A DNA stretch of 64,000 nucleotides from Actinoallomurus soli (GTDB taxonomy: Bacteria > Actinomycetota > Actinomycetes > Streptosporangiales > Streptosporangiaceae), in the NCBI RefSeq assembly GCF_024055715.1, contig NZ_JAMXMV010000015.1, positions 1 to 64,000 of the forward strand, written 5' to 3'. The notes beneath the pieces were generated by a model, which saw nothing but the letters and a program-made list of their open reading frames with translations, made no database searches and had not been told where the DNA came from. Within the stretch, counting starts at the first letter, position 1; each line of letters begins with the position of its first letter. Made by a program: the position numbers and the translations under genes. Positions 1 through 64,000 of the stretch are shown here, piece by piece.

Positions 1-1
1 G

Positions 2-25
2 CCCCCCCCCCCCCCCCCCCCCCCC
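2..25. repeat. 24-nt poly-C run at the window edge
   Basis: Twenty-four consecutive cytosines lie 20 bases outside the 3' end of the GH76 gene. A pure homopolymer this long is unusual even in high-GC DNA. It may be a genuine slippage tract or a sequencing/assembly artefact at a contig end; the sequence alone cannot decide. Confidence 0.9.
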
Positions 26-44
26 ACGTCGCCGGCGCACCGGA

Positions 45-1892
45 TCAGGGGCCGGTCCGTGGCGGCCCGGTGAGGGCGCCGAGGCCGCTCGCCTGGGTGC
101 GCCAGTCGGACGGATTCGGGGTGCCGCCCGCCCAGCGCTGGCCGATCCGGTTCAGCGGGTCGCGGTCATGGGCCCAGATCGAGTCCGCCTGCCGCTGGGC
201 GAACGCCTGATAGGCGGAGGTGCCGGTCGCCGCCGCCAGGTCGGCGAGGTAGCGGCTGAAGATGCCCTTGAACTGCTTCTGGTTGTCGTCACAGGTGCTC
301 TGGCCGACGTCGCACGACTCGGTCAGGATCCCGTTCTGGGTGAGACCGGTCATCGCCGCGTCCGCGAGTCGTCGCGCCGCGGCGAGCAGTGCGGCGTCGC
401 CGGTGGCGCGCCACGCCTCGACCAGGCCGCCGATGGCGAGGCCCTGGTTGTAGGTCCAGACCGTCTGACCGTTGTTGCGGCAGTCCTGGGTGAGGCCGTC
501 ATTGACGAGGTTCGCGGAGTTGATCAGCCCGCTGTTCAGGTACCACGTCGCGGCCGTACGGGTCCGTTGCAGCCAGACGGTGTCGCCGGGCGTACGGCGG
601 TGGATCGACGCGGCGAGCCGCAGGTACAGGCCGCTCGTGATCGCGTTCTTGTACGTGCGCTCCCGGTTCCACCACACCCCGCCACCGCACGTGCTCGGAT
701 CCCAATACTGGTTCACGTAGTCGGCGATCGTCGTGGCCATGGTCAGGTACCGCCGGTCGCCGGTGTGGTCGTAGGCCGCCACCCACGCGAGGCCCCACCA
801 CGCGCTGTCGTCGATGGCGCGGCTGACGAAGTTGCCCTCGATGGGATCGGTGCCGCGCTGCCCGGCCGGGAACACGCCCTTGTTCTGGTCGAACGTGCGG
901 GCGATGACCCAGTCGTCCTGGGGGTCGCCGTCGTCGATGAGCGTCGTGAGCGTCGCCGCGGAGTTCCACCAGCTGCTCGGCCACCAGCCGGTGTAGGGGT
1001 CGTAGGAGTACATCAGGGCGTCGGCGGCCGCCGCGGCCCGTGACGGCGCGGGCCGGGCCCACGCCGTGCAGCTGCCGTTCTGCCCGGACACCGCTCGCCC
1101 GCAGGCGCGGACGGCGCCGCCGTACAGGCGGCCGCGCGGGTCACGGGTGGCGAACATCGCGGTACGGGCGGCGGTCGCGCCGCTCGCGACCGAGAGGCGG
1201 CCGAGCGAGGAGCCGTCGGGCCAGGTGGCGCCGCCGTCCCACGAGCGGTCGAGCCACACCTCGTCGCCCGGAGCGCCCGCCTCGATGCCGGCCCAGGCCA
1301 TCCCGTTCTGGTCGGCGTGCAGCCGGATCACCCGGCCGGACAGGGTGGTCGCCGGGACGGGCTGGGTGTCGCCGTTCGCCTGCGCCGCGTCGGTGCGGTC
1401 GCATCGGACGTCGCAGACCGTCGGGTAGACCCAGTCGGTGCAGGTGACCGCGTCGGCGTCGCCGCAGGCACGGATGAGACCGCGCCGGTGGCCGCGGGGG
1501 TCGGAGATGTTGTACATGAGCGTCCGGGTGCCGGTCCACGTGGCGGGGATGCTCGCCTTTCCGAGCAGTCCCTCCCACGTCTGTCCGCCGTCCCAGGACC
1601 GGTCGAGCCACACGGCGTCGCCGGTGGCGCCGTCGTCGATGCTCCCCCATGCCATGCCGTCCGCGTCCGACACGTGCAGCACCAGCGTGCGGCCGTTGAT
1701 GTTCTTCTGCGGCACGGGGAACGTCTCCTGCGCGGCCCGCGACGGGTCGAGGGTGTCACACGAGAGGAAGCAGACCTGGGACGCGGCGGCCGCCGGTGCG
1801 ATGCGGAGGCCGGGCGCGGTGCAGAGGATCAGGACCAGTCCGGCGACGGCGGTCGCGGCACGGCCGAAGAGGGTACGTCGATGTCCTCGCAT
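45..1892 (-). CDS. Secreted glycoside hydrolase family 76 protein with two N-terminal repeat domains
   Basis: 615 aa. The N terminus has arginines, a hydrophobic stretch and an Ala-rich cleavage region (about 1-37), so it should be exported. Two homologous domains follow (about 38-150 and 155-275), each with a near-identical block (GDAVWLDRSWDGGQTW / GDEVWLDRSWDGGATW) and paired cysteines; I infer beta-sandwich, possibly carbohydrate-binding modules. The catalytic domain (about 285-600) has the GH76 signature AIDDSAWWGLAW near residue 360, whose twin aspartates are the catalytic pair of the family. GH76 enzymes are endo-alpha-1,6-mannanases acting on fungal or mycobacterial mannan. The gene is monocistronic and ends with TGA 20 bases from the poly-C run. 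Substrate is inferred from family only. Confidence 0.9.
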   Translation of the reverse strand: MRGHRRTLFGRAATAVAGLVLILCTAPGLRIAPAAAASQVCFLSCDTLDPSRAAQETFPVPQKNINGRTLVLHVSDADGMAWGSIDDGATGDAVWLDRSWDGGQTWEGLLGKASIPATWTGTRTLMYNISDPRGHRRGLIRACGDADAVTCTDWVYPTVCDVRCDRTDAAQANGDTQPVPATTLSGRVIRLHADQNGMAWAGIEAGAPGDEVWLDRSWDGGATWPDGSSLGRLSVASGATAARTAMFATRDPRGRLYGGAVRACGRAVSGQNGSCTAWARPAPSRAAAAADALMYSYDPYTGWWPSSWWNSAATLTTLIDDGDPQDDWVIARTFDQNKGVFPAGQRGTDPIEGNFVSRAIDDSAWWGLAWVAAYDHTGDRRYLTMATTIADYVNQYWDPSTCGGGVWWNRERTYKNAITSGLYLRLAASIHRRTPGDTVWLQRTRTAATWYLNSGLINSANLVNDGLTQDCRNNGQTVWTYNQGLAIGGLVEAWRATGDAALLAAARRLADAAMTGLTQNGILTESCDVGQSTCDDNQKQFKGIFSRYLADLAAATGTSAYQAFAQRQADSIWAHDRDPLNRIGQRWAGGTPNPSDWRTQASGLGALTGPPRTGP

Positions 1893-2041
1893 GGGGAACT
1901 CCAGGGTGAGGCGGAGGACCTGGTTCTCCGGAAGGCGGGCGGTGTCCGCGCATGACGGTGTCGGGAACCGGCAGGTGAGGTCGTCTGCGGTGGCCGGCGG
2001 GGCAGACGCGGGGGCGGGGTACTGGCTGACTGCAGTCTTTG

Positions 2042-2061
2042 CCGTAAATTAAGCATTACGG
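2042..2061. promoter_or_regulatory. Inverted repeat upstream of the GH76 gene
   Basis: CCGTAA and TTACGG form perfect 6-bp arms around an 8-bp AT-rich spacer, about 150 bp upstream of the GH76 start and in the only AT-rich patch between GH76 and the B12-binding gene. It could be an operator for a sugar-responsive repressor; no regulator for it is encoded nearby. Confidence 0.35.
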
Positions 2062-2156
2062 TCAGATCCGTCAATACGCGCGCGACCATGAGGGAAAAGC
2101 CCCGATTGCGATGTTCGAACGTGTGGGATTCGGGCCCGGACGCGGGCGCGCCTCGA

Positions 2157-3221
2157 TCAGCGGGCGAGCGGGACGGCGGCGCGGCCGTCGCGGAGCATGG
2201 CGACGGCGCGGGGGAAGTCCGTGAGCTGTTCGGCCAGCAGGTCCAGGCCCAGGGCGAGCGAGTGCGCCGGGACGCCACGGGCGGTGAGGATGTCGGCGGT
2301 CCAGGCGATGAAGCGGGTGAACAGCCCGGAGTCGTCCAGGTAGAGGGCCGTCGCGAGGAACTCGGTGATGTGGGCGATGTCCTCGGCGGTGTGCCGGCGC
2401 TGCCGCTCGCTGTAGCCGGCCATGGCCGGGAACCGTTCCTCGATCGCGGCGAGGACCGCCGCGACGAGCCGGTGGGCGTTGCGGGTGACCAGGGTGTACT
2501 CCTGGTCGGCCAGGTGCGGCAGGTCGTCCAGGGGCTCGTGGGCCGCCGGCGGGACGTACGGGCGGGCGACGATCTCGGCGAGGCGGTCGGCCGCCGCACG
2601 GGCGTCAGGGGCCCAGGCGTCGGCGCCGAGCCGGTCGGCGTAGCGGCCGCCGGGACCGAAGGCCGCCCCGCCGACGATGACCGGGACGCCCGCCGCCTGG
2701 GACGCGCTGATCGCGTGGTGCGCGGCGGGCAGGCGGGTGGGGATGGAGGAGGACAGGGCCAGCGCGTCGGGTCCCGTACGGTGCAGGTGGTCGATCAGGT
2801 GCGGAACGGGAACCTGCGCCCCGAGGAAGTCCACCTGCCAGCCGCGCAGCCGCAGGGTCTCCGCCAGCAGGCGGGCGGGCAGGGCGTGCCACTCCCCGTC
2901 GACGCACGCGACCGTGATCCGCCCCTGGTGTGACCGCCGCGGCGCGGACCCGTGGTGGGCCAGGGCGGCGATGACGTGGTCGTTGATGGCCGAGGCGGTG
3001 TGCTCCTCGGCGACGCTGAGCCGGTTGGCGGCCCACTCGACGCCGACCTTCCCCTGCACGGGCGCGATCACGTCGAGCAGGGCCGACTCGGCGTCCAGGC
3101 CCGCGTCCACCGCCGAGAGCACGATCTCCACGGCGGCGTACTCGTCGCCGCCGCGCACGACGTCCCACAGCCGGGCGGACAGGACCTCGATGTCCGAGCG
3201 GTCCGGAGCCGAAGCCGTCAT
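2157..3221 (-). CDS. Stand-alone cobalamin-binding sensor with CarH-type light-sensing motif
   Basis: 354 aa. The N-terminal helical bundle (about 10-90) carries W63-x9-E73-H74, the motif that in CarH-type proteins caps adenosylcobalamin and defines B12 photoreceptors. A Rossmann B12-binding domain follows (about 100-222) with GEWH at 109-112, the counterpart of the E/D-x-H motif whose His ligates cobalt; the usual following Gly is Pro here. The last 130 residues are helical and resemble RsbRD-type sensor domains, as far as can be judged by eye. There is no MerR DNA-binding domain, unlike CarH/LitR. The start codon overlaps the stop of the upstream phosphatase by 4 nt (ATGA), so the pair is co-translated. 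I infer a light- or B12-responsive partner of the phosphatase. Confidence 0.85.
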   Translation of the reverse strand: MTASAPDRSDIEVLSARLWDVVRGGDEYAAVEIVLSAVDAGLDAESALLDVIAPVQGKVGVEWAANRLSVAEEHTASAINDHVIAALAHHGSAPRRSHQGRITVACVDGEWHALPARLLAETLRLRGWQVDFLGAQVPVPHLIDHLHRTGPDALALSSSIPTRLPAAHHAISASQAAGVPVIVGGAAFGPGGRYADRLGADAWAPDARAAADRLAEIVARPYVPPAAHEPLDDLPHLADQEYTLVTRNAHRLVAAVLAAIEERFPAMAGYSERQRRHTAEDIAHITEFLATALYLDDSGLFTRFIAWTADILTARGVPAHSLALGLDLLAEQLTDFPRAVAMLRDGRAAVPLAR

Positions 3222-4873
3222 CGCGGGACCTCCTCACCTCGTGGACGCCGCCCCGCCGCCTCCGGACGCCCGGCCTGCGGTGCGCCGATGGCCACGACGG
3301 CCATGTCATCGTGGTCGTGGTCACCGGCCCATTCGGCCGCGAGCATCTGCACGCGCTCCACGACGCCTTCGGCGGGCATCCCCGCGCACTCGGACAGCGC
3401 GTCCTTCAACCGCTCCTCGCCGAACATGATGTCGCCCAGCGGCCCGCCACGGGCCTCGGTGATGCCGTCGGTGTAGAGCACGCACGTCTCCCCCGGCGCC
3501 AGCTCGACCCCGGCGGTCGTCGCCTGCACGTCGGGGAACGCCCCGATCAGAGTGCCGCGCGTGGCGGCCTCCTCCACGACCCCGTCGCGCCGCACGATCA
3601 GCGGCGGCGGATGCCCGGCGCTGGTCAGCCGCAGCCGCACCCGGTCTCCGGCGCGCACCGCCGAGGCGAGCACCAGGGTGGCGAACCGGGTCGATCCGGA
3701 GTTCAGCAGCGCCCCGTTGAGCAGGGACAGCGTCCGCAGGTGGTCGCCGGCCAGGGGCAGCAGCGCCTGCAGCGTCGTGCGGATCCGGCCCGTGGTGACC
3801 GCCGCCTCCAGGCCCTTGCCGCACACGTCGCCGAGGACGACGAGGGACTCGGCGTCCTCGTCCTCACCCGGATGGACGTCGTAGAAGTCACCGCCCACCA
3901 GCTCGCTGCGCACCGACGCGCGGTAGCCGCCGGCGTAGGCCACGCCGTGGACGTGGCGCAGCCGCGGCGGCAGCAGCTCGCGCATGAGGATCTCGGTGAT
4001 ACCCGTCCGGTCGGCGTACACGCGGGCCGCCGACAGCGCCGCGCCCGCCCGTGCCGCGAACAGCCGGGCGAAGACCTCCTCGTCGTCGCCGAACCCTCGC
4101 CGGTCGTTGCGGCGCAGCAGGATCAGCGCGCCGGCCGGGATGCCGTGCCCGGGCAGCGGCGTCACCGCGACCGCGCCGACCGGTCCGCCGAAGCCCTCCG
4201 GCACGGCCCACGACGGCAACCGGCCGGGATCGATCCACCGGGAGGGGATCGGCGGGAAGCCCTGCAGTGCCTCGCTCAGACCCGGGACCTCGGCCGGGTC
4301 GGCCCGCAGCGTACGGCGGGTGACCTGCGCGCCGCGGATCGCGTACGCGACCGGCAGCCGTTTCCCGGTGGCGGGCGCGACGAGGATCGCGGCGTCGGCC
4401 AGGTGCTCGGCCGCCAGCCGTACCGCGACCTCCATGCACCGGTCGTAGTTCAGCGTCGTCAGCAGGGCGCCCGCCGCCTCGACCAGGAGCGCCGTGCGCT
4501 TACGCTCCGCCACCAGCGCGGTCTCGGCCCGCCGCCGGTCGGTGTCCTCGACCAGCCACCAGATCACGTCCCCGTCCGGGGAGAAGGTCGCACGGGCTTC
4601 ATAACCGTGTTCGCCCGCCTCGCCGCGTACGGGCTCGTCCACGGTTCCCGACGCGACGGCGGCTCGGTGCGCCTCCGCGAGCCACCCGGGTGTCGTGGCC
4701 GCAAGGCTCGCGCCCGGCTCGGCGCGCGGGAACAGCCGGGCGGCGGCCTCGTTCAGCTCGACCACCCGGCCGGCGCCGTCGGCCACCACCACGGGGTGCG
4801 GGGCCGCGGCCCATACGCCGGTCATCCGCCCGGTACCCCGCCGGTCCGCGGGAGCAGTGCTGGAGACATCCAC
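3218..4873 (-). CDS. PAS-GAF-PP2C (SpoIIE/RsbU-type) serine phosphatase
   Basis: 551 aa, cytoplasmic. A PAS-like domain (about 20-115) is followed by a GAF domain (about 125-300) and a PP2C/SpoIIE phosphatase domain (about 310-535). Metal-binding signatures are intact: VGGDFYDV, LGDVCGKGLEA and a C-terminal HDDMAVV. Family members dephosphorylate anti-anti-sigma factors and so release alternative sigma factors in partner-switching pathways. No RsbV/RsbW-type partner is adjacent; instead the next gene is the B12-binding sensor with ATGA overlap. The ATG at 4873 gives a full-length PAS domain. The phosphatase target is unknown. Confidence 0.9.
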   Translation of the reverse strand: MDVSSTAPADRRGTGRMTGVWAAAPHPVVVADGAGRVVELNEAAARLFPRAEPGASLAATTPGWLAEAHRAAVASGTVDEPVRGEAGEHGYEARATFSPDGDVIWWLVEDTDRRRAETALVAERKRTALLVEAAGALLTTLNYDRCMEVAVRLAAEHLADAAILVAPATGKRLPVAYAIRGAQVTRRTLRADPAEVPGLSEALQGFPPIPSRWIDPGRLPSWAVPEGFGGPVGAVAVTPLPGHGIPAGALILLRRNDRRGFGDDEEVFARLFAARAGAALSAARVYADRTGITEILMRELLPPRLRHVHGVAYAGGYRASVRSELVGGDFYDVHPGEDEDAESLVVLGDVCGKGLEAAVTTGRIRTTLQALLPLAGDHLRTLSLLNGALLNSGSTRFATLVLASAVRAGDRVRLRLTSAGHPPPLIVRRDGVVEEAATRGTLIGAFPDVQATTAGVELAPGETCVLYTDGITEARGGPLGDIMFGEERLKDALSECAGMPAEGVVERVQMLAAEWAGDHDHDDMAVVAIGAPQAGRPEAAGRRPRGEEVPR

Positions 4874-5238
4874 GCGGCAGGCCCACGGACGCGCGAGCCC
4901 CCACCACCTTCCCGGTCGGAAACCTTGCTCTGCGACAACCGTCCCTCAAGTGAGATATAAGAGCAAATCCCGGTCTGTGTACTGCCACGCTAATCGCTCG
5001 CCGCCCGTGCCCTGTCCAGGAGCGCGGCCGCACGCGCCTCCTCGTCGGCGCCCACCCGCTCGCGCCGCCCTCCGCCGCCCCCGCCACGGCCGCCCGGCCC
5101 CCGCCCCGCGGTCTGGGCTACAGGAAGTTCGCAAGTCATTCGACTTATGGACGTTCCGCCACGATCTGGGACATTGGCATCGTTGGACCCACATCGCTCG
5201 CCGATCCCCCCCTGCCCCTGCGTACCAGAGGAGCCCCC
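4874..5238. other. Divergent intergenic region between phosphatase and TDT transporter
   Basis: 365 bp without a convincing gene. The middle (about 5000-5110) is very GC-rich and has open frames only because of composition. Towards the transporter there is AAGTCATTCGACTT (5133-5146), a 5-bp-arm inverted repeat that may be an operator. Promoters for both divergent genes must lie here; I cannot define their elements. Confidence 0.5.
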
Positions 5239-6255
5239 ATGGCCGCCGACGAGGCCGAGAAGACCGAGGCCCCCGCGGTCCGACGAGTTCCGCTGAACCT
5301 GTTCGGCATGGCGTTCGGCATCGCGGGGCTGGCGGGCACCTGGCTGACCGTCGCGCGCTACGGTCACGCCCCACTGTGGGCAGGACGGGCACTGCTGGCC
5401 GTCTCGGCGGTCGTCTGGGCGGTCACGGTGGCGCGCTACGCGCGGTACGCGCTGTCGGTACGCGGCGCGTTCGCCACCGACCTGACCGATCCCGTCGCCG
5501 CGCCCTTCGCCGCCCTCGCCGTGATCACTCCGATGCCGGCGGCGTCGCAGGGCCTCTACGCGTACGACTCGACCGCCGGAACCGTCGTCTTCGACGTGTT
5601 CCTGGTGCTGACGGTGCTGCTCGGCGGCTGGATGACCGGCCAGTGGATCTACGGGTCACTCAGCCTCGACCAGCTCCATCCGGGGTACTTCCTGCCGACC
5701 GTGGCGGGCGGCCTGGTCGCGGCGGCCGGTGCCGCCGCGGTCGGGCAGCGGACGCTGGGCTACGCCATGCTCGGCCTCGGGCTGATCTGCTGGTTCATCC
5801 TCGGCTCGATGATCATGGCCCGGCTGTTCTTCCGCCCCGCGCTGCCGCCGGCCCTCTATCCGACCCTGGCGATCGAGGTCGCGCCCGCGGCCGTGGCGAC
5901 CGTCGCCTACGTCTCGCTGCGCGGCCCCCACGTGGACGCCTTCAGCGCGATCCTCGCCGGATACGGCACGCTGATGGTGCTCGCGCAGCTGCGGCTGCTG
6001 CCCGCCTTCACGCGGCTGCGGTTCGCCCCGGGCTTCTGGGCGTTCACCTTCTCCTGGGCCGCGGTCGCCACCAGCGTCGTGCACTGGACGCAGATCCTCC
6101 GCCCGACCGGGTACCTCGTCTACACCTACGCCGCGCTCGCCGCGGCCACCCTTCTGATCGCCGGCATCGCCGTACGTACCGTGCCGGCCACCTTCTCGCG
6201 GGGCGGTGTCCGCACCGGGCCTCCCCATACGACCCCCGCCCCGGAAGAACACTGA
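5239..6255 (+). CDS. TDT/SLAC1-family membrane transporter (TehA/Mae1-like)
   Basis: 338 aa integral membrane protein with about ten hydrophobic segments and a short charged N terminus rich in Glu/Lys. Spacing of the helices and motifs such as NLFGMAFGIAGLAGTW at the start of helix 1 and FWAFTFSWAAVAT in a late helix match the tellurite-resistance/dicarboxylate transporter (TDT) family, which includes anion channels and C4-dicarboxylate or sulfite exporters. Substrate cannot be assigned. A GAGGAG ribosome-binding site precedes the ATG. The hydrolase gene starts 12 bp after the stop, so the two form an operon closed by a strong terminator. Confidence 0.85.
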   Translation: MAADEAEKTEAPAVRRVPLNLFGMAFGIAGLAGTWLTVARYGHAPLWAGRALLAVSAVVWAVTVARYARYALSVRGAFATDLTDPVAAPFAALAVITPMPAASQGLYAYDSTAGTVVFDVFLVLTVLLGGWMTGQWIYGSLSLDQLHPGYFLPTVAGGLVAAAGAAAVGQRTLGYAMLGLGLICWFILGSMIMARLFFRPALPPALYPTLAIEVAPAAVATVAYVSLRGPHVDAFSAILAGYGTLMVLAQLRLLPAFTRLRFAPGFWAFTFSWAAVATSVVHWTQILRPTGYLVYTYAALAAATLLIAGIAVRTVPATFSRGGVRTGPPHTTPAPEEH

Positions 6256-6267
6256 GAGGAATCCTCG

Positions 6268-7089
6268 ATGCCCACCATCACCACCGCCGACGGCACGCGC
6301 ATCTTCTACAAGGACTGGGGCAGCGGGCGGCCCGTCGTGTTCAGTCACGGCTGGCCGCTGAACGCCGACGCCTGGGACGAGCAGCTGCGCCTCCTCGCCG
6401 AGAACGGCTACCGCGCCATCGCCCACGACCGCCGCGGGCACGGCCGCTCCGACCAGCCCTGGACCGGCAACGACATGGACACCTACGCCGACGACCTGGC
6501 CGCCCTCATCGAGCACCTGGACCTGCGGGACGCCATCCTGGTCGGCCACTCCACCGGCGGCGGCGAGGTCACCCGCTACCTCGGCCGCCACGGCAGCGCC
6601 CGCGTCGCCAAGGCCGTCCTGCTGGGCGCCGTCCCGCCGGTGATGGTGCGGAGCGAGAAGAACCCCGAGGGCACCCCCATCGAGGCGTTCGACGGCATCC
6701 GCGCCGGGGTGGACGGCGACCGCTCCCAGTTCTACTGGGACCTCAGCGAGAGCTTCTACGGCTTCAACCGTCCCGGGGCGGCCGTCTCCGAAGGCGCCCG
6801 CCGCGCCTTCTGGCTCTGGAGCATGCAGGTGGGCGTCAAGGCCGCCTACGACTGCGTCGAGCAGTTCTCCGAGACCGACTTCACCGAGGACCTCACGGGC
6901 ATCGACATCCCCGTCCTGGTCGCCCACGGCGACGACGACCAGATCGTCCCCATCCAGGACGCCGCCCTCAAGACCGCCGAACTGCTCAAGGACGCGACCC
7001 TGAAGGTCTACCCCGGCGCGCCCCACGGCCTGTACGGCGACTTCCGCGCCGCGTTCGAGAAGGACCTCCTGGAGTTCATCCGCGCCTGA
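6268..7089 (+). CDS. Alpha/beta hydrolase, non-haem chloroperoxidase/esterase type
   Basis: 273 aa, the usual length for the cofactor-free haloperoxidase/arylesterase group. The nucleophile elbow is GHSTGGGEV (Ser near residue 98), preceded by the oxyanion segment [11 protein letters not shown]. The catalytic acid should be the Asp of [11 protein letters not shown] and the base the His of [10 protein letters not shown] near the C terminus. Members hydrolyse esters and can form peracids in vitro; the physiological substrate is usually unknown. GAGAGGA lies a few bases before the ATG. The gene follows the TDT transporter in one transcription unit; a functional link is not evident. Confidence 0.9.
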
Positions 7090-7109
7090 CCGGCCTGAGC
7101 GGACCGCGC

Positions 7110-7152
7110 CTTCGGGGCGGTGCGGGGATCACGTCCCCGCACCGCCCCGAAG
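7110..7152 (+). terminator. Strong hairpin terminator after the hydrolase gene
   Basis: A perfect 19-bp stem (CTTCGGGGCGGTGCGGGGA with its complement) closes a 5-nt loop 20 bp after the stop codon. There is no long U-tract, as is common in high-GC actinomycetes. Confidence 0.85.
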
Positions 7153-7249
7153 TGTTCCCCGCCCGGACCGCCGAACCAGGTGAAACGGCCTCTTAGTCTT
7201 GAAGCTCGCAATCACGCGATTCGCCGGGCGAAGGGACAGAGAAGCACAG

Positions 7250-10045
7250 ATGGGTCGCGTCGGCGATGCGGGACCTCCCGAGATCGGAGTCATCGGCAGG
7301 GAGAGGGAACTGGCCCGCATCCGGCGGCTCCTGGACCCCGAGGACGCGGACCGTTCGCCTCTGCTGCTGGTCATCGGCGAACCCGGCTCCGGCAAGAGCA
7401 CGTTGCTGGACGCCGCCGCCCGCGAGGCCGGGCGCCGGGGCCTGCGGGTCCTCCGCTGCCAGGGCCACGAGGGTGAGACCGAACTCGTCTTCGCGGGGCT
7501 GCACCAGTTGCTGGCCCCCATGTCGGCCGAGATCCGGGAGCTGCCCGGTCCGCAGCGCGACGCCCTGCTCAGGGCGTTCGGGCTGAACCAGGCCGAGCCC
7601 GCCGGCGCGGCGGGGGAACCCGAGCGGCTGCTGATCAACCTCGCCGTGCTGACGCTGCTGTCCGACACGGCCTACCGGCGGCCGCTGCTCGTCATCGCCG
7701 ACGACGCGCAGTGGCTCGACGCCTGCTCGCTGGACGCGCTGACCTTCGCCGCGCGGCGGCTGGCGGGCGAACCGGTCTCCGTCCTGGCGGCCACGCGGAC
7801 CGACCCCGTACCCGAGCAGTTCGGGGCGGAGTTCCCCCGGCTGCCCGTGTCGCCGCTCACCGAGGCGGCCGCCGACCGGCTGCTCGACGTCCAGCCGTTC
7901 CCCCCGGCGGGACCGCTGCGACGGCAGATCCTGCGGCAGGCGGCCGGCAACCCCCTGGCCCTGGTGGAGCTGGCCAGGGCGACGGCCGACTCGTCCGCCT
8001 CCCTCTCGGACACCGCCGTCGAGCGGCTCCCGCTGACCGCCCGGCTGGAGCGGATCTTCGCCGACCGCCTGGCGCGGCTGCCGGAGGGCACCCGGCGCGC
8101 GCTGCTGTTCGCCGCCGCCGCGGACGACCCCGACCTGCCCGCCGCGCTCCTCGCGTCGTCGGCCGCGGGCCCCGACGGCGGGATCGAGGCGTGGCTGCTC
8201 GCGGAGCAGGCCGGCCTGGTCACCCTGGACAGCGGCCGCGTCGCCTTCCGCCATCCGCTGATGCGCTCCGCGGTGTACCAGGCCGCGTCCTTCGCGGCCC
8301 GCCGGGAGGTCCACCTCGCCCTCGCCGAGGCGCTCGCCGGAAACCCCGACCGCCGCGCCTGGCACCTCGCGGCCGCGGCCCTCGCCCCGGACGAGGCGAT
8401 CGCCGCCGCCCTGGAGGCGACCGCGGACCGGGCGCGCAGGCGCGGCGGCTACCGCGTCGCCGCGGCGGCGCTCGAACGCGCCGCGCGGCTCAGCCCCGAC
8501 CCCCAGCGGCAGGCGCGGCGCCTCCTGGCCGCCTGCGACCTGGCGATGCACGCGGGCCGCCCGCTGTGGGTGGAGCAGCTGACCGCGGGAGTCGTCGCCG
8601 CCACCGACGATCCGGAGCTGCTCACCGAGGCGGCACTGTGGACCGGCTGGGCGCTGGCGGCGACCACCCGCCAGAAGGCCGCGCTGTCCCACCTGCTGCC
8701 GCTCGCCGCGTCGACCGTGGACACCGCGCCGGCGGTCGCCCTCAGCGCGGTCCGCCACGCCGCCATCGTCGTCTACACCATGGGTGACGAGGACTACCGA
8801 CGCGAGGCGCTGGAGCTGCTGGCACGGATCCCGGCGGACGTCGGGGAGAGCTCCGACGACGCGTGGCCCCGCGCGGCCCTCGACCCCTTCGGGGACCGGC
8901 CGGGCCACCTGCGCCTGCTGGAGCGGGCCGTGACCCTGCCGGGCCTCGGGGCCAACGCGCTCAACGAGATCGGGGCGTGCGCCTGGGTGCTCGACGAGAC
9001 CGCCACCGCCGTCCGGCTGTACGGCGACTCCCTGGAGCACCTGCGGCGCGCGACCACCGCCGGGTCCAACGCCACCCTGGGCCAGGCACTGGCGATCGCC
9101 CAGTTCGAGAACGGAGCGTGGGACGCGGCGGAGGTGACCGCCGACGACGCCCGCCGGGTGGCCGCCGAGAACGGCCTGGACATGGCCGGGCGGTCCGCGA
9201 CCTACGTCAGCGCGGCGCTGCTCGCGCAGCGCGGGGACACCGGCCGGGCGCGCGAACTGATCGACCGGGCGGTGGCCGGCATCGACCCCACCGAGAGCCG
9301 CGCGCTGCAGGCACGGGCGCTGGCCGTGAAGGGCGCCATCGCGACCGTCGAGGGCGACCACGCGCTGGCGTACGAGCTGCTGCGCTGCCTGTTCACGGCG
9401 GATCCCGACCCGGTGCCGCTGCACTACCACGCCTCCCACTACGGCCTCGGCGACCTGGCCGCGGCGGCCGTACGCGCGCGTCAGGAGAAGGACGCCGCGC
9501 GGGTGCTGGACTCCGTCGAACGCCGGCTGGCGGGCCGGATGTCGACCCGGCTGACCCTGCTGACACACCGGGCGCGGGCACTGCTGGCCCCGGCCGGCGA
9601 GGCAGAGGAGCACTTCCGGGCCGCGCTGGCCGACCCGGCGGGCGAACAGTGGCCGTTCGAACGGGCGCAGGCCCGCCTGGAGTACGCCGAGTGGCTCCGT
9701 CGCCGCCGCCGCACCGGCGAGGCCCGTACGGCGCTGGCCCAGGCCCTGGCGGTGTTCGAACGGCTCGGCGCACGGCCCTGGGTCGCGCGCACCACCGCCG
9801 AGCTGCGTGCCTGCGGGGTCACCATGCCCGTGCGGAAGAAGCGGGCGCGTCCCGTGGACCTCACCGCGCAGCAGCTGCAGATCGTACGGCTCGCGGCGAG
9901 CGGGCTGACGAACCGGGAGATCGGGGGACGCCTGCTGCTGTCGCCCCGCACGGTCGGGTTCCACCTGTACCAGGCGTTTCCGAAACTGGGCGTCACGACG
10001 CGCGCGCAGCTGCGCGACGCCCTGAACGACGCGGAGCTCGACTAG
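7250..10045 (+). CDS. Large ATP-binding LuxR-family transcriptional regulator (LAL type)
   Basis: 931 aa from the ATG at 7250, chosen because GAGAAG precedes it; an in-frame TTG at 7199 would add 17 residues. An AAA-type ATPase domain is N-terminal with Walker A GEPGSGKST and Walker B LLVIADDAQWLD. A long helical, TPR-like middle section follows, and the C-terminal 65 residues form a LuxR helix-turn-helix (LTAQQLQIVRLAASGLTNRE, then SPRTVGFHL). LAL regulators are ATP-dependent activators, often of secondary metabolism or sugar use. There is no biosynthetic cluster here, so the target is unknown. It lies downstream of a terminator and is probably transcribed alone. Confidence 0.92.
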   Translation: MGRVGDAGPPEIGVIGRERELARIRRLLDPEDADRSPLLLVIGEPGSGKSTLLDAAAREAGRRGLRVLRCQGHEGETELVFAGLHQLLAPMSAEIRELPGPQRDALLRAFGLNQAEPAGAAGEPERLLINLAVLTLLSDTAYRRPLLVIADDAQWLDACSLDALTFAARRLAGEPVSVLAATRTDPVPEQFGAEFPRLPVSPLTEAAADRLLDVQPFPPAGPLRRQILRQAAGNPLALVELARATADSSASLSDTAVERLPLTARLERIFADRLARLPEGTRRALLFAAAADDPDLPAALLASSAAGPDGGIEAWLLAEQAGLVTLDSGRVAFRHPLMRSAVYQAASFAARREVHLALAEALAGNPDRRAWHLAAAALAPDEAIAAALEATADRARRRGGYRVAAAALERAARLSPDPQRQARRLLAACDLAMHAGRPLWVEQLTAGVVAATDDPELLTEAALWTGWALAATTRQKAALSHLLPLAASTVDTAPAVALSAVRHAAIVVYTMGDEDYRREALELLARIPADVGESSDDAWPRAALDPFGDRPGHLRLLERAVTLPGLGANALNEIGACAWVLDETATAVRLYGDSLEHLRRATTAGSNATLGQALAIAQFENGAWDAAEVTADDARRVAAENGLDMAGRSATYVSAALLAQRGDTGRARELIDRAVAGIDPTESRALQARALAVKGAIATVEGDHALAYELLRCLFTADPDPVPLHYHASHYGLGDLAAAAVRARQEKDAARVLDSVERRLAGRMSTRLTLLTHRARALLAPAGEAEEHFRAALADPAGEQWPFERAQARLEYAEWLRRRRRTGEARTALAQALAVFERLGARPWVARTTAELRACGVTMPVRKKRARPVDLTAQQLQIVRLAASGLTNREIGGRLLLSPRTVGFHLYQAFPKLGVTTRAQLRDALNDAELD

Positions 10046-10096
10046 GGGCGCCCGGATGACGTCCTCCGGCCGCCCGTCGAGACCATGCCGGGCGCG

Positions 10097-10156
10097 CCGG
10101 CCGGCGATCGCCGGACGCCGATCGGTTCGATCCCGTCCGTGACGATCGCCGGCCGG
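10097..10156. terminator. Long inverted repeat between convergent genes
   Basis: CCGGCCGGCGATCG (10097-10110) and its exact complement (10143-10156) flank a 32-nt loop. It lies between the convergent LuxR and PepSY genes and could stop transcription from both sides. The long loop makes it less certain than the other terminators here. Confidence 0.5.
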
Positions 10157-10193
10157 ACACGGCCGAACGGCCGGTGGCTCGGCGGCCGATGGC

Positions 10194-10610
10194 TCAGCGG
10201 CCGCCGCGGTGGTCGTCCCGGCCCGGGTGGTCGTCCTGGCGGCCCCGGGACCCGTGCCGTACCTCGTTCTTGATGATCTTTCCGGTCCGGGCGTCGATGA
10301 GGAGTTCGCGCTGGACGCCCTTCGCGGTCAGCTTCACCTCCCAGGCGGGAGCCCGCCGGGTGCCGCGGAGTTCGGTCGAGAGGATCCGCGCCCCGGGAAT
10401 CGCCGTGCGCGCGATCCTGTCGGCCTGCGCTGCGCTGATCCTGGTGCTCGCCGCGACGGCCGTGTCGTCGTGGTGGCGTCCGGCGGAGTCGTCGTGCGCG
10501 ACGGCGGTGGCCGGCCGGGTGTGGTGGTCATCGGCGAATGCGATCCCGCCGGCCGTGGCGATGGCGGTGGCGGCGGCGAATCCGACGCCGAGAATGGTGA
10601 GACGGCCCAT
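10194..10610 (-). CDS. Exported PepSY-domain protein
   Basis: 138 aa. An N-terminal hydrophobic segment ending in AFADD (about 1-27) should direct export. A His/Asp-rich linker follows (DDHH, GRHHDD), then a single PepSY domain (about 58-118) with WEVKLTAKGVQRELLIDARTG, and a C-terminal tail again rich in Asp, His and Arg. PepSY domains are extracytoplasmic and inhibit proteases or sense envelope conditions; His/Asp-rich tails suggest metal binding (inference). It lies 93 bp downstream of the histidine kinase and is preceded by three phased half-sites that also occur in front of the response regulator gene, so it is a likely target of that two-component system. Confidence 0.88.
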   Translation of the reverse strand: MGRLTILGVGFAAATAIATAGGIAFADDHHTRPATAVAHDDSAGRHHDDTAVAASTRISAAQADRIARTAIPGARILSTELRGTRRAPAWEVKLTAKGVQRELLIDARTGKIIKNEVRHGSRGRQDDHPGRDDHRGGR

Positions 10611-10668
10611 GGTGTACGTCCTCCCGTGTGATGGGTCTGGCTGACGGGATTCAGGTTGCCGCCGGGGA

Positions 10669-10708
10669 CGATAAGCCCGTGCTGCGGCGCGGCTAACGTC
10701 GGGCTAAG
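10669..10708 (-). promoter_or_regulatory. Candidate response-regulator box upstream of the PepSY gene
   Basis: Read on the minus strand there are three half-sites, CTTAGCC, GTTAGCC and CTTATCG, starting 11 and 22 bp apart. OmpR/PhoB-type regulators bind direct repeats with an 11-bp period. The same half-site in the same phase occurs at 12725-12753. The array overlaps the last codons of the histidine kinase gene and sits about 60-100 bp before the PepSY start. Confidence 0.6.
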
Positions 10709-11984
10709 ACCTCTCGGTAGGCGCGGGCAGTGTCATGGTGACCTCCGCGCCGCCGCTCGGGGAGCGGCCGAGGGTGAGGGCGCCGCTCGCGGCGTGGGCC
10801 GTGCGCCGGGCGATGTCCAGGCCGAGGCCGGTGGAGGCACGGCCGCTGCGGCCGCGGCCGGGCAGGCCGGCGACGGGCAGTCCGGGGCCGTCGTCGCCGA
10901 TGACGATGCGGGCCCCGCTCGTCGTCGCCTCCAGCCGTACGGTGAAGGCCGTGGCCTCCGGCGTGTGCGCGAAGACGTTCTCGAGCAGGGCGTCCACGGC
11001 GGCGGCCAGTTCGTCGCCGTCGACGGCGACCGGCACCGGGTGATCGGGCAGGACGGTGCCGACGGGGCGGTCCTGTTCGTCGGCGAGCGCGGACCAGTAG
11101 GCGACGCGGTCGGTGAGGATCTGACGGGCGTCGCACCGCCCGCCGGACCGGCGGGGGTGGCGCGTGTCGCTGATGATCTGCGTGACCGTCCGCTCCAGCG
11201 CGTCGACGACGGCGGTCACGCGCTCGGCCTCGGCCGGGTCCCGGAGCGATTCGGTCTCCAGCCGCAGCGCGGTCAACGGGGTGCGCAGCCGGTGCGACAG
11301 GTCCGCGGCGGCCTCTCGTTCGCCGGTGAGCAGGTCACCGATGCGGCCGGCCAGGTGGTTGAGCGCGGCGCCGACGTCACGGATCTCCGGGGGCCCGGCG
11401 GGGTCGATCCGGGCGTCCAGGTCGCCGCCGGACAGCCGCTGCGACAGGGCGGCCAGGGCGGTGACGGGACCGAGCATCGAGCGGGCGATCGCGTCGGCCA
11501 CGACCAGGCCGACGCCCAGCAGCCCGATCCCGAGCAGGCCCAGGATCAGCCAGGCGCGCAGGACCCCGGCGCGCAGTTCGGCGGTGGTGACGAAGGTGCG
11601 GATGACGATGGTGCCGGCCGGGGCGCCCTGCACCGCGACCAGGATCTCGCGTCCGCCCGGCGCCTCGGCGGTGACGCTGCGCCCGCGCGCGGCCAGTCGG
11701 AGTGCCGGGCTGCGGGGCGCCGGCGCGCCGATGAGACCGTCGTCGGCGGGCCAGAGCACCGTGATCGGGTACCGGCTCGTCGCCCGGACCTGGGACACGG
11801 TCAGCTCGACGGTGCCGCGATCGGCCGTCGCGACGACGGGTACCAGCGACTGGGCCGCGGTGGTGGCGGCGGTGGTCGCGCGGTCGGCGGCCACCTGGCG
11901 TACGAGGAGGGCCAGGGGCACCAGGAACGCGATCAGGACCAGAGAGGCGGTCGCGGCGACCAGCCGGAACAGACGGCTCCTCAT
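10704..11984 (-). CDS. Two-component sensor histidine kinase
   Basis: 426 aa membrane kinase. Transmembrane segments at about 7-30 and 150-180 flank an extracellular sensor of about 120 residues; a HAMP linker precedes the H-box DLSHRLRTPLTALRLETESL. The N-box is ALLENVFAH and the ATP lid has GDDGPGLP and GLGLDIAR. It autophosphorylates and transfers phosphate to the partner response regulator, whose gene ends 4 bp upstream. The signal is unknown; coupling to a PepSY protein suggests envelope stress or metals (inference). Confidence 0.92.
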   Translation of the reverse strand: MRSRLFRLVAATASLVLIAFLVPLALLVRQVAADRATTAATTAAQSLVPVVATADRGTVELTVSQVRATSRYPITVLWPADDGLIGAPAPRSPALRLAARGRSVTAEAPGGREILVAVQGAPAGTIVIRTFVTTAELRAGVLRAWLILGLLGIGLLGVGLVVADAIARSMLGPVTALAALSQRLSGGDLDARIDPAGPPEIRDVGAALNHLAGRIGDLLTGEREAAADLSHRLRTPLTALRLETESLRDPAEAERVTAVVDALERTVTQIISDTRHPRRSGGRCDARQILTDRVAYWSALADEQDRPVGTVLPDHPVPVAVDGDELAAAVDALLENVFAHTPEATAFTVRLEATTSGARIVIGDDGPGLPVAGLPGRGRSGRASTGLGLDIARRTAHAASGALTLGRSPSGGAEVTMTLPAPTERS

Positions 11985-11988
11985 GGCC

Positions 11989-12675
11989 TCACGCGCCCGG
12001 ATCGACGATCTTGACGCCGGCTCCCCGGACCGAGTGCAGGTAGCGGGGCTCCTTCGCGGTCTCGCCGAGCTTGCGGCGCAGCCACGCCACGTGCACGTCG
12101 ACGGTCTTGTCCGCTCCCCCGTACGGCGTCCGCCAGACCTGCGTCAGCAACTCGCGTTTCGGAACCACCTGCCCGGCGCGGGCGGCCAGGTAGTGCAGCA
12201 GGTCGAACTCCTTGGGCGCCAGCTGCAGCGGCCGCCCGTCCAGGCTCGCCTCCCGTGCCCTCGGGTCGATGCGCAGTCCGCCGACGAGCACCGGTGCCTG
12301 CTCGTCCCGGCGGTCCTCGGCGCGGCGCAGTACCGCCCGGATCCGCGCGTCCAGCTGGCCGGCGCCGAAGGGCTTGACGAGGTAGTCGTCGGCCCCGGCG
12401 TCGAGGGCCCGGACGATCTCGCTCTCGTCGTCACGCGCGGTGGCCACGATGACCGGCACCCGGCTGACGCCCCGCAGCATCCGCAGCACCTGCGTGCCGT
12501 CGAGGTCCGGCAGGCCCAGATCGAGCACGACGAGGTCGGGGCGTCCGTCGACGGCCTGTTGCAGGCCGGTCATGGCGGTGGCCGCGGTGGTCACCGCGTG
12601 ACCGCGCTCGGACAGCGCCCGCACCAGCGCCGTCCGCACCGACACGTCGTCCTCGATCAGCAGTAGTTGCGGCAC
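11989..12675 (-). CDS. OmpR/PhoB-family response regulator
   Basis: 228 aa. The receiver domain (about 1-115) has the acidic pocket (EDD near residue 8), the phosphoacceptor Asp in LVVLDLGLPDLDG and the conserved Lys in YLVKPF. A winged-helix effector domain follows (about 130-225) with KEFDLLHYLAARAGQVV and TVDVHVAWLRRKLGE. It is the first gene of an operon with the sensor kinase. Direct repeats with an 11-bp period lie in its promoter, shared with the divergent gene at 12776, and again before the PepSY gene, so it probably controls all three units. Confidence 0.93.
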   Translation of the reverse strand: MPQLLLIEDDVSVRTALVRALSERGHAVTTAATAMTGLQQAVDGRPDLVVLDLGLPDLDGTQVLRMLRGVSRVPVIVATARDDESEIVRALDAGADDYLVKPFGAGQLDARIRAVLRRAEDRRDEQAPVLVGGLRIDPRAREASLDGRPLQLAPKEFDLLHYLAARAGQVVPKRELLTQVWRTPYGGADKTVDVHVAWLRRKLGETAKEPRYLHSVRGAGVKIVDPGA

Positions 12676-12724
12676 AGCCCAACCGTAACCAGGTGATCGC
12701 CGACAGATCGGGTCATGGCAGGCC

Positions 12725-12753
12725 CTTATCGCCGTCTTATCGGTCCCTTAGCC
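12725..12753. promoter_or_regulatory. 11-bp-phased direct repeats in the divergent promoter
   Basis: CTTATCG (12725), CTTATCG (12736) and CTTAGCC (12747) are spaced exactly 11 bp start to start. They lie between the response regulator gene and the divergent anchored-protein gene. Geometry fits binding by an OmpR-type dimer on one face of the helix, and the half-sites match those before the PepSY gene. Confidence 0.65.
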
Positions 12754-12775
12754 GCGGTCGTGGCAGCCTGGCCGA

Positions 12776-13276
12776 ATGACCAGACGCGTCCTCATCGGGA
12801 TCACCGCCTGGGCGGCCGCCGCCGCGGTCTCGACCGGCATCGGCATCGCCGCGATCTCCGTACTGGGCGCCGGCATCACCGACCGCGGGGTCCGGCCGTT
12901 GACGCCGGACCAGGTCGAGCGGGCCCTGGCCGCCGGCACGACGCCGGCACCCGCGGCCACCACGCCCGCGACGCCGACCGCTCCGGCCGCGACGGCGACC
13001 TCTCAGGGCACGAGCGGCGCTCCCGCGGCCGCGACCACCCGTGCGCTGTCCACGTCGGGCGGGAGCGTGCTGGCGCGCTGCGGACCGGCCGACGCCGTGT
13101 ACCTGCTCTCCTGGACGCCGGCCCAGGGCTACGGGGTCGACGACGTGAAGCGCGGGCCGGCATCGCGGGCCTCGGTGAAACTGGAGGCCGACCACGGCCG
13201 CAAGCTCGTCATCCAGGTGACCTGCCGCTCCGGCGTTCCCACCGCCGTCACGACGAAAGGCGGCCGGCACGACTGA
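12776..13276 (+). CDS. Membrane-anchored extracytoplasmic protein of unknown function
   Basis: 166 aa. One N-terminal transmembrane or signal-anchor segment (about 5-32) is followed by an Ala/Thr/Pro-rich flexible linker (about 50-95) and a small C-terminal domain with two cysteines (ARCGPAD and QVTCRSG) that could form a disulfide outside the cell. I do not recognise the domain. It is divergent from the two-component operon and shares its operator array, so it is probably part of the same stress response. Confidence 0.75.
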   Translation: MTRRVLIGITAWAAAAAVSTGIGIAAISVLGAGITDRGVRPLTPDQVERALAAGTTPAPAATTPATPTAPAATATSQGTSGAPAAATTRALSTSGGSVLARCGPADAVYLLSWTPAQGYGVDDVKRGPASRASVKLEADHGRKLVIQVTCRSGVPTAVTTKGGRHD

Positions 13277-13326
13277 GCGGCCCCGGCCGGTGCCGACGGC
13301 GCCGGTCCGTGAGACCGTAGTGCGTC

Positions 13327-13650
13327 ATGACCGCCACCGTTCGCGACAACCCGGCAGCCGACCGCTTCGAGATCTACGAGGACGGGGAACGGGTCGGGTT
13401 CGCCGTCTACCGGCTCAACGGCGACCGGATCGCCTTCACGCACACCGAGGTCGACCCCGCCTTCGGCGGTCGCGGCCTCGCCCGGCAACTGGTGACGACC
13501 GCGCTCGACGACGCCCGGCGGCGGGGCCTCGCCGTGCTCCCGTTCTGCCCGTACGTCCGCAAGGTCATCGCCGAGAACACCGACTCCTACCTCGACCTGG
13601 TCCCCGAAGGAGAGCGGGCCCGCTTCGGGCTCGCCCCCTCCGCCGGCTGA
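13327..13650 (+). CDS. Small GNAT-fold N-acetyltransferase (NATD1/YjdJ type)
   Basis: 107 aa, the length of the minimal GNAT proteins of the NATD1 group. The acetyl-CoA pyrophosphate-binding loop is visible as FGGRGLARQLV at about residues 57-67, after a TEVDP strand. LPFCPYVRKVIAENTDSYLDLV is the typical C-terminal block of this group. Substrates of these proteins are generally unknown. The acyltransferase gene begins 5 bp after its stop, so both are likely co-transcribed. Confidence 0.85.
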   Translation: MTATVRDNPAADRFEIYEDGERVGFAVYRLNGDRIAFTHTEVDPAFGGRGLARQLVTTALDDARRRGLAVLPFCPYVRKVIAENTDSYLDLVPEGERARFGLAPSAG

Positions 13651-13654
13651 CCCG

Positions 13655-14968
13655 GTGGCCGACTCCGAACCCTCCCGTACGGGATCCCCCGCCTCGTCCG
13701 CCGCCCGGCTGGCCTGGCTCGACCTCCTGCGGGGGATCGCGGCCATGGTCGTCGCGCTGCACCACGCCACGTACTACTACGTCCCTCGCTGGCGGGCGGG
13801 GCTGGGGATCGACTGGTTCGATCCGGGGCTGTACGGCGTCCTGGTGTTCTTCCTGGTCAGCGGCTACATCATCCCCGCTTCGCTGGAGCGTCACGGGCAG
13901 GTGCGCCGCTTCTGGATCAGCCGCGTGCTGCGCATCTACCCCCTCCTGACCACCGCCTGCGCGATCACCCTGCTGCCCTACCTGCTCGGCGTGCGCGGCC
14001 TGCGCGCCGGGCTGGAGGCCTACCGGCCCGCGACCGCCGTCCTGGCCCACCTGACCATGCTGCAGGACGTTCTCGCGGTGCCGAACGTGATCAACGTGCT
14101 GTGGACGCTGTCGTACGAGATGCTCTTCTACCTGCTCGTCGTCGCGCTGTTCGTCACCCGGACCCACCGCCTGTCCGCGCCGATCGCCGTGACGCTCGCG
14201 GCCGCCGCCGTGCTGGTCGGCGGGCTCCTGCCGATGGCGGCGCTGTCGAGAACGGTCGGGATCGGGCCGACCGCCGCGCTGACCGCGGTGGTCATGGTGA
14301 CCGCGATCGTCGCGGCCGTCTCGACCCGGCCGTCCGTACGGACCGCGGGCGGGATCCTCGGCGGGGTCCTCGCGATCGCCCTGGTCGGCCTGAACGGCCG
14401 CATCGGCCCGTGGCAGAGCCTGATCATCCTCGCCGTGATGTTCACCGGCACCGCGCTGTACCGCGCGGAGCACGGGCAGATCCGCCCGCGCACGGCGGTG
14501 CTCTCGGCGGTCGTCGTCCTGGTCTGCGCGGTGGCCGCCGGAGCGCTGCACGCGCAGGTCACCATGGCGCCGGCGCAGGTGGACGCCTTCGCGGTCTACT
14601 GGAGCGGCTCGCTGATCCTGGCCGCGCTGACGTTCGCCGGGGGGTGGGCACTGCGCCGCCACCGGATCCCCCGGTGGCTGACCGGCCTGGGCGCCATCAG
14701 CTTCTCGCTGTACCTGCTGCACCCCGTCCTGCTCATGCTGTCCGACCAGTTCGGCGGCACCCCCGACCATGACGACGCGCTCCGCCTCACCGTCTTCGTC
14801 GCGGTCCTGATCGCGGTCAGCGCCCTGACCTATCGGTACGTCGAGAGCCCCTTCCAGCGGCTCGGCCGGCGCATCGGCCGCTCCACGGCCACGGCCGCCC
14901 GGCGGCCCGCCGTCGGCGACGCGGCCGGCCCCGTCGCCGCCCCGGCGCCGGACGACGTGGCCTCATAG
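13655..14968 (+). CDS. Acyltransferase 3 (OafA/NolL-type) membrane O-acyltransferase
   Basis: 437 aa with about ten transmembrane segments, starting at GTG. The family's N-terminal features are present: RLAWLDLLRGIAAMVVALHHATYYY (helix 1 with the catalytic-site His), then FFLVSGYIIPASL and RFWISRVLRIYP. Members transfer acyl groups from cytoplasmic acyl-CoA to extracytoplasmic sugars, lipids or antibiotics. The polar Ala/Pro-rich C-terminal tail (about 400-437) is not part of the domain. The substrate cannot be predicted from the neighbours. Confidence 0.88.
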   Translation: MADSEPSRTGSPASSAARLAWLDLLRGIAAMVVALHHATYYYVPRWRAGLGIDWFDPGLYGVLVFFLVSGYIIPASLERHGQVRRFWISRVLRIYPLLTTACAITLLPYLLGVRGLRAGLEAYRPATAVLAHLTMLQDVLAVPNVINVLWTLSYEMLFYLLVVALFVTRTHRLSAPIAVTLAAAAVLVGGLLPMAALSRTVGIGPTAALTAVVMVTAIVAAVSTRPSVRTAGGILGGVLAIALVGLNGRIGPWQSLIILAVMFTGTALYRAEHGQIRPRTAVLSAVVVLVCAVAAGALHAQVTMAPAQVDAFAVYWSGSLILAALTFAGGWALRRHRIPRWLTGLGAISFSLYLLHPVLLMLSDQFGGTPDHDDALRLTVFVAVLIAVSALTYRYVESPFQRLGRRIGRSTATAARRPAVGDAAGPVAAPAPDDVAS

Positions 14969-15164
14969 CGCCCGGACCGGTTCGTCCGGATGCCCCCGGT
15001 GACGATGTGACCGGAGGGACCGAGCGTGTTGTCCCCCGGGATAGTCCCCCGGGCTTTTCCCTACCGAACGCCGACCATGTCATTACTCTAAGTGATGACC
15101 ACTGGTCAGGACGTCGAGGGCCGGTGGCGCCGAGAGCCCAGCCGTACCTGCCGAGGAGGGCGAG

Positions 15165-16907
15165 ATGCCGGGACGCACGCCATCCGGGCCGTCGTTCGAG
15201 AGTTCGGTCCCCGGAGGCGCGCGGGCCCGGATCGCCCTCGGCCGGCGTCACGAAGATCGCCGCTCCCGGCTCTCCGAGCTGCTGCCCGGACGAGCGGACT
15301 TCGAGGCCATGCGCCGCCATCCGCGGCGGGACGTCGTCGCCGGCCTGTCGGTCGCGGTCGTGGCGCTGCCGCTGGCGCTGGCGTACGGCGCCAGCTCGGG
15401 CCTGGGAGCGCGTGCCGGGCTGGCGACCGCGGTGGTGGCCGGCGCGCTGGCGGCGATCTTCGGGGGCGGCGCCCTGCAGGTGTCGGGCCCCACCGGCGCG
15501 ATGACCGTCGTGCTCATCCCCGTCGTGCACCGCTTCGGCCCCGGCGGCGTCATGCTGGCCGGGGCGATGGCCGGTGTCGTCCTGATCGCCGCCGCCCTGG
15601 CCCGCGTCGGCCGGTTCGCGCGCTGTGTGCCCGCGGCGGTCGTGGAGGGGTTCGCCGTCGGAGTCGCGGTGGTGATCGCCCTGCAGCAGGTTCCGGCCGC
15701 GCTCGGACTGCGCGCCCACCACCACGACAAGGTGTGGCGTGACGCCGTCCGGGCGGTCGCGGACTACACGCATGAGGTACGGCCGGCACCGCTGCTCATG
15801 GCCGCGGCGGTGGCCGCGGTCGTGATGACGGGCAACCGGTGGCTGCCCAAGGTGCCGTTCCCCCTCGTGGCGATCGGCGTGGCCACGCTGGTGGCCGAGG
15901 TCTTCCCGCTCGGCCTGCGCCGCATCGGCTCGGTGCCCGCCGGCCTGCCCGCTCCGTCACTGGGCTTCCTGCACCCCGACCTGGTGGCGGCCCTGCTGCC
16001 CTCGGCGCTGGCCATCGCCGTCCTGGCCGCACTGGAGGGGTTGCTCTCGGCGGCCGTGGTCGACGCGATGGGCGGCGACCGCCCCAGCGACCCCGACCGG
16101 GAGCTGTTCGGGCAGGGCCTGTCCAACCTGGCGGTGCCGCTGGTCGGCGGGGTGCCCGCCACCGCCACGCTCGCCCGTACGGCGGTCAACGTCCGGTGCG
16201 GCGCGACGTCCCGGCTGGCCTCGCTCACCCACGCCGTCGTGCTCGCCGTGATCGCCTTCGCCGCCGGGGGCCTGGTCGCCGACATCCCACGGGCGGCGCT
16301 CGCCGGGCTGATGTTCGGCGCCGCCGTCCGGATGATCAAAGTGGGGGCGCTGGCGTCCATCCTGCGGACCAGTCGTGTCGACACTCTGATCGTGGCGTTC
16401 ACGTGCACGGTGACCGTCGCGGTCAACCTCATCGCCGCGGTCGCCGCCGGGGTCGTGATCGCGACCTTGGTGACCATCGCCACTCTGGCACGGGGCAGCC
16501 GCATCGAGGCCGTCCCCTTCCCCACGGACGGCGCGGGCACCCCGGGCGACGCGCCCCCCGGCGAGATCAGCCTGTACCGCCTCGACGGGCCCTGGTTCTT
16601 CGCCACCACGCATCGGCTGCTCGCGAGTTTCACGAACCTCACCGGGCCCGGCGTGGTCATCCTGAACATGACCGGCGTCTCGGCCCTGGACCTGACGGCG
16701 GCCCGCGTCATCGGCGAGGTGATCGCCTTCCTCCGCTCGCGCGGCGTCACGGTCCTGCTCGCCGGCGTGCGGCCCGACCACCACCGGCTGCTCGCCGGCG
16801 CGGCCGACGCGCGGCCGCCCCTGGTCGAGCTCATCCATCCCGATCCGGACGCCGCGATCACCCACGCACGATCGCTGCTGGCCGGCGCGGATCCCCGTAC
16901 CGCATGA
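15165..16907 (+). CDS. SulP-family anion transporter with C-terminal STAS domain
   Basis: 580 aa. A GAGGAGGG ribosome-binding site supports the ATG. After about 45 polar residues there are about 11 hydrophobic helices (about 60-430) with the SulP hallmarks ALAYGASSGLGARAGL, GGALQVSGPTGAMTVVL and EGLLSAAVVDAMGGDRPSDP. A STAS domain follows (about 465-575) containing LNMTGVSALDLTAARVIGEV. SulP proteins move sulfate, bicarbonate or dicarboxylates; the substrate is uncertain. A USP gene starts 60 bp downstream, and SulP-USP neighbours are common in actinomycetes. Confidence 0.9.
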   Translation: MPGRTPSGPSFESSVPGGARARIALGRRHEDRRSRLSELLPGRADFEAMRRHPRRDVVAGLSVAVVALPLALAYGASSGLGARAGLATAVVAGALAAIFGGGALQVSGPTGAMTVVLIPVVHRFGPGGVMLAGAMAGVVLIAAALARVGRFARCVPAAVVEGFAVGVAVVIALQQVPAALGLRAHHHDKVWRDAVRAVADYTHEVRPAPLLMAAAVAAVVMTGNRWLPKVPFPLVAIGVATLVAEVFPLGLRRIGSVPAGLPAPSLGFLHPDLVAALLPSALAIAVLAALEGLLSAAVVDAMGGDRPSDPDRELFGQGLSNLAVPLVGGVPATATLARTAVNVRCGATSRLASLTHAVVLAVIAFAAGGLVADIPRAALAGLMFGAAVRMIKVGALASILRTSRVDTLIVAFTCTVTVAVNLIAAVAAGVVIATLVTIATLARGSRIEAVPFPTDGAGTPGDAPPGEISLYRLDGPWFFATTHRLLASFTNLTGPGVVILNMTGVSALDLTAARVIGEVIAFLRSRGVTVLLAGVRPDHHRLLAGAADARPPLVELIHPDPDAAITHARSLLAGADPRTA

Positions 16908-16967
16908 CACCGGTACGCGCCGTCCGGCGCCCGCCGGGCACGGCCGCCCCCGCACCGGGAGTCCGGC

Positions 16968-17429
16968 ATGGGCGGCGGTGAGACCGTCCTGGTGGGGGTG
17001 GACGGCGGCGACTCGGGACGGGCCGCGCTGCGGGCGGCCGCGGCGTACGCCGCACGAGGCCGCGTCCGGCTGCGCGCCGTCCACGTGCGGCCCGGCCCGC
17101 TGCCCGGCGAGTGGCTCGGCTGGCCCGCGATGGACCTGTACGACACGTCGTGGCGCGACGCCCTCGAACTCGACGCGTGGTTGTGCTGCACGCTCCTGCT
17201 CGGCGGCCAGGGCCTGGAGTGGGAGTTCGTCGTCACCGAGGGCAGGCCGGCCGAGGCGCTGCGCGAGCGGGCCCTGCTCGACACCGCGTGCGCGGTGTAC
17301 GTCGGCGCGCGGGTCCGCTCCCGATGGGCGGCGCGCCTGCACCGGTGCACGGCGACCGACCTGGCCCGCAGGTGCCCCTGCCCGGTCCGGGTGATCCAAT
17401 TCGCGGGCCGGGGCCCGATGACGCCGTGA
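16968..17429 (+). CDS. Universal stress protein (UspA fold)
   Basis: 153 aa, one USP domain. The first strand VLVGVDGGDSGRAALRAA and the C-terminal VYVGARVRSRWAARLHRC...CPCPVRVIQ segment follow the UspA pattern, although the ATP-binding G-x2-G-x9-G(S/T) loop is degraded (no clear second Gly). This may therefore be a USP that does not bind ATP. It follows the SulP gene in the same direction and is probably co-transcribed with it. Confidence 0.82.
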   Translation: MGGGETVLVGVDGGDSGRAALRAAAAYAARGRVRLRAVHVRPGPLPGEWLGWPAMDLYDTSWRDALELDAWLCCTLLLGGQGLEWEFVVTEGRPAEALRERALLDTACAVYVGARVRSRWAARLHRCTATDLARRCPCPVRVIQFAGRGPMTP

Positions 17430-17540
17430 CCTTCCCGTCGCCGCGTGACTTCGCGGACAGGGTGGGCTTCCCTTCGGTGCACATGCGGGACACCGAGCCG
17501 GCGATGTAACGTACCGTCATATTGTGATTATTCTCCGTGA

Positions 17541-17912
17541 ATGACCTCTTCCGACGCCCCCGGCGACGCGACGGTGCCGGACGCGCGCTTCCTGTTCGCC
17601 AACGAGCGGACGTTCCTGGCCTGGAGCCGGACCGCGCTCGCGTTAGTGGCCGCCGGGCTGGCCGGCGTCCAGGTCCTGCGGCCCTTCCCCGGGGTCCCCT
17701 GGAGCCGTGACCTGCTCGGCGTTCCCCTCATGGTCCTCGGCGCCGTCATCGCGACGGTCGGGTACCTCGAGTTCCGGCGCAATCAACGGGCCCTGCACCA
17801 GCGGAGGCCGCTGCCGCGCTCGTGGCTGCCGACGATCCTGGCGGTGGCCGTGACCCTGACCGCCGTCACCTCGGTGGTCGTCGTCCTCGTGTCCACGGTG
17901 CGCGCCCGATGA
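17541..17912 (+). CDS. YidH-type DUF202 membrane protein
   Basis: 123 aa with three predicted transmembrane helices and the DUF202 signature FANERTFLAWSRTALAL near the N terminus. DUF202 proteins are small inner-membrane proteins of unknown function. Its stop overlaps the start of the next gene (ATGA), which encodes a second, divergent DUF202 protein; such pairs are usual in actinomycetes and may form a heteromer (inference). Confidence 0.88.
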   Translation: MTSSDAPGDATVPDARFLFANERTFLAWSRTALALVAAGLAGVQVLRPFPGVPWSRDLLGVPLMVLGAVIATVGYLEFRRNQRALHQRRPLPRSWLPTILAVAVTLTAVTSVVVVLVSTVRAR

Positions 17913-18211
17913 CCCCGCAGCCCCGGCGGGACCGCGACCCCGGCTCCGCCACGGAGCGCACGCGCCTGGCCTGGACACGGACCGCCGTCGCCGTGACCGC
18001 GCTGGCCGTGGCGATCGCGAAGGCCGCCCCGGCCGTCGGCCTGCCCGTCCTGGCGGCGACCGCCCTGGCGTGGGCGGTCTGCCGCCGTCGTCTCCGGCGC
18101 CTCACGCCGTACGGCTCCACGTGGCGGTTCCCGCTCACGACCGCGACCATCGTGGGGGTCTGCACGGCGGCCGTCGTCGCCGTGCTGCTCGGCGGCCGGC
18201 TCCCGCACTGA
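17909..18211 (+). CDS. Second DUF202 membrane protein
   Basis: 100 aa from the ATG that overlaps the preceding stop. The DUF202 motif appears as SATERTRLAWTRTAVAVTALA, followed by two more hydrophobic segments. The frame is open further upstream but that part lies inside the preceding gene, so the coupled ATG is preferred. Function unknown. Confidence 0.85.
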   Translation: MTPQPRRDRDPGSATERTRLAWTRTAVAVTALAVAIAKAAPAVGLPVLAATALAWAVCRRRLRRLTPYGSTWRFPLTTATIVGVCTAAVVAVLLGGRLPH

Positions 18212-18400
18212 GTGATCGTTCCCGTCGGGCGGGAACAGGCCCGAGGCGGCGCAGACGAGGAGACTGAAGAGGCTTTTGTGGCCTTCTGTCTATTCAATGG
18301 CTTATTTCATGCCCTAAATTGTGGCGGCGGACACACTCACTGCCCGCCCGTCCGCGCAGCGGACGGACCTTTGCCGACAGCAGAGGCAGGCCGTAACCCG
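18212..18400 (+). promoter_or_regulatory. AT-rich leader of the beta-helix protein gene
   Basis: 189 bp that contain an AT-rich patch at about 18270-18320, rare in this window, in front of the secreted beta-helix gene. The frame is open across it but has no ribosome-binding site or protein-like sequence, so I treat it as promoter and leader. No clear -35/-10 pair or operator could be fixed. Confidence 0.45.
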
Positions 18401-20266
18401 ATGCACATTCGCGCGGCGCGAAGCCGCATGCCCCGCCCGGCGTTCCGTCGCCCCGGGCTCTCGTCCCGCCGGGCGACGGGCGCCGTACTCCTGTCCGGCG
18501 CCCTCCTGACCCTCGCGGTCCCCGGCGGGGTCGCCGCCGCGACGCCGCCGCGCGCGGCGGGCCCGGATCTCGGTCCGGGCGTCCTCGTCTTCGACCCGAG
18601 CATGCCGCAGTCCGACATCCAGGCGGCCGTGGACGCGGTCGCGCGGCAGCAGGTCGACGACGAGATGGGCACCCGGCGCTACGCCCTGCTGTTCAAGCCG
18701 GGCGTGTACGGGTCCGTGGACCATCCCCTGAAGTTCCAGGTCGGGTACTACACGGAGGTCGCGGGGCTCGGCCGGTCGCCGTCCGACGTGACGATCAACG
18801 GCTCGGTCGACGTCTTCAACCGCTGCCTGGCGGCGGACAACTGCATCGCGCTGGACAACTTCTGGCGCTCGATGTCGAACCTGACGATCAATCCGGCCGG
18901 CGGGTCCGGGTGCCGGACGAACACCGAGTTCTGGGCCGTGTCGCAGGCCGCGCCACTGCGCCGGGTCAAGATCACCGGTAACACCACGCTGATGGACTAC
19001 TGCACCGCCGGGCCGCAGTACGCCAGCGGCGGCTTCATCGCCGACTCCGCGATCTCCGCGACGGTCGTCAGCGGTTCCCAGCAGCAGTTCTACACCCGCA
19101 ACGGCAGCGTCGGCGGCTGGAGCAACGGCGTCTGGAACCAGGTGTTCTCCGGCGTGGCCGGCGCGCCGGCCCAGTCCTTCCCCAGCCCGCCGTACACCAC
19201 GCTGGCGACCACCCCGGCGTCGAAGGAGAAGCCCTACCTCTACGTCGACGGTTCCGGCGCCTACCAGGTCTTCGTGCCGGGCGCCGCGCGCAACTCCCAG
19301 GGCACCACCTGGCAGGACGGTCCGACCCCTGGCCGTTCGCTGCCGCTGAGCTCCTTCTTCGTCGCGCGCCCCTCGGACCCCGTCTCGAAGATCGACTCGG
19401 CGCTCGCGCAGGGACGCAACCTGCTGCTGACCCCCGGCGTGTACGACGTGGCGCACAGCATCGCGGTCAAGCGCGCCGGCACCGTCGTGCTCGGCCTGGG
19501 CCTGGCCACCCTGACGGCGCAGCACGGCGCCGTCCCCCTGACCGTCGCCGACGTCCCGGACGTCGACATCGCCGGCCTGACCGTCGACGCCGGACCGGTC
19601 GAGTCCCCGGCACTGCTCCGGGTCGGCACGCCGCACGCCAAGGGCAGGGCGCACGCGTCCGACCCGCACCGGCCGACCGCCCTGCAGGACGTCTTCTTCC
19701 GCGTCGGCGGGCCGCACGCCGGCAAGGCCGCGACCAGCCTCGTGGTCAACGGCGACCACGTGATCCTGGACGACATCTGGGCGTGGCGCGCCGACCACGG
19801 CACCGGCGTGGGATGGACGCAGAACACCGCCGGCACCGGCGTCGTGGTGAACGGTGACGACGTGACCGCGACGGGCCTGTTCGTCGAGCACTACCAGAAG
19901 TACAACGTCGTCTGGACGGGCGAACGCGGCCGTACGGTGTTCTTCCAGAACGAGCTGCCCTACGACGCGCCCGACCAGGCGGCCTGGCGGCACGGCGACG
20001 TCGACGGCTGGGCGGCCTACAAGGTCGCCGACGGCGTCCGGACCCATGAGGCCTGGGGCCTGGGCAGCTACATCTACACCAACGTCGACCCCGACCTGCA
20101 CGCCACCAACGCCTTCGAGGTGCCGGTCACGCCGGGGGTGCGGATGCACGACCTGCTCACCGTCTCGCTCAACAAGGCCGGGACGATCGACCACGTGATC
20201 AACGGGGTCGGCGCCCCGGTGACGCCGGCCTACCAGGGCCCGGCCGACGTCGTCTCCTACCCCTGA
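18401..20266 (+). CDS. Secreted right-handed parallel beta-helix protein
   Basis: 621 aa from ATG 18401; a second Met lies nine codons on. The N terminus has an Arg-rich region, a hydrophobic core and an AA cleavage region near residue 48, indicating export. The mature protein begins with a block resembling polysaccharide-active beta-helix enzymes (SDIQAAVDAV, then YALLFKPGVYG), with many regularly spaced hydrophobic turns later (LVVNGDHVILDDIWAWRADHG, VVVNGDDVTATGLFVEH). Homologues are often named 'adenylyl cyclase' in databases, which the sequence does not support. A GH55-like or other polysaccharide-active role is possible but unproven. It lies in a run of secreted carbohydrate-active genes. 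Confidence 0.75.
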   Translation: MHIRAARSRMPRPAFRRPGLSSRRATGAVLLSGALLTLAVPGGVAAATPPRAAGPDLGPGVLVFDPSMPQSDIQAAVDAVARQQVDDEMGTRRYALLFKPGVYGSVDHPLKFQVGYYTEVAGLGRSPSDVTINGSVDVFNRCLAADNCIALDNFWRSMSNLTINPAGGSGCRTNTEFWAVSQAAPLRRVKITGNTTLMDYCTAGPQYASGGFIADSAISATVVSGSQQQFYTRNGSVGGWSNGVWNQVFSGVAGAPAQSFPSPPYTTLATTPASKEKPYLYVDGSGAYQVFVPGAARNSQGTTWQDGPTPGRSLPLSSFFVARPSDPVSKIDSALAQGRNLLLTPGVYDVAHSIAVKRAGTVVLGLGLATLTAQHGAVPLTVADVPDVDIAGLTVDAGPVESPALLRVGTPHAKGRAHASDPHRPTALQDVFFRVGGPHAGKAATSLVVNGDHVILDDIWAWRADHGTGVGWTQNTAGTGVVVNGDDVTATGLFVEHYQKYNVVWTGERGRTVFFQNELPYDAPDQAAWRHGDVDGWAAYKVADGVRTHEAWGLGSYIYTNVDPDLHATNAFEVPVTPGVRMHDLLTVSLNKAGTIDHVINGVGAPVTPAYQGPADVVSYP

Positions 20267-20273
20267 TCCGCCG

Positions 20274-20314
20274 CGCGCCCGGCCGTCACGCCGACGGCAC
20301 GGCGGCCGGGCGCG
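20274..20314 (+). terminator. Hairpin after the beta-helix gene
   Basis: CGCGCCCGGCCG and its perfect complement make a 12-bp stem around a 17-nt loop starting 8 bp after the stop codon. Confidence 0.7.
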
Positions 20315-20406
20315 GGTTCCCGCGGAACCCGCGCGTGAGAAGCTCGTGAACTGGGCCGGTAAGGGCGAATCCGCCCTGAGCACGGGTGGATCAGGAGGGA
20401 CGAGCG

Positions 20407-21822
20407 GTGGACGAGTTCGATGTCGTGGTGCTGGGCGCCGGGCCGACGGGGGAGAATCTCGCGGAGCGGGCCCACGCGGGCGGGCTGACCGTGGCGATCG
20501 TGGAGAGCGAGCTGGTGGGCGGGGAGTGCTCGTACTGGGCCTGCATGCCCAGCAAGGCGCTGCTGCGCCCGGCGGCGGCGCTCGCCGACGCCGCGAGGGT
20601 CGCGGGCGCGCGCGAGGCGGTGACCGGGGTCCTGGACGCGGCGGCGGTGCTGAAGCGCCGCGATGACTTCGCGTCGCACTGGAAGGACGACGGTCAGGTG
20701 AGCTGGCTGGACTCCGCCGGGATCACCCTGGTGCGCGGCCACGGCCGGCTGGACGGGGAGCGCCGCGTGGTCGTGGACACGCCCGACGGCGGGCGGCGCG
20801 CCCTGACGGCGCGGCACGCCGTGGCGGTGTGCACGGGAACGCGCGCGGCGCTGCCGGAGCTCCCCGGGCTGGCCGAGGTGCGCCCCTGGACCAGCCGCGA
20901 GGCGACGAGTTCCCCGCGGGTGCCGGACCGGCTGGCGGTGGTCGGCGGAGGCGTCGTCGCGGTCGAGATGGCCACCGCCTGGCGGGCGCTGGGCAGCGAG
21001 GTGACCCTGCTGGTACGCGGGGACCGCCTGCTGGCGAAGCTGGAGCCCTTCGCGGGAGAGTTGGTGGCGGAGAGCCTGCGGGAAACGGGCGTCGACGTGC
21101 GGTTCGGCACGTCGGTGACGGGGGTGCGCCGCGACGGCCCGGTGGTCCTGACGCTTAACGGCGGCGAGGCCCTGACGGCGGACGAGGTGCTGTTCGCGAC
21201 CGGCCGGGTGCCGGCGACCTCCGATCTGGGCCTGGACACCGTCGGCCTCGAGGCGGGAAAGCCGATCGAGGTGGACGACACGGGCTTGGCGGCCGGCGTC
21301 TCCGGCGGCTGGCTCTACGCGGCCGGGGACGTCAACGGCCGGGCGCTGCTGACCCATCAGGGCAAGTACCAGGGACGGATCTTCGGCACGGCGATCGCCG
21401 ACCGGGCCGCGGGCCGCGAGCTGGACCTGGCGCCGTGGGGGCGCAGCGTGGCCACCGCGGACGAGCGCGCGCTGCCGCAGGTCGTCTTCACCGACCCCGA
21501 GGTCGCGGCGGTCGGGCCCACCCTCGAACAGGCGGAGCGGCAGGGCCGCCGGGTGCGCGCGGTGGACTACGAGCTGGGCAACGTCGCCGGGTCCTCCCTC
21601 TACGCCGACGGATACCGGGGCCGCGCCCGCGCCGTGGTCGATCTCGACCGGGAGACGCTGCTGGGGGTGACCTTCGTCGGCGCCGGTGTCGCGGAGCTGC
21701 TCCACTCGGCGACGATCGCGGTCGCCGGAGAGGTCTCGATCGCGCGGCTGTGGCACGCGGTGCCGTCCTACCCCACGATCAGCGAGGTCTGGCTGCGCCT
21801 CCTGGAGACCTACCGCGGCTGA
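20407..21822 (+). CDS. Pyridine nucleotide-disulfide oxidoreductase (dihydrolipoyl dehydrogenase/mercuric reductase-like)
   Basis: 471 aa from the GTG at 20407, placed 8 nt after AGGAGG. The FAD-binding motif is VVLGAGPTGENLAERA; the redox-active disulfide is GGECSYWACMPSKAL, a C-x4-C motif; the NAD(P)-binding motif is VVGGGVVAVEMATAW; a second FAD motif is YAAGDVNG. The C-terminal dimer-interface active-site motif HAVPSYPTISE is present. This is a class I flavoprotein disulfide reductase. There is no N-terminal lipoyl or HMA domain, and no pyruvate dehydrogenase or mer genes nearby, so the disulfide substrate is unknown. Confidence 0.9.
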   Translation: MDEFDVVVLGAGPTGENLAERAHAGGLTVAIVESELVGGECSYWACMPSKALLRPAAALADAARVAGAREAVTGVLDAAAVLKRRDDFASHWKDDGQVSWLDSAGITLVRGHGRLDGERRVVVDTPDGGRRALTARHAVAVCTGTRAALPELPGLAEVRPWTSREATSSPRVPDRLAVVGGGVVAVEMATAWRALGSEVTLLVRGDRLLAKLEPFAGELVAESLRETGVDVRFGTSVTGVRRDGPVVLTLNGGEALTADEVLFATGRVPATSDLGLDTVGLEAGKPIEVDDTGLAAGVSGGWLYAAGDVNGRALLTHQGKYQGRIFGTAIADRAAGRELDLAPWGRSVATADERALPQVVFTDPEVAAVGPTLEQAERQGRRVRAVDYELGNVAGSSLYADGYRGRARAVVDLDRETLLGVTFVGAGVAELLHSATIAVAGEVSIARLWHAVPSYPTISEVWLRLLETYRG

Positions 21823-21833
21823 CGCCCCCGCGG

Positions 21834-21866
21834 CCCGGTGGCCGGCTCCGTCCGCCGGCCACCGGG
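21834..21866. terminator. Bidirectional terminator between convergent genes
   Basis: A perfect 13-bp stem (CCCGGTGGCCGGC) with a 7-nt loop sits in the 63 bp between the oppositely oriented oxidoreductase and GH20 genes. Confidence 0.85.
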
Positions 21867-21885
21867 AACGCGGCACACGAGGTGA

Positions 21886-23550
21886 CTACGACGCGGAGTC
21901 CCAGGCGATCTCCGGTGAGTGGTAGAAGTTCACGCCCATCGCCGTCCAGCGCGGGCCCTGGGCTGCCAGCCGCGTCCGGTACTCGTCCCACGACCGGCCG
22001 TGCTGCGGCGACCAGCCGATCTCGGCGATTCCGGCGAGGCGCGGGAACGCCATGTACTCGACCTCGTGGATGTTCGTGAGCGTCTCGCTCCAGATCGGGG
22101 CCTCCACGCCGCGTACGTCGTGCTCGGTCACGCCGGTGAAGATCGTGGTGGGATCCCACTGGTAGGACTGCTGGACGCTGACGTAACCGGCCCAGTGCAG
22201 GCCGTACGGCGAGTTCTTGTCGTACTGCATGTCCAGGTAGGCGTGGTTGGCGGGCGACAGGACCAGCGGAACGCCCTTCTGCACGGCCGCGGTGGCCAGC
22301 GGGTCGGCGACCGGGGTGTTCCCGTCGGCGATGCTCCAGTTCTGCGCCAGCGTCGCCGGGCCCGGCTTCACGTCCGCCTGCGCGATCTCGTTCCAGCCGA
22401 TCATGTTCTTGCCGTGGGCGTGGACGATGGGCTGCAGCCGGTCGATGAACTTCACGTAGTCGGTGAGCGGGGTGCTGTGCGCCTCGTCGCCGCCGATGTG
22501 GACGTACGAGCCGGGGGTCAGCCTCGCCAGCTCCCCGACCACGTCGTCGAGGAACCGGTAGGTGACGTCCTTGTCGACGCACAGCGAACTGAAGCCGACG
22601 TCCGTGCCGGTGTAGAGCGGCGGCGCCTTGCCGTCGCAGTTCAGGTCCGCGTACGAGGCGAGCGCGGCGTTCGTGTGACTCGGGGTGTCGATCTCCGGGA
22701 CGACGGTGATGAAGTGCCGCTGGGCGTAGGCGACGATGTCCTTGTACTGCGCCTGCGTGTAGTAACCGCCCGCGCCGCCGCCGACCTCCGTGCTGCCGCC
22801 GTACGTGGCGAGCCTCGGCCAGCTCTTGATCGCGATGCGCCAGCCCTGGTCGTCGCTGAGGTGCAGGTGCAAGGTGTTGATCTTGTAGAGCGAGATCTCG
22901 TCGATGTACCGCTTCACCTCGGCGACGGTGAAGAAGTGCCGGGACACGTCGAGCATCGCGCCGCGCCAGGCGAACCGCGGGCTGTCGGAGACGTGCACGG
23001 ACGGGACGATCCAGGGGCCGGGCCGTACGCCGCGCGCCTCGACCTTGGCCGGCAGCAGCTGACGGAGCGTCTGGACGCCGTGGAACAGGCCGGCCGCGGT
23101 GGGGGCCTGGATCCGCACGCCGCCGCCGGTGACGTCGAGCCGGTATCCCTCCGTCCCCAGGCCGGGCGCCGGGGTCAGGCGCAGGGAGATGGCGTGCGGC
23201 GAGCCCTCGGATCCCGACACGACGGGGAGCCGGTACCCGGTCGACGGACGGATCAGTCCGGCCAGGAACGTCGCCACGCCGGCGGCGTCGCGGGAGCGCG
23301 ACGCGACCACGATCCTCGTCGCGCGGGTGAGGGTGAAGGACCGCCCGGGCACGGTCCGCAGGGAGGCCGGAGCCGGGATGATCCGGGGCGCGGCCGTGGC
23401 GGCCTCCGCCCGCGGCGGCCCGGCCAGCGCCGTGACCAGTGGGATCACCGTGGTCACGGCCGCGGCCGCGGTGAGCCGTCTGCCCGGATGACCGGCCGTA
23501 CGGCCGGCGCGCCGCCGGGGCTTCGGCGCGTCGAATGTTTTCTCCACCAT
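21886..23550 (-). CDS. Secreted beta-N-acetylhexosaminidase, GH20
   Basis: 554 aa. The N terminus has twin arginines before a hydrophobic stretch ending in AEA (about 15-50), so Tat or Sec export is likely. A GH20b domain precedes the catalytic barrel, which has the signature HIGGDEAH near residue 353: the Asp-Glu pair supports substrate-assisted catalysis. Other family markers are RFAWRGAMLDVSRHF, HLHLSDDQGWRI and VVPEIDTPSHTNAAL. The enzyme removes terminal GlcNAc/GalNAc from chitooligosaccharides or glycans. It is divergent from the GH87 gene across about 210 bp, so the two may be co-regulated. Confidence 0.95.
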   Translation of the reverse strand: MVEKTFDAPKPRRRAGRTAGHPGRRLTAAAAVTTVIPLVTALAGPPRAEAATAAPRIIPAPASLRTVPGRSFTLTRATRIVVASRSRDAAGVATFLAGLIRPSTGYRLPVVSGSEGSPHAISLRLTPAPGLGTEGYRLDVTGGGVRIQAPTAAGLFHGVQTLRQLLPAKVEARGVRPGPWIVPSVHVSDSPRFAWRGAMLDVSRHFFTVAEVKRYIDEISLYKINTLHLHLSDDQGWRIAIKSWPRLATYGGSTEVGGGAGGYYTQAQYKDIVAYAQRHFITVVPEIDTPSHTNAALASYADLNCDGKAPPLYTGTDVGFSSLCVDKDVTYRFLDDVVGELARLTPGSYVHIGGDEAHSTPLTDYVKFIDRLQPIVHAHGKNMIGWNEIAQADVKPGPATLAQNWSIADGNTPVADPLATAAVQKGVPLVLSPANHAYLDMQYDKNSPYGLHWAGYVSVQQSYQWDPTTIFTGVTEHDVRGVEAPIWSETLTNIHEVEYMAFPRLAGIAEIGWSPQHGRSWDEYRTRLAAQGPRWTAMGVNFYHSPEIAWDSAS

Positions 23551-23761
23551 GCACTAGATCGAACATAACTTTCCAAAAGCCGTCAAGAGGGGGGGAAGGA
23601 CAGCAAGGCCACCTCTTTGCAAAGCACTGTCGAACTATTGCGTTAATCTGTCGTGAAATTTAGCCTCGGTGGTGCGTCCCCCACATGCCTCGCCCGGCAG
23701 GTGGCCCCGCCCAACGCGCCCCGCCCGCGTGCGGTCGGCGCTGTTCGAAACGAGAGGCGCA
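23551..23761. promoter_or_regulatory. Divergent GH20-GH87 promoter region
   Basis: 211 bp separate the two start codons. The part next to GH20 (about 23555-23650) is clearly more AT-rich than the surroundings and should hold both promoters. It contains a run of Gs at 23588-23594. I found no convincing DasR-type palindrome or other long inverted repeat. Confidence 0.5.
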
Positions 23762-26700
23762 ATGAGACCGAAGCACGCACGGCTGCGGTTGCTCGCAGGA
23801 GGCGCTGTCATCAGCCTCATCACATCCGTGGCCGCCGTCCTGGGGGCGGCGGCCCCCGCGTCCGCCGCGGACGGCCCGAACCTGGCGGCGGGAAAGACCG
23901 TCTCGGCCAGCAGTTACAACGACGTCTACGCCCCCGCCAACGCCAACGACGGGAACCAGTCGACCTACTGGGAGAGCGCCAACAACGCGTTCCCGCAGTG
24001 GATCCAGGTCGACCTCGGCGCGGCGGTCGGCACCGACAAGGTCGTGCTGAAGCTGCCGACCGCGAACTGGGGCGCGCGGACCGAGACGTTCGCCGTCCAG
24101 GGCAGCACCGACGGCACGAAGTACACCGACATCGTCGGCTCGGCCGCGCACACGTTCGACCCCGCGAGCAATAACACGGTGACCATCGGGTTCGGCACGG
24201 TCGTCACCCGGTACCTGCGGCTCAGCATCTCCGCCAACACGGGCTGGCCGGCCGGGCAGCTGTCGGAGTTCGAGGTGTACGGGCCGGCCACCGGCGACAC
24301 CCAGGCGCCCACCGCGCCCACCGGCCTCGCCTACACCGAGCCCTCCTCCGGCCAGATCAAGCTGACGTGGAACGCCGCCACGGACAACGTGGGCGTGACC
24401 GGCTACGACGTGTACGCCAACGGGACGCTGCGCGGGAGCGTCGCGGGCAACGTCCTGACCTACACCGACACCCAGCCGGCCACCGCCACGGTCACCTACT
24501 ACGTGCGGGCGAAGGACGCCGCCGGGAACCAGTCGCCGAACAGCGACACGGTCACCCGTACCGGCAGCGGCGGGACCGGCACGAACCTCGCCGCCGGCAA
24601 GCCGATCACGGCCTCGTCCCACATCTACGACTTCGTCGAGACGAACGCGAACGACGACAACGTGGGCACGTACTGGGAGGCCGCCGCCAACAGCTACCCG
24701 GACACCCTCACGGTGAACCTCCGGGCGAAGGCCGACGTCGGCTCCGTCGTCGTCAAACTCAACCCGGACGCCTCCTGGGGCCGGCGCACCCAGACCATCG
24801 AGGTGCTCGCCCGGCCGAACCACTCGGGCGATTTCACCAGCGTCGTCGCGGCCAAGACGTACACCTTCGACCCGGCGTCCGGGAACACGGTGACGATCCC
24901 GGTGACCACCACGGCCGCCGAGGTGCAGCTGAAGTTCACCGCCAACTCCGGCGCCACCGGCGGTCAGGTCGCCGAACTCCAGGTCATCGGCACCCCGGCC
25001 CCCGCGCCCGACCTGACGATCGGCGGCATGTCCTGGAGCCCGGCGTCGCCGACCGAGACCGACGCCGTCTCGCTCTCGGCGACCGTGAAGAACACCGGGA
25101 CGGCGGCCTCCGACCCGACCGACGTCAATTTCTACCTGGCCGGGCAGAAGGTCGGCACCGCGGCGGTCGGCGCGCTCGCGGCCGGCGCCTCGAGCACGGT
25201 GACGGCGTCCGCCGGGACCCGCGCCGCGGGGACCTACCAGCTCAGCGGCAAGGTCGACGAGGCCGACAACGTCCTGGAGCTGAACGAGGACAACAACTCC
25301 TACACGAACCCGACGTCGCTGACGGTGGCGCCCGTCGCCAGCTCCGACCTGGTCGCCTCGTCGGTGACCTGGACGCCCGGCAATCCCGCGAGCGGCAACA
25401 CCGTGACGTTCAGCGTGGCGGTGAAGAACCAGGGCACCGTGGCGGCGGGCTCCGGCTCGCACGGCATCACGCTCACGCTCCTCGACGCGAACGGCGCGAC
25501 CGTGAAGACGCTCACCGGCTCGGTCGACGGGACCATCGCCGCGGGCGCCACCGCGGCCCCCGTGACCCTTGGATCGTGGACGGCGGTCAACGGCCGGTAC
25601 ACCGTCAAGGTCGTGCTGGCCAACGACGCGAACGAGCTGCCGGTCAAGCAGGCCAACAACACCAGCAGCACCCCGCTCTTCGTCGGGCGCGGCGCGAACA
25701 TGCCGTACGACACGTACGAGGCCGAGGACGGCGTCCTGGCCGGTGGGGCGACGGTCGTCGGCCCGAACCGCACGATCGGCGACCTGGCCGGTGAGGCGTC
25801 CGGCCGCCGCGCGGTGAAGCTGGCCACCACCGGCAGCAGCGTGGAGTTCACCACCAAGGCGAGCACCAACACGCTCGTCACGCGCTTCGCGATCCCCGAC
25901 GCGCCGGGCGGCGGCGGGATCAACTCGACCCTGGACGTCTACGTCGACGGGACGTTCCTCAAGTCGATCGACCTGACCTCGCACTTCGCGTGGCTGTACG
26001 GCAGCGAGACGAGCCCGGGCAACTCGCCGGACTCCTCACCGCGGCACATCTACGACGAGGCGCACGTCATGCTCGGCACGACCGTGCCGGCCGGGCACAA
26101 GATCAGGCTGCAGAAGGACGCGGCCAACACGGCGGCCTACTACTCGATCGACTTCGTCGACACCGAGCAGGTCGCGCCCCTCGCCAACCCCGACCCCTCC
26201 AAGTACGCCGTGCCGGCCGGGTTCACCCAGCAGGACGTGCAGAACGCGCTGGACAAGGTGCGCCAGGACTCCACCCTGGTCGGCGTGTACCTGCCCGCGG
26301 GCACGTACCAGACGTCCGGCAAGCTCCAGGTGTACGGCAAGGCGATCAAGCTGGTCGGCGCCGGCCCCTGGTACACCCAGTTCCAGGCGCCCACCGGCCA
26401 GGAGAACACCGACATCGGCATCCGGGCGGACGCGACGGCGAACGGCTCGACCTTCTCCGGCTTCGCCTACTTCGGCAACTACACCTCGCGGATCGACGGG
26501 CCGGGCAAGGTGTTCGACCTCCAGAACGTCGCCAACGACACGATCGACAACATCTGGGTCGAGCACATGGTCTGCATGTACTGGGGCAACAACACCGACC
26601 ACATGACGATCACGAACTCCAGGATCCGGGACACGTACGCCGACGGCGTCAACATGACCAACGGCAGCTCCGACAACCTGGTGTCCAATGACGAGGCCCG

Positions 26701-27364
26701 CACGACCGGGGACGACAGCTTCGCGCTGTTCGCCGCGACCGACTCCGGCGGCACCGGCGAGAAGAACAACGTCTTCCAGAACCTCACGGCGATCCTGCCG
26801 TGGCGCGCGGCGGGTGTCGCGGTGTACGGCGGACAGGACAACACCGTCAAGAACGTCTACATCGCCGACACGCTGACCTACTCCGGCATCACGATCAGCT
26901 CGCTCGACTTCGGCTACCCGATGGAGGACTTCGGACCGGACCAGACGACCTTCGGCAACATCTCGATCGTGCGGGCCGGTGGCCACTTCTGGGGCGCGCA
27001 GACCTTCCCCGCCATCTGGATGTTCTCCGCCTCGAAGCAGTTCCGGGCGATCCGGGTCAGTGACGTGGACATCGTCGACCCGACGTACTCCGGGATCATG
27101 TTCCAGACCGACTACGACACCAGCGGCCGGGCGATGAACCCGGTCACCGACACCGTGCTCACCAACGTCACCATCACGGGCGCGCACAAGAGCGGCGACG
27201 CCTACGACGCCAAGTCGGGCTTCGGTCTCTGGGCCAACGAGCTGCCCGAGCCAGGTCAGGGCCCGGCGGTGGGCTCGGTCACCTTCCACAACCTGAAGAT
27301 GAGCGACAACGCGGTCGACATCAGGAACACGACCTCCACCTTCACCATCGACGTCCAGCCGTAG
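23762..27364 (+). CDS. Secreted multimodular GH87 alpha-1,3-glucanase/mycodextranase
   Basis: 1200 aa from ATG 23762, which gives a clean signal peptide (about 1-36, ending ASAAD). Modules in order: F5/8-type C (discoidin) domain (about 37-175), fibronectin III (178-265), second F5/8-type C (272-412), two CARDB domains (415-520, 527-640), a CBM35/6-like module starting YEAEDG (645-800) and a GH87 beta-helix (810-1200). The catalytic segment has DTYADGVNMTNGSSDN near 957 and ARTTGDDSFALF near 980, supplying the acidic residues expected for GH87. The family cleaves alpha-1,3-glucan, a fungal wall and dental-plaque polymer. The module count is high; the CARDBs probably act as spacers. Terminator follows. 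Confidence 0.9.
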   Translation: MRPKHARLRLLAGGAVISLITSVAAVLGAAAPASAADGPNLAAGKTVSASSYNDVYAPANANDGNQSTYWESANNAFPQWIQVDLGAAVGTDKVVLKLPTANWGARTETFAVQGSTDGTKYTDIVGSAAHTFDPASNNTVTIGFGTVVTRYLRLSISANTGWPAGQLSEFEVYGPATGDTQAPTAPTGLAYTEPSSGQIKLTWNAATDNVGVTGYDVYANGTLRGSVAGNVLTYTDTQPATATVTYYVRAKDAAGNQSPNSDTVTRTGSGGTGTNLAAGKPITASSHIYDFVETNANDDNVGTYWEAAANSYPDTLTVNLRAKADVGSVVVKLNPDASWGRRTQTIEVLARPNHSGDFTSVVAAKTYTFDPASGNTVTIPVTTTAAEVQLKFTANSGATGGQVAELQVIGTPAPAPDLTIGGMSWSPASPTETDAVSLSATVKNTGTAASDPTDVNFYLAGQKVGTAAVGALAAGASSTVTASAGTRAAGTYQLSGKVDEADNVLELNEDNNSYTNPTSLTVAPVASSDLVASSVTWTPGNPASGNTVTFSVAVKNQGTVAAGSGSHGITLTLLDANGATVKTLTGSVDGTIAAGATAAPVTLGSWTAVNGRYTVKVVLANDANELPVKQANNTSSTPLFVGRGANMPYDTYEAEDGVLAGGATVVGPNRTIGDLAGEASGRRAVKLATTGSSVEFTTKASTNTLVTRFAIPDAPGGGGINSTLDVYVDGTFLKSIDLTSHFAWLYGSETSPGNSPDSSPRHIYDEAHVMLGTTVPAGHKIRLQKDAANTAAYYSIDFVDTEQVAPLANPDPSKYAVPAGFTQQDVQNALDKVRQDSTLVGVYLPAGTYQTSGKLQVYGKAIKLVGAGPWYTQFQAPTGQENTDIGIRADATANGSTFSGFAYFGNYTSRIDGPGKVFDLQNVANDTIDNIWVEHMVCMYWGNNTDHMTITNSRIRDTYADGVNMTNGSSDNLVSNDEARTTGDDSFALFAATDSGGTGEKNNVFQNLTAILPWRAAGVAVYGGQDNTVKNVYIADTLTYSGITISSLDFGYPMEDFGPDQTTFGNISIVRAGGHFWGAQTFPAIWMFSASKQFRAIRVSDVDIVDPTYSGIMFQTDYDTSGRAMNPVTDTVLTNVTITGAHKSGDAYDAKSGFGLWANELPEPGQGPAVGSVTFHNLKMSDNAVDIRNTTSTFTIDVQP

Positions 27365-27375
27365 GAGACGGCGAG

Positions 27376-27406
27376 ACGCCCGGCCGGAGCATCCCCGGCC
27401 GGGCGT
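27376..27406 (+). terminator. Terminator after the GH87 gene
   Basis: A 12-bp perfect stem (ACGCCCGGCCGG) with a 7-nt loop is followed by TTCTC. The ECF42-type promoter begins only 6 bp later. Confidence 0.85.
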
Positions 27407-27412
27407 TTCTCA

Positions 27413-27440
27413 TGTCGAGAAGCGTCCTCCTCCGTTCGTC
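27413..27440 (+). promoter_or_regulatory. ECF42-type promoter of the DGPF-sigma operon
   Basis: TGTCGA (27413-27418) is followed after 18 nt by CGTC (27437-27440), 36 bp before the DGPF gene. To my knowledge the ECF42 group recognises TGTCGA at -35 and CG(A/T)C at -10. The same elements, the same spacing and extra shared spacer bases (GAAGCG, CCGTT) recur before the MFS gene. Confidence 0.75.
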
Positions 27441-27475
27441 GTCCTGATGGACAATCCCCCGTCGGAGGAGGAGAC

Positions 27476-27793
27476 ATGAGATACCTGCTGCTCGTCTGCG
27501 TCGATGAGGACGTGGAGCGGAACGCCGACCCCGGCGCCTGGATCGAGGAGATGGAGGGCCGGGGCGTACGGCTGACGGGCAACCGGCTGCGTCCGGTACG
27601 TGACTCGACCACGGTGCGCCGGAGGAACGGCGAAGTGATCATCGCGGACGGGCCGTTCGCGGAGACCAAGGAGCAGATCGGCGGCTTCGACATCCTGGAG
27701 TGCGCCGATCTCGACGAGGCGATCGAGGTGGCCTCGAAGCACCCGGCGGCGGCGTTCGGAACGATCGAACTGCGGCCGTTCTGGACCGAGTGA
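27476..27793 (+). CDS. YCII-family DGPF-domain protein
   Basis: 105 aa, single domain, with the DGPF motif in VIIADGPFAETKEQIGGF. GGAGGAGGA precedes the ATG. Small proteins of this type are the conserved genomic partners of ECF42 sigma factors in actinomycetes, and are usually part of their regulon; their biochemical role is unclear. The stop overlaps the sigma factor start (GTGA), so they were co-translated. The gene itself looks intact although the sigma gene is broken. Confidence 0.92.
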   Translation: MRYLLLVCVDEDVERNADPGAWIEEMEGRGVRLTGNRLRPVRDSTTVRRRNGEVIIADGPFAETKEQIGGFDILECADLDEAIEVASKHPAAAFGTIELRPFWTE

Positions 27794-28709
27794 ACGCCCG
27801 GGACGCCGTCGCCGCCGCCTACCGCGACGAACGGGCCAGAGCGCTGGCGACGCTCATCCGCCTCACCGGCGACTGGGAACTGGCCGAGGAGTGCGTCCAG
27901 GAGGCCTTCGAGGCCGCCCTCCTGCACTGGCCCGGCGAGGGCGTCCCCCGCCGGCCCGGGGCGTGGCTGACCACCACCGCGCGCAACCGCGCCCTGGACC
28001 GGCTCCGCCGCACCACGGTCGAGGCGGCGAAGCTCAAGGAGGCGACCGGAGTGGCGGACGCCGGGGACGACGGGTGGGACGACGACCGCCTGCGGCTGAT
28101 CTTCACGTGCTGCCATCCCGCGCTCCCGCTGGGCGCCCGGGTCGCGCTCACCCTGCGGACGGTCGCCGGTCTGACCTCCTCGCCCTGATGCTGCTCCACC
28201 ACTCCCGCGTCGACGCGCGTACGGACTCCACGGGGGTGCTGATCCCGCTGGAGGAGCAGGACCGGACCCGGTGGCACCACGAGATGATCGGCGAGGGGGT
28301 CCGGCTCCTCACCGGCACGGTGACGCCGTACCAGCTCCAGGCCGCCATCGCGGCCTGCCACGCCACCGCGGCCACCGCCGGGGAGACGGACTGGGCGCGG
28401 ATCGCGGCTCTGTACGAGCGCCTGGCGGGCTTCGCGGCCTCCCCCTTCGTGGAGCTGAACCGGGCGGTCGCGGTCGCGATGGCGGAGGGACCGGCGGCCG
28501 GGCTCGTCCTCGTCGACGCGATCACCGACGCGGGCGCGCTGGAGGGCTACCCCCTGCTCCCGGCGACCCGCGCGGACCTGCTGCGCCGCCTCGGCCGGTG
28601 GGCGGAGGCCGAGAACGCCTACCGGCAGGCGCTCGCCCTGGCACCCGGCGACTCCGAGCGGACCTACCTGCGCCGCCGCATCGACGAGGTACGCGCCCGG
28701 CTCGGCTGA
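27790..28709 (+). pseudogene. ECF42-type sigma factor with internal deletion and frameshift
   Basis: The GTG start overlaps the DGPF stop. Codons 1-128 encode region 2 (DERARALATLIRLTGDWELA, AWLTTTARNRALDRLRR) and the beginning of region 4 (RLIFTCCHPALPLGARVALT). At about 28174-28178 the frame runs out (TGA at 28186-28188), while the next frame resumes at once with LLALMLLHHSR and continues through the C-terminal, TPR-like extension typical of ECF42 (to 28709). Compared with the family from memory, about 95-100 codons are missing: nearly all of the region 4 helix-turn-helix and the start of the extension. The protein cannot recognise a -35 element. Deletion of a length not divisible by three best explains it; a chimeric assembly is possible. 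Confidence 0.85.
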
Positions 28710-28736
28710 CCCCGCCGAAAGGAGATCGCGCCGCAT

Positions 28737-28850
28737 CGGCGACCTGCCGAGACGAGGTCGGGCGGATCGGTGACTCTGCCGAGACGAGGTCGGGCGGATC
28801 GGTGACCCTGCCGAGACCAGGTCGGGCGGATCGGCCGGCCTGTCGAGAAG
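28737..28850. repeat. 32-bp tandem repeat, about 3.5 copies
   Basis: Units at 28737-28767 (31 bp), 28768-28799, 28800-28831 and a diverged partial at 28832-28850 share the core CCGAGACGAGGTCGGGCGG. They fill the space between the broken sigma gene and the MFS promoter, and the last partial unit contains the TGTCGA -35 element where the others have TGCCGA. The array may be duplicated promoter-proximal DNA. Confidence 0.85.
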
Positions 28851-28868
28851 CGCCTCGCGCCGTTCGTC
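28841..28868 (+). promoter_or_regulatory. ECF42-type promoter of the MFS transporter gene
   Basis: TGTCGA (28841-28846), an 18-nt spacer and CGTC (28865-28868) match the promoter at 27413 in both elements and spacing, and share GAAGCG directly after the -35 and CCGTT before the -10. It lies 49 bp before the MFS start. Confidence 0.75.
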
Positions 28869-28916
28869 GTCTCGGCGGACCCGGCTTCTCCCGGGACGGC
28901 GATGGCAGGAGGCGCG

Positions 28917-30149
28917 ATGACGATCCAGGACCCGACCACCCCGACCGCCCCGACCGCACCGGCGCCGCCGGCCGCGCGGGCCGCGTGCGCCGGCCGGTGG
29001 CCCGCGACCGCCGTCTTCCTCCTCAACGGGCTGACGCTGTCGACGTACATCGTGCGGCTGCCCGCGCTGAAGGACGAACATCACCTGACGGACGGTCAGG
29101 TCGGGACGATCGGGGTGCTGTTCGCCGTGGCGGCGCTGGCGTCCATGCAGTTCGTCGGGCCGCTGGTGGCCCGGTTCGGGAGCCGGACCGTGCTGCGCGT
29201 CTCTCTCGCCGCCATGCCGCTGCTGCTGGGCGCCGTCGGCCTGGCCGGCGGGTCCGTCGCCTTCGCGGTGGCCGTGACCGCGCTCGGCGCCGTACACGGG
29301 GCGACGGACGCCGCCATGAACGCGCACGCCCTGACGGTGGAGCGGCTCGCCGGGCGGCCGGTGCTGAACGGCTGCCACGCCGCCTGGAGCGTCAGCGCGG
29401 TCGCCGCGTCCCTGGCCGCGACCGTCTCCGCGCACACCGGCGTCGGATCCGCGACACATCTCTGCGTCGCCGCCGCCGTCCTCCTGGCCGGTGGGCCGGC
29501 GGTCGGTCCGTTCCTGCTGCCCGCGGCGGCGGACCGCCGTACGGACCCGGCGCCGAAGGGCGGTCGCGCGGGACTGCGCGGCGCGTGGACGGGGAAGGTC
29601 GTCGGGCTGGGCCTGACCGGCACCGTGCTGATGGTCTGCGAGGGCGCGGCGCTCGGCTGGGGCGCGATCTTCCTCCATGAGGGCAGAGGCGTCTCGCTCG
29701 GCCTGGCCACGGCCGCGGTGACCGCCTACACGGCGGGTCAGACCGGTGGTCGGCTGATCGGGGACCGCCTGACCGCGCGGCATGGGGCCACGCTCGTGTT
29801 CCGCGCGGGCGGGCTGGTCGCGGCGTGCGGCCTGACGGCGGCCGTGCTCGTCCCGTACCCGTCCGCCGCCGTCGCCGGGTTCGCCGTCGCGGGCCTCGGC
29901 GGATCCGTGCTGGTCCCTCTCGTCTTCAGCGCGGTCGCGCGGAACGACGGCACCGGTCACGACGCGGCGACCCTGGTCTCACGGCTCACGACCTTCACGT
30001 ACGCCGGCGTCCTCCTCGGCCCCGCCCTCATCGGCTCCGCCGCGGAGGCCATCGGCCTGGCCGCGACGCTGGCCGCCCTGATCCCGCTGCTCCTCACCGT
30101 GGCACTGTTCGGCCCGATCCGCCGTGGAAACGATCAGTCGGCGCGGTGA
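28917..30149 (+). CDS. MFS transporter
   Basis: 410 aa from the ATG at 28917, placed after AGGAGG; an in-frame ATG five codons earlier is less well placed. After a Pro/Thr/Ala-rich tail there are about 12 transmembrane helices in two halves. The family loop motif appears as GPLVARFGSRTVLR between helices 2 and 3. The pattern resembles YbjJ-like sugar or drug MFS proteins; the substrate is unknown. The ECF42-type promoter directly upstream suggests that it belongs to an ECF42 regulon. Its last 16 nt overlap the 3' end of the convergent dedA-type gene. Confidence 0.88.
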   Translation: MTIQDPTTPTAPTAPAPPAARAACAGRWPATAVFLLNGLTLSTYIVRLPALKDEHHLTDGQVGTIGVLFAVAALASMQFVGPLVARFGSRTVLRVSLAAMPLLLGAVGLAGGSVAFAVAVTALGAVHGATDAAMNAHALTVERLAGRPVLNGCHAAWSVSAVAASLAATVSAHTGVGSATHLCVAAAVLLAGGPAVGPFLLPAAADRRTDPAPKGGRAGLRGAWTGKVVGLGLTGTVLMVCEGAALGWGAIFLHEGRGVSLGLATAAVTAYTAGQTGGRLIGDRLTARHGATLVFRAGGLVAACGLTAAVLVPYPSAAVAGFAVAGLGGSVLVPLVFSAVARNDGTGHDAATLVSRLTTFTYAGVLLGPALIGSAAEAIGLAATLAALIPLLLTVALFGPIRRGNDQSAR

Positions 30150-30754
30150 CGGCGGAAGCGGTGGTAGACGAAGCGGGCCAGGACGATCACGGCCAGGCCG
30201 GCCAGCAGGTAGATCTGGTAGCGGAAGGCCTGCTGGGAGATCGCCCCGATGTGGGTGCCCACCGCGTACCCCAGTCCCGTCCACAGGCCGACCCACAGCA
30301 CCGCGCCCAGCGCGTTGAAGGCCAGGAAGCGAGGCCAGTGCATCCCGGTGATGCCGGCGAGGATCCCGTTGGCCTGGCGAAACCCCTCGATGAAGCGGGC
30401 GATCGTCACGACCTTCCCGCCGTGCCGGACGAAGAACTGCTCCGCCCGCCGAAGGCGCTCGGGCGTCAGGAGCACGTAACGGCCCCACCGGTGGGCGAGG
30501 GCGCAGCCGCCGGTGCGGCCGATCAGATAGCCGACGTTGTCCCCCGCCACCGCCGCCACGACGGCGATGACGCCGAGGATGACGACGTTCAGCCGCCCGG
30601 CCCCCGCGTACACGGACGCGGCGATCAGGATCGTCTCGCCGGGAACGGGAATGCCGAAGTCCTCCACGAAGATCAGCACCCCGACCGCGGCGTAACCGTA
30701 GTGATCGAGTACCGGGGCCAGGTGGGCCAGCGGCCCGGGCAGCGGCGGCGCCAT
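30134..30754 (-). CDS. DedA-family membrane protein
   Basis: 206 aa, full length for DedA/SNARE-associated (VTT) proteins. Signatures: FVEDFGIPVPGETILIAASVYAG, GDNVGYLIGR, RFIEGFRQANGILAGITGMHWPRFLAFNALGAVLWV. DedA proteins are polytopic, probably lipid-carrier flippases such as UptA-type undecaprenyl-phosphate transporters, and help membrane homeostasis. The gene follows the small ORF at 30779-31024 after 24 bp, forming a leftward operon that converges on the MFS gene. Confidence 0.93.
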   Translation of the reverse strand: MAPPLPGPLAHLAPVLDHYGYAAVGVLIFVEDFGIPVPGETILIAASVYAGAGRLNVVILGVIAVVAAVAGDNVGYLIGRTGGCALAHRWGRYVLLTPERLRRAEQFFVRHGGKVVTIARFIEGFRQANGILAGITGMHWPRFLAFNALGAVLWVGLWTGLGYAVGTHIGAISQQAFRYQIYLLAGLAVIVLARFVYHRFRRHRAD

Positions 30755-30778
30755 GCCCTTCCCCTACCCGGTCCTGGT

Positions 30779-31024
30779 TCAGGCCTCCTCCATCGCCTCG
30801 CCGAGGGCGTGGAGCACCCGGCTGTGCTGCTGGTCGGCGAGCAGGTGCCCGGCGCCGATCGCCAGTGCGACCGGCCACTCGACCAGCTCCAGAGCGGCGA
30901 GGACGCCCAGCCCGGCGTAGTAGACCAGCTTCTCGGGCCGAGGCAGCATCACCTGTCCCAGGACCGGCAGTTCGACACGGCTGCCCAAGTGATGTTCGAC
31001 CTTCTCGATCGCGGATTCCCTCAT
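30779..31024 (-). CDS. Small membrane-associated protein upstream of dedA-type gene
   Basis: 81 aa with a hydrophobic central region (VYYAGLGVLAALELVEWPVALAIGAGHLLA, described as positions 34-63) and a charged N terminus. I recognise no named family, though similar short proteins beside membrane genes are common in actinomycetes. The 24-bp gap to the DedA gene suggests co-transcription. Confidence 0.7.
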   Translation of the reverse strand: MRESAIEKVEHHLGSRVELPVLGQVMLPRPEKLVYYAGLGVLAALELVEWPVALAIGAGHLLADQQHSRVLHALGEAMEEA

Positions 31025-31152
31025 GGCACGGCACCTTCGGGCTCGGCATCGCCGTCACCACGACGTACCCCTTCTGACCGGGCCGCATGCTCCGCGGACG
31101 GGGCACCCGAAAAGCGGTTGCCGGCCGACACGGCGCGGGCCACACTCCTGCG

Positions 31153-32073
31153 GTGACCGACACGCCGTACGAGGATGGCCGCGCGGGGATCGACGCGGGG
31201 CTGGTACGGCGGCTGCTCGCGGCGCAGTTCCCGCAGTGGAGCGACCTGCCGGTCCGGCCGGTGGAGGTCGACGGGTGGGACAACCGCACCTACCGCCTCG
31301 GGAACGAGATGACGGTGCGCCTGCCGACCGCGGCGGGCTACGCCCCGGCGATCGACAAGGAACACCGCTGGCTGCCGGTCCTCGCCCCGTGTCTCCCGGT
31401 CGAGATCCCGATCCCGCTCGCGAAGGGGACGCCGGGCGAGGGGTACCCGTTCGACTGGTCGGTCCGCCGCTGGCTGGACGGACGGCTCGCCCGGCGGGAG
31501 CGCATCCCCGACCTGCCCGCGTTCGCCGCCGACCTGGCCGGTTTCATCCGCGCCCTGCAGCGCGTCGACGCCACCGGCGGGCCGGCGGCGGGCGCGCACA
31601 GCTGGTACCGGGGCGCCGCCCTGACGCACTACGACGACGAGACGCGGCGCTGTCTCGCCGCGCTCGACGGCCGCGTCGACACCCGCCGCGCGTCGGCCGT
31701 GTGGGACGCCGCCCTGAAAGCCGAGTGGAAGGGCGCGCCGGTGTGGTTCCACGGCGACGTCGCCGTCAACAACCTGCTGGTCAGAGACGGGAGACTGGCC
31801 GCCGTCATCGACTTCGGCACCTCGGGCGTCGGCGACCCGGCCTGCGACCTGGTGATCGCGTGGACGTTCTTCGCCGGCGGGAGCCGGGAGACGTTCCGTA
31901 CCGCCGTCGGCCAGGACCCGGCCACCTGGGCGCGCGCCCGCGGCTGGGCCCTGTGGAAGGCCCTCCTCGGCCTCACCGCCCCGGACGCCGACGACGCCCG
32001 GATCGCCGCCGACCGCCGCGTGGTCGAGGAGATCCTGGCCGATCACGAGTCACGGTCCCGTATGACCGAGTGA
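31153..32073 (+). CDS. Aminoglycoside phosphotransferase-family kinase
   Basis: 306 aa from GTG 31153; the frame is open to ATG 31087 but that segment is Arg/Gly-rich and not protein-like. The kinase fold is shown by WDNRTYRLGNEMTVRLPT (nucleotide loop), the Brenner motif WFHGDVAVNNLLV and VIDFGTSGVGDPACDL (metal-binding DFG equivalent). APH-family proteins of this length phosphorylate small molecules such as antibiotics, choline or sugars. Nothing in the sequence singles out antibiotic resistance. Confidence 0.87.
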   Translation: MTDTPYEDGRAGIDAGLVRRLLAAQFPQWSDLPVRPVEVDGWDNRTYRLGNEMTVRLPTAAGYAPAIDKEHRWLPVLAPCLPVEIPIPLAKGTPGEGYPFDWSVRRWLDGRLARRERIPDLPAFAADLAGFIRALQRVDATGGPAAGAHSWYRGAALTHYDDETRRCLAALDGRVDTRRASAVWDAALKAEWKGAPVWFHGDVAVNNLLVRDGRLAAVIDFGTSGVGDPACDLVIAWTFFAGGSRETFRTAVGQDPATWARARGWALWKALLGLTAPDADDARIAADRRVVEEILADHESRSRMTE

Positions 32074-32509
32074 AGGATCACACGGCGGCGCCGGCGCCCT
32101 TTACAAAGTACGTGTGGGGCACGGGATACCGGGTCGAACACGCTGAACCGCCCGCGATTCCGGAGGGCGCCGAGCCGCCTGCCGACCCTGCCGCCTGCAC
32201 GCAGAGTCGAGATGTGGGATCATTGTCCTTGCCGCCCTCGATGACCGAGGACGGCAAGGACCGGTAACGATGTCCTGACCTCCCCCGTCTTCGACGGACG
32301 GCGTCACCGTCCGGGGGCCGCGCAACCGCACGGTCCACCGAGGACGTCTCGGGCGAGCAGATCGCACTGATGACCACGGACGGGATCCTGGTCGGCGACC
32401 TCGCCCCGGACTCGACGGCGAGTCCGAACGACGGCCATCGCCCTTCGGCGGTGTCCGTCACGCGGAGGCCGGCACGCTTCCGTTACCGGCTGATCCACAG
32501 GAAGAGCCC
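32074..32509. other. Gene debris between APH and HicA-like genes
   Basis: 436 bp without a convincing intact gene. Just after the APH stop one frame reads FTKYVWGTGYRVEHAEPP, which looks like the end of a winged-helix response regulator, then stops at 32267. A nearly perfect hairpin (32228-32258) follows. Another short frame from ATG 32370 (47 codons) ends overlapping the HicA-like start by GTGA; it might be a tiny partner protein but has no recognisable fold. The stretch looks degenerate. Confidence 0.4.
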
Positions 32510-32710
32510 GTGAAAATCCCCCGCGATCTACGACAGCTCGCCCGGCGCGCCGAAGCCGCCGGGTGGACCATCACCCTGACCAGCAACAACCATCTCGCCT
32601 GGAAGCCGCCGTCAGGGCGCACCGTCTTCTGCCCGTCGACGCCGTCGGATCACCGCTCCGTCCAGAACGTCATCGGCAAGCTCCGGCGTGCCGGCCTGAA
32701 CACCCGCTGA
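32510..32710 (+). CDS. HicA-like toxin-family protein
   Basis: 66 aa, GTG start after AGGAAG. The layout fits the actinomycete HicA-like group: an N-terminal helix (IPRDLRQLARRAEAAGWTI), a strand pair ending in NNHLAWKPPSGRTVF, then TPSDHRSVQNVIGKLRRAGL. HicA toxins are mRNA interferases using a His in the strand after the first helix; here His29 in NNHLAW is the candidate. No HicB antitoxin is visible on either side, so it could be a solitary, perhaps domesticated copy. Confidence 0.72.
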   Translation: MKIPRDLRQLARRAEAAGWTITLTSNNHLAWKPPSGRTVFCPSTPSDHRSVQNVIGKLRRAGLNTR

Positions 32711-32754
32711 CGTTCGGCGGTTCGGATGAGACGGCTCTGGAGGGTCCGTTCGCG

Positions 32755-33741
32755 TCACCGCGCCGGGCAGCGCGCGAGACGGTCGAGGACCTGCGCCAGC
32801 GACGCGTTAGTGAGGTCGCGGACCCGCGCGTACTCCTGCTCCGGATACTGCCGGGGCCCGTTCTCCACCAACATGATCAGGTAGAGGTAGGCCCGGTAGA
32901 GGTCGAGACGGACGCGGGCCGCCGGGGTCAGCTCCAGCGGGGTCACCTCGCGGTAGCCCGCCAGCAGGGGGTCGTCCTCGCGCAGCTCGCCGAAGATGGT
33001 CGGCGTGGCGAACTCCGCCAGCGGGTCGCCCCAGAACGCGCGTTCGTGATCGATGATCGCCTGGATCCGCGGCGTGGCGGTGAGGTCGAGAAAGACGTTC
33101 CCCCGCCACACGTCGAAGTGCACGAGACGCGGTGTCACCACCTCGTCCAGGACGGGCGCGGCGGCGGTGAGCATCGCGCCGATCTCCTCGGCCGGCAGCG
33201 GCAACGGCGTCGGGTACCGCTCGACGTCGGCCAGCAGCGCCCCCGCCATCGCGAGGTACGCCGCGCGCCAGGTCGTCCCGGTGATCCCCGCGTACGGGTA
33301 GCCGAAGACGGTGCCGGTGACCGTGTGCAGCCGCGCGAGGTGGCGGCCCAGCTCGCGGCGGAGTGCGTCCTCCCCCGCCGGCTCGACGTCGTTCCACGAG
33401 ACGCCGTCGAGCGCGCCGAGCAGCAGGAGGTCGCCCCCGAGCACCGGATCGTCGAACACCGCGCCGAGCAGCGGCGGCACCGGAACCCCCGCCGCGGCGG
33501 CCAGCCCGTACGCCTCCGCCTCGGTCCGCAGCAGGAAGCGCTCGTAGCTGAGCTGTTCGAGGTCATGCGGCGGCGCCAGCTTGAGCACCACCTCGCGGCC
33601 GTCGTCGAGGGTGAGCCGCCAGACCGCGTTGGCGAACCCGTCCGTCAGCTCGGTCGACGCGACCACCCCGGCACCGAGGACCCGCCGCGCCAGCGCGTCC
33701 AGTTCGGCGCCGCTCAGGCGGCGCTTGGTCCTGCTGTCCAC
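32755..33741 (-). CDS. Second APH-family phosphotransferase
   Basis: 328 aa. The ATP-binding lobe has GFANAVWRLTLDDGREVVLKLAP, and the catalytic loop is LVHFDVWRGNVFLD with IIDHERAFWGDPLAE as the metal-binding segment; note H-F-D instead of H-G-D, and DHE for DFG. It is not closely similar to the APH at 31153. Long APH-like proteins of this type include fructosamine and macrolide kinases. The substrate is unknown. It is transcribed alone, convergent with the HicA-like gene. Confidence 0.85.
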   Translation of the reverse strand: MDSRTKRRLSGAELDALARRVLGAGVVASTELTDGFANAVWRLTLDDGREVVLKLAPPHDLEQLSYERFLLRTEAEAYGLAAAAGVPVPPLLGAVFDDPVLGGDLLLLGALDGVSWNDVEPAGEDALRRELGRHLARLHTVTGTVFGYPYAGITGTTWRAAYLAMAGALLADVERYPTPLPLPAEEIGAMLTAAAPVLDEVVTPRLVHFDVWRGNVFLDLTATPRIQAIIDHERAFWGDPLAEFATPTIFGELREDDPLLAGYREVTPLELTPAARVRLDLYRAYLYLIMLVENGPRQYPEQEYARVRDLTNASLAQVLDRLARCPAR

Positions 33742-33816
33742 GGCCTCGATTCTGCGGCCTGGCCGATCGCCGGTCCACCGTTCTCCGTCGCCGCCCTCGC
33801 GGGACGGCGGGGGCCG

Positions 33817-34254
33817 TCAGATCACGCGGTCCGGCCGCCGGCCGATCCGGCCTTCCGGACACGGGTGTTCTGCATCCCGGTTCGGGCAGCAGGCCACGGT
33901 CAGGTCGATGAAGTTCCCGCCTCTGAGCCACCAGGCCCAGACGACGTCGTTGCCCCGGCGCAGGGTGTCGAGGGCGTTGGCGGTCATGGTCTCCAGGGAG
34001 GGCGCCTGGAGCTGCCGGTCCAGGTGCATGCGCTGGTCGGCGACGTCGGTGTACTGCCGGGCCAGCCAGGTCACCGCCTCGCCGGGGTCGTCCCAGGTGC
34101 CCTTGACCATTCGGGCGGGTTTGCTGAGCCAGGCGCTGGTGGCCTCGGGTGGGACGACGGCGGTCTGGAACTCGGGCGTTCCGGGGCGGCGTGCGTCGTC
34201 GAACGGTTTGATCGCCTCGCCGGGACCTCGGTAGAGGTACGCATGGAAGTGCAC
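33817..34254 (-). CDS. Conserved-looking hypothetical protein
   Basis: 145 aa, soluble, no signal peptide or membrane segment. Trp-rich stretches (VVWAWWLRGGNFIDLTVACCPN) and a Cys pair near the C terminus are notable. I recognise no domain. Codon usage is normal for the window, and it sits behind the terminator of the ATPase/DUF397 operon, so it has its own promoter in about 25 bp or is read through. Confidence 0.6.
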   Translation of the reverse strand: MHFHAYLYRGPGEAIKPFDDARRPGTPEFQTAVVPPEATSAWLSKPARMVKGTWDDPGEAVTWLARQYTDVADQRMHLDRQLQAPSLETMTANALDTLRRGNDVVWAWWLRGGNFIDLTVACCPNRDAEHPCPEGRIGRRPDRVI

Positions 34255-34278
34255 GGATCAGTCCCTAAGATCGTGGGA

Positions 34279-34311
34279 GGCGTCCCCCCGACTTCGCCTC
34301 GGGGGGACGCC
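34279..34311 (-). terminator. Terminator of the leftward ATPase-DUF397 operon
   Basis: A perfect 12-bp stem (GGCGTCCCCCCG with its complement) around a 9-nt loop begins 8 bp beyond the stop of the DUF397-like gene. Confidence 0.85.
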
Positions 34312-34318
34312 CTGTCAC

Positions 34319-34420
34319 TCACCGCATGCCGATGACGGCGATCTCGACGCAGGCCTCACCGTCCTCACCGGTATAGCCACCGCACCGGCGCACGGCCTTG
34401 CGCCACACCGCTTCATTCAC
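34319..34420 (-). CDS. DUF397-like peptide
   Basis: 33 aa from a GTG start at 34420, with a very good ribosome-binding site (GGAGGAGG) 8 nt upstream. The sequence follows the DUF397 pattern: Trp near the N terminus (AVWRKAV), then GEACVEIAV, compared with WRKSS and GNCVEVA in the family. DUF397 proteins are small partners of WhiJ-type XRE regulators. This copy lies on the opposite side of the regulator from the canonical one at 36277. Confidence 0.75.
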   Translation of the reverse strand: MNEAVWRKAVRRCGGYTGEDGEACVEIAVIGMR

Positions 34421-34476
34421 GAACCCCACCTCCTCCCTGTCCTCGCCGTGGCCCTCCGCGAGCAGCGGAGGGAGGT

Positions 34477-34728
34477 TCAGGAGGCGGGCATCGTCTCGGT
34501 GCCCTGCGAACCCGGCAGGGACGGACGGGGCCAGGTCTCGGCGATGGCCTGGCGGAACTCGGCCAGCACCCGGCCGTACAGCGCCCAGCGTTGCTGTTCC
34601 AGCTCCCGCTGGCCGCGACCGCGGATCTTGTACCTGCCGGACGCGGAGACGGCGACCCACTCCCGGGTGAGCGGGTCCTCTTGGACGGTGAAGCCGGGGA
34701 TCACCGGCACCGGCCGCTGTGCGGTCAC
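34477..34728 (-). CDS. Small hypothetical protein coupled to the ATPase
   Basis: 83 aa. The start overlaps the stop of the upstream ATPase gene (ATGA). A central strand-like part (YKIRGRGQRELEQQRW) precedes a helical C terminus. No family recognised. Translational coupling makes a role in the same regulatory module likely. Confidence 0.72.
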   Translation of the reverse strand: MTAQRPVPVIPGFTVQEDPLTREWVAVSASGRYKIRGRGQRELEQQRWALYGRVLAEFRQAIAETWPRPSLPGSQGTETMPAS

Positions 34729-35225
34729 CGGACGAGACCGGCGATGTCGGCCCGGGACAGGGTCGCCCCGGGCTTGACGAGCACGGCATGGACGATCTTG
34801 TCGATCTCCGAGACCTCGGCCCAGAGGTGGTCGGCCACGGCCGCACTGATGAGGACGCCCCGCCCACTGGTGTCCATCGGATCGGGCCGCCTCCTCCTCG
34901 GCAGCGCTCCGGGATACGGATCCCGGACACGCAGGTGGGTCCAGCGGGTCCTGGTCTCGACGCCGAGCCAGATGTCCGCGTCCACCTGAGACGGCGGAGC
35001 TCCTAAGGTCCGGACGCAGGTGAGGGCGTTGGTGACCAGCTCGGAGGTCACCAGCTCGACGTCGTAGACGAAGTCCGGATCAGCGGACCCCAGCCGGTCG
35101 CGCACCAACCGCCGCGCGTCCGCGACAGCCGACGGCAGAGGGGGAATCCGGGTCCAGCCCGGACCTGGAACGCAGACCTTCGCGATCTGGCTCGATCTTC
35201 TCGGTGATGGGACGCATTGCGTCAT
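34725..35225 (-). CDS. HATPase_c anti-sigma-factor-like ATP-binding protein
   Basis: 166 aa, SpoIIAB/RsbW-like fold. The N-box is visible as ELVTSELVTNAL; the ATP lid region has VRDPYPG and SGRGVLI. In actinomycetes such small GHKL proteins often sit beside WhiJ-type XRE regulators and DUF397 peptides. Here it is first in a leftward operon with the small hypothetical and the DUF397-like peptide, divergent from the XRE gene across an AT-rich region. The sigma factor or other partner is unknown. Confidence 0.85.
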   Translation of the reverse strand: MTQCVPSPRRSSQIAKVCVPGPGWTRIPPLPSAVADARRLVRDRLGSADPDFVYDVELVTSELVTNALTCVRTLGAPPSQVDADIWLGVETRTRWTHLRVRDPYPGALPRRRRPDPMDTSGRGVLISAAVADHLWAEVSEIDKIVHAVLVKPGATLSRADIAGLVR

Positions 35226-35299
35226 GGAGGCTCCTCGGGGGACGAAGAGTCGCTACTCAAAGTAGGAACTCAGTCACGATGCGCTCCACTATGCTCCAC

Positions 35300-35349
35300 C
35301 TATTAGCTAATTCGCAATGAGGTTCATGCTAATAGTCAAGATCTATTAG
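35300..35349. promoter_or_regulatory. CTATTAG operator cluster in the WhiJ-like divergent promoter
   Basis: Within an AT-rich 200-bp spacer, CTATTAG occurs at 35300-35306 and 35343-35349 and in inverted form (CTAATAG) at 35329-35335; the first overlaps the palindrome ATTAGCTAAT (35302-35311). Such half-sites are improbable by chance in DNA this GC-rich. They are good candidates for binding by the adjacent XRE regulator. Confidence 0.6.
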
Positions 35350-35425
35350 GCATTTTGTGGCGAGTGTCCGCTTCTGTGGCGAAAGCCCTACGATCAGTGA
35401 CGCTCAACGAGAGAGGACAGCTCAG

Positions 35426-36265
35426 ATGGCCGACGCCAGGCACAGCCCAACGGTCCGCCGTCGTCGACTCGCCCGGGAACTCCGGAGGCTCCGCGAGGCG
35501 GCGGGTCTGACCGCCGACGAGGTCAACCGCCGACTCGAATGGGCGAACGGCAAGGTAAACAAGTTGGAACGCGCATTGACCGTCCGGCCGCGCGTCACCG
35601 ATGTCCGAGTGCTCCTCGAGACCTATAACGTGACCGACCAGGCAATCCGGGAAGCACTCTTCGACCTGACCCGCCAGGCCCGCCAGCGCGGATGGTGGAC
35701 CGCGTACGGACCACTCGATGACAACTACGTCGAGTTCGAGGCCGAGGCAGCGAGAATCAGCACCTACGAGCTCGCCATCATCCCCGGCTTGCTGCAGACG
35801 CCGGAATACGCCCGCGCGATCCAGCGAGGCTCGATGAAGAACGAAGATGAGATCGAGAACCTCGTCCAGCTCCGCATGGAGCGCCAGAAGATCCTCACGG
35901 ACAAGAACCCACCGAAGTTGTGGGCGGTCATCGACGAGAACGCCTTGACCCGTTCCTTCGGCTCACAGGAGGCCAAGGTCGGCCAACTCCAACGGCTCAT
36001 AGACACCGAGCACCTGGAACACGTCACCGTCCAGGTCATGCCGATGAACATTGCTCCGCACGCAGGCCTTCACGGCTCATTCGTGATCCTGGACTATGAG
36101 GATGATCCGAGCCTGGTCTACTGCGAGGCACGGCCGGGCTCCTCCTATGTGGAAGGCGCCCCCGCAGTTGAGGAACGACGGAGCGTCTTTCAGTTCCTGA
36201 GCGCGACCGCGCTCGGGCCTGATGAGTCGATCGCCTGGCTCAGGCGGTTGGCGGAAGATGAATGA
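35426..36265 (+). CDS. XRE-family regulator with DUF5753 (WhiJ-like)
   Basis: 279 aa from ATG 35426, placed after GAGAGGA; an in-frame GTG lies 23 codons earlier. The N terminus is a helix-turn-helix (about 8-70: ARELRRLREAAGLTADEVNRRL, KVNKLERAL) and the rest is a DUF5753 domain (about 95-275: IPGLLQTPEYARAIQ, VTVQVMPMNIAPHAGLHGSFVIL). WhiJ and relatives regulate development and antibiotic production in Streptomyces together with DUF397 partners. A DUF397 gene overlaps or directly follows the stop. Base composition is visibly less GC-rich than the neighbours. Confidence 0.92.
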   Translation: MADARHSPTVRRRRLARELRRLREAAGLTADEVNRRLEWANGKVNKLERALTVRPRVTDVRVLLETYNVTDQAIREALFDLTRQARQRGWWTAYGPLDDNYVEFEAEAARISTYELAIIPGLLQTPEYARAIQRGSMKNEDEIENLVQLRMERQKILTDKNPPKLWAVIDENALTRSFGSQEAKVGQLQRLIDTEHLEHVTVQVMPMNIAPHAGLHGSFVILDYEDDPSLVYCEARPGSSYVEGAPAVEERRSVFQFLSATALGPDESIAWLRRLAEDE

Positions 36266-36276
36266 GGGAGTGCAGC

Positions 36277-36381
36277 GTGTCCCAGTCCCCCACCAGCAGC
36301 TGGCGCAAGAGCAGCCACTCCGGCGGCGGATCCGGCAACTGTGTCGAAATCGCCGTCGTCGGCGAGTCGCAGCGCGCGTAA
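36277..36381 (+). CDS. DUF397 peptide
   Basis: 34 aa from GTG 36277, 6 nt after GAGGGAG; an alternative ATG at 36262 overlaps the regulator's stop (ATGA) and would add five residues. The signature is complete: SSWRKSSHSGGGSGNCVEIAVV. It is the standard partner encoded after WhiJ-type regulators. A terminator follows. Confidence 0.88.
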   Translation: MSQSPTSSWRKSSHSGGGSGNCVEIAVVGESQRA

Positions 36382-36391
36382 GGCCGGAAGT

Positions 36392-36424
36392 GCGCAGCCC
36401 CAGGAGTGCTCCTGGGGCCTGCGC
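36392..36424 (+). terminator. Terminator after the DUF397 gene
   Basis: GCGCAGCCCCAGGAG pairs with CTCCTGGGGCCTGCGC, leaving one bulged base and a 2-nt loop, 11 bp after the stop codon. Confidence 0.8.
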
Positions 36425-36892
36425 CATGTCGGGGGCCGGGTCGACGGCACCTGATCACTGGCACCTACTGTGCTTAGACGGCAGCATCCGCCAGTGATCA
36501 AAGGTGCTGCAGGACTTCGCCGCCGCCGTGGTCGGGTTGCCGTCGATGTGGCGGGTCGATGACCGGTTTGCCGTGTTCGGGACGTCACTGCCGACGGCAC
36601 GGTGACCGGTCGGCCGGCCGGCCGGGTGGCTCGTTCGGCGCAGGGGATCACGCGCGGGTCATCTCATAGCTCGCGGTCATGGCTACGGACAGGTCGCCGT
36701 CCCCGCCGATGGTCGCCACCGTCTTCGCGGCGCCGACGCGCGCCAGGTAGACCATGCCGCTCAGGGCCAGTGCATGCGCCTGCTCGTCACCGCCGAGCCC
36801 CTTGACACCACGCCGACCAGGCCACGGCCGCGGTGGCCGCGGCCGCCCGCGCCGGTGTTTTCGCACGCCCCGCGGGCCACGACACCGATCGG
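36425..36892. other. Gene-poor region with possible remnant
   Basis: 468 bp. The first half has no protein-like frame. On the minus strand, about 36648-36800, a frame ends GMVYLARVGAAKTVATIGG and then GDLSVAMTASYEMTRA before a stop; this looks like the C terminus of a real protein but has no matching N terminus, because upstream it runs into the XRE-cupin gene in another frame. Probably a decayed fragment. Confidence 0.4.
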
Positions 36893-37474
36893 TCAGGTGC
36901 TCCAGGAAGCGGGGGCTATGACCCACAGTGCCTCGGAGGTGGCGGTCTCGTCCGGGTTGAGCCAGCTGTGCGGCTCTCGGCCCGAGAACGTCAGCGTGTC
37001 GCCCTCGGCCAGCGTCACCACCGAATCGCTGAACCGCACCTGAAGAGTACCGCGCAGCACGTGGACGACCTCGACCTCGCAGTTCAGCGTGTACAGCTCG
37101 TCCCCGCCGGTGGCGCCCGGCCCAGTGACGGAGCGGATCAGCTGGACCCTTCCCTGGCCGCGTGGGGTCAGCAGGCGCTCGTCCGCGCCCTGGCCGGTGA
37201 GCTGGATCTTCGGGGCGTCGCCGGCCCGTACGACGTCGTTCTTCGGGGCGGTGAACAGCTCGCCGACGGGCAGCGACAGCGCGGCGCACACCGTCACGAG
37301 CGTCGACACGCTCGGCGAGGTGACATCCCGCTCGATCCGGCTGATGAAACCCTTGGTCAGGCCGGTGCTCTGCGCGACCTGGTCGATCGTGAGCCCCTGG
37401 CGCTGCCGCGCGTCGCGCAGCCGGGCGCCGATGCGCGGCTCCTGGCCGCCGGCATCGATCGGCACTGACTTCAT
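36893..37474 (-). CDS. XRE-cupin transcriptional regulator (PuuR-like)
   Basis: 193 aa from ATG 37474, chosen because GAAGGGG precedes it; an in-frame ATG seven codons upstream is possible. An XRE helix-turn-helix (about 15-70: [38 protein letters not shown]) is joined to a cupin_2 domain (about 115-190: [29 protein letters not shown]). Such proteins are ligand-sensing repressors of amine, polyamine and amino-acid catabolic genes. It is divergent from the ureohydrolase-gabT-gabD genes and is very likely their regulator. Confidence 0.9.
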
Positions 37475-37555
37475 CCGGCCCCTTCGTCCTGTCACCGGCC
37501 CGGACCGGCGGCGCGGCGGTTGCGGCCGGTCTAGGTCGCCGCCCGCACTCTACTT

Positions 37556-37572
37556 GTTTCTTGGCAGGAAAC
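37556..37572. promoter_or_regulatory. Inverted-repeat operator in the gab-type divergent promoter
   Basis: GTTTCTTGGCAGGAAAC has perfect 5-bp arms (GTTTC/GAAAC) and one further mismatch-tolerant pair inside, in the 143 bp between the repressor and the ureohydrolase starts. It is the best candidate site for the XRE-cupin repressor. Confidence 0.6.
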
Positions 37573-37617
37573 TCCCGTTGCTCTATGGTTATCACGCCAG
37601 GTAGCCGAGAGGACCCC

Positions 37618-38589
37618 ATGTCAGACCATCTGCCTCGCACGACCGAGAACGGCCACGTCGGTCCCGTGGTGGCCGGCGTCGTGCCCCGCTTCGCCGGGCC
37701 CGCGACGTTCGCCCGGCTGCCGCGGCTCGACGAGGTCTCCGACGTCGACGTCGCCGTGGTGGGCGTGCCCTTCGACACCGGGGTCAGCTACCGGCCGGGC
37801 GCCCGCTTCGGTCCCGCGCACGTACGGGAGTCGTCGCGGCTCCTGCGCCCGTACAACCCGGCGCTGGACGTCGGCCCGTTCGGCCGGCAGCAGGTGGCCG
37901 ACGCGGGCGACATCGCGGTCAATCCCTTCTCGATCGACGAGGCCGTGCGGCAGATCGAGGCGGGCTCGGACGCGCTCCTCGACCGGGCGGGCCGGTTGCT
38001 GACCATCGGCGGCGACCACACGATCGCGCTGCCGCTGCTGCGGTCGCTGACCCGCCGCCACGGCCCGGTCGCGGTCGTCCACTTCGACGCGCACCTCGAC
38101 ACCTGGGACACCTACTTCGGCGCGGCCACCACGCACGGCACGCCGTTCCGGCGGGCGTCCGAGGAGGGCCTGCTCGACCTGTCCGGCTGCCTGCACGTCG
38201 GGATCCGGGGCCCGCTGTACGACGCGGCGGACCTGACCGCCGACGCCGAGCTCGGCTTCCAGATCGTGCACGCCCGCGAGATGGAGGACCTGGGCACGCG
38301 CGGCGTCGCCGAGCGGATCCGTGAGCGGGTCGGCGAGCGGCCGGTCTATGTCTCGGTCGACATCGACGTTCTCGACCCGGCGTTCGCGCCCGGCACGGGC
38401 ACTCCGGAGTCCGGCGGCCTGCTCAGCCGTGAGCTGCTGGCCCTCCTGCGCGTGTTCGCCGACCTGGAGCTCGTCGGCGCCGACGTCGTCGAGGTCGCCC
38501 CGGCCTACGACCACGCGGAGATCACCGGGATCGCGGCCTCGCACGCGGCGTACGAGCTGCTGTCGGCGATGGCCCTGAGCCGTACATAA
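37618..38589 (+). CDS. Ureohydrolase: guanidinobutyrase/agmatinase
   Basis: 323 aa from ATG 37618 after GAGAGGA. Binuclear manganese ligands are all present: [23 protein letters not shown] and [20 protein letters not shown], which is the agmatinase subfamily signature. Family members release urea from agmatine or 4-guanidinobutyrate (or arginine). Because the next two genes complete GABA degradation, 4-guanidinobutyrate, giving GABA directly, is the most economical substrate; agmatine would give putrescine, for which no aminotransferase pair is needed in this order. Assignment between the two is inference from context. Confidence 0.87.
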
Positions 38590-38594
38590 CGCCA

Positions 38595-38617
38595 GTTACG
38601 GGTACGCCGTACGTAAC
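38595..38617. promoter_or_regulatory. Inverted repeat between ureohydrolase and gabT
   Basis: GTTACG and CGTAAC flank GGTACGCCGTA in the 57-bp gap. It is too weak a stem for a clear terminator and may be a second operator or a processing site. Confidence 0.35.
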
Positions 38618-38646
38618 ATCGCACGCACCGTTTGGAGAAGCACAGC

Positions 38647-39993
38647 ATGACCCCGCCCCCCGGCATCGAACAGCGCCGCATCCTCAAGACGGCGATCCCC
38701 GGTCCCCGCTCGGCCGAACTGCACGCGCGCAAGAACGCCGCGGTCTCCGCGGGCGTCTCCACCGGCCTTCCCGTCTACGTCGAGCGCGCCGGCGGCGGCA
38801 TCCTGGTCGACATCGACGGCAACCAGCTGATCGACTTCGGCTCGGGCATCGCGGTCACCACGGTCGGCAACGCCGCCCCGCGCGTGGTCGAGCGGGTGCA
38901 GGCGCAGGTCGCCGACTTCACCCACACCTGCTTCATGATCACCCCGTACGCCGAGTACGTGGAGGTCGCCGAGGCCCTGAACGAGCTGACGCCGGGCGAG
39001 CACGAGAAGCGCTCCGCGCTGTTCAACTCCGGCGCCGAGGCCGTGGAGAACGCCGTCAAGATCGCTCGCTCGTACACCGGCCGGTCGGCCATCGTGGCCT
39101 TCGACCACGCCTACCACGGGCGCACGAACCTGACCATGGCGCTCACCGCGAAGAACATGCCCTACAAGCACCGCTTCGGGCCGTTCGCCAATGAGATCTA
39201 CCGGGTGCCGATGGCGTACCCGTACCGCTGGCCCACGGGCCCGGAGAACTGCGCCGACGAGGCGTTCGAGGCGTTCGTCTCCCAGCTGCACGCCCAGGTC
39301 GGCGAGGAGAACACCGCCGCCGTGATCATCGAGCCGATCCAGGGCGAGGGCGGGTTCATCGTGCCGCCCGCCGACTACCTCGCGCGGATCGCGGAGTGGT
39401 GCCACGACAACGGCATCCTGCTGATCGCCGACGAGATCCAGACCGGGTTCTGCCGCACCGGCGACTGGTTCGCCTGCGACCACGAGGGCGTCGTCCCCGA
39501 CCTGATCACCACCGCGAAGGGCATCGCCGGCGGGCTGCCGCTCGCCGCGGTGACCGGGCGCGCCCAGGTGATGGACGCCGTCCACGGCGGCGGCCTCGGC
39601 GGCACGTACGGCGGCAACCCGGTCGCCTGCGCGGGCGCCCTCGGCGCGATCGAGACGATGCAGGCCGAGGACCTGCCGGCGCGGGCCCGCGCGATCGAGG
39701 CGCTGTTCGTGCCCCGGCTGCGGGAGATGGCCGCCAAGTTCCCCCAGATCGGCGACGTCCGGGGCCGCGGCGCGATGCTCGCGATCGAGCTGGTGTCCGA
39801 CCCCGAGGCCAAGACCCCGGACGCCGGGCTGACCGCCGCGGTGAACCGCGCCTGCCACGCCGCCGGCCTGGTCACCCTGACGGCGGGGACCTACGGCAAC
39901 GTGCTGCGGTTCCTGCCCCCGCTGTCCATCACCGACGAGCTGCTGGCCGAGGGCCTCGACATCCTCGAGCAGGCCTTCGCCGCGTCCGTCTGA
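38647..39993 (+). CDS. gabT: 4-aminobutyrate aminotransferase
   Basis: 448 aa from ATG 38647, with GGAGAAG upstream. A class III PLP aminotransferase: NSGAEAVENAVKIAR (phosphate-binding), FDHAYHGRTNLTMALT, ADEIQTGFCRTG (Asp contacting the pyridine nitrogen), and the PLP lysine in TTAKGIAGGLPLAAV near residue 290. It converts GABA and 2-oxoglutarate to succinate semialdehyde and glutamate. It lies between the ureohydrolase and the aldehyde dehydrogenase gene, 19 bp from the latter. Confidence 0.92.
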   Translation: MTPPPGIEQRRILKTAIPGPRSAELHARKNAAVSAGVSTGLPVYVERAGGGILVDIDGNQLIDFGSGIAVTTVGNAAPRVVERVQAQVADFTHTCFMITPYAEYVEVAEALNELTPGEHEKRSALFNSGAEAVENAVKIARSYTGRSAIVAFDHAYHGRTNLTMALTAKNMPYKHRFGPFANEIYRVPMAYPYRWPTGPENCADEAFEAFVSQLHAQVGEENTAAVIIEPIQGEGGFIVPPADYLARIAEWCHDNGILLIADEIQTGFCRTGDWFACDHEGVVPDLITTAKGIAGGLPLAAVTGRAQVMDAVHGGGLGGTYGGNPVACAGALGAIETMQAEDLPARARAIEALFVPRLREMAAKFPQIGDVRGRGAMLAIELVSDPEAKTPDAGLTAAVNRACHAAGLVTLTAGTYGNVLRFLPPLSITDELLAEGLDILEQAFAASV

Positions 39994-40012
39994 GCCCCCT
40001 GAGGACGAAGTC

Positions 40013-41446
40013 ATGTCAGACGTCACTCCGTTCTACCTGTCCGGCGTGCCCACGACCGGTACGGACACCCTCGAGGTGACCTCCCCCTGGGACGGTTCCG
40101 TCGTCGGCGTCGTCTCCGTGCCGACCGACGCCCAGATCGAGCAGGCCGTCGCCGACCTCGACGCCGTACGGCGGGAGGCCCAGGCGACCCCCGCGCACGT
40201 ACGGGCCGCGGCCCTCGACCACATCTCGGCGCGGCTCGCCGAGCGCGCCGAGGAGATCGCCCGGCTGATCACCGCGGAGAACGGCAAGCCCCTGCTCTGG
40301 GCGCGCGGGGAGGTCTCCCGCGCGGTCTCGACGTTCCGCTGGGCTGCCGAGGAGGCCCGCCGGTTCTCCGGTGACCTGCAGCGGCTGGACACCGAGGCGG
40401 CGGCGACCGGACGGCTCGCCGTCGTACGGCGCTTCCCACGCGGCCCGGTGCTGGGCATCGCGCCGTTCAACTTCCCGCTGAACCTGGTCGCGCACAAGGT
40501 CGCTCCGGCCATCGCGGTCGGCGCCCCGATCCTGGTGAAGCCGGCGCCGGCCACGCCGCTGTCCGCGCTTCTGCTCGGGGAGATCATCGCGGAGACGGAC
40601 CTGCCGCCCCGGATGGTCTCGGTGCTGCCGGTGCCGAACGACCGGATGTCCGCCCTGGTCGACGACGCGCGGCTCCCGGTCATCTCGTTCACCGGCTCCG
40701 GCCCGGTCGGCTGGGCGATCCAGCGGCAGGCGCCGCGCAAGCACGTCACGCTGGAACTCGGCGGCAACGCCGCCGTCGTGGTGAACGACGACTGGCCGGA
40801 CCTGCCCGGCGCGGCGCGCCGGATCGCGCTGTTCGCCAACTACCAGGCGGGTCAGTCCTGCATCTCCGTCCAGCGTGTGCTCGTCCACTCGGGCATCTAC
40901 GACGCGTTCGTCGCCGACCTCGTCGCCGAGGTGGAGAAGCTGCCGACCGGCGACCCGACGGCCGACGGCGTCCAGGTCGGCCCGGTGATCAACGACGCGG
41001 CGGCCGAGCGGATCACGGACTGGATCGACGAGGCCCGCCGGGGCGGCGCTTCGGTCCTGGCCGGCGGCGGCCGCGACGGCCGTACCGTGGCGCCGACCGT
41101 CCTCGCCGATGTCCCCGCCGGGTCCGCGCTGGCGGAGGAGGAGGTCTTCGGCCCGGTCCTCACGGTCGCCCCGTTCCGCGACCTGGACGAGGCGTTCGAC
41201 CTCGTCAACGCCTCCAAGTACGGGCTGCAGGCGGGGATCTTCACCACCGACGTGCAGGCGGCCTTCCGCGCCCACCGCGACCTGGAGGTCGGCGGGGTGA
41301 TCGTCGGGGACGTCCCCAGCTTCCGCGCGGACCAGATGCCGTACGGCGGCTGGAAGGACTCCGGCGTCGGGCGGGAGGGCGTCCGGGCCGCGATGAACGA
41401 CCTCACCGAGGACCGCGTCCTGGTCCTCACCGGCCTCGACCTCTGA
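40013..41446 (+). CDS. gabD: Succinate-semialdehyde dehydrogenase (NAD(P)-dependent ALDH)
   Basis: 477 aa. ALDH superfamily: FNFPLN, VKPAPATPLSA (coenzyme Lys), FTGSGPVGW (Rossmann turn), LELGGNAAVVV (general base Glu near 249) and GQSCISVQRVL (catalytic Cys near 283). By position after gabT it should oxidise succinate semialdehyde to succinate; the sequence around the Cys is of the general ALDH type, so specificity rests on context. GAGGACGAAG is its ribosome-binding site. A strong hairpin follows. Confidence 0.88.
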   Translation: MSDVTPFYLSGVPTTGTDTLEVTSPWDGSVVGVVSVPTDAQIEQAVADLDAVRREAQATPAHVRAAALDHISARLAERAEEIARLITAENGKPLLWARGEVSRAVSTFRWAAEEARRFSGDLQRLDTEAAATGRLAVVRRFPRGPVLGIAPFNFPLNLVAHKVAPAIAVGAPILVKPAPATPLSALLLGEIIAETDLPPRMVSVLPVPNDRMSALVDDARLPVISFTGSGPVGWAIQRQAPRKHVTLELGGNAAVVVNDDWPDLPGAARRIALFANYQAGQSCISVQRVLVHSGIYDAFVADLVAEVEKLPTGDPTADGVQVGPVINDAAAERITDWIDEARRGGASVLAGGGRDGRTVAPTVLADVPAGSALAEEEVFGPVLTVAPFRDLDEAFDLVNASKYGLQAGIFTTDVQAAFRAHRDLEVGGVIVGDVPSFRADQMPYGGWKDSGVGREGVRAAMNDLTEDRVLVLTGLDL

Positions 41447-41529
41447 CGACCGCCCCCGGCGATCGGCCCGGTGACGAAGACCGAGCGCCGGTGCGCCGTC
41501 GTCGCGGAGCTGCGGGCCGTGTCGCCGCC

Positions 41530-41575
41530 GGGCCCGGCGCCCCGCGTCGTACAGCGGGCCCGGCGCCCCGCGTCG
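41530..41575. repeat. 20-bp direct repeat, 26-bp period
   Basis: GGGCCCGGCGCCCCGCGTCG occurs at 41530-41549 and again at 41556-41575. Either copy can pair with the right arm of the hairpin at 41586-41605, so two mutually exclusive stems are possible. Confidence 0.85.
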
Positions 41576-41605
41576 CGCAGCAGGCGCTGCGCGGCGCGGG
41601 GCGCC
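41562..41605 (+). terminator. Strong hairpin downstream of gabD
   Basis: A 20-bp stem (left arm 41562-41581, right arm 41586-41605) with only one G-U wobble and a 4-nt loop. It lies 115 bp after gabD in an otherwise gene-free 331-bp spacer and probably ends the gab transcript. Confidence 0.75.
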
Positions 41606-41777
41606 CGCTGCACGCGGTGGCCGGGCGTCGACGCCGGTCGCCCCGACCACCATTACCCGGCCTGACAGAATCGGCAAGTGCAGCCTGCAAAGGACTCCCG
41701 CACACCGTTTCCCGCGCGCGCCCGATCCGCGCCGGGTCGGTTCTCGGCGGGCGGGCCGCCGCCCTAACCTCGACGTC

Positions 41778-42731
41778 ATGGGCATCGAGGACGACATGGG
41801 CGAAGTCCCCCGAATCCCGAGGGCGGGAAACGCATCGAGAGGCCGTTCCTCGGGCTCGACGGAGTTCTCCACCGCCCTGCGAATGGCGATTCAAGAAAGC
41901 GGCCTCACGCTGGAAAGCCTGCGGAACCGGCTGCGGCAGCGGGGAATTCGTGTCAGCGCCGCCACTTTGAGCTACTGGCAGGGCGGGCGGAGCCGGCCAC
42001 AGCGCCCCGACTCCATCGCCGCCGTCGGAGTGCTGGAGCAGATCCTGGAGCTGCCGGGCGGCGCCCTGACCGAGCTGCTGCGGCCGCGCCGGCGCCGCGG
42101 CCAGGCGGGAGGCGGCCCCCTGCACCCGGCACGGCTCTGGTCCGACCCGCGCCCCGTCCTCACGATGCTCGGCGGGCTCGACCGGTCGTCCGACCACCGG
42201 CTCGAATGGCTGAGCGTGCACGACGTCTACGAGGTCGACGCCGACCGGCGACCTCGGTCGCTGGCGGTACGCCAGGTGGTGCGGGCGTCGGGCGACGACG
42301 TGGACCGGGTCGTCGCCGTGCACCGCGCCGAGGCCGAGACGGATCCCCCGCCGGCGCTCGGCGACCTCCGCCACTGCCGCCGGGGCCGGGTACGCCACGA
42401 GATGGGGTTCGTCGCCATCGAGCTCTTCTTCGACCGGGTGCTGGCACGCGGCGACACGGCGGTCGTGGAATACGAACTCGGCTTTCCGGGAGACCGGCCG
42501 ATCACCCGATTCTATGACCGCCGTTTCAGGCATCCGGTAAGGGAGTATCTGGCCATCGTCCGGTTCGACCGGCGAATGTTGCCGGCACGCTGCTACCGCT
42601 ACGAACGCGACACCGTCGAGGTGCCACGGCGCCGTACCGCCGAGCTCTGGGTCGGATCGTCCGGCGGCGTCCACATCACGAAGAGCGGGATGGACGGCGG
42701 GATCATCGGACTGGAATGGGAATGGGAATGA
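41778..42731 (+). CDS. HTH protein with unrecognised C-terminal domain, paralogue A
   Basis: 317 aa. After about 30 flexible residues an XRE-like helix-turn-helix spans about 32-105 (FSTALRMAIQESGLTLESL, SAATLSYWQGGRSRPQRPDS). The remaining 200 residues form a domain I do not recognise, with conserved points shared with the tandem paralogue: FVAIELFFDRVLARGDTAVV, HPVREYLAIVRFD, LPARCYRYE and a C-terminal GLEWEWE. No membrane segment. The beta-rich C-terminal part may bind a ligand. It probably acts as a transcription regulator, but no target is evident. No strong ribosome-binding site precedes the ATG, so a leaderless transcript is possible. Confidence 0.75.
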   Translation: MGIEDDMGEVPRIPRAGNASRGRSSGSTEFSTALRMAIQESGLTLESLRNRLRQRGIRVSAATLSYWQGGRSRPQRPDSIAAVGVLEQILELPGGALTELLRPRRRRGQAGGGPLHPARLWSDPRPVLTMLGGLDRSSDHRLEWLSVHDVYEVDADRRPRSLAVRQVVRASGDDVDRVVAVHRAEAETDPPPALGDLRHCRRGRVRHEMGFVAIELFFDRVLARGDTAVVEYELGFPGDRPITRFYDRRFRHPVREYLAIVRFDRRMLPARCYRYERDTVEVPRRRTAELWVGSSGGVHITKSGMDGGIIGLEWEWE

Positions 42732-42860
42732 TCACAGGCCGCGTTAACTGATATTAACAGTGAATTCTGTACGCCATGAAAACGTTGACGGTCACTGGCC
42801 GCGACGACCACTATTCCTCCAGCGACCCCGCTCCACGGGAAGGACCGTGCCTCCCGACCG

Positions 42861-42907
42861 GATCACCCCGGACCTCGGTGCCCCGCCTGCCGAGGTCCGG
42901 GGTGATC
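42861..42907 (+). terminator. Terminator between the HTH paralogues
   Basis: A perfect 18-bp stem (GATCACCCCGGACCTCGG with its complement) and an 11-nt loop, so the two paralogues are separate transcription units. Confidence 0.85.
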
Positions 42908-43031
42908 GCCTTTGCCGGGGCCTTGCCAACCGGCGACGCGACTGAGATCTTTCATGGCGTACACAGCCCTGTCCGTACCTCGGTCAAGGCCAGGTCGGGG
43001 GTGGCCGTCCTCAACCGGAGGCACTCGAACC

Positions 43032-43940
43032 GTGCGGAGCGTGGTGGAGGATGATCTCCTCCAGGTGGTTCGGAGCGGTCCGTTCGACGTGGCGTTGCAG
43101 GCCGCCATCCAGGCTCGCGGTCTCACGCTGGAGACCCTCCAGCGGCGGCTGAGGGAGCGGCGCATCCACGTCAGCCTCTCCAGCCTCAGCTACTGGCAGC
43201 GTGGCCGGACCCGGCCGGAGCGCGCCGACTCGCTCCGGGCCGTACGCGGACTGGAGAGCATCCTCGAACTGCCGCGCAACTCCCTCATCACGCTGCTCAA
43301 ACCGCCGGGCAACCGCCCGGCCGGGACATGGTCGCTGAACGAGATCTTCCCGACTCCCGGCGCCCTCGACCTGCTGGACGAGATCGGCGATCGGGTGGAC
43401 GGCCGCATCACCTGCCTGAGCCTGCACGACCGTTACGTCCTCGGCCCGGACCGGGACCTCCGGTCGGTGCAGACCCGCGCGGTGCTCCAGGCGCAGCAGC
43501 CGGGAGTGGACCGCTGGATCTGCCTCTACCACAACGAACACGGCGTGCTGCCCACACGGAAGGACGCGAGCCGCTGCAGGGTCGGCCGGGTCCGCACGGA
43601 CGAGGCGAGCGCGCTGGTGGCCACGGAGCTCCTGTTCGACCGGCCGCTGGCACGCGGCGAGACGTACCTGATCGAGTACGGCTTCGGCTTCACCCCGCCG
43701 GGACCGCCCGACACCGAGGAGGGCCGGGGCTTCCGGTACCCCCAGCACGAGTACCTCCTGGAGATCGAGTTCGATCCGTCGGCGATCCCGGCCCGCTGCT
43801 ACCGGACGTGGCGTCCGGACGCCACCGCCCGGACGGCGGAGGAGACCGACCTGCGGCTGTCCAGCTCCCACACGGTCCACGTCATCGAGTTCGGACTGCA
43901 GGCCGGCGGATACCTCGGGATCGGCTGGGAGTGGGACTAG
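43032..43940 (+). CDS. HTH protein with unrecognised C-terminal domain, paralogue B
   Basis: 302 aa from GTG 43032, 10 nt after GGAGG; the frame is open further upstream (ATG 42954) without a ribosome-binding site. Same architecture as the gene at 41778: HTH (about 14-85: FDVALQAAIQARGLTLETLQ, SLSSLSYWQRGRTRPERADS), then a long domain with LVATELLFDRPLARGETYLI, YPQHEYLLEIEFD, IPARCYRTW and terminal LGIGWEWD. Identity is high in the HTH and the C-terminal motifs and low in between, so the duplication is not recent. Separated from its paralogue by a terminator and about 300 bp. Confidence 0.75.
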   Translation: MRSVVEDDLLQVVRSGPFDVALQAAIQARGLTLETLQRRLRERRIHVSLSSLSYWQRGRTRPERADSLRAVRGLESILELPRNSLITLLKPPGNRPAGTWSLNEIFPTPGALDLLDEIGDRVDGRITCLSLHDRYVLGPDRDLRSVQTRAVLQAQQPGVDRWICLYHNEHGVLPTRKDASRCRVGRVRTDEASALVATELLFDRPLARGETYLIEYGFGFTPPGPPDTEEGRGFRYPQHEYLLEIEFDPSAIPARCYRTWRPDATARTAEETDLRLSSSHTVHVIEFGLQAGGYLGIGWEWD

Positions 43941-44125
43941 GGAGCATCCGGTGGATCTCCCTCACCGGGCGCCCCTGACGCACCCGTGGATGTGACCTTC
44001 CGCGACTTTGCCGACACTTTCCGTCGTCCGTGACGGGTGTTACAGTTCGCAGTGCTCTGAACACCCTTAGTATTCCCCGGCGGTGACGTGCCGTCGGCGT
44101 GTCCGACCCACGCGGAGGTCCTGGC

Positions 44126-46384
44126 ATGGAACGCGCGATACTCCTGGCCGTCGACGAGCGGCCCGACGCCGACTCGGCGATCGCCGAACAGCTGCGCCGC
44201 CTCTGCGCGGCGATGGACGAGCACGGGCTGCGGGTGCGCTGGACCCACCGCAGCGCCGACGCCCTGGCGGTGATCCGCTCGGACGCGACGCTGACGGGAC
44301 TGCTGGCCGGCTGGGGCGCTCCCGGCGCCGAGGAGATCATGAAGGCGGTGACCAAGCGGTTCAACCGCCTGCCGGTCTTCCTGCTGACCGCGGACCACGA
44401 GCCCCGCGACGTCCCCCTGTGGGTGTACGAGGTGATCCAGGGCTACGTCTTCCCCCTGGAGGACACCCCCGACTTCATCGCCGGGCGCATCGCGCACGCC
44501 GCCGAGGAGTACACCGAGCAGACGCTCCCGCCGTTCTTCGAGGCGCTGCGGCACCTGGAGGACCGCCACCGCTACTCCTGGCACACCCCGGCCCACGCCG
44601 GCGGCGTGGCGTTCCTCAAGTCACCGGTGGGCCGGGCGTTCTTCGACTACTACGGCGAGCGGCTGCTGCGCACCGACCTGTCGATCTCGGTCCCCGAGCT
44701 GGGTTCACCGCTGGAGCACACCGGCCCGATCGGCGACGCCGAGCGCAACGCCGCCCGGATCTTCGGCGCCGAGCGGACGTACTTCGTGATGAACGGCAAC
44801 TCGACCGCCAACCGCATCGTCGGCCATCACGCGGTCGCGCGCGGCGAGCTGGCGCTGGTCGACCGCAACTGCCACAAGTCGATCCAGCACGCCCTCGCCA
44901 TCAACGGCGCCCGGCCCGTCTACCTGGTCCCCGAGCGCAACGGGCTCGGCCTGGCCGGCCCGATCCCGGCCGGGACCCTGTCGGCGTCAGCGGTGCGCGA
45001 CCGGCTGGGCGGCCATCCGTTCACCGCGGACGCGGCCGCGCCGGAGCCCACCTACGCGGTGGTCACCAACTCGACGTACGACGGCCTGTGCTACGACGCC
45101 GTACGCGTCGCGGAGCTGCTCGGCACGTCGGTCCCACGGGTGCACTTCGACGAGGCGTGGTTCGCCTACGCCCGCTTCAACCCGCTCTACGCGCGCCGGT
45201 ACGGCATGGCCGTCGACGAGCGGTCCCTGCCGGGGCCGGAGCGGCCGACGGTGTTCGCCACCCAGTCCACGCACAAGCTGCTGGCGGCGCTGTCGCAGTC
45301 GTCGATGCTGCACGTGCGCCCGTCGCCCCGCGCCCCCGTCGACCACGACCGGTTCAACGAGACGTACCTGATGCACGCCAGCACCTCGCCGCTCTACCCG
45401 ATGATCGCGTCGCTGGACGTGGCCGCCGCGATGATGGACGGGCCGTCCGGGCCGTTCCTCACCGGGGAGGCGATCGTCGAGGCGATCCGCTTCCGGCAGG
45501 CGATGGTGCGGCTCGCCGCCCGCATCCGGGAGGACGGCAGCCGCCCGGACTGGTTCTTCGGAGTGTGGCAGCCCTCGCAGGTGACCGATCCGCGCACGGG
45601 CGAGGCGGTGGCGTTCGAGGACGCCGAGGTGGAGCTGCTGGCCACCGATCCCGGCTGCTGGACGCTGCGGCCCGGCGCCGGCTGGCACGGGTTCGACGGC
45701 CTGGACGACGGGCACTGCATGCTCGACCCGATCAAGGTGACGATCACCTGTCCGGGCGCGGACGCCGCCGGCGGCACCACGGAGTGGGGCATCCCCGCCA
45801 AGATCGTGGCCGCCTACCTCGAGCGGCGCGGCATCGTCGTGGAGAAGACCGGTGACCACACGCTGCTGGTGCTGTTCTCGCTCGGCATCACGAAGGGCAA
45901 GTGGGGCACCCTGATCGACGCGCTCATCGACTTCAAGAACGCCTACGACGGCGACGTGCCCCTGGCGGAGGCACTGCCCGGCTTCGGCCCGTCCGGGGTG
46001 ACGCTGCGCGCCCTCTGCGCCCAGGTCCACGGCAGGCTGCGTGATTCGAAGCTCGACGTCCTGCTCGACGAGGTCTTCACCGATCTGCCGGAGCCCGTCC
46101 TCACACCGGCCGACTGCTACCAGGCGCTGATCCGGTCGCGCACCGAGCGGGTGCCGCTGAGCGAGCTGGCGAACCGCGTCTCCGCCACGGTCGTCGTCGT
46201 GACCCCACCGGGCATCCCGATGCTGATGCCGGGCGAGTCGACCGGCCCCGACGACGGACCGGTCATGAGCTACCTGCGCGCCCTGGAGGCCTTCGACCGG
46301 ACCTTCCCCTTCATCGACACCGACATCCACGGAGCACACCGCGACGACACCGGCCGCTACTGGATCGAGTGCGTGATCGACTAG
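44126..46384 (+). CDS. Orn/Lys/Arg decarboxylase, AdiA/LdcC type
   Basis: 752 aa from ATG 44126, after GGAGG; an in-frame GTG nine codons upstream lacks such a site. Full-length fold-type I decarboxylase: N-terminal receiver-like wing domain (about 1-130), PLP core (about 130-560) with GNSTANRIV, VDRNCHKSIQHAL, FDEAWFAYARF and the PLP lysine in ATQSTHKLLAAL near 384, then a C-terminal domain ending at the ACID-type PGIPMLMPGES. It makes a diamine or agmatine plus CO2. Arginine versus lysine cannot be settled by eye. No antiporter gene is adjacent, so a polyamine-supplying rather than acid-resistance role is possible. Confidence 0.92.
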   Translation: MERAILLAVDERPDADSAIAEQLRRLCAAMDEHGLRVRWTHRSADALAVIRSDATLTGLLAGWGAPGAEEIMKAVTKRFNRLPVFLLTADHEPRDVPLWVYEVIQGYVFPLEDTPDFIAGRIAHAAEEYTEQTLPPFFEALRHLEDRHRYSWHTPAHAGGVAFLKSPVGRAFFDYYGERLLRTDLSISVPELGSPLEHTGPIGDAERNAARIFGAERTYFVMNGNSTANRIVGHHAVARGELALVDRNCHKSIQHALAINGARPVYLVPERNGLGLAGPIPAGTLSASAVRDRLGGHPFTADAAAPEPTYAVVTNSTYDGLCYDAVRVAELLGTSVPRVHFDEAWFAYARFNPLYARRYGMAVDERSLPGPERPTVFATQSTHKLLAALSQSSMLHVRPSPRAPVDHDRFNETYLMHASTSPLYPMIASLDVAAAMMDGPSGPFLTGEAIVEAIRFRQAMVRLAARIREDGSRPDWFFGVWQPSQVTDPRTGEAVAFEDAEVELLATDPGCWTLRPGAGWHGFDGLDDGHCMLDPIKVTITCPGADAAGGTTEWGIPAKIVAAYLERRGIVVEKTGDHTLLVLFSLGITKGKWGTLIDALIDFKNAYDGDVPLAEALPGFGPSGVTLRALCAQVHGRLRDSKLDVLLDEVFTDLPEPVLTPADCYQALIRSRTERVPLSELANRVSATVVVVTPPGIPMLMPGESTGPDDGPVMSYLRALEAFDRTFPFIDTDIHGAHRDDTGRYWIECVID

Positions 46385-46385
46385 G

Positions 46386-46461
46386 GCCCGGCCGACCGGA
46401 TACGCCCGGGGCCCGGCCGACCGGACAGGCCCGGGGCCCGGGGGACCGGGTACGCCCCGGG
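46386..46461. repeat. 25-bp tandem repeat, three copies
   Basis: GCCCGGCCGACCGGATACGC-type units at 46386-46410, 46411-46435 and 46436-46461 (the last 26 bp and diverged) start just after the decarboxylase stop. They run into the terminator hairpin. Confidence 0.85.
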
Positions 46462-46498
46462 CCGGCCCGCGTGACGACGTTTCGCGGGCCGGCCCGGG
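46456..46498 (+). terminator. Terminator after the decarboxylase gene
   Basis: A perfect 16-bp stem (CCCGGGCCGGCCCGCG) closes an 11-nt loop that ends in TTT. Confidence 0.85.
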
Positions 46499-46589
46499 CT
46501 GCCGGTGCACCGTCGACAGGGTCGGACGTATTGTCCCCTTATGGGGAGTTCCTGCAGCGTGGCTGCCGGGGACCTGCGAGGCGCGCGCG

Positions 46590-48722
46590 ATGGCCTGCGG
46601 TGACGAGATCGGCGCCGCCGAGCCACTGGACAGAGCGCTGGACGAGGAACTGGCCGCGGCGGTGCGCCGTACGGGCGCCGCGACCGGATGCGTCTTCCTG
46701 TACACCGACGGGAGACGGGAGCTGCGCCTGGTCGCGATCTGCGGCGTACCGGAGGCGCTGATCGCACCCTGGGTGCGCATGCCGATGTCCCGGTCCAATC
46801 CGATGTGCGACGCCGTACGGGAGGACCATCTCGTGTGGGTGGGCTGCCAGGGGGACATGGCCCGCCTGTATCCGAACGTCGCGGCGGCGTTCCCCTACCG
46901 GTACACCCTCGCCGCCCTGCCGCTGCGGGGCGCGCGCGGGCCCTGGGGTGCGCTGCTGCTGATGTGGCCCGCCGGTCATCCGGCGACCGCCGACCGCGGC
47001 GAGCGAGTCGGCATCGAGGCCGCTGCCCGGCGCATCGCCCGGTCGCTCGACCACGCGGACCGCCCGCCCGGCATCCCCGCCCGGCCGCGCGTCGTCTCGC
47101 TGCAGCCCGGCGAGCCGCGCCGTCCGCCGTACACGGCCGTCGACTTCGTCGAACGCCTGCCCGAAGGCGGCCTCACGCTCGACCTCGACGGCCGCATCAC
47201 CTTCGTCACCACCACCGCCGCGGAACTGCTCGGCCGTGCCGCGGAGGACCTGCTGGGCACCCGGCCGTGGGAGTCGCTGCCCTGGTTGGACAACCCGGTG
47301 GCCGAGGACCGGTACCGCACCGCGGTGATCAGCCGGGAGCCGGTGCGCTACACCGTCCTGCGGCCGCCGGACGTGTGGCTGGACATCAAGCTGTACCCGG
47401 ACGCCAGCGGGATCAGCCTCCGTGTGATCCGGAGCGACACGGGCGGGAGCCGGCGATCCGACTGCCGAACGATGGCCGCCGGTCCGGCCGCCCCCTGGGC
47501 CGACACCGATCGCATCGGGCGGCTCTACGAACTGGTGCACCTGGCCGCCGCGCTGACCGAGGCCGTCGGCGTACGCGACGTCGTGGACCTGGTCGCCGAC
47601 CAGGTCCTGCCCGCGTTCGGCGCGCAGGGCCTATGGCTCTCCGCCGCCGAGGGCGGGCGCTTCAAGGTCATCGGCCACCGCGGATATCCGCTCAGCGCCG
47701 TCGAGCGCTTCGACGGCGTGTCGGTGGAGGTCATCGACAACCCCGCCGCCCTCGTCGTCGCCAGCGGCATCCCCCACTTCTTCGCCTCTCCCGAAGAGAT
47801 CTCCGTCATCTATCCCGAGGGTCCCAGCATCGGCGGCAAGAAGGCCTGGGCGTTCCTGCCGCTGATCGTCTCCGGTCGGCCCGTCGGCTGCTGCATCATC
47901 TCCTACGACGAGCCGCACACCTTCAACGCCGACGAACGCGCGATCCTCACCTCCCTCGCCGGCCTGATCGCCCAGGCCCTGGACCGTGCCCGCCTCTACG
48001 ACGCCAAGAAGGACCTCGCTCACGGTCTGCAGCAGGCCCTCCTGCCGCACAGCCTGCCCCGGCTGGCCGGGCTCGACGTCGCCGCCCGCTACCTGCCCGC
48101 GACCCACGGCATGGAGATCGGCGGGGACTTCTACGACGTGGTCCGCCTCGACGACACGACCGCAGCCGCCGTCATCGGCGACGTGCAGGGACACAACGTC
48201 AACGCGGCGGCCCTGATGGGCCAGGTCCGCACCGCGGTCCACGCCTACGCCGCCGCGGGAGCGTCACCGGACGAGGTGCTCGCGCACGCCGACCGGATCC
48301 TCACCGATCTCGGAACCGATCTGTTCGTCTCCTGCCTCTACGCCCAGCTCGACCTCGCCGGCGACGAGATCGCCCTGGCCAGCGCCGGCCACCCGCGACC
48401 GCTCCTGTGCTGCCGTCCCGGAGAACCCCCGACCGCCCGCCCACTCGAGATCGAGCCCGGCCCGCTGCTCGGCATCGGGGATGCGGCCGATTTTCCGGTG
48501 ACCATGGTGCCTCTGCTCCACGGAACGACCCTCGTCCTCTACACGGACGGTCTGGTCGAGGTACCCGGTGTCGACATCGACCAGACCACCGACGCGCTGG
48601 CACGGCGGCTCTCCGAGTCCGCGGGCCTCCCGCTGGGCGCCCTGATCGACGAGCTCATCAGCACGAGACCGACGAGCCGGCACACCGACGACATCGCCGT
48701 CCTCGCCCTGCGGAGGACATGA
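46590..48722 (+). CDS. GAF-PAS-GAF-PP2C sensor phosphatase
   Basis: 710 aa, no membrane segment. Domains: GAF-like (about 10-155), PAS (about 180-285: GGLTLDLDGRITFVTTTAAEL), a second GAF (about 310-485) and SpoIIE-type PP2C (about 495-708) with IGGDFYDVVRL, VIGDVQGHNVNAAALMGQ and HTDDIAVLAL carrying the metal ligands. Between GAF and PP2C a short helix (KDLAHGLQQALLP) is the usual RsbU-type linker. Targets should be phosphorylated anti-anti-sigma proteins; none is encoded nearby. It has a different module order from the phosphatase at 3218. Confidence 0.9.
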   Translation: MACGDEIGAAEPLDRALDEELAAAVRRTGAATGCVFLYTDGRRELRLVAICGVPEALIAPWVRMPMSRSNPMCDAVREDHLVWVGCQGDMARLYPNVAAAFPYRYTLAALPLRGARGPWGALLLMWPAGHPATADRGERVGIEAAARRIARSLDHADRPPGIPARPRVVSLQPGEPRRPPYTAVDFVERLPEGGLTLDLDGRITFVTTTAAELLGRAAEDLLGTRPWESLPWLDNPVAEDRYRTAVISREPVRYTVLRPPDVWLDIKLYPDASGISLRVIRSDTGGSRRSDCRTMAAGPAAPWADTDRIGRLYELVHLAAALTEAVGVRDVVDLVADQVLPAFGAQGLWLSAAEGGRFKVIGHRGYPLSAVERFDGVSVEVIDNPAALVVASGIPHFFASPEEISVIYPEGPSIGGKKAWAFLPLIVSGRPVGCCIISYDEPHTFNADERAILTSLAGLIAQALDRARLYDAKKDLAHGLQQALLPHSLPRLAGLDVAARYLPATHGMEIGGDFYDVVRLDDTTAAAVIGDVQGHNVNAAALMGQVRTAVHAYAAAGASPDEVLAHADRILTDLGTDLFVSCLYAQLDLAGDEIALASAGHPRPLLCCRPGEPPTARPLEIEPGPLLGIGDAADFPVTMVPLLHGTTLVLYTDGLVEVPGVDIDQTTDALARRLSESAGLPLGALIDELISTRPTSRHTDDIAVLALRRT

Positions 48723-48832
48723 CGCTCCTCATCGGGTCCGGCTCTGGTCCGGCGCTCATGATCAGGCTCACGGGCCGGGCGTCCGCGTCGGCCCCAGACG
48801 GCTGTCGGCCGTGACGGTTAGACTCCCCCGCC

Positions 48833-50308
48833 ATGTCAGCACCCCCCACGCCGCTCGACCTGGCATACGCCCTCCTGCGGGAGGGCCGGCCGGCCGACGC
48901 CGAACAACTCATGGTGAGAGAGCTCCAGGCCGTGGAGCGACGGCACGGGCGCGGCAGCCCCGAGTGGGCGTCCGCGCAGTGCGATCTCGGCAACCTCCTG
49001 TTCGGCTGCGACCGCCCGGACCGGGCGATCGAATGCTTCCGCAGCGCGTGCGAGGGGCCGGCGCCCGACGACCCCGACGCGTACAAGGAGCGTCTCACCT
49101 ACCGCCTCAACCTCGGCACCGCGCTGCTGATGACCGGCCGGCTCGACGAGGCCGACGCCGAGCTGCGGCGCAATCTGGAGGAACGGCTGGCCTTCTACGG
49201 CCGCCCGCACCCCGGCTACGCCTTCGGTCTCGAACCGCTGGCCGACGTTCTCCTCCGGCGCGGGGCCGTCCACGAGGCGCGCGAGGCGATCGAGGAGGCG
49301 ATCGGCAACTTCTGGCGTAACGGCCACGAACGGGTCGCCACCGCGCTGGCGCTCCGGGCGGAGATCGTGACGGCCGAGGGCGGGCACGACCCCCTCTTCC
49401 CCGGGCTGGACCAGCTGCCCGACGAGGTCGTCGAAGACCTGGCGACGACCGTGCTGAACCGCACCGGCGCGGCGCGGCCCGACGACGCGGCCAAGGCCGT
49501 GCTCACCGGCCTGACCACCGTGCTGGAGGTCCGGCTGGGTCCCGACCACCAGGCCACGCTCAACGCGCTCTCCCATCTGGCGAATCTGGGTCGCCATCTC
49601 GGCGACGGGCCCGGGCGCGTCACGGCGATCCACAAGGTCCTCTCCTCGTACGACCGCCAGGGCAGGGCGGAGGACGCCCTCATGGCGGCGCTCGGCCTGG
49701 CGATGGCGCAGAGCGACGCGGGCGACCCGGCCGGGGCGCTGCGCACGTACGCGCAGGCACGCACCCGCGCCGACGCCCTGGGCCGTCCGGAGCTCAGCAG
49801 CCAGGTGCTGCGGAACTGGGGCCTGGCGCTGGCGGAGGCGGATCGCCCCGCCGAGGCGGAGGAACGCCTGCGCGAGGCCGTGGCGGCCGCCGAGCTCGGG
49901 CACGACTACGAGATGCTCGGCCGCGCGCGGATCGCGCTCGGACTGTTCCTGCAGCATGGGGAGCGGTTCGCCGAGGCGGGTCAGGTGGTCGAGGCGGGCC
50001 TGGCCACGCTGGACGTCGCGCATCCGGACGCCATCGTCGGCCGCAGCCACCTCACGGCGATCACGGAGGGTCGTTCGTGCGGGTGCGGGGACATCCAGGG
50101 CACGATCGCCGACGCGTTCCGCGACTTCGTCGTGGGCAGGCTGCCGCAGGGTCTCCTCGACGGACTCGACGTGACCGCGAAGGACGGGGAGTTCGCCGTC
50201 AGCGTCCGGCTGCGCCGCGAACCCACCGACGACGAGATCGCGCACATGAACCGGGTGATCGAGAGCGCCAACGCCGAGTTCCGTAAGCGCCTGGCGGCCG
50301 CCGGATAG
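48833..50308 (+). CDS. TPR-repeat protein
   Basis: 491 aa, cytoplasmic. Many 34-residue-like helical pairs are visible, for example DLAYALLREGRPADAEQLMV, LGNLLFGCDRPDRAIECFRSA, LGTALLMTGRLDEADAELRR and WGLALAEADRPAEAEERLREA. The C-terminal 90 residues differ: CGCGDIQGTIADAFRDFV followed by an amphipathic region. TPR proteins serve as scaffolds; no partner domain is fused. It follows the phosphatase in the same direction after 110 bp. Function unknown. Confidence 0.82.
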   Translation: MSAPPTPLDLAYALLREGRPADAEQLMVRELQAVERRHGRGSPEWASAQCDLGNLLFGCDRPDRAIECFRSACEGPAPDDPDAYKERLTYRLNLGTALLMTGRLDEADAELRRNLEERLAFYGRPHPGYAFGLEPLADVLLRRGAVHEAREAIEEAIGNFWRNGHERVATALALRAEIVTAEGGHDPLFPGLDQLPDEVVEDLATTVLNRTGAARPDDAAKAVLTGLTTVLEVRLGPDHQATLNALSHLANLGRHLGDGPGRVTAIHKVLSSYDRQGRAEDALMAALGLAMAQSDAGDPAGALRTYAQARTRADALGRPELSSQVLRNWGLALAEADRPAEAEERLREAVAAAELGHDYEMLGRARIALGLFLQHGERFAEAGQVVEAGLATLDVAHPDAIVGRSHLTAITEGRSCGCGDIQGTIADAFRDFVVGRLPQGLLDGLDVTAKDGEFAVSVRLRREPTDDEIAHMNRVIESANAEFRKRLAAAG

Positions 50309-50336
50309 CCCCGGACGGCCGGGGAATGATGGATCG

Positions 50337-51131
50337 GTGGACATCGACCTGTCGGGCCGCCGGGCCCTCGTCTCCGGATCCAGCCAGGGCATCGGGCTGG
50401 CGATCGCCACGGAACTCGCCCGCGCGGGTGCCGCCGTCGTCGTGAACGGACGCGGAGACGACAAGACCCGGCATGCCGCCCGATCCATCACCGACCGGCT
50501 GCCGGACGCGGACGTCACCGCCGTCGCCGCCGACCTGGCGACGGCGGACGGCGCCGCCGAGCTCCACGCCCGGGTGCCCGACGTGGACATCCTCGTGAAC
50601 AACCTCGGCATCTTCGGCGCCCGGCCCGTCCTGGAGATCGACGACGACGAGTGGCGCCGGTACTTCGAGGTCAACGTCCTGTCGGCCGTCCGCCTCACTC
50701 GCACGTACCTGCCCGGCATGATGGAGCGCCGCTGGGGCCGCGTGCTCAACATCGCCAGTGACTCGGCGGTCGTCATCCCCGCCGAGATGGTGCACTACGG
50801 GATGACCAAGACGGCGCTGCTGGCGGTCACCCGAGGCTTCGCGAAGGCGGCCGCGGGCACCGGCGTCACGGTCAACTCGGTCATCGTCGGTCCCACCCAC
50901 ACCCCGGGCGTCGAGACCTTCGTCGGCGAGCTCGTCGGCGAGGACGTGCCGTGGGACGAGGCCGAACGCCGCTTCATGCGCGAGCACCGGCCGGGCTCCC
51001 TCATCCAGCGGCTCATCGAGCCCACCGAGATCGGCAACGTGATCGTCTATCTGAGCTCGGAGTTCTCCTCGGCGACGACCGGCGGCGCCGTCCGCGCCGA
51101 CGGCGGATACGTCGACTCGATCCTCCCCTGA
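50337..51131 (+). CDS. Short-chain dehydrogenase/reductase
   Basis: 264 aa, classical SDR length. The cofactor motif is SGSSQGIG (about 14-21), followed by NNLGIFG and the catalytic set Ser in NIASDSA, Tyr154 and Lys158 in HYGMTK. Arg in NGRGDD after strand 2 suggests NADPH preference. The insertion around VGPTHTPGVETFVGELVGEDVPW is typical of the 3-oxoacyl-ACP-reductase-like subgroup. GTG start without a strong ribosome-binding site. Substrate unknown. Confidence 0.9.
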   Translation: MDIDLSGRRALVSGSSQGIGLAIATELARAGAAVVVNGRGDDKTRHAARSITDRLPDADVTAVAADLATADGAAELHARVPDVDILVNNLGIFGARPVLEIDDDEWRRYFEVNVLSAVRLTRTYLPGMMERRWGRVLNIASDSAVVIPAEMVHYGMTKTALLAVTRGFAKAAAGTGVTVNSVIVGPTHTPGVETFVGELVGEDVPWDEAERRFMREHRPGSLIQRLIEPTEIGNVIVYLSSEFSSATTGGAVRADGGYVDSILP

Positions 51132-51217
51132 CCCCCGGCCCAGGCAGCACCTGCCGGTAGACGCCGAGAACGCGCGGGCCGTCGGCGAACACGCCGACGC
51201 GGTCGCCGCGGCCCTCG

Positions 51218-51790
51218 TGCTCGGCCGGCGCGAAGGAACTGGCCGCTCGCTGGCGGATTCGTACAGCGGGCGAGATCTTCCCTCCGACCGTACGGAACGC
51301 GTCCGGTCTGCAGCCCGCGTACCGGATCGGAATCGCCCAGCCCGCCGCCTGCACGGAGGCGCTCGACGCGCAGGTCGCCCGGGCGTTCATCGCGCAGGGC
51401 TGCCGCGTCGTCCTCCGGGCGACGTACACCGACGCGACCCGCACACTCCTCACGACGGTCGGGGCGGTGGTCATGCCGGACGAGGACAAGGCCGAGACCG
51501 CGATCGAGGCGTTGTCCTCAGGCGGCCACGGACGATACGCGCTTCGGGTGGTGTCGTTCCCGGACACCGTGGCGGCCGACTGGGACGACGCCCGGCGGCA
51601 GTTCACGGCCTACCGGTCCGGCCCCACGCCTTACGTCACCGTGCAGGTCAGCGGATGGGTCGACGGGAGGACGATGCCCGAGACCGCCGACAAGGAGCGG
51701 TTCAGGTTCGCCGACACCGTTCTGGATCACCTGTCGGATGTCTTCGTCCAGGCGGACGACCCGTGCAAGGCGCGGGATGTCCGATGCTGA
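51218..51790 (+). pseudogene. 5'-decayed partner gene of the mycosin-like protein
   Basis: An open frame after TAG 51158-51160 reads as protein from about 51230 (KELAARWRIRTAGEIFPPTV, YRIGIAQPAACTEALDAQV, VVLRATYTDATRTLLTTVGA) to TGA 51788-51790. It contains no ATG, and no GTG before 51467, which lies in the middle of the domain; a signal peptide or lipobox that one would expect is missing. So the gene has lost its 5' end or is frameshifted there, unless a rare start such as CTG 51239 is used. Similar proteins, as I recall, precede mycosin-like genes in other actinomycetes. The stop overlaps the subtilase start by 7 nt. Confidence 0.55.
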
Positions 51791-52986
51791 CCGGCCACCG
51801 GATGAGCCGGCGGAGCCGCCGGCTCATCGGACTCACGCTGGCGAGCCTGGTCCTCGCGGCCGCGAGCGCGCCGCGGCCGGCCCACGCGGACCCGGACGAT
51901 CTGCAGATACGCCTCATGGCCGAGACGCTGCTGGCCCAGGACATCACCAAAGGCCACGGTGTCACCGTGGCGGTGCTGAGTACGGGGGTCGATCCGCACA
52001 CGCACCCGAGGTCCGGCACGCTCCGGCCGGGAACGGACCTCGTCGGCCTGCCGCATCCGAAACGGCTCGAGGGCACGCTGATCGCCTCGTTCCTCGGCGG
52101 CAGCCGCCTGTCGTCGGATCTGCCCGGGCTGGCCCCCGCCGTCGACATCCTGCCCGTCCGGATAGCACCGGATGACGGCGAGCACGGGGCGGACGACTGG
52201 TGGGGCGGCGGCCGCGTCTGTGACACCCTCGCGCGGGGCATCCGGTATGCCGCCGACCACGGCGCCGGCGTGGTGCTCGTCAGCGCCGGCTGCTGGGGTT
52301 ACGACTATGAGCAGAAGCAGATGGAGGCGGCGCTGGACCGGGCCTGGAGCAGGAACGTCGTGGTGGTGGCCCCGAACGAGCCGGTCGGCGATGGGAATGC
52401 GCCGCCGTTGCCGGCCGCCGTACCGGGCGTCATCGGTGTCGGCACGCTCGCGAAGGACGGCACCCGGTGGCCGAAGTACTCCCTCAAGAGCAGTGTCACC
52501 CTGGTGTCCGCGCCCGGCGTGCGGACTCCCGGCGTCGGGCCGGGAGGGCAGCCCGGGTGGGCGTTCTGGGGAGTTCCACCCGCCGTGGCGTGGGTGGCGG
52601 CCACCGCCGCGCTGGTGCGATCGGAGTTCCCGCGTCTAACGCCGGCCCAGGTGGCCCAGGTGATGGCGGTCTCCGCTCACCACCCGAAGAACGGATACAA
52701 CCCCGATATCGGATTCGGTGTCGTCAACCCTCTGCAGGCGCTCATCGCGGCCAAGAAAATCGAAGGGCGGCCGGTCCCCCTGACCGCGCCCGGGGTCCGC
52801 GACGGCGCACACTTCGGCCGCCCGGGGACGATCGGCGCCGTACGGCACGATCCCGCCCTGCTGGCCGGTCTCGGCGGTCTCATCCTGGTGAGCGTCGGCG
52901 CGCTCGTCGCCGCCGTGGTCCGGTTGCGCGGCGGCCGTCGTACCGGCGAGGCCGGAGCGTCTTATCCCTGGACCTCCGCGACCTGA
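51784..52986 (+). CDS. Mycosin-like S8 subtilase with all catalytic residues replaced
   Basis: 400 aa. Signal peptide (about 1-36, ending AHAD), a subtilisin-like domain (about 38-330) and a C-terminal transmembrane helix (about 360-383: LAGLGGLILVSVGALVAAVV) give the mycosin layout, anchored outside the membrane. Alignment by eye to subtilase motifs: V-I-D-T-G is VLSTG (Ser66 for Asp), H-G-T is EGT (Glu96 for His), G-T-S-x-A is GVPPA (Pro265 for Ser). The oxyanion-hole Asn region (VVVAPNEPVG) is kept. The frame is intact, so this looks like a maintained pseudoprotease rather than a dead gene. No ESX genes are adjacent. Confidence 0.85.
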   Translation: MLTGHRMSRRSRRLIGLTLASLVLAAASAPRPAHADPDDLQIRLMAETLLAQDITKGHGVTVAVLSTGVDPHTHPRSGTLRPGTDLVGLPHPKRLEGTLIASFLGGSRLSSDLPGLAPAVDILPVRIAPDDGEHGADDWWGGGRVCDTLARGIRYAADHGAGVVLVSAGCWGYDYEQKQMEAALDRAWSRNVVVVAPNEPVGDGNAPPLPAAVPGVIGVGTLAKDGTRWPKYSLKSSVTLVSAPGVRTPGVGPGGQPGWAFWGVPPAVAWVAATAALVRSEFPRLTPAQVAQVMAVSAHHPKNGYNPDIGFGVVNPLQALIAAKKIEGRPVPLTAPGVRDGAHFGRPGTIGAVRHDPALLAGLGGLILVSVGALVAAVVRLRGGRRTGEAGASYPWTSAT

Positions 52987-53129
52987 TACAGCCGGATATC
53001 CGCCGATATAAGGGGTTACGACTATTTGTTTTTCCGGCTTTGACAAGTCTTGTTGCGTCGATCCTCCGGACTTAAGATCAGGCCGACCTGATCCGGGACA
53101 GAGACGTCCCGCCAGAGGAAGGCCCCGCC

Positions 53130-53714
53130 ATGCCGTTCCGTATCCTCGCCCCCGCCCTCATCGGTGCCGGCACACTCGCTCTCTCCGTCGCCGCGATCCC
53201 CGCCGCCGACGCGTCGGCCGCGACCGCTCCCCAGCGCGCCGCCCTGGCCACGACCACCCTGTACTACGACGACAGCCAGGCCGCGGAGTTCAAGAGCGCC
53301 GTGGTCGCCGGCGCGCAGGTGTGGAACTCCAACGTCCACAACGTCCGGCTGGTCGAGGCCACCCCCGGCACGACCGCCCAGATCCGGGTCATCGCCTTCG
53401 ACGGATGGCCGCAGTCGACGCTCGGTCCGGTACGGCCCGGCGGGCGCGGCACGGTCTACTTCGGCCGCGAGGCGGTCGACGAGGGGTACAACACGACGCG
53501 CATCGCCGCTCATGAGCTCGGCCACATCCTCGGGCTTCCGGACGCGAAGCCCGGCCCGTGCTCGTCCCTCATGTCGGGTTCGACCGGTGGCGTCTCGTGC
53601 ACCAACGCCACGCCGAACGCCTCGGAGCGCGCCGCCGTCGAGACGAACTACGGCGGCTCGGCGGTCACCGCGGCGCAGCCCTTCGCGGGCGGGCCCGTGA
53701 CGGACGCCCCGTGA
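53130..53714 (+). CDS. Snapalysin-family (M7) secreted zinc protease
   Basis: 194 aa. Signal peptide about 1-30 (ASAAT), then a small metzincin: the zinc motif is HELGHILGLPD, i.e. HExxHxxGxxD in which Asp is the third ligand, diagnostic for snapalysins. SSLMSGSTGGVSC follows and supplies the Met-turn. These are the smallest known secreted metalloproteases of Streptomyces. The LysR-type activator often beside snpA is not present. GAGGAAGG precedes the ATG. Confidence 0.93.
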   Translation: MPFRILAPALIGAGTLALSVAAIPAADASAATAPQRAALATTTLYYDDSQAAEFKSAVVAGAQVWNSNVHNVRLVEATPGTTAQIRVIAFDGWPQSTLGPVRPGGRGTVYFGREAVDEGYNTTRIAAHELGHILGLPDAKPGPCSSLMSGSTGGVSCTNATPNASERAAVETNYGGSAVTAAQPFAGGPVTDAP

Positions 53715-53881
53715 CCGCCTGACCGCCCGCGCGGCGATCACCGTGGCCGAGGTGGCGGGTGGTCCGGGACGCCCGGAGCACCCGCCACCTCGGTCAGCGT
53801 CACCACGCTTCATGAAATACTCTTCGGTAAACGACGCTCCGCCATCCCGCACCCCGACCTCGAATCGAGGAACTCCGCACC

Positions 53882-54406
53882 GTGTTCACCCGCCAGGACG
53901 ACGAGCAGGCCCCGGCCGCCCCGGGCCCCGCAGGACGGGCAGCCGGAAGCGGAGTGTCCCGCCAGCCCATGAGCATCCTCGTCGTCGAGGACGACCCGGG
54001 CGACCAGATGCTGATCCAGGAGGCGTTCTGCGACTCCGACGACGGCCCGCCGCCCCGGCTGGCGATCGTCGAGGACGGCCAGGAGGCGCTCGACTTCCTG
54101 CACCGGCGGGGTGAGCACACCGGCGCGTCCCGGCCGGACCTCGTCCTGCTCGATCTGAACCTCCCGAAGTACAGCGGACGCGCGGTGCTGGAGTCGATCA
54201 AGACCGACGGGGAGCTGCGGTCGATCCCGGTGGTGATCTTCACGACGTCCGCCAGCTCCGACGACGTCGCCGCGACCTATCTCCTGCACGCCAACGCGTA
54301 CGTCACCAAACCCGTCGACCTCGACGGCTTCACCAGCACCGTTCAGCAGATCAACAGCTTCTTCACCCGGACCGCGCGCCTGCCGGACCCATCAGCCGCC
54401 GCCTGA
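53882..54406 (+). CDS. Orphan CheY-like response regulator
   Basis: 174 aa from GTG 53882 (GAGGA about 12 nt upstream). The first 29 residues are Ala/Pro/Gly-rich; the alternative start ATG 53969 gives a compact 145-aa receiver. The receiver has VVEDDPGDQ (acidic pocket), LVLLDLNLPKYSG (phosphoacceptor Asp), FTTSAS and YVTKPVDLDGF (Lys). It resembles the Rcp1 type paired with phytochrome or hybrid kinases. No output domain and no kinase nearby. Confidence 0.88.
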   Translation: MFTRQDDEQAPAAPGPAGRAAGSGVSRQPMSILVVEDDPGDQMLIQEAFCDSDDGPPPRLAIVEDGQEALDFLHRRGEHTGASRPDLVLLDLNLPKYSGRAVLESIKTDGELRSIPVVIFTTSASSDDVAATYLLHANAYVTKPVDLDGFTSTVQQINSFFTRTARLPDPSAAA

Positions 54407-54412
54407 GCGGAC

Positions 54413-54424
54413 CGAACATGTTCG
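54413..54424. promoter_or_regulatory. TetR operator in its own promoter
   Basis: CGAACATGTTCG, a perfect 12-bp palindrome, lies 14 bp before the TetR start and recurs before the flavin monooxygenase at 56340. Confidence 0.8.
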
Positions 54425-54437
54425 CTACCGTTGGCGC

Positions 54438-55130
54438 ATGACAGGTCGATCCACGGCACCGCGCAGCCGGCGGGAACGGCCGGCCAAGCCGGCCCTGACC
54501 CGGGACGGCATCGTCGCCACCGCGGTGGAGATCCTCCAGGCCGAGGGCCTGCGGCGCGTCACGATGCGACGCCTGGCCCAGGAGCTCGACACCGGGCCGG
54601 CGTCGCTGTACGTCTACGTCCGCGACACCGCGGAGCTGCACGCCGCGATCCTCGACCGGCTCCTCGGAGCCGTGGACCTCGGGCCGGTCCACGCCGCGGG
54701 CGACTGGCGTGAGCGCCTTGAGGCGGTGCTCACCTCCTACCTGACCGTGCTGTTCGAGCACCCCGGCCTCGCCCAGGCCGCGCTGGTGGCCCGGCCCCAC
54801 GGAGAGCACTACGTGAACCTCACCGAGGCGCTGCTCGCCCTGCTCGACGAGGGCGGCGTTCCGTCCGGCCAGGCGGCGTGGGGCGTGGACCTGCTCCTGC
54901 AGTACGCCACGGCGACCGCGGCCGAGCACGCGCCGCGCGCCGGAGGCGACGTCGCCGAGTCCGAGGAGGACTGGGACGCCCTGCGCGACGCCGTGCGCGG
55001 CGCCTCGCCCGCCGCTCGTCCCCATCTCGCCGCCGTCGCCGACGATCTGCTCGCCGGTGCGCCCGAGGCCCGGGTGTCCTGGGGATTCCGCACCTTGATC
55101 AACGGGATCGCCCAGACTCCCCGGCCCTGA
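54438..55130 (+). CDS. TetR-family repressor
   Basis: 230 aa. A disordered basic N terminus is followed by the TetR helix-turn-helix (about 20-65: ALTRDGIVATAVEILQAEGLRRVTMRRLAQELDTGPASLY, positions 19-58). The C-terminal part is a TetR/TetR_C-type ligand domain (about 80-225). Its gene and the convergent TetX-like monooxygenase both have CGAACATGTTCG in front of them, so it likely represses itself and the enzyme and is released by the enzyme's substrate. Confidence 0.92.
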   Translation: MTGRSTAPRSRRERPAKPALTRDGIVATAVEILQAEGLRRVTMRRLAQELDTGPASLYVYVRDTAELHAAILDRLLGAVDLGPVHAAGDWRERLEAVLTSYLTVLFEHPGLAQAALVARPHGEHYVNLTEALLALLDEGGVPSGQAAWGVDLLLQYATATAAEHAPRAGGDVAESEEDWDALRDAVRGASPAARPHLAAVADDLLAGAPEARVSWGFRTLINGIAQTPRP

Positions 55131-55163
55131 TCGAGCCCCCCGCAGGAGGTTCGCGGCGACGGG

Positions 55164-56297
55164 TCAGCGCGCCCCGGCGAACAGGTCGAGCACGCCGTGC
55201 GGGGCGTCCGCGCGGAAGGACAGGTCGAGGCTCGCCACCGATCCGGCGGCGGCGGTCTCGGCGCGCGGGAACATCGCCCGCTCGTAGGCGGCCAGCGCGG
55301 CCTCGGTGTCGCCGGCGTGCGCGGCCAGGGCCTCGCCGAGCTCGGCGCCGTCGAGGAGGGCGATGTTCGCGCCTTCGCCGGCGAACGGCGGCATCAGGTG
55401 CGCGGCGTCGCCGAGCAGGGTCACGCCGGGAACGCGCTCCCAGCGATGGCCGACCGGCAGGGTGTGGAGCGGTCGCGGGACCAGCGCACCGTCGGCGTCG
55501 GCGATCAGCGCACGCAGCCTCTCGTCCCAGCCGGCGAAGTGCTCCAGCAGGGCCTCCTTGGCGGCTTCGGCGTCGGAGAAGTCGATCGCCGCGAGGGTGC
55601 CGGCCGGGGCCCGCAGCGCGATGTAGACGTGCAGGCTCCCCTCGGGCTCGCGGTGCGTCAGGAAGCCCCTTGCCGGGCCGAGCGCCTGGGCGAAGCCGCC
55701 ACCGAGGAGGGCGGCGTGCCCGGGGTGGCGGGCGTCGGCGTCGCGCAGATCGGCCTCGACGAGGGACACGCCCGCGTACGCCGGGACGGCGTCGGAGACG
55801 AGGGGGCGGATCCGCGACCAGGCGCCGTCCGCGCCGACCAGCAGGTCGGTGGTGAAGCGGGAGCCGTCGGCGAGGGTGACCTCGTGCCGGCCGTCGCCCA
55901 GCGGGCGGGCCCCGGTGACCTTGGCGCCCCAGCGGACCGTGTCCGGCGGCAGGGAGCCGAGCAGGAGGTCGCGCAGGCTGCCGCGTTCGACCTCGGGGCG
56001 GCCGCCGGTGCCGTCGTCGTCCTCGCTCAGGTGGACGACGGCGTCCTTGTCGAGGACGCGCAGGGCCTCACCGCCGCGATGGACGATCGTACGGAACTCC
56101 TCATAGAGGCCGGCGGCCCGCAGGGCGGCCTGCCCGGAGTCCTCGTGGATGTCGAGCATGCCGCCCTGCGTCCGCACGGCCGGCGACGCCTCCGCCTCGT
56201 GGACCGTCGCGGGGATGCCGTGGACGTGGAGCACGCGCGCGAGGACGAGGCCGCCGAGGCCCGCGCCGATGATCGCGATCGGGTGATGCCGGGTCAT
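55164..56297 (-). CDS. TetX-like FAD-dependent monooxygenase
   Basis: 377 aa, class A flavoprotein monooxygenase. GAGLGG for FAD at 11-16, GADGAWS near 158 and GDAAHLMPPFAGEGAN near 293. Several stretches recall TetX directly: GGMLDIHEDSGQAALRAAGL, GSLRDLLLGSLPPDTVRW, FAGWDERLRALI. TetX hydroxylates tetracyclines; actinomycete relatives have varied or unknown substrates, so resistance is possible but not shown. It is convergent with the TetR gene, and its promoter carries two copies of the TetR palindrome. Confidence 0.9.
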   Translation of the reverse strand: MTRHHPIAIIGAGLGGLVLARVLHVHGIPATVHEAEASPAVRTQGGMLDIHEDSGQAALRAAGLYEEFRTIVHRGGEALRVLDKDAVVHLSEDDDGTGGRPEVERGSLRDLLLGSLPPDTVRWGAKVTGARPLGDGRHEVTLADGSRFTTDLLVGADGAWSRIRPLVSDAVPAYAGVSLVEADLRDADARHPGHAALLGGGFAQALGPARGFLTHREPEGSLHVYIALRAPAGTLAAIDFSDAEAAKEALLEHFAGWDERLRALIADADGALVPRPLHTLPVGHRWERVPGVTLLGDAAHLMPPFAGEGANIALLDGAELGEALAAHAGDTEAALAAYERAMFPRAETAAAGSVASLDLSFRADAPHGVLDLFAGAR

Positions 56298-56338
56298 GGA
56301 GGGCTCCTTCGGGAGGACGGTTGCCGCTCCACAGGCTA

Positions 56339-56367
56339 ACGAACATGTTCGTAACGAACAAGTTCGT
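56339..56367. promoter_or_regulatory. Tandem TetR operators before the monooxygenase
   Basis: ACGAACATGTTCGT (56339-56352) and ACGAACAAGTTCGT (56354-56367), centres 15 bp apart, lie 42-70 bp upstream of the monooxygenase start. The first core is identical to the site before the TetR gene. Confidence 0.85.
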
Positions 56368-56539
56368 CACACTCCGGCGGCCCCCGTCCGGCAGGGGCGC
56401 GAGCCGGCGACGAGGCACTCGCTCGGCCGCAAGCTTTGCGCATCTGACCAGATATCTACGCAGGTCAGACAAACCTCACCTTCGCGGCTGGGCACGGCAA
56501 ATGGTGCGGACATGTCTCGGCACGGAGGAGGCGTGCCGG

Positions 56540-56710
56540 ATGTTGATCACGGCACTGGTGGCACCTGTGAGCATTCCGATCGCGGCCCTGCTCCTGGTCC
56601 TGGGACTGGCCAAGCTGGAGCGGGTACTCGTCGACGAGGGCGACCGGCCCCTACCGGAGACCGACCGGCCGGAGACGCGGACCGAGAGCGCCGACGCCGC
56701 GTCGGCCTGA
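56540..56710 (+). CDS. Small single-pass membrane protein
   Basis: 56 aa from ATG 56540, 8 nt after GGAGGAGG. One transmembrane helix (about 3-24: ITALVAPVSIPIAALLLVLGL) and a polar acidic tail. No named family recognised. It precedes arsC by 92 bp and may be co-transcribed. Confidence 0.72.
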   Translation: MLITALVAPVSIPIAALLLVLGLAKLERVLVDEGDRPLPETDRPETRTESADAASA

Positions 56711-56802
56711 CCTGACCGGCCGGACACCCGGCGAGTCGGCGGAGACGTCGGCTAGGGTCGCGCTGACGCCGTACCGCGATGCCAGGGAAGGACCGGCGCG
56801 CC

Positions 56803-57159
56803 ATGGAGATCTGGATCAACCCACGCTGTTCGAAGTGCAGGTCGGCGATCTCGCTTCTGGACGCCGAGGGGGCGGACTACACGGTACGGCGCTACCTGGA
56901 GGAGCCTCCCACGCGGCAGGAGCTCGAGGAGGTCCTGGGCCGGCTCGGTCTCGAACCATGGGACATCGCCCGTACCGGTGAGGCCGTCGCCCGCGAGCTG
57001 GACCTGGCGTCCTGGGAACGGGAGCCCGCCGCCCGCGACCGGTGGCTCGACGCCCTGGTCGCGCACCCGATCCTGATCCAGCGGCCGATCATCACCGCCG
57101 ACGACGGCACGACGGTGATCGGCCGCACCCCCGAGTCCGTCAGGTCGGTCCTGGGCTGA
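56803..57159 (+). CDS. arsC: ArsC/Spx-family arsenate reductase
   Basis: 118 aa from ATG 56803; an in-frame ATG eight codons upstream is possible. Thioredoxin-like fold: NPRCSKCRSAISLL with the catalytic Cys, EEPPTRQELEEVL, and LIQRPIITADDGT containing the conserved Arg. The length and the RPI motif fit glutaredoxin-type arsenate reductases. The second Cys in C-S-K-C also occurs in the MgsR/Spx branch, so a redox-regulator role is an alternative. No arsR, acr3 or arsB nearby. Confidence 0.85.
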   Translation: MEIWINPRCSKCRSAISLLDAEGADYTVRRYLEEPPTRQELEEVLGRLGLEPWDIARTGEAVARELDLASWEREPAARDRWLDALVAHPILIQRPIITADDGTTVIGRTPESVRSVLG

Positions 57160-57164
57160 ACCGG

Positions 57165-57198
57165 CCGTGGGCCCGCACCACCGCGGACGGGCCCACGG
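57165..57198. terminator. Bidirectional terminator between arsC and the CHAP gene
   Basis: CCGTGGGCCCG pairs perfectly with CGGGCCCACGG over 11 bp around a 12-nt loop in the 49-bp convergent gap. Confidence 0.8.
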
Positions 57199-57208
57199 AG
57201 GATCCGGG

Positions 57209-57934
57209 TCAGAAGTGGATGAAGTTCCCGACGCTGCTCGCGCTGATCGTCCGGGTGTCGTAGTTGTGCGCGCTGAGGTAGTTGTACTCCTCGACCAGGA
57301 TCGTTCCGTCGCTGTTGACCCGGGCGACGTAGGCGACGTGCCCGTACGTGCCGGTGTTCCACTGCGCGACGGCCCCGACCTTGGCGGTGTGGTCGACCCT
57401 GACCCCGGCGGCCGAGGCGGCGTTGTCCCAGTTGATGGCGTTGCCCCAGTGGACGCCCCCGTAGGAGTTGGTGAAGTCGACGCCGAGCCGCTGACGGACC
57501 CGCCACGCGGCGAACGAGACGCACTCCCGCTTGTAGAAGAGCCACGGGTCCGCTTCGCTCCACGAGTCGGACTTGTAGGGGTAGTCGTCGGTGACCGTCT
57601 GGATGCAGGGCGGTGCGACGGTGCCGTCCGAACCGGTGTAGACGTAGGCGTCCGCGACATAGCCGGCCGGACTGGTGATCTTGTCCCAGACGCTGCTGGT
57701 GCCGTACGTGCCGGTGACCGTCGTTCCGCGCGTCTGGCACGTGATGGTGACGCTGTTCCCATCGGGCACGCTGCCGGTCGCCGTGTAGCCGGTGCCCGCG
57801 CCGGAGCGCACGGTGAGTGCGACACCGCTGGTGTTGACCGTGCCGGTCGCCGCACTCGCGGCCGGCACGCCCACCAGCATGACCCCGGCCACGGTCGCCG
57901 CGACCGTCAGCCCGCCTCTCCTGATCCACGCCAT
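57209..57934 (-). CDS. Secreted SH3-CHAP cell-wall amidase/peptidase
   Basis: 241 aa from the ATG at 57934, after GAAAGGGG; the frame is open 26 codons further but that part is not signal-like. Signal peptide about 1-29 (ASAAT), a bacterial SH3-like domain (about 30-95: LTVRSGAGTGYTATG) and a CHAP domain (about 115-241) with the catalytic Cys in RECVSFAAWRV and His in GHVAYVARV. CHAP enzymes cut peptidoglycan cross-bridges or stem peptides. Probably involved in wall turnover. Confidence 0.9.
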   Translation of the reverse strand: MAWIRRGGLTVAATVAGVMLVGVPAASAATGTVNTSGVALTVRSGAGTGYTATGSVPDGNSVTITCQTRGTTVTGTYGTSSVWDKITSPAGYVADAYVYTGSDGTVAPPCIQTVTDDYPYKSDSWSEADPWLFYKRECVSFAAWRVRQRLGVDFTNSYGGVHWGNAINWDNAASAAGVRVDHTAKVGAVAQWNTGTYGHVAYVARVNSDGTILVEEYNYLSAHNYDTRTISASSVGNFIHF

Positions 57935-58060
57935 GCCCGACCCCTTTCTGACGGAAGATCCGATCAGACGGTAAGTGATCAACTGACACGCTGGAATCGG
58001 CGAATGTGACAAATTAACGGACTCCGGCTGGCAACCCGATGCCCCGGAGGAGACGGGGGC

Positions 58061-59389
58061 TCAGCCGGCGGTGAAGTGGACACCGGAGAACCCGGCGCGC
58101 CACGCGGTCACCTCGGCCGCGACCGTCTCCGGCTCGGTGTCCGGGTCGAGGCCACGCGCGATGAACGACGCCAGCACCGGCATGTCCGCCTCCGTCATGC
58201 CGAGCCGCACGATCTCGGGAGTGCCGACGCGCAGACCGTTCACGTCCCCGTCGACGGGCGCCGTCGGCAGGCCGATGCCGCAGGCCAGGAGGTTGGCCCG
58301 GCGCAGCCGGCGCGCGGCCCGCTGCCCGCCGCCGTACCGGTGGGCGAGGACCGCGAACTGGTGCGACCGGGTCGCGCCCCGGTCGGCGGCGAAGACCGGC
58401 ACGCCCAGGGCCGTGAGCTCCCCGGCGAGGCGGGCGGCGGCCGCGGCCATCGTCTCGGCGTAGGCCCGCCCGGCGGCCTTCCAGTCGAGCATGGTCACGG
58501 CCAGCGCGGCGGTCCGCCCGGCGTCGAAGTTCGCGGTCAGCCCCGGGTAGGCGATCGCGTCGAGGCGTTCGGCGAGCTCGGGGTCGTCGGTGACGATCAG
58601 GCCGCCCGCCGGGCCGCCCAGACTCTTGTACGTGCTCATGGTGATCAGGTGCGCCCCCTCGGCGAGGGGCTGGGGCCACACCCGCCCGGCGACCATGCCG
58701 CAGAGGTGGGCGGCGTCGAAGAGCAGGCGCGCGCCGACGGAGTCCGCGACCTCCCGGATGGCGGCGACGGGGTGCGGGAACAGGTTCAGGCTGCCGCCGA
58801 TCGTGATCAGCGCCGGGCGCGTCTCCTCGGCCAGCGCGCGCAGCGCGGCGACGTCCACCGTGTAGCCGTCGGCGGCCACGGGCGCCGGCACCGTGGTGAG
58901 CCCGTACAGCCCCGCCGCGCCCGGACCATGGTGGGTGACGTGGCCGCCGATGTCGGCCGGCGGCGCGATGATCGTGTCGCCGGGACGGCAGATCGCCATG
59001 AAGGCGTAGAGGTTGGCCAGCGCGCCCGAGCCGACCCGGACCTCGGCGTACCGCGCGCCGAACACCTCGGCCGCGAGCTCGGCGGCGATGATCTCGATCT
59101 GCTCGATGGCCTCCAGACCCGTCTCGTACTTGTCCCCCGGGTAGCCCAGCGAGGCCCGTGAGCCGAGCCCGGCCGCCAGCATCGCCTCGGCCCGCGGGTT
59201 CATGACGTTGGTGGCGGGATTGAGATTGATCGATTCGACGTCGTGGATGCGGTGGTTCTCGGCGACGAGCCCGTCGAGGGCGGCCAGCACGGCGGGGACG
59301 GGCCGGCTCGCGACCGACTCCGATACCTCCCGCACGCGCTCTTCGCTCGGTGCCGGGACCCAGGGGCGGGAGGCGAGGGAACGTGCCAT
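58061..59389 (-). CDS. Serine hydroxymethyltransferase-family PLP enzyme
   Basis: 442 aa from ATG 59389, 8 nt after AGGAG. Fold-type I PLP enzyme of the SHMT family: NLNPATNVMNPRAEAML, VRVGSGALANLYAF, LLFDAAHLCGMVAGRVWPQP (the Asp and His of SHMT) and the PLP lysine in MSTYKSLGGPAGGL near 255. Housekeeping GlyA has a T-T-T-H-K-T-L-R-G-P-R-G-G block here, so this is a divergent member, perhaps acting on another beta-hydroxy amino acid or on alpha-methylserine. It is divergent from a PucR-type regulator. Confidence 0.85.
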   Translation of the reverse strand: MARSLASRPWVPAPSEERVREVSESVASRPVPAVLAALDGLVAENHRIHDVESINLNPATNVMNPRAEAMLAAGLGSRASLGYPGDKYETGLEAIEQIEIIAAELAAEVFGARYAEVRVGSGALANLYAFMAICRPGDTIIAPPADIGGHVTHHGPGAAGLYGLTTVPAPVAADGYTVDVAALRALAEETRPALITIGGSLNLFPHPVAAIREVADSVGARLLFDAAHLCGMVAGRVWPQPLAEGAHLITMSTYKSLGGPAGGLIVTDDPELAERLDAIAYPGLTANFDAGRTAALAVTMLDWKAAGRAYAETMAAAAARLAGELTALGVPVFAADRGATRSHQFAVLAHRYGGGQRAARRLRRANLLACGIGLPTAPVDGDVNGLRVGTPEIVRLGMTEADMPVLASFIARGLDPDTEPETVAAEVTAWRAGFSGVHFTAG

Positions 59390-59545
59390 CGGGCGATCTC
59401 CTGGTGAACTGCGGGACGGCGGCCGCGCGAGCGGCCCGTACGCGGCGACGGTAGATCGCGGCGGCCGCGCGGCGCATCGGATGAACGCCCTGACCTGCGC
59501 ACGGTCGTTCCTACACTTGTCGGAAGACGAGCGGCGGGAGGTCCG

Positions 59546-60862
59546 GTGGAGGCGAGCGGCGGGATCCAGGCGAGGCTGGACGCGCTGGCCGCCCGCATCG
59601 GGCACGGCGTGTCCGTCGACGACCCGGAGGGCCGGCTCGTCGCCTACAGTGCGCACGAGGCCGGTGCCGACGCCGCGCGCATCGCCGCCATCCTGACCCG
59701 GCAGGTCGCCCCCGCGATCCAGGACTGGCAGAACCGGCACGGCATCGCCGAGGCGACCGGACCGGTCCGTGTCCCCGCCAACCCCGCGCTGGGGATGGCA
59801 CCACGGCTGTGCGTTCCCATCCGCGGGGACCGCCGCTGCCTCGGGTACCTGTGGGTTCTGGAGTCGGACGGGCCGCTGGACGATCCCGCGATCACCGAGG
59901 CGCTCCGCTGCGCCCATGACCTCGCCGGCGCCCTCACCCCGGGCGCCCCCGCCGACGGCGGCGTGGACGGCCTCGTCCGGCGGCTGGTCGGCGAGGACTC
60001 CGGCACCGACGTACGGGACCGGCTGGCGGCGGCCGTCCCGGCGCTGGTCGGCGCGCGGATCCAGGTGTGCGCCGCCGTGCCGTACCGGCCGGAGGACGAG
60101 AGCGTCGCCGCGCTCACCTCCGCGGACTTCCGGCGTCTCAGCGCCGGGATGTCCCGCGCGCTGCACCGACACCCCGCCTATGTCGGATCGTTCGTCGGCG
60201 CCACGCACGCGGTGGTGCTGCTCCGGCATCCGGCGGACCGCCCTCCGGCCGCGGACGCGATCCATCGGGTCGCCGAGGCCGTGGGTGGCGGGCCCACTCC
60301 GACCGGGACGCGGCTCGCGGCCGGTGGCGGGCCCACTCCGACCGGGACGCGGCTCGCGGCCGGCGGCGAGTCCCCGCGGGACGGAACGCGGCTCGCGGTC
60401 GGCGGCGGGGCCCCGCCGGACGGGACGCGGTTCGCCGTGGGCGCCAGTGAGCCGGTTCCCTTCGCCGCCGGTACGGCGCGCGCCGCGCACGCCCAGGCGC
60501 TCGCCGCGGCCGAGCTCACCGTGCTGGACCCCGCGCTGCCCGAGCCCCTGTACTGGTCCGATCTCGGGCCGTACCGCGCCCTGCTGCGGATGCCGCCGGC
60601 GGACGCCGAGGACGCGCTAGCGCCGCTCGACCGGGCCGGGGCCTCGGGCGACACGCTGACGCGGACCCTGGAGACCTACCTCGACCTGGGCTGCGACGCC
60701 CAGCGCACGGCCGCCCGGCTGCGGCTGCACCGGACCAGCCTGTACTACCGGCTGGGCCGGATCGCCGACCTCCTCGGCGCCGACCTCGGGGACGGGCTCG
60801 TACGGCTGGACCTGCATCTCGCGCTGAAGAGCCGCCGCCTCGCCCGCCGCACGCTCACCTGA
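59546..60862 (+). CDS. PucR/CdaR-type transcriptional regulator with internal repeat expansion
   Basis: 438 aa, GTG start after GGGAGG. An N-terminal sensor region (about 1-135, GAF-like: PRLCVPIRGDRRCLGYLWVL), a GGDEF-like middle and a C-terminal PucR helix-turn-helix (about 370-430: LETYLDLGCDAQRTAARLRL, RTSLYYRLGRIADLLG). In the middle, 13-residue repeats (GGGPTPTGTRLAA and variants) are inserted where family members have one copy of the sequence leading to FAVGASEPV. It is divergent from the SHMT-like gene, which is its likely target. Confidence 0.88.
   Translation: MEASGGIQARLDALAARIGHGVSVDDPEGRLVAYSAHEAGADAARIAAILTRQVAPAIQDWQNRHGIAEATGPVRVPANPALGMAPRLCVPIRGDRRCLGYLWVLESDGPLDDPAITEALRCAHDLAGALTPGAPADGGVDGLVRRLVGEDSGTDVRDRLAAAVPALVGARIQVCAAVPYRPEDESVAALTSADFRRLSAGMSRALHRHPAYVGSFVGATHAVVLLRHPADRPPAADAIHRVAEAVGGGPTPTGTRLAAGGGPTPTGTRLAAGGESPRDGTRLAVGGGAPPDGTRFAVGASEPVPFAAGTARAAHAQALAAAELTVLDPALPEPLYWSDLGPYRALLRMPPADAEDALAPLDRAGASGDTLTRTLETYLDLGCDAQRTAARLRLHRTSLYYRLGRIADLLGADLGDGLVRLDLHLALKSRRLARRTLT
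60284..60439 (+). repeat. In-frame 39-bp minisatellite, four copies
   Basis: Units at 60284-60322, 60323-60361, 60362-60400 and 60401-60439 encode GGGPTPTGTRLAA twice (identical at DNA level), then GGESPRDGTRLAV and GGGAPPDGTRFAV. The two identical units point to a recent duplication; the last is the ancestral-looking one. Confidence 0.95.
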
Positions 60863-60889
60863 CCCCTGAGGGCGCGCCCCGGCGGCCGG

Positions 60890-61873
60890 TCAGGCGGGGC
60901 GGCGCCAGGGGCCGGTCGGCGCCACGGGCCGCTGGTCGCGCGCCACGGCGGCGCGGTGCTCGCGGGGGCTGACGCCGCGGACCCGTTTGAACGCGGCGCT
61001 CAGCGCGAACGGGCTGCCGTAGCCGACCCGCTCGGCCACCTGGCCGATGGTGAGACCGGGGTCGCGCAGCAGGTCGGCGGCGAGCGCGAGACGCCAGGCG
61101 GTCAGGTAGGCCATCGGGGGCTCGCCGACGAGCGCGGTGAACCGGCGGGCCAGGGCCGCCCACGAGACGTTGGTGGCGGCGGCCAGCCCCGCCACCGTCC
61201 ACGGGCGCTCCGGGGCGTCGTGCAGGAGCCGCAGGGCCGCGCCGACGACCGGGTCGCTCTGGGCGCGGTACCAGGGCGGCGGGTCCGCCTCGGGCCGGGA
61301 GAACCACGTGCGCAGGGCGGCCACCAGCAGCAGGTCGAGGAGCCGGTCCAGGACGGCGTCCTGGCCGGGCTCCTCCTTGACGACCTCAGCGGCGAGCAGG
61401 GGAACGAGCGGGCCGTCCCACGCGTCGTGCCGCAGGACGATCAGCGGGGGCAGCGCGTCCAGCAGCGGACGGCAGATCTCGCTGAGCACCTGGTAGGTGC
61501 CGGTGACCAGCACCGCGGCGCCTTCGGCCGCGTTCCCCCAGGTGCGGACGCCGAGCTCCCCCAGGTCCGAGAGCTCACCGCCGTCCGGGGTGGTGCAGCG
61601 CTGGCCGGGATGGATGACCGCCTGCGGGGCCGTGGCCGGGTCGTCGGCGAAGGTGTACGGGTCGGGGCCGCGCAGGATCGCGACGTCACCCGGGCCCAGC
61701 TCCGTCGCCCCGCCGCCCTCGGGGATCACCCAGGCCGTGCCGCGCACCGTCGCCACGAGCGTGAGCGGCGCCTCGTCCCGCACGCGCAGCGACCAGGGCG
61801 GCACGAGGGAGGAGCGGAGCAGGAAGGCCCCCTGCGCCCGGGGCCCGTTGAGGAGCCCGGCCACGATGTCCAT
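60890..61873 (-). CDS. AraC-family regulator with cupin sensor
   Basis: 327 aa from ATG 61873 (an in-frame ATG seven codons upstream is possible). The N-terminal part is the AraC_binding_2/cupin type (about 20-180: GTAWVIPEGGGATELGPGDVAIL). Two helix-turn-helices are C-terminal (about 215-315: WTVAGLAAATNVSWAALARRF, GLTIGQVAERVGYGSPFALSAAFKRVRGVSPREHR). Divergent from the DUF1772 gene, which it probably controls. Confidence 0.92.
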   Translation of the reverse strand: MDIVAGLLNGPRAQGAFLLRSSLVPPWSLRVRDEAPLTLVATVRGTAWVIPEGGGATELGPGDVAILRGPDPYTFADDPATAPQAVIHPGQRCTTPDGGELSDLGELGVRTWGNAAEGAAVLVTGTYQVLSEICRPLLDALPPLIVLRHDAWDGPLVPLLAAEVVKEEPGQDAVLDRLLDLLLVAALRTWFSRPEADPPPWYRAQSDPVVGAALRLLHDAPERPWTVAGLAAATNVSWAALARRFTALVGEPPMAYLTAWRLALAADLLRDPGLTIGQVAERVGYGSPFALSAAFKRVRGVSPREHRAAVARDQRPVAPTGPWRRPA

Positions 61874-61953
61874 GCCGCGACTGTAGACGAACACGTATGA
61901 ATCAGAGAGCTTCGGCCATGGGAAGTCTCACACGGAGGCCATTGAATCGAGCC

Positions 61954-62730
61954 ATGACCCAGAAGAGCCTCCAAACCGCCCTCCTCATGGCGGCGACCGT
62001 CACGACCGGCCTCATGGCCGGCCTGTTCGCCGCGTTCGCGTACGCGGTCATGCCCGGGCTGCGCGACAGCTCCGACCGCTCGTTCGTCGAGGTGATGCAG
62101 AACGTCAACAGGGCGATCCTCAACGGCTGGTTCATGTCCTGCTTCGTCGGCTCGCTGATCCTCCTGATCGGCGCGGCCCTGCTGGCCTGGCGCGGGCACG
62201 GACGGCAGGCCCTCCCCTGGATCGTCGCCGCCCTGGTGTTCTACCTGCTGATGTTCCTCATCACCAGCGGGGTGAACGTCCCGCTGAACGACCGGCTCGC
62301 CAGGGCCGGCGACCCCCGTCACATCGCCGGCCTCGCCGCCGTACGGCAGCGGTTCGAGGCCCGGTGGGTCACCTGGAACGTCGTGCGCGCGGTCGCGAAC
62401 CTCGCCGCCTTCGCCTGCCTCGTCTGGGCGCTGGTCGTGTACGGCGCGCACCGCGACGACGCGCGCCGCGACGGTCCGCGCGCCGCCGGTCTGCCCTCGG
62501 CCGCGACGGAGGACGCGGCCTTCACGAGCCGGTCCCGGCCCGCGACGGGTGACGTGGCCTCCGCAGGCCGGTTCCCGGCCGCGGCAGGGGACGTGGCGCG
62601 AAAGGCGGGGTACGCGGCGTCCTGGCGCCGCCCGGCGGCCGCCGGCTGTGAGAGGCTGTGCGCGGCGAGCGGACGGTCGGCCGGCGGGCGTCCCGCCGCC
62701 TCCTGCGACGCTGCGAGGAGTGGGAGTTGA
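61954..62730 (+). CDS. DUF1772 membrane protein with long disordered tail
   Basis: 258 aa from ATG 61954. Four transmembrane helices (about 5-160) with PGLRDSSDRSFVEVMQNVNRAILN and FEARWVTWNVVRAVANL match DUF1772 (anthrone-oxygenase-like) proteins, normally about 150-165 aa. About 90 extra residues follow, Ala/Arg/Gly-rich with two similar blocks (SRPATGDVASAGRFPAAAGDVA), unlikely to fold. The tail suggests loss of an original stop. Its TGA overlaps the TTG start of the next gene. Confidence 0.8.
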   Translation: MTQKSLQTALLMAATVTTGLMAGLFAAFAYAVMPGLRDSSDRSFVEVMQNVNRAILNGWFMSCFVGSLILLIGAALLAWRGHGRQALPWIVAALVFYLLMFLITSGVNVPLNDRLARAGDPRHIAGLAAVRQRFEARWVTWNVVRAVANLAAFACLVWALVVYGAHRDDARRDGPRAAGLPSAATEDAAFTSRSRPATGDVASAGRFPAAAGDVARKAGYAASWRRPAAAGCERLCAASGRSAGGRPAASCDAARSGS

Positions 62731-63365
62731 CCGGTACGGCGCACGACTTCCTGGCCGTGGCCCGTTCGGCGGCGGGTCTGCTGCGCGACCCGGCGGTGGC
62801 CGCCCGGTGGACCGGGCCGAGCGCGCTCCCGGAGTTCCGGGTGAGCGGTCTCGCCGGTCACCTCGCCTACCAGGTCCTCGCCATCCCGCGGATCCTGGCG
62901 CGGCCGGTCCCGCACGAGCCGACGATCCCCCTGCTGGAGCACTACGCCCGCGTGGACTGGATCGACGCCGGCCCCGACGCCGACATCAACGTCCGCATCC
63001 GGCGGGGCGGCGAGGAGGCCGCGGCCGGCGGACCGGAGGCGCTGGCGGCGGAGGTGGACGCCGTCGTCGAAAGGTTGACCGGCGACCTCGCGTCCGCGCC
63101 GGACCGGGCGGTGCGCATCCCGTTCTGGGGGCCGTGGTCGCTGACGCTGGACGACATGCTGATCAGCCGGATGATGGAGCTGGTCGTCCACTCGGACGAC
63201 CTCGCGGTCAGCGTGGGGGTCCCGGCGCCGGCGCTCCCGGCGAGCGCCGTCGAGACGGTGGTCGACCTGCTGACCCGCCTGGCCGTGCGCCGGCACGGCC
63301 CGACCGGCGTACTGCGCGCCCTGAGCCGCGCCGAGCGGGCCCCGGCCTCGATCGCGGCGTTCTGA
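62727..63365 (+). CDS. Mycothiol-dependent maleylpyruvate isomerase-like (DinB-superfamily) protein
   Basis: 212 aa from TTG 62727 (TTGA overlap with the previous stop, GAGGAG 8 nt upstream); the frame is open further but in low-complexity sequence. The helical-bundle signatures VSGLAGHLAYQVL, DMLISRMMELVVHSDDLAVSVG (His-containing metal site) fit the mycothiol maleylpyruvate isomerase N-terminal family. Typical metal ligands are His-Glu-His; two His are evident. Members are thiol-dependent transferases or isomerases. Confidence 0.8.
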   Translation: MTGTAHDFLAVARSAAGLLRDPAVAARWTGPSALPEFRVSGLAGHLAYQVLAIPRILARPVPHEPTIPLLEHYARVDWIDAGPDADINVRIRRGGEEAAAGGPEALAAEVDAVVERLTGDLASAPDRAVRIPFWGPWSLTLDDMLISRMMELVVHSDDLAVSVGVPAPALPASAVETVVDLLTRLAVRRHGPTGVLRALSRAERAPASIAAF

Positions 63366-63402
63366 CGGCCGGGCACCGAGCCAGACCAGAGAGGAACCAC
63401 GG

Positions 63403-64000
63403 ATGGACGACGACAAGGAACTCCGGCGGCGCTTCGAGACGCTGACCACCGCGCACGTGGCGGACGCGTGCATCCGCGCCGGCCTGCCCGTGCGCTGCGC
63501 CCCCGCCGCGATGAGCGCCGTGGAGCCCGGCACCCGCCTGCTGGGCCGCGCGCGCCCCGCCCGGCACCTCGGCAGCGTGGACATCTTCCTGGAGGCGTTC
63601 GAGGGCGCGGCGCCCGGCGAGGTGCTGGTGGTCGACAACGACGGGCGTCTCGACGAGGCGTGCGTCGGCGACCTGGTCGTCCTGGAGGCCGCGGCGGCCG
63701 GGCTGACGGGCATCGTGATCTGGGGCCTGCACCGCGACACCGCCGACATCCGGGCGATCGGGCTGCCGGTCTTCAGCCTGGGGGCGATCTCCACCGGCCC
63801 GCTCAGCCTCCGCGACCGCCCGGCGGACGCGCTCACGTCGGCCACCGTCGGCGACCAGACGGTGAGCACCGAGGACCTCGTGCTCGGCGACGACGACGGC
63901 GTGCTGTTCGTCCCGGCCGCCGAGGCCGAGCGCCTCCTGACGATCGCCGAGCGCATCCGCGACACCGAGCGGACGCAGGCCGAGCGGATCCGCGCGGGCG
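63403..64000 (+). CDS. RraA-family protein (HMG/CHA aldolase-like), cut by the window end
   Basis: 199 codons are visible; the frame runs off the end of the window. GAGAGGA precedes the ATG. RraA/dimethylmenaquinone-methyltransferase-like fold: TAHVADACIRAGLP, VVDNDGRLDEACVGDLVVLEAAAAGLTGIVIWGLHRDTADIRAIGLPVFSLG (described as positions 75-127), in which G-x-x-x-D/E...R-D is the aldolase-type active-site pattern. True RraA inhibits RNase E; the R-D motif favours 4-hydroxy-4-methyl-2-oxoglutarate aldolase activity. Confidence 0.85.
   Translation, partial: MDDDKELRRRFETLTTAHVADACIRAGLPVRCAPAAMSAVEPGTRLLGRARPARHLGSVDIFLEAFEGAAPGEVLVVDNDGRLDEACVGDLVVLEAAAAGLTGIVIWGLHRDTADIRAIGLPVFSLGAISTGPLSLRDRPADALTSATVGDQTVSTEDLVLGDDDGVLFVPAAEAERLLTIAERIRDTERTQAERIRAG

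Follow-up and report, generated by a model that had tools for sequence, protein, structure and literature searches.

A catalytically dead mycosin-like subtilase of Actinoallomurus soli and its relatives in a two-gene membrane module of the Streptosporangiales

The locus and the replaced active site

The window analysed here, a stretch of 64,000 nucleotides, lies on contig C6 of the Actinoallomurus soli genome (9.4 Mb in 60 contigs) and contains on its forward strand an open frame whose translation reads as a mycosin-like subtilase, overlapped at its start by the remnant of a gene that in most relatives codes for a membrane partner. Genes were called with a codon-score script, their start codons being uncertain, and neighbouring genes were named from their translations. 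The features that matter for the following account are these:

51221..51790, + strand: partner remnant, extracytoplasmic domain only (positions 56-247 of the 247 in the partner profile)
51784..51790, + strand: ATGCTGA, 7 nt in which the pseudo-mycosin start overlaps the stop of the partner, read from the sequence
51784..52986, + strand: pseudo-mycosin, a catalytically dead subtilase of 400 aa (TIGR03921 and PF00082 profiles, tree)
51979..51981, + strand: codon of Ser66, in the catalytic Asp column (alignment with intact relatives)
52069..52071, + strand: codon of Glu96, in the catalytic His column (same alignment)
52381..52383, + strand: codon of Pro200, in the oxyanion-hole Asn column (same alignment)
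52576..52578, + strand: codon of Pro265, in the catalytic Ser column (same alignment)

Alignment and tblastn comparison of the window protein with mycosins possessing an intact triad place S66, E96 and P265 in the columns of the catalytic Asp, His and Ser. The corresponding motifs of the solved AK.1 protease (1dbi) pair with the same three residues in a phmmer alignment, while that to MycP1 (4j94) concurs at the Asp and His positions and has a gap opposite the Ser motif. The replacement of all three catalytic residues in a clean frame, which the initial annotation had read from the letters of the window, is thus borne out by both the intact mycosins and 1dbi, with the frame open over its 400 aa. 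It had further stated that the oxyanion Asn remains, and this has to be corrected: the column in question, which in the 47 intact relatives is Asn (44) or Asp (3), holds Pro200, and the Asn noticed earlier is the nearby residue 198. The window protein accordingly has neither the triad nor the oxyanion Asn that characterize a catalytic S8 peptidase. It matches the PF00082 (Peptidase_S8) profile over positions 1-287 of 288 with 48.5 bits, against a gathering cut-off of 21.8, and its top NCBIfam model is TIGR03921 (193.2 bits, E 6.6e-57), whose equivalog cut-off of 278.75 it does not reach; two intact module mycosins of another genome (G019) also miss that cut-off, with 247.9 and 259.8 bits. An N-terminal signal-like segment and a C-terminal hydrophobic segment can be read by eye in the translation. 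A search for plasmid DNA similarity gave no match for the window.

Dead relatives, their tree and their membrane partner

We then examined the distribution of related proteins. Another genome of the genus (G007) carries an orthologue that is 68% identical and has A/E/Q in the triad columns, and a third (G001) has a more distant dead copy with A/S/P. Further dead copies occur in G291, G292 and G293. Across the GTDB family of the window, matches at E up to 1e-30 were recovered in 244 of 341 genomes, the triad being read in the fetched loci only; among the best-scoring 27 further loci (L041-L067), it is broken at the best match in 19 and intact in 8. A scan of named genomes with one peptide pattern, the counts of which represent a sample, yielded at least 79 loci, at least 18 of them with a broken-triad mycosin, three of these 18 probably lying on the same contigs as G019, G021 and G206. 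A class-level search at E up to 1e-42, a threshold that also misses weaker dead copies within the family, found matches in 4 of 394 genomes, namely that of the window and three others from its family. Partial second mycosins, cut by the end of the locus, have a changed His column in several genomes and keep both Asp and His in three other loci.

The relationships of these proteins were inferred from an unrooted maximum-likelihood tree of 84 rows, from which nine columns around each catalytic position were omitted. Its rows were obtained from 231 aligned sequences by dropping those that were identical or shorter than 300 aa (leaving 198) and those more than 93% alike (leaving 184), followed by selection by hand; the copies of G291-G293 and the partial second mycosins stand outside it. 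On one side of a single branch lie 26 dead rows including the window copy (clade A; ultrafast bootstrap/SH-aLRT support 100/100), within which the window copy is sister to that of G007, again at 100/100. The other 11 dead rows, from Microbispora, Sphaerimonospora, Herbidospora, Acrocarpospora and NEAU-GS5, constitute clade B (100/99); it is joined in the tree by the second mycosins of Nonomuraea, Streptosporangium, Planomonospora and Sphaerisporangium, which are intact. A single origin of all 37 dead rows is rejected (log-likelihood lower by 81, p-AU 2.45e-17); the p value is indicative, as the two groups had been defined on an earlier tree. Judged from these sequences, catalysis has been lost independently in clades A and B, that is, at least twice. 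The phylogeny with a reading of the three positions in orthologues, originally suggested as a check on the window copy, hence returns a fully supported dead clade that includes the A/E/Q orthologue. As the triad changes recur across the relatives in clade A, a chance loss is very unlikely, and a misread frame is likewise ruled out by relatives with the same losses. A subtilase in G006 (L037) with Asp and His present and Gly in the Ser column falls outside both dead clades and possibly represents a further loss; we excluded this D/H/G protein from the dead set because it is placed among other subtilases.

In one alignment of the 26 clade-A rows, some of which are near copies, 23 are changed at all three triad residues, the exceptions being G016, which retains His, and G019 and one copy of G208, which retain Ser. 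The Asp column contains Gly (10), Ser (9) or Ala (7), while the His and Ser columns contain 14 and 12 residue types respectively, retained catalytic residues counted. With no fixed substitute in the His, Ser or oxyanion columns, the active site of clade A drifts, except for the small residue in place of Asp. In clade B, all 11 rows have lost His and Ser, and a single one, from Microbispora sp. H11081, retains Asp. Comparison with an intact set of 47 partner-linked mycosin rows reveals 29 columns conserved (at least 85%) with the identical residue in dead and intact sets, and loss of the Asp, His, Ser and oxyanion columns in the dead set. Columns conserved in the intact set only include those beside the Ser and the oxyanion Asn, and further ones that presumably line the substrate cleft.

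The partner is a short protein in which a single hydrophobic segment, recognized by eye, is combined with an extracytoplasmic domain. Of the conserved cysteines in this domain, C118 and C135 are invariant and C260 and C267 near-invariant (alignment A3, first-row numbering). Counted without deduplication of rows, 36 of 40 dead mycosins and 125 of 138 intact ones have a match to the partner profile immediately upstream, and the two genes overlap by 7 nt in 31 of the 36 dead and 59 of the 125 intact partner-linked cases. In 34 of the 40 dead cases, a single open frame that has a start covers the profile. The six without a whole partner include G007 and G017, where it is broken, G267, which has no standard partner start within the stretch checked, and a fused copy described below; two of the three tandem dead copies of G208 are without a partner of their own. 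The usual locus, near moeZ-, MGMT- and UvrD-like genes, presents one or two intact-mycosin modules followed by the dead one. Of 20 clade-A contexts (L039, L040, L068-L085), 13 include an intact mycosin in the fetched stretch, as do 16 of the 18 broken-triad loci among the scan matches listed; the other 7 contexts, and the window, show none in the stretch that was fetched, indicating that the pair is not obligatory in cis. Nor is the dead module always the last, as in G208 an intact copy follows three tandem dead mycosins.

Two natural gene fusions, each seen once, link the components of this module. In MAG JOPF361 (L153:214-2112, near a contig start) partner and mycosin form a single polypeptide, the mycosin part of which reads D/E/A and so retains Asp. 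In G208 (L077:7175-9007) the gene directly upstream of the three tandem dead mycosins encodes a Ser/Thr kinase (PF00069, E 9.3e-42) that carries the partner domain at its C-terminus; the extracytoplasmic domain of this protein has a match in 256 of 338 family genomes at E up to 1e-20. Members of the partner family weakly resemble PknH_C: 16 of 65 reach E 0.1 or lower, the best of them 5.5e-5, and scores are under the Pfam cut-off in the partner proteins examined singly. A profile search for a solved relative of the partner family gave a single hit, a designed protein at E 0.26. Two distant relatives of its extracytoplasmic domain lie on contig C44 of the A. soli genome (L187:4175-4972 and 5194-6600), among ribosomal protein-like and truA-like genes; in mycobacteria, ESX-4 is found at a comparable ribosomal protein/truA location.

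Purifying selection and the orphaned window copy

Pairwise codon models were used to assess the constraint on these genes. Between the window pseudo-mycosin and that of G007 (L039:8818-10020), both open and aligned over 398 codons with 4 gap columns, omega is 0.171 (dN 0.206, dS 1.21), with a likelihood-ratio statistic of 124 versus omega 1. The shared part of the partner gives an omega of 0.207 (statistic 25.9, dS 1.08), and ten syntenic neighbour genes give omega values of 0.031-0.173 with dS of 0.42-0.82 and 81-96% identity, so that both pseudo-mycosin and partner remnant lie above their neighbours in synonymous divergence. Since the broken partner has a nearly equal omega, the value for the pseudo-mycosin may mostly reflect the time before breakage, and the 0.21 of the remnant means that this test cannot show selection since the partner broke. 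Nine further dead pairs have omega values of 0.031-0.251, all with statistics above 43 versus omega 1, compared with 0.051-0.149 in nine intact pairs, several dS values being saturated. Thus, the ten dead gene pairs are under purifying selection, and the dN/dS check proposed at the outset yields omega of 0.03-0.25 across these pairs. Constraint on the dead gene is weaker in two matched Microbispora pairs (0.18 versus 0.07-0.11 for the intact gene), alike for dead and intact genes in two Herbidospora pairs (0.05-0.08) and equal in G048/G049 (0.12).

The window copy departs from the pattern of its clade in that it has no intact membrane partner directly upstream: the remnant is missing the membrane segment and has no standard start codon before profile position 56, the first ATG/GTG/TTG in frame being at 51467. 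The partner of G007 keeps the membrane segment but is divided between two frames and lacks about 45 profile positions; as each retains what the other lost, the two lesions are probably independent. The window copy is also situated away from the usual locus, between SDR-like and small metalloprotease-like genes in an order common to G007, while the moeZ-like/MGMT-like locus of the same genome (contig C3, L188) holds one intact partner with an active mycosin. The metalloprotease-like gene (53130-53714 in the window), which adjoins the pseudo-mycosin in G007 too, codes for a small secreted-looking protein with the zinc-metalloprotease-like motif HELGHILGLPD. At 10 of 56 columns conserved in the clade the window copy deviates, eight of these deviations being common to G007 and two private, and five of the 26 clade-A rows deviate at more. 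We regard the window copy as an orphaned member of its family, which either works without that partner or stands at the onset of decay.

Proposed non-catalytic role and its alternatives

A fold under selection, an active site left to drift and a conserved membrane partner together argue for a binding or structural role. We propose, with a probability of about 0.55, that the dead mycosin is anchored in the membrane as a non-proteolytic subunit on the extracytoplasmic side, where it acts through its partner, through neighbouring active mycosins or through both. On this proposal, the pseudo-mycosin would be a secreted, membrane-anchored subtilisin fold that no longer cuts peptide bonds. In the relatives, it would be made from the two-gene module together with the bitopic partner, which bears the cysteine-containing extracytoplasmic domain. 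The dead fold would dock on that domain, perhaps also on a neighbouring active mycosin, and serve as a structural or regulatory subunit of the resulting complex outside the membrane, which perhaps controls or stabilizes neighbouring active mycosins. Of this scheme, we infer the physical binding, the regulation of the active mycosin and the location outside the membrane. The broken partners of the window, G007 and G017 imply that docking is dispensable or that these particular copies are decaying. A selected, non-proteolytic extracytoplasmic role, as the initial annotation had surmised, is well supported for the family on account of its two dead clades, purifying selection and conserved membrane partner. 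For the window copy it is weaker: the omega of 0.17 relative to G007 speaks for it, but its partner is truncated and that of G007 is broken in a different way.

This raises the possibility, which we consider distinctly the lesser one, that the window copy is a recently orphaned remnant heading for decay in a family that is functional as a whole. The differing lesions of the two partners, the position outside the locus where the genome keeps an intact partner with an active mycosin, the divergence from G007 (dS 1.21 against 0.42-0.82 and identity 68% against 81-96% for ten neighbours) and the ten deviating columns (five clade-A rows deviate at more) are all consistent with such a fate. Yet the frame is open in both species, its 398 aligned codons being accompanied by only 4 gap columns, the likelihood-ratio statistic of 124 favours constraint, and all but two of the deviations were already common to G007. 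A somewhat more doubtful idea, itself a sub-case of the subunit role, is that dead mycosin and partner form an extracytoplasmic sensor with inward signalling, analogous to a receptor kinase or to the Csp proteins. It draws on the kinase fusion upstream of the three tandem dead mycosins, the weak PknH_C similarity of the partner and the precedent of the CspC and CspA pseudoproteases, which an excerpt of PMC12880746 describes as transducing germinant signals; against it, the fusion is found in one genome, the other 26 partners examined are proteins of 212-324 aa without a visible kinase domain, and PknH_C scores of single partners stay below the Pfam cut-off.

Two remaining alternatives appear much less probable. 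The protein could cap a type VII secretion system (T7SS) as a structural component, non-catalytic in the way recorded for intact mycosins: MycP is reported to be essential although secretion does not require MycP1 to be active as a protease (PMC5082899), and a MycP5 trimer caps and stabilizes ESX-5 (PMC8131196). This genome does have two EccB genes, but contigs C2 and C33, not the C6 of the window, carry them, and both have their own S8 proteins close by; inspection by eye of the genes called near the window copy and near the module locus revealed no T7SS component, and the score is under the TIGR03921 equivalog cut-off. We rejected T7SS membership on this neighbourhood and score, leaving the cap improbable. 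Least credible of all is that the protein retains hydrolase activity through a re-wired active site. An Asp one residue past the lost catalytic Asp is present in 13 of the 26 clade-A rows and could be seen as a substitute, but the window protein has Thr67 in its place and the His, Ser and oxyanion columns of the clade lack a fixed replacement.

Combining these strands, we tentatively picture an extracytoplasmic complex in which the dead mycosin works with its PknH_C-like membrane partner and which has a sensing or controlling function over adjacent active mycosins and, in one lineage, over a Ser/Thr kinase. The dead subunit would have arisen at least twice in the Streptosporangiales from tandem, non-T7SS, partner-linked mycosins; this fuller picture is considerably less secure than the subunit role itself.

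Among characterized systems, the window protein resembles the MycP mycosins of ESX systems (TIGR03921; MycP1 and MycP5) in its subtilisin fold, the signal-like and C-terminal hydrophobic segments visible by eye and its best NCBIfam family; for MycP, a non-catalytic role in ESX complexes is on record. Unlike MycP, it is without triad and oxyanion Asn, scores under the curated cut-off and has no ESX cluster recognizable by eye around its gene, while its relatives are tied to a different membrane partner. The term mycosin-like, as first applied, is apt for the sequence, but no type VII secretion context was recognized. A survey that includes the Streptosporangiales (PMC4791881) describes ESX-4 clusters there in its available part. 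The CspA and CspC proteins of Clostridioides difficile (NF040808, NF040809) similarly combine an S8 fold with the absence of a working triad, and excerpts of PMC12880746 and PMC6199464 describe an active paralogue, CspB, and a non-proteolytic signalling role. They are soluble according to an excerpt of the former, and the window protein has no match to the CspC and CspBA models at E up to 1. The intact partner-linked mycosins of the Streptosporangiales share the two-gene module, a homologous partner and often the locus, and differ in their intact Asp, His and Ser. Open-licence PubMed Central literature yielded no description of the two-gene membrane module, and titles and opening parts of abstracts there on mycosins and subtilase pseudoproteases none of catalytically dead mycosins. 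Subtilase pseudoproteases and non-catalytic roles of mycosins are already known; what is new is the recurrence of dead mycosins in a non-T7SS two-gene module.

On its own the window copy would be of low interest, which its family raises to moderate. Among the genes that S8 profiles match in these actinomycetes are some whose products cannot act as conventional peptidases, and the dead mycosins point to a two-gene membrane module. As natural dead mycosins, often beside intact paralogues, they separate a non-catalytic job from catalysis in a way that can be tested without constructing mutants.
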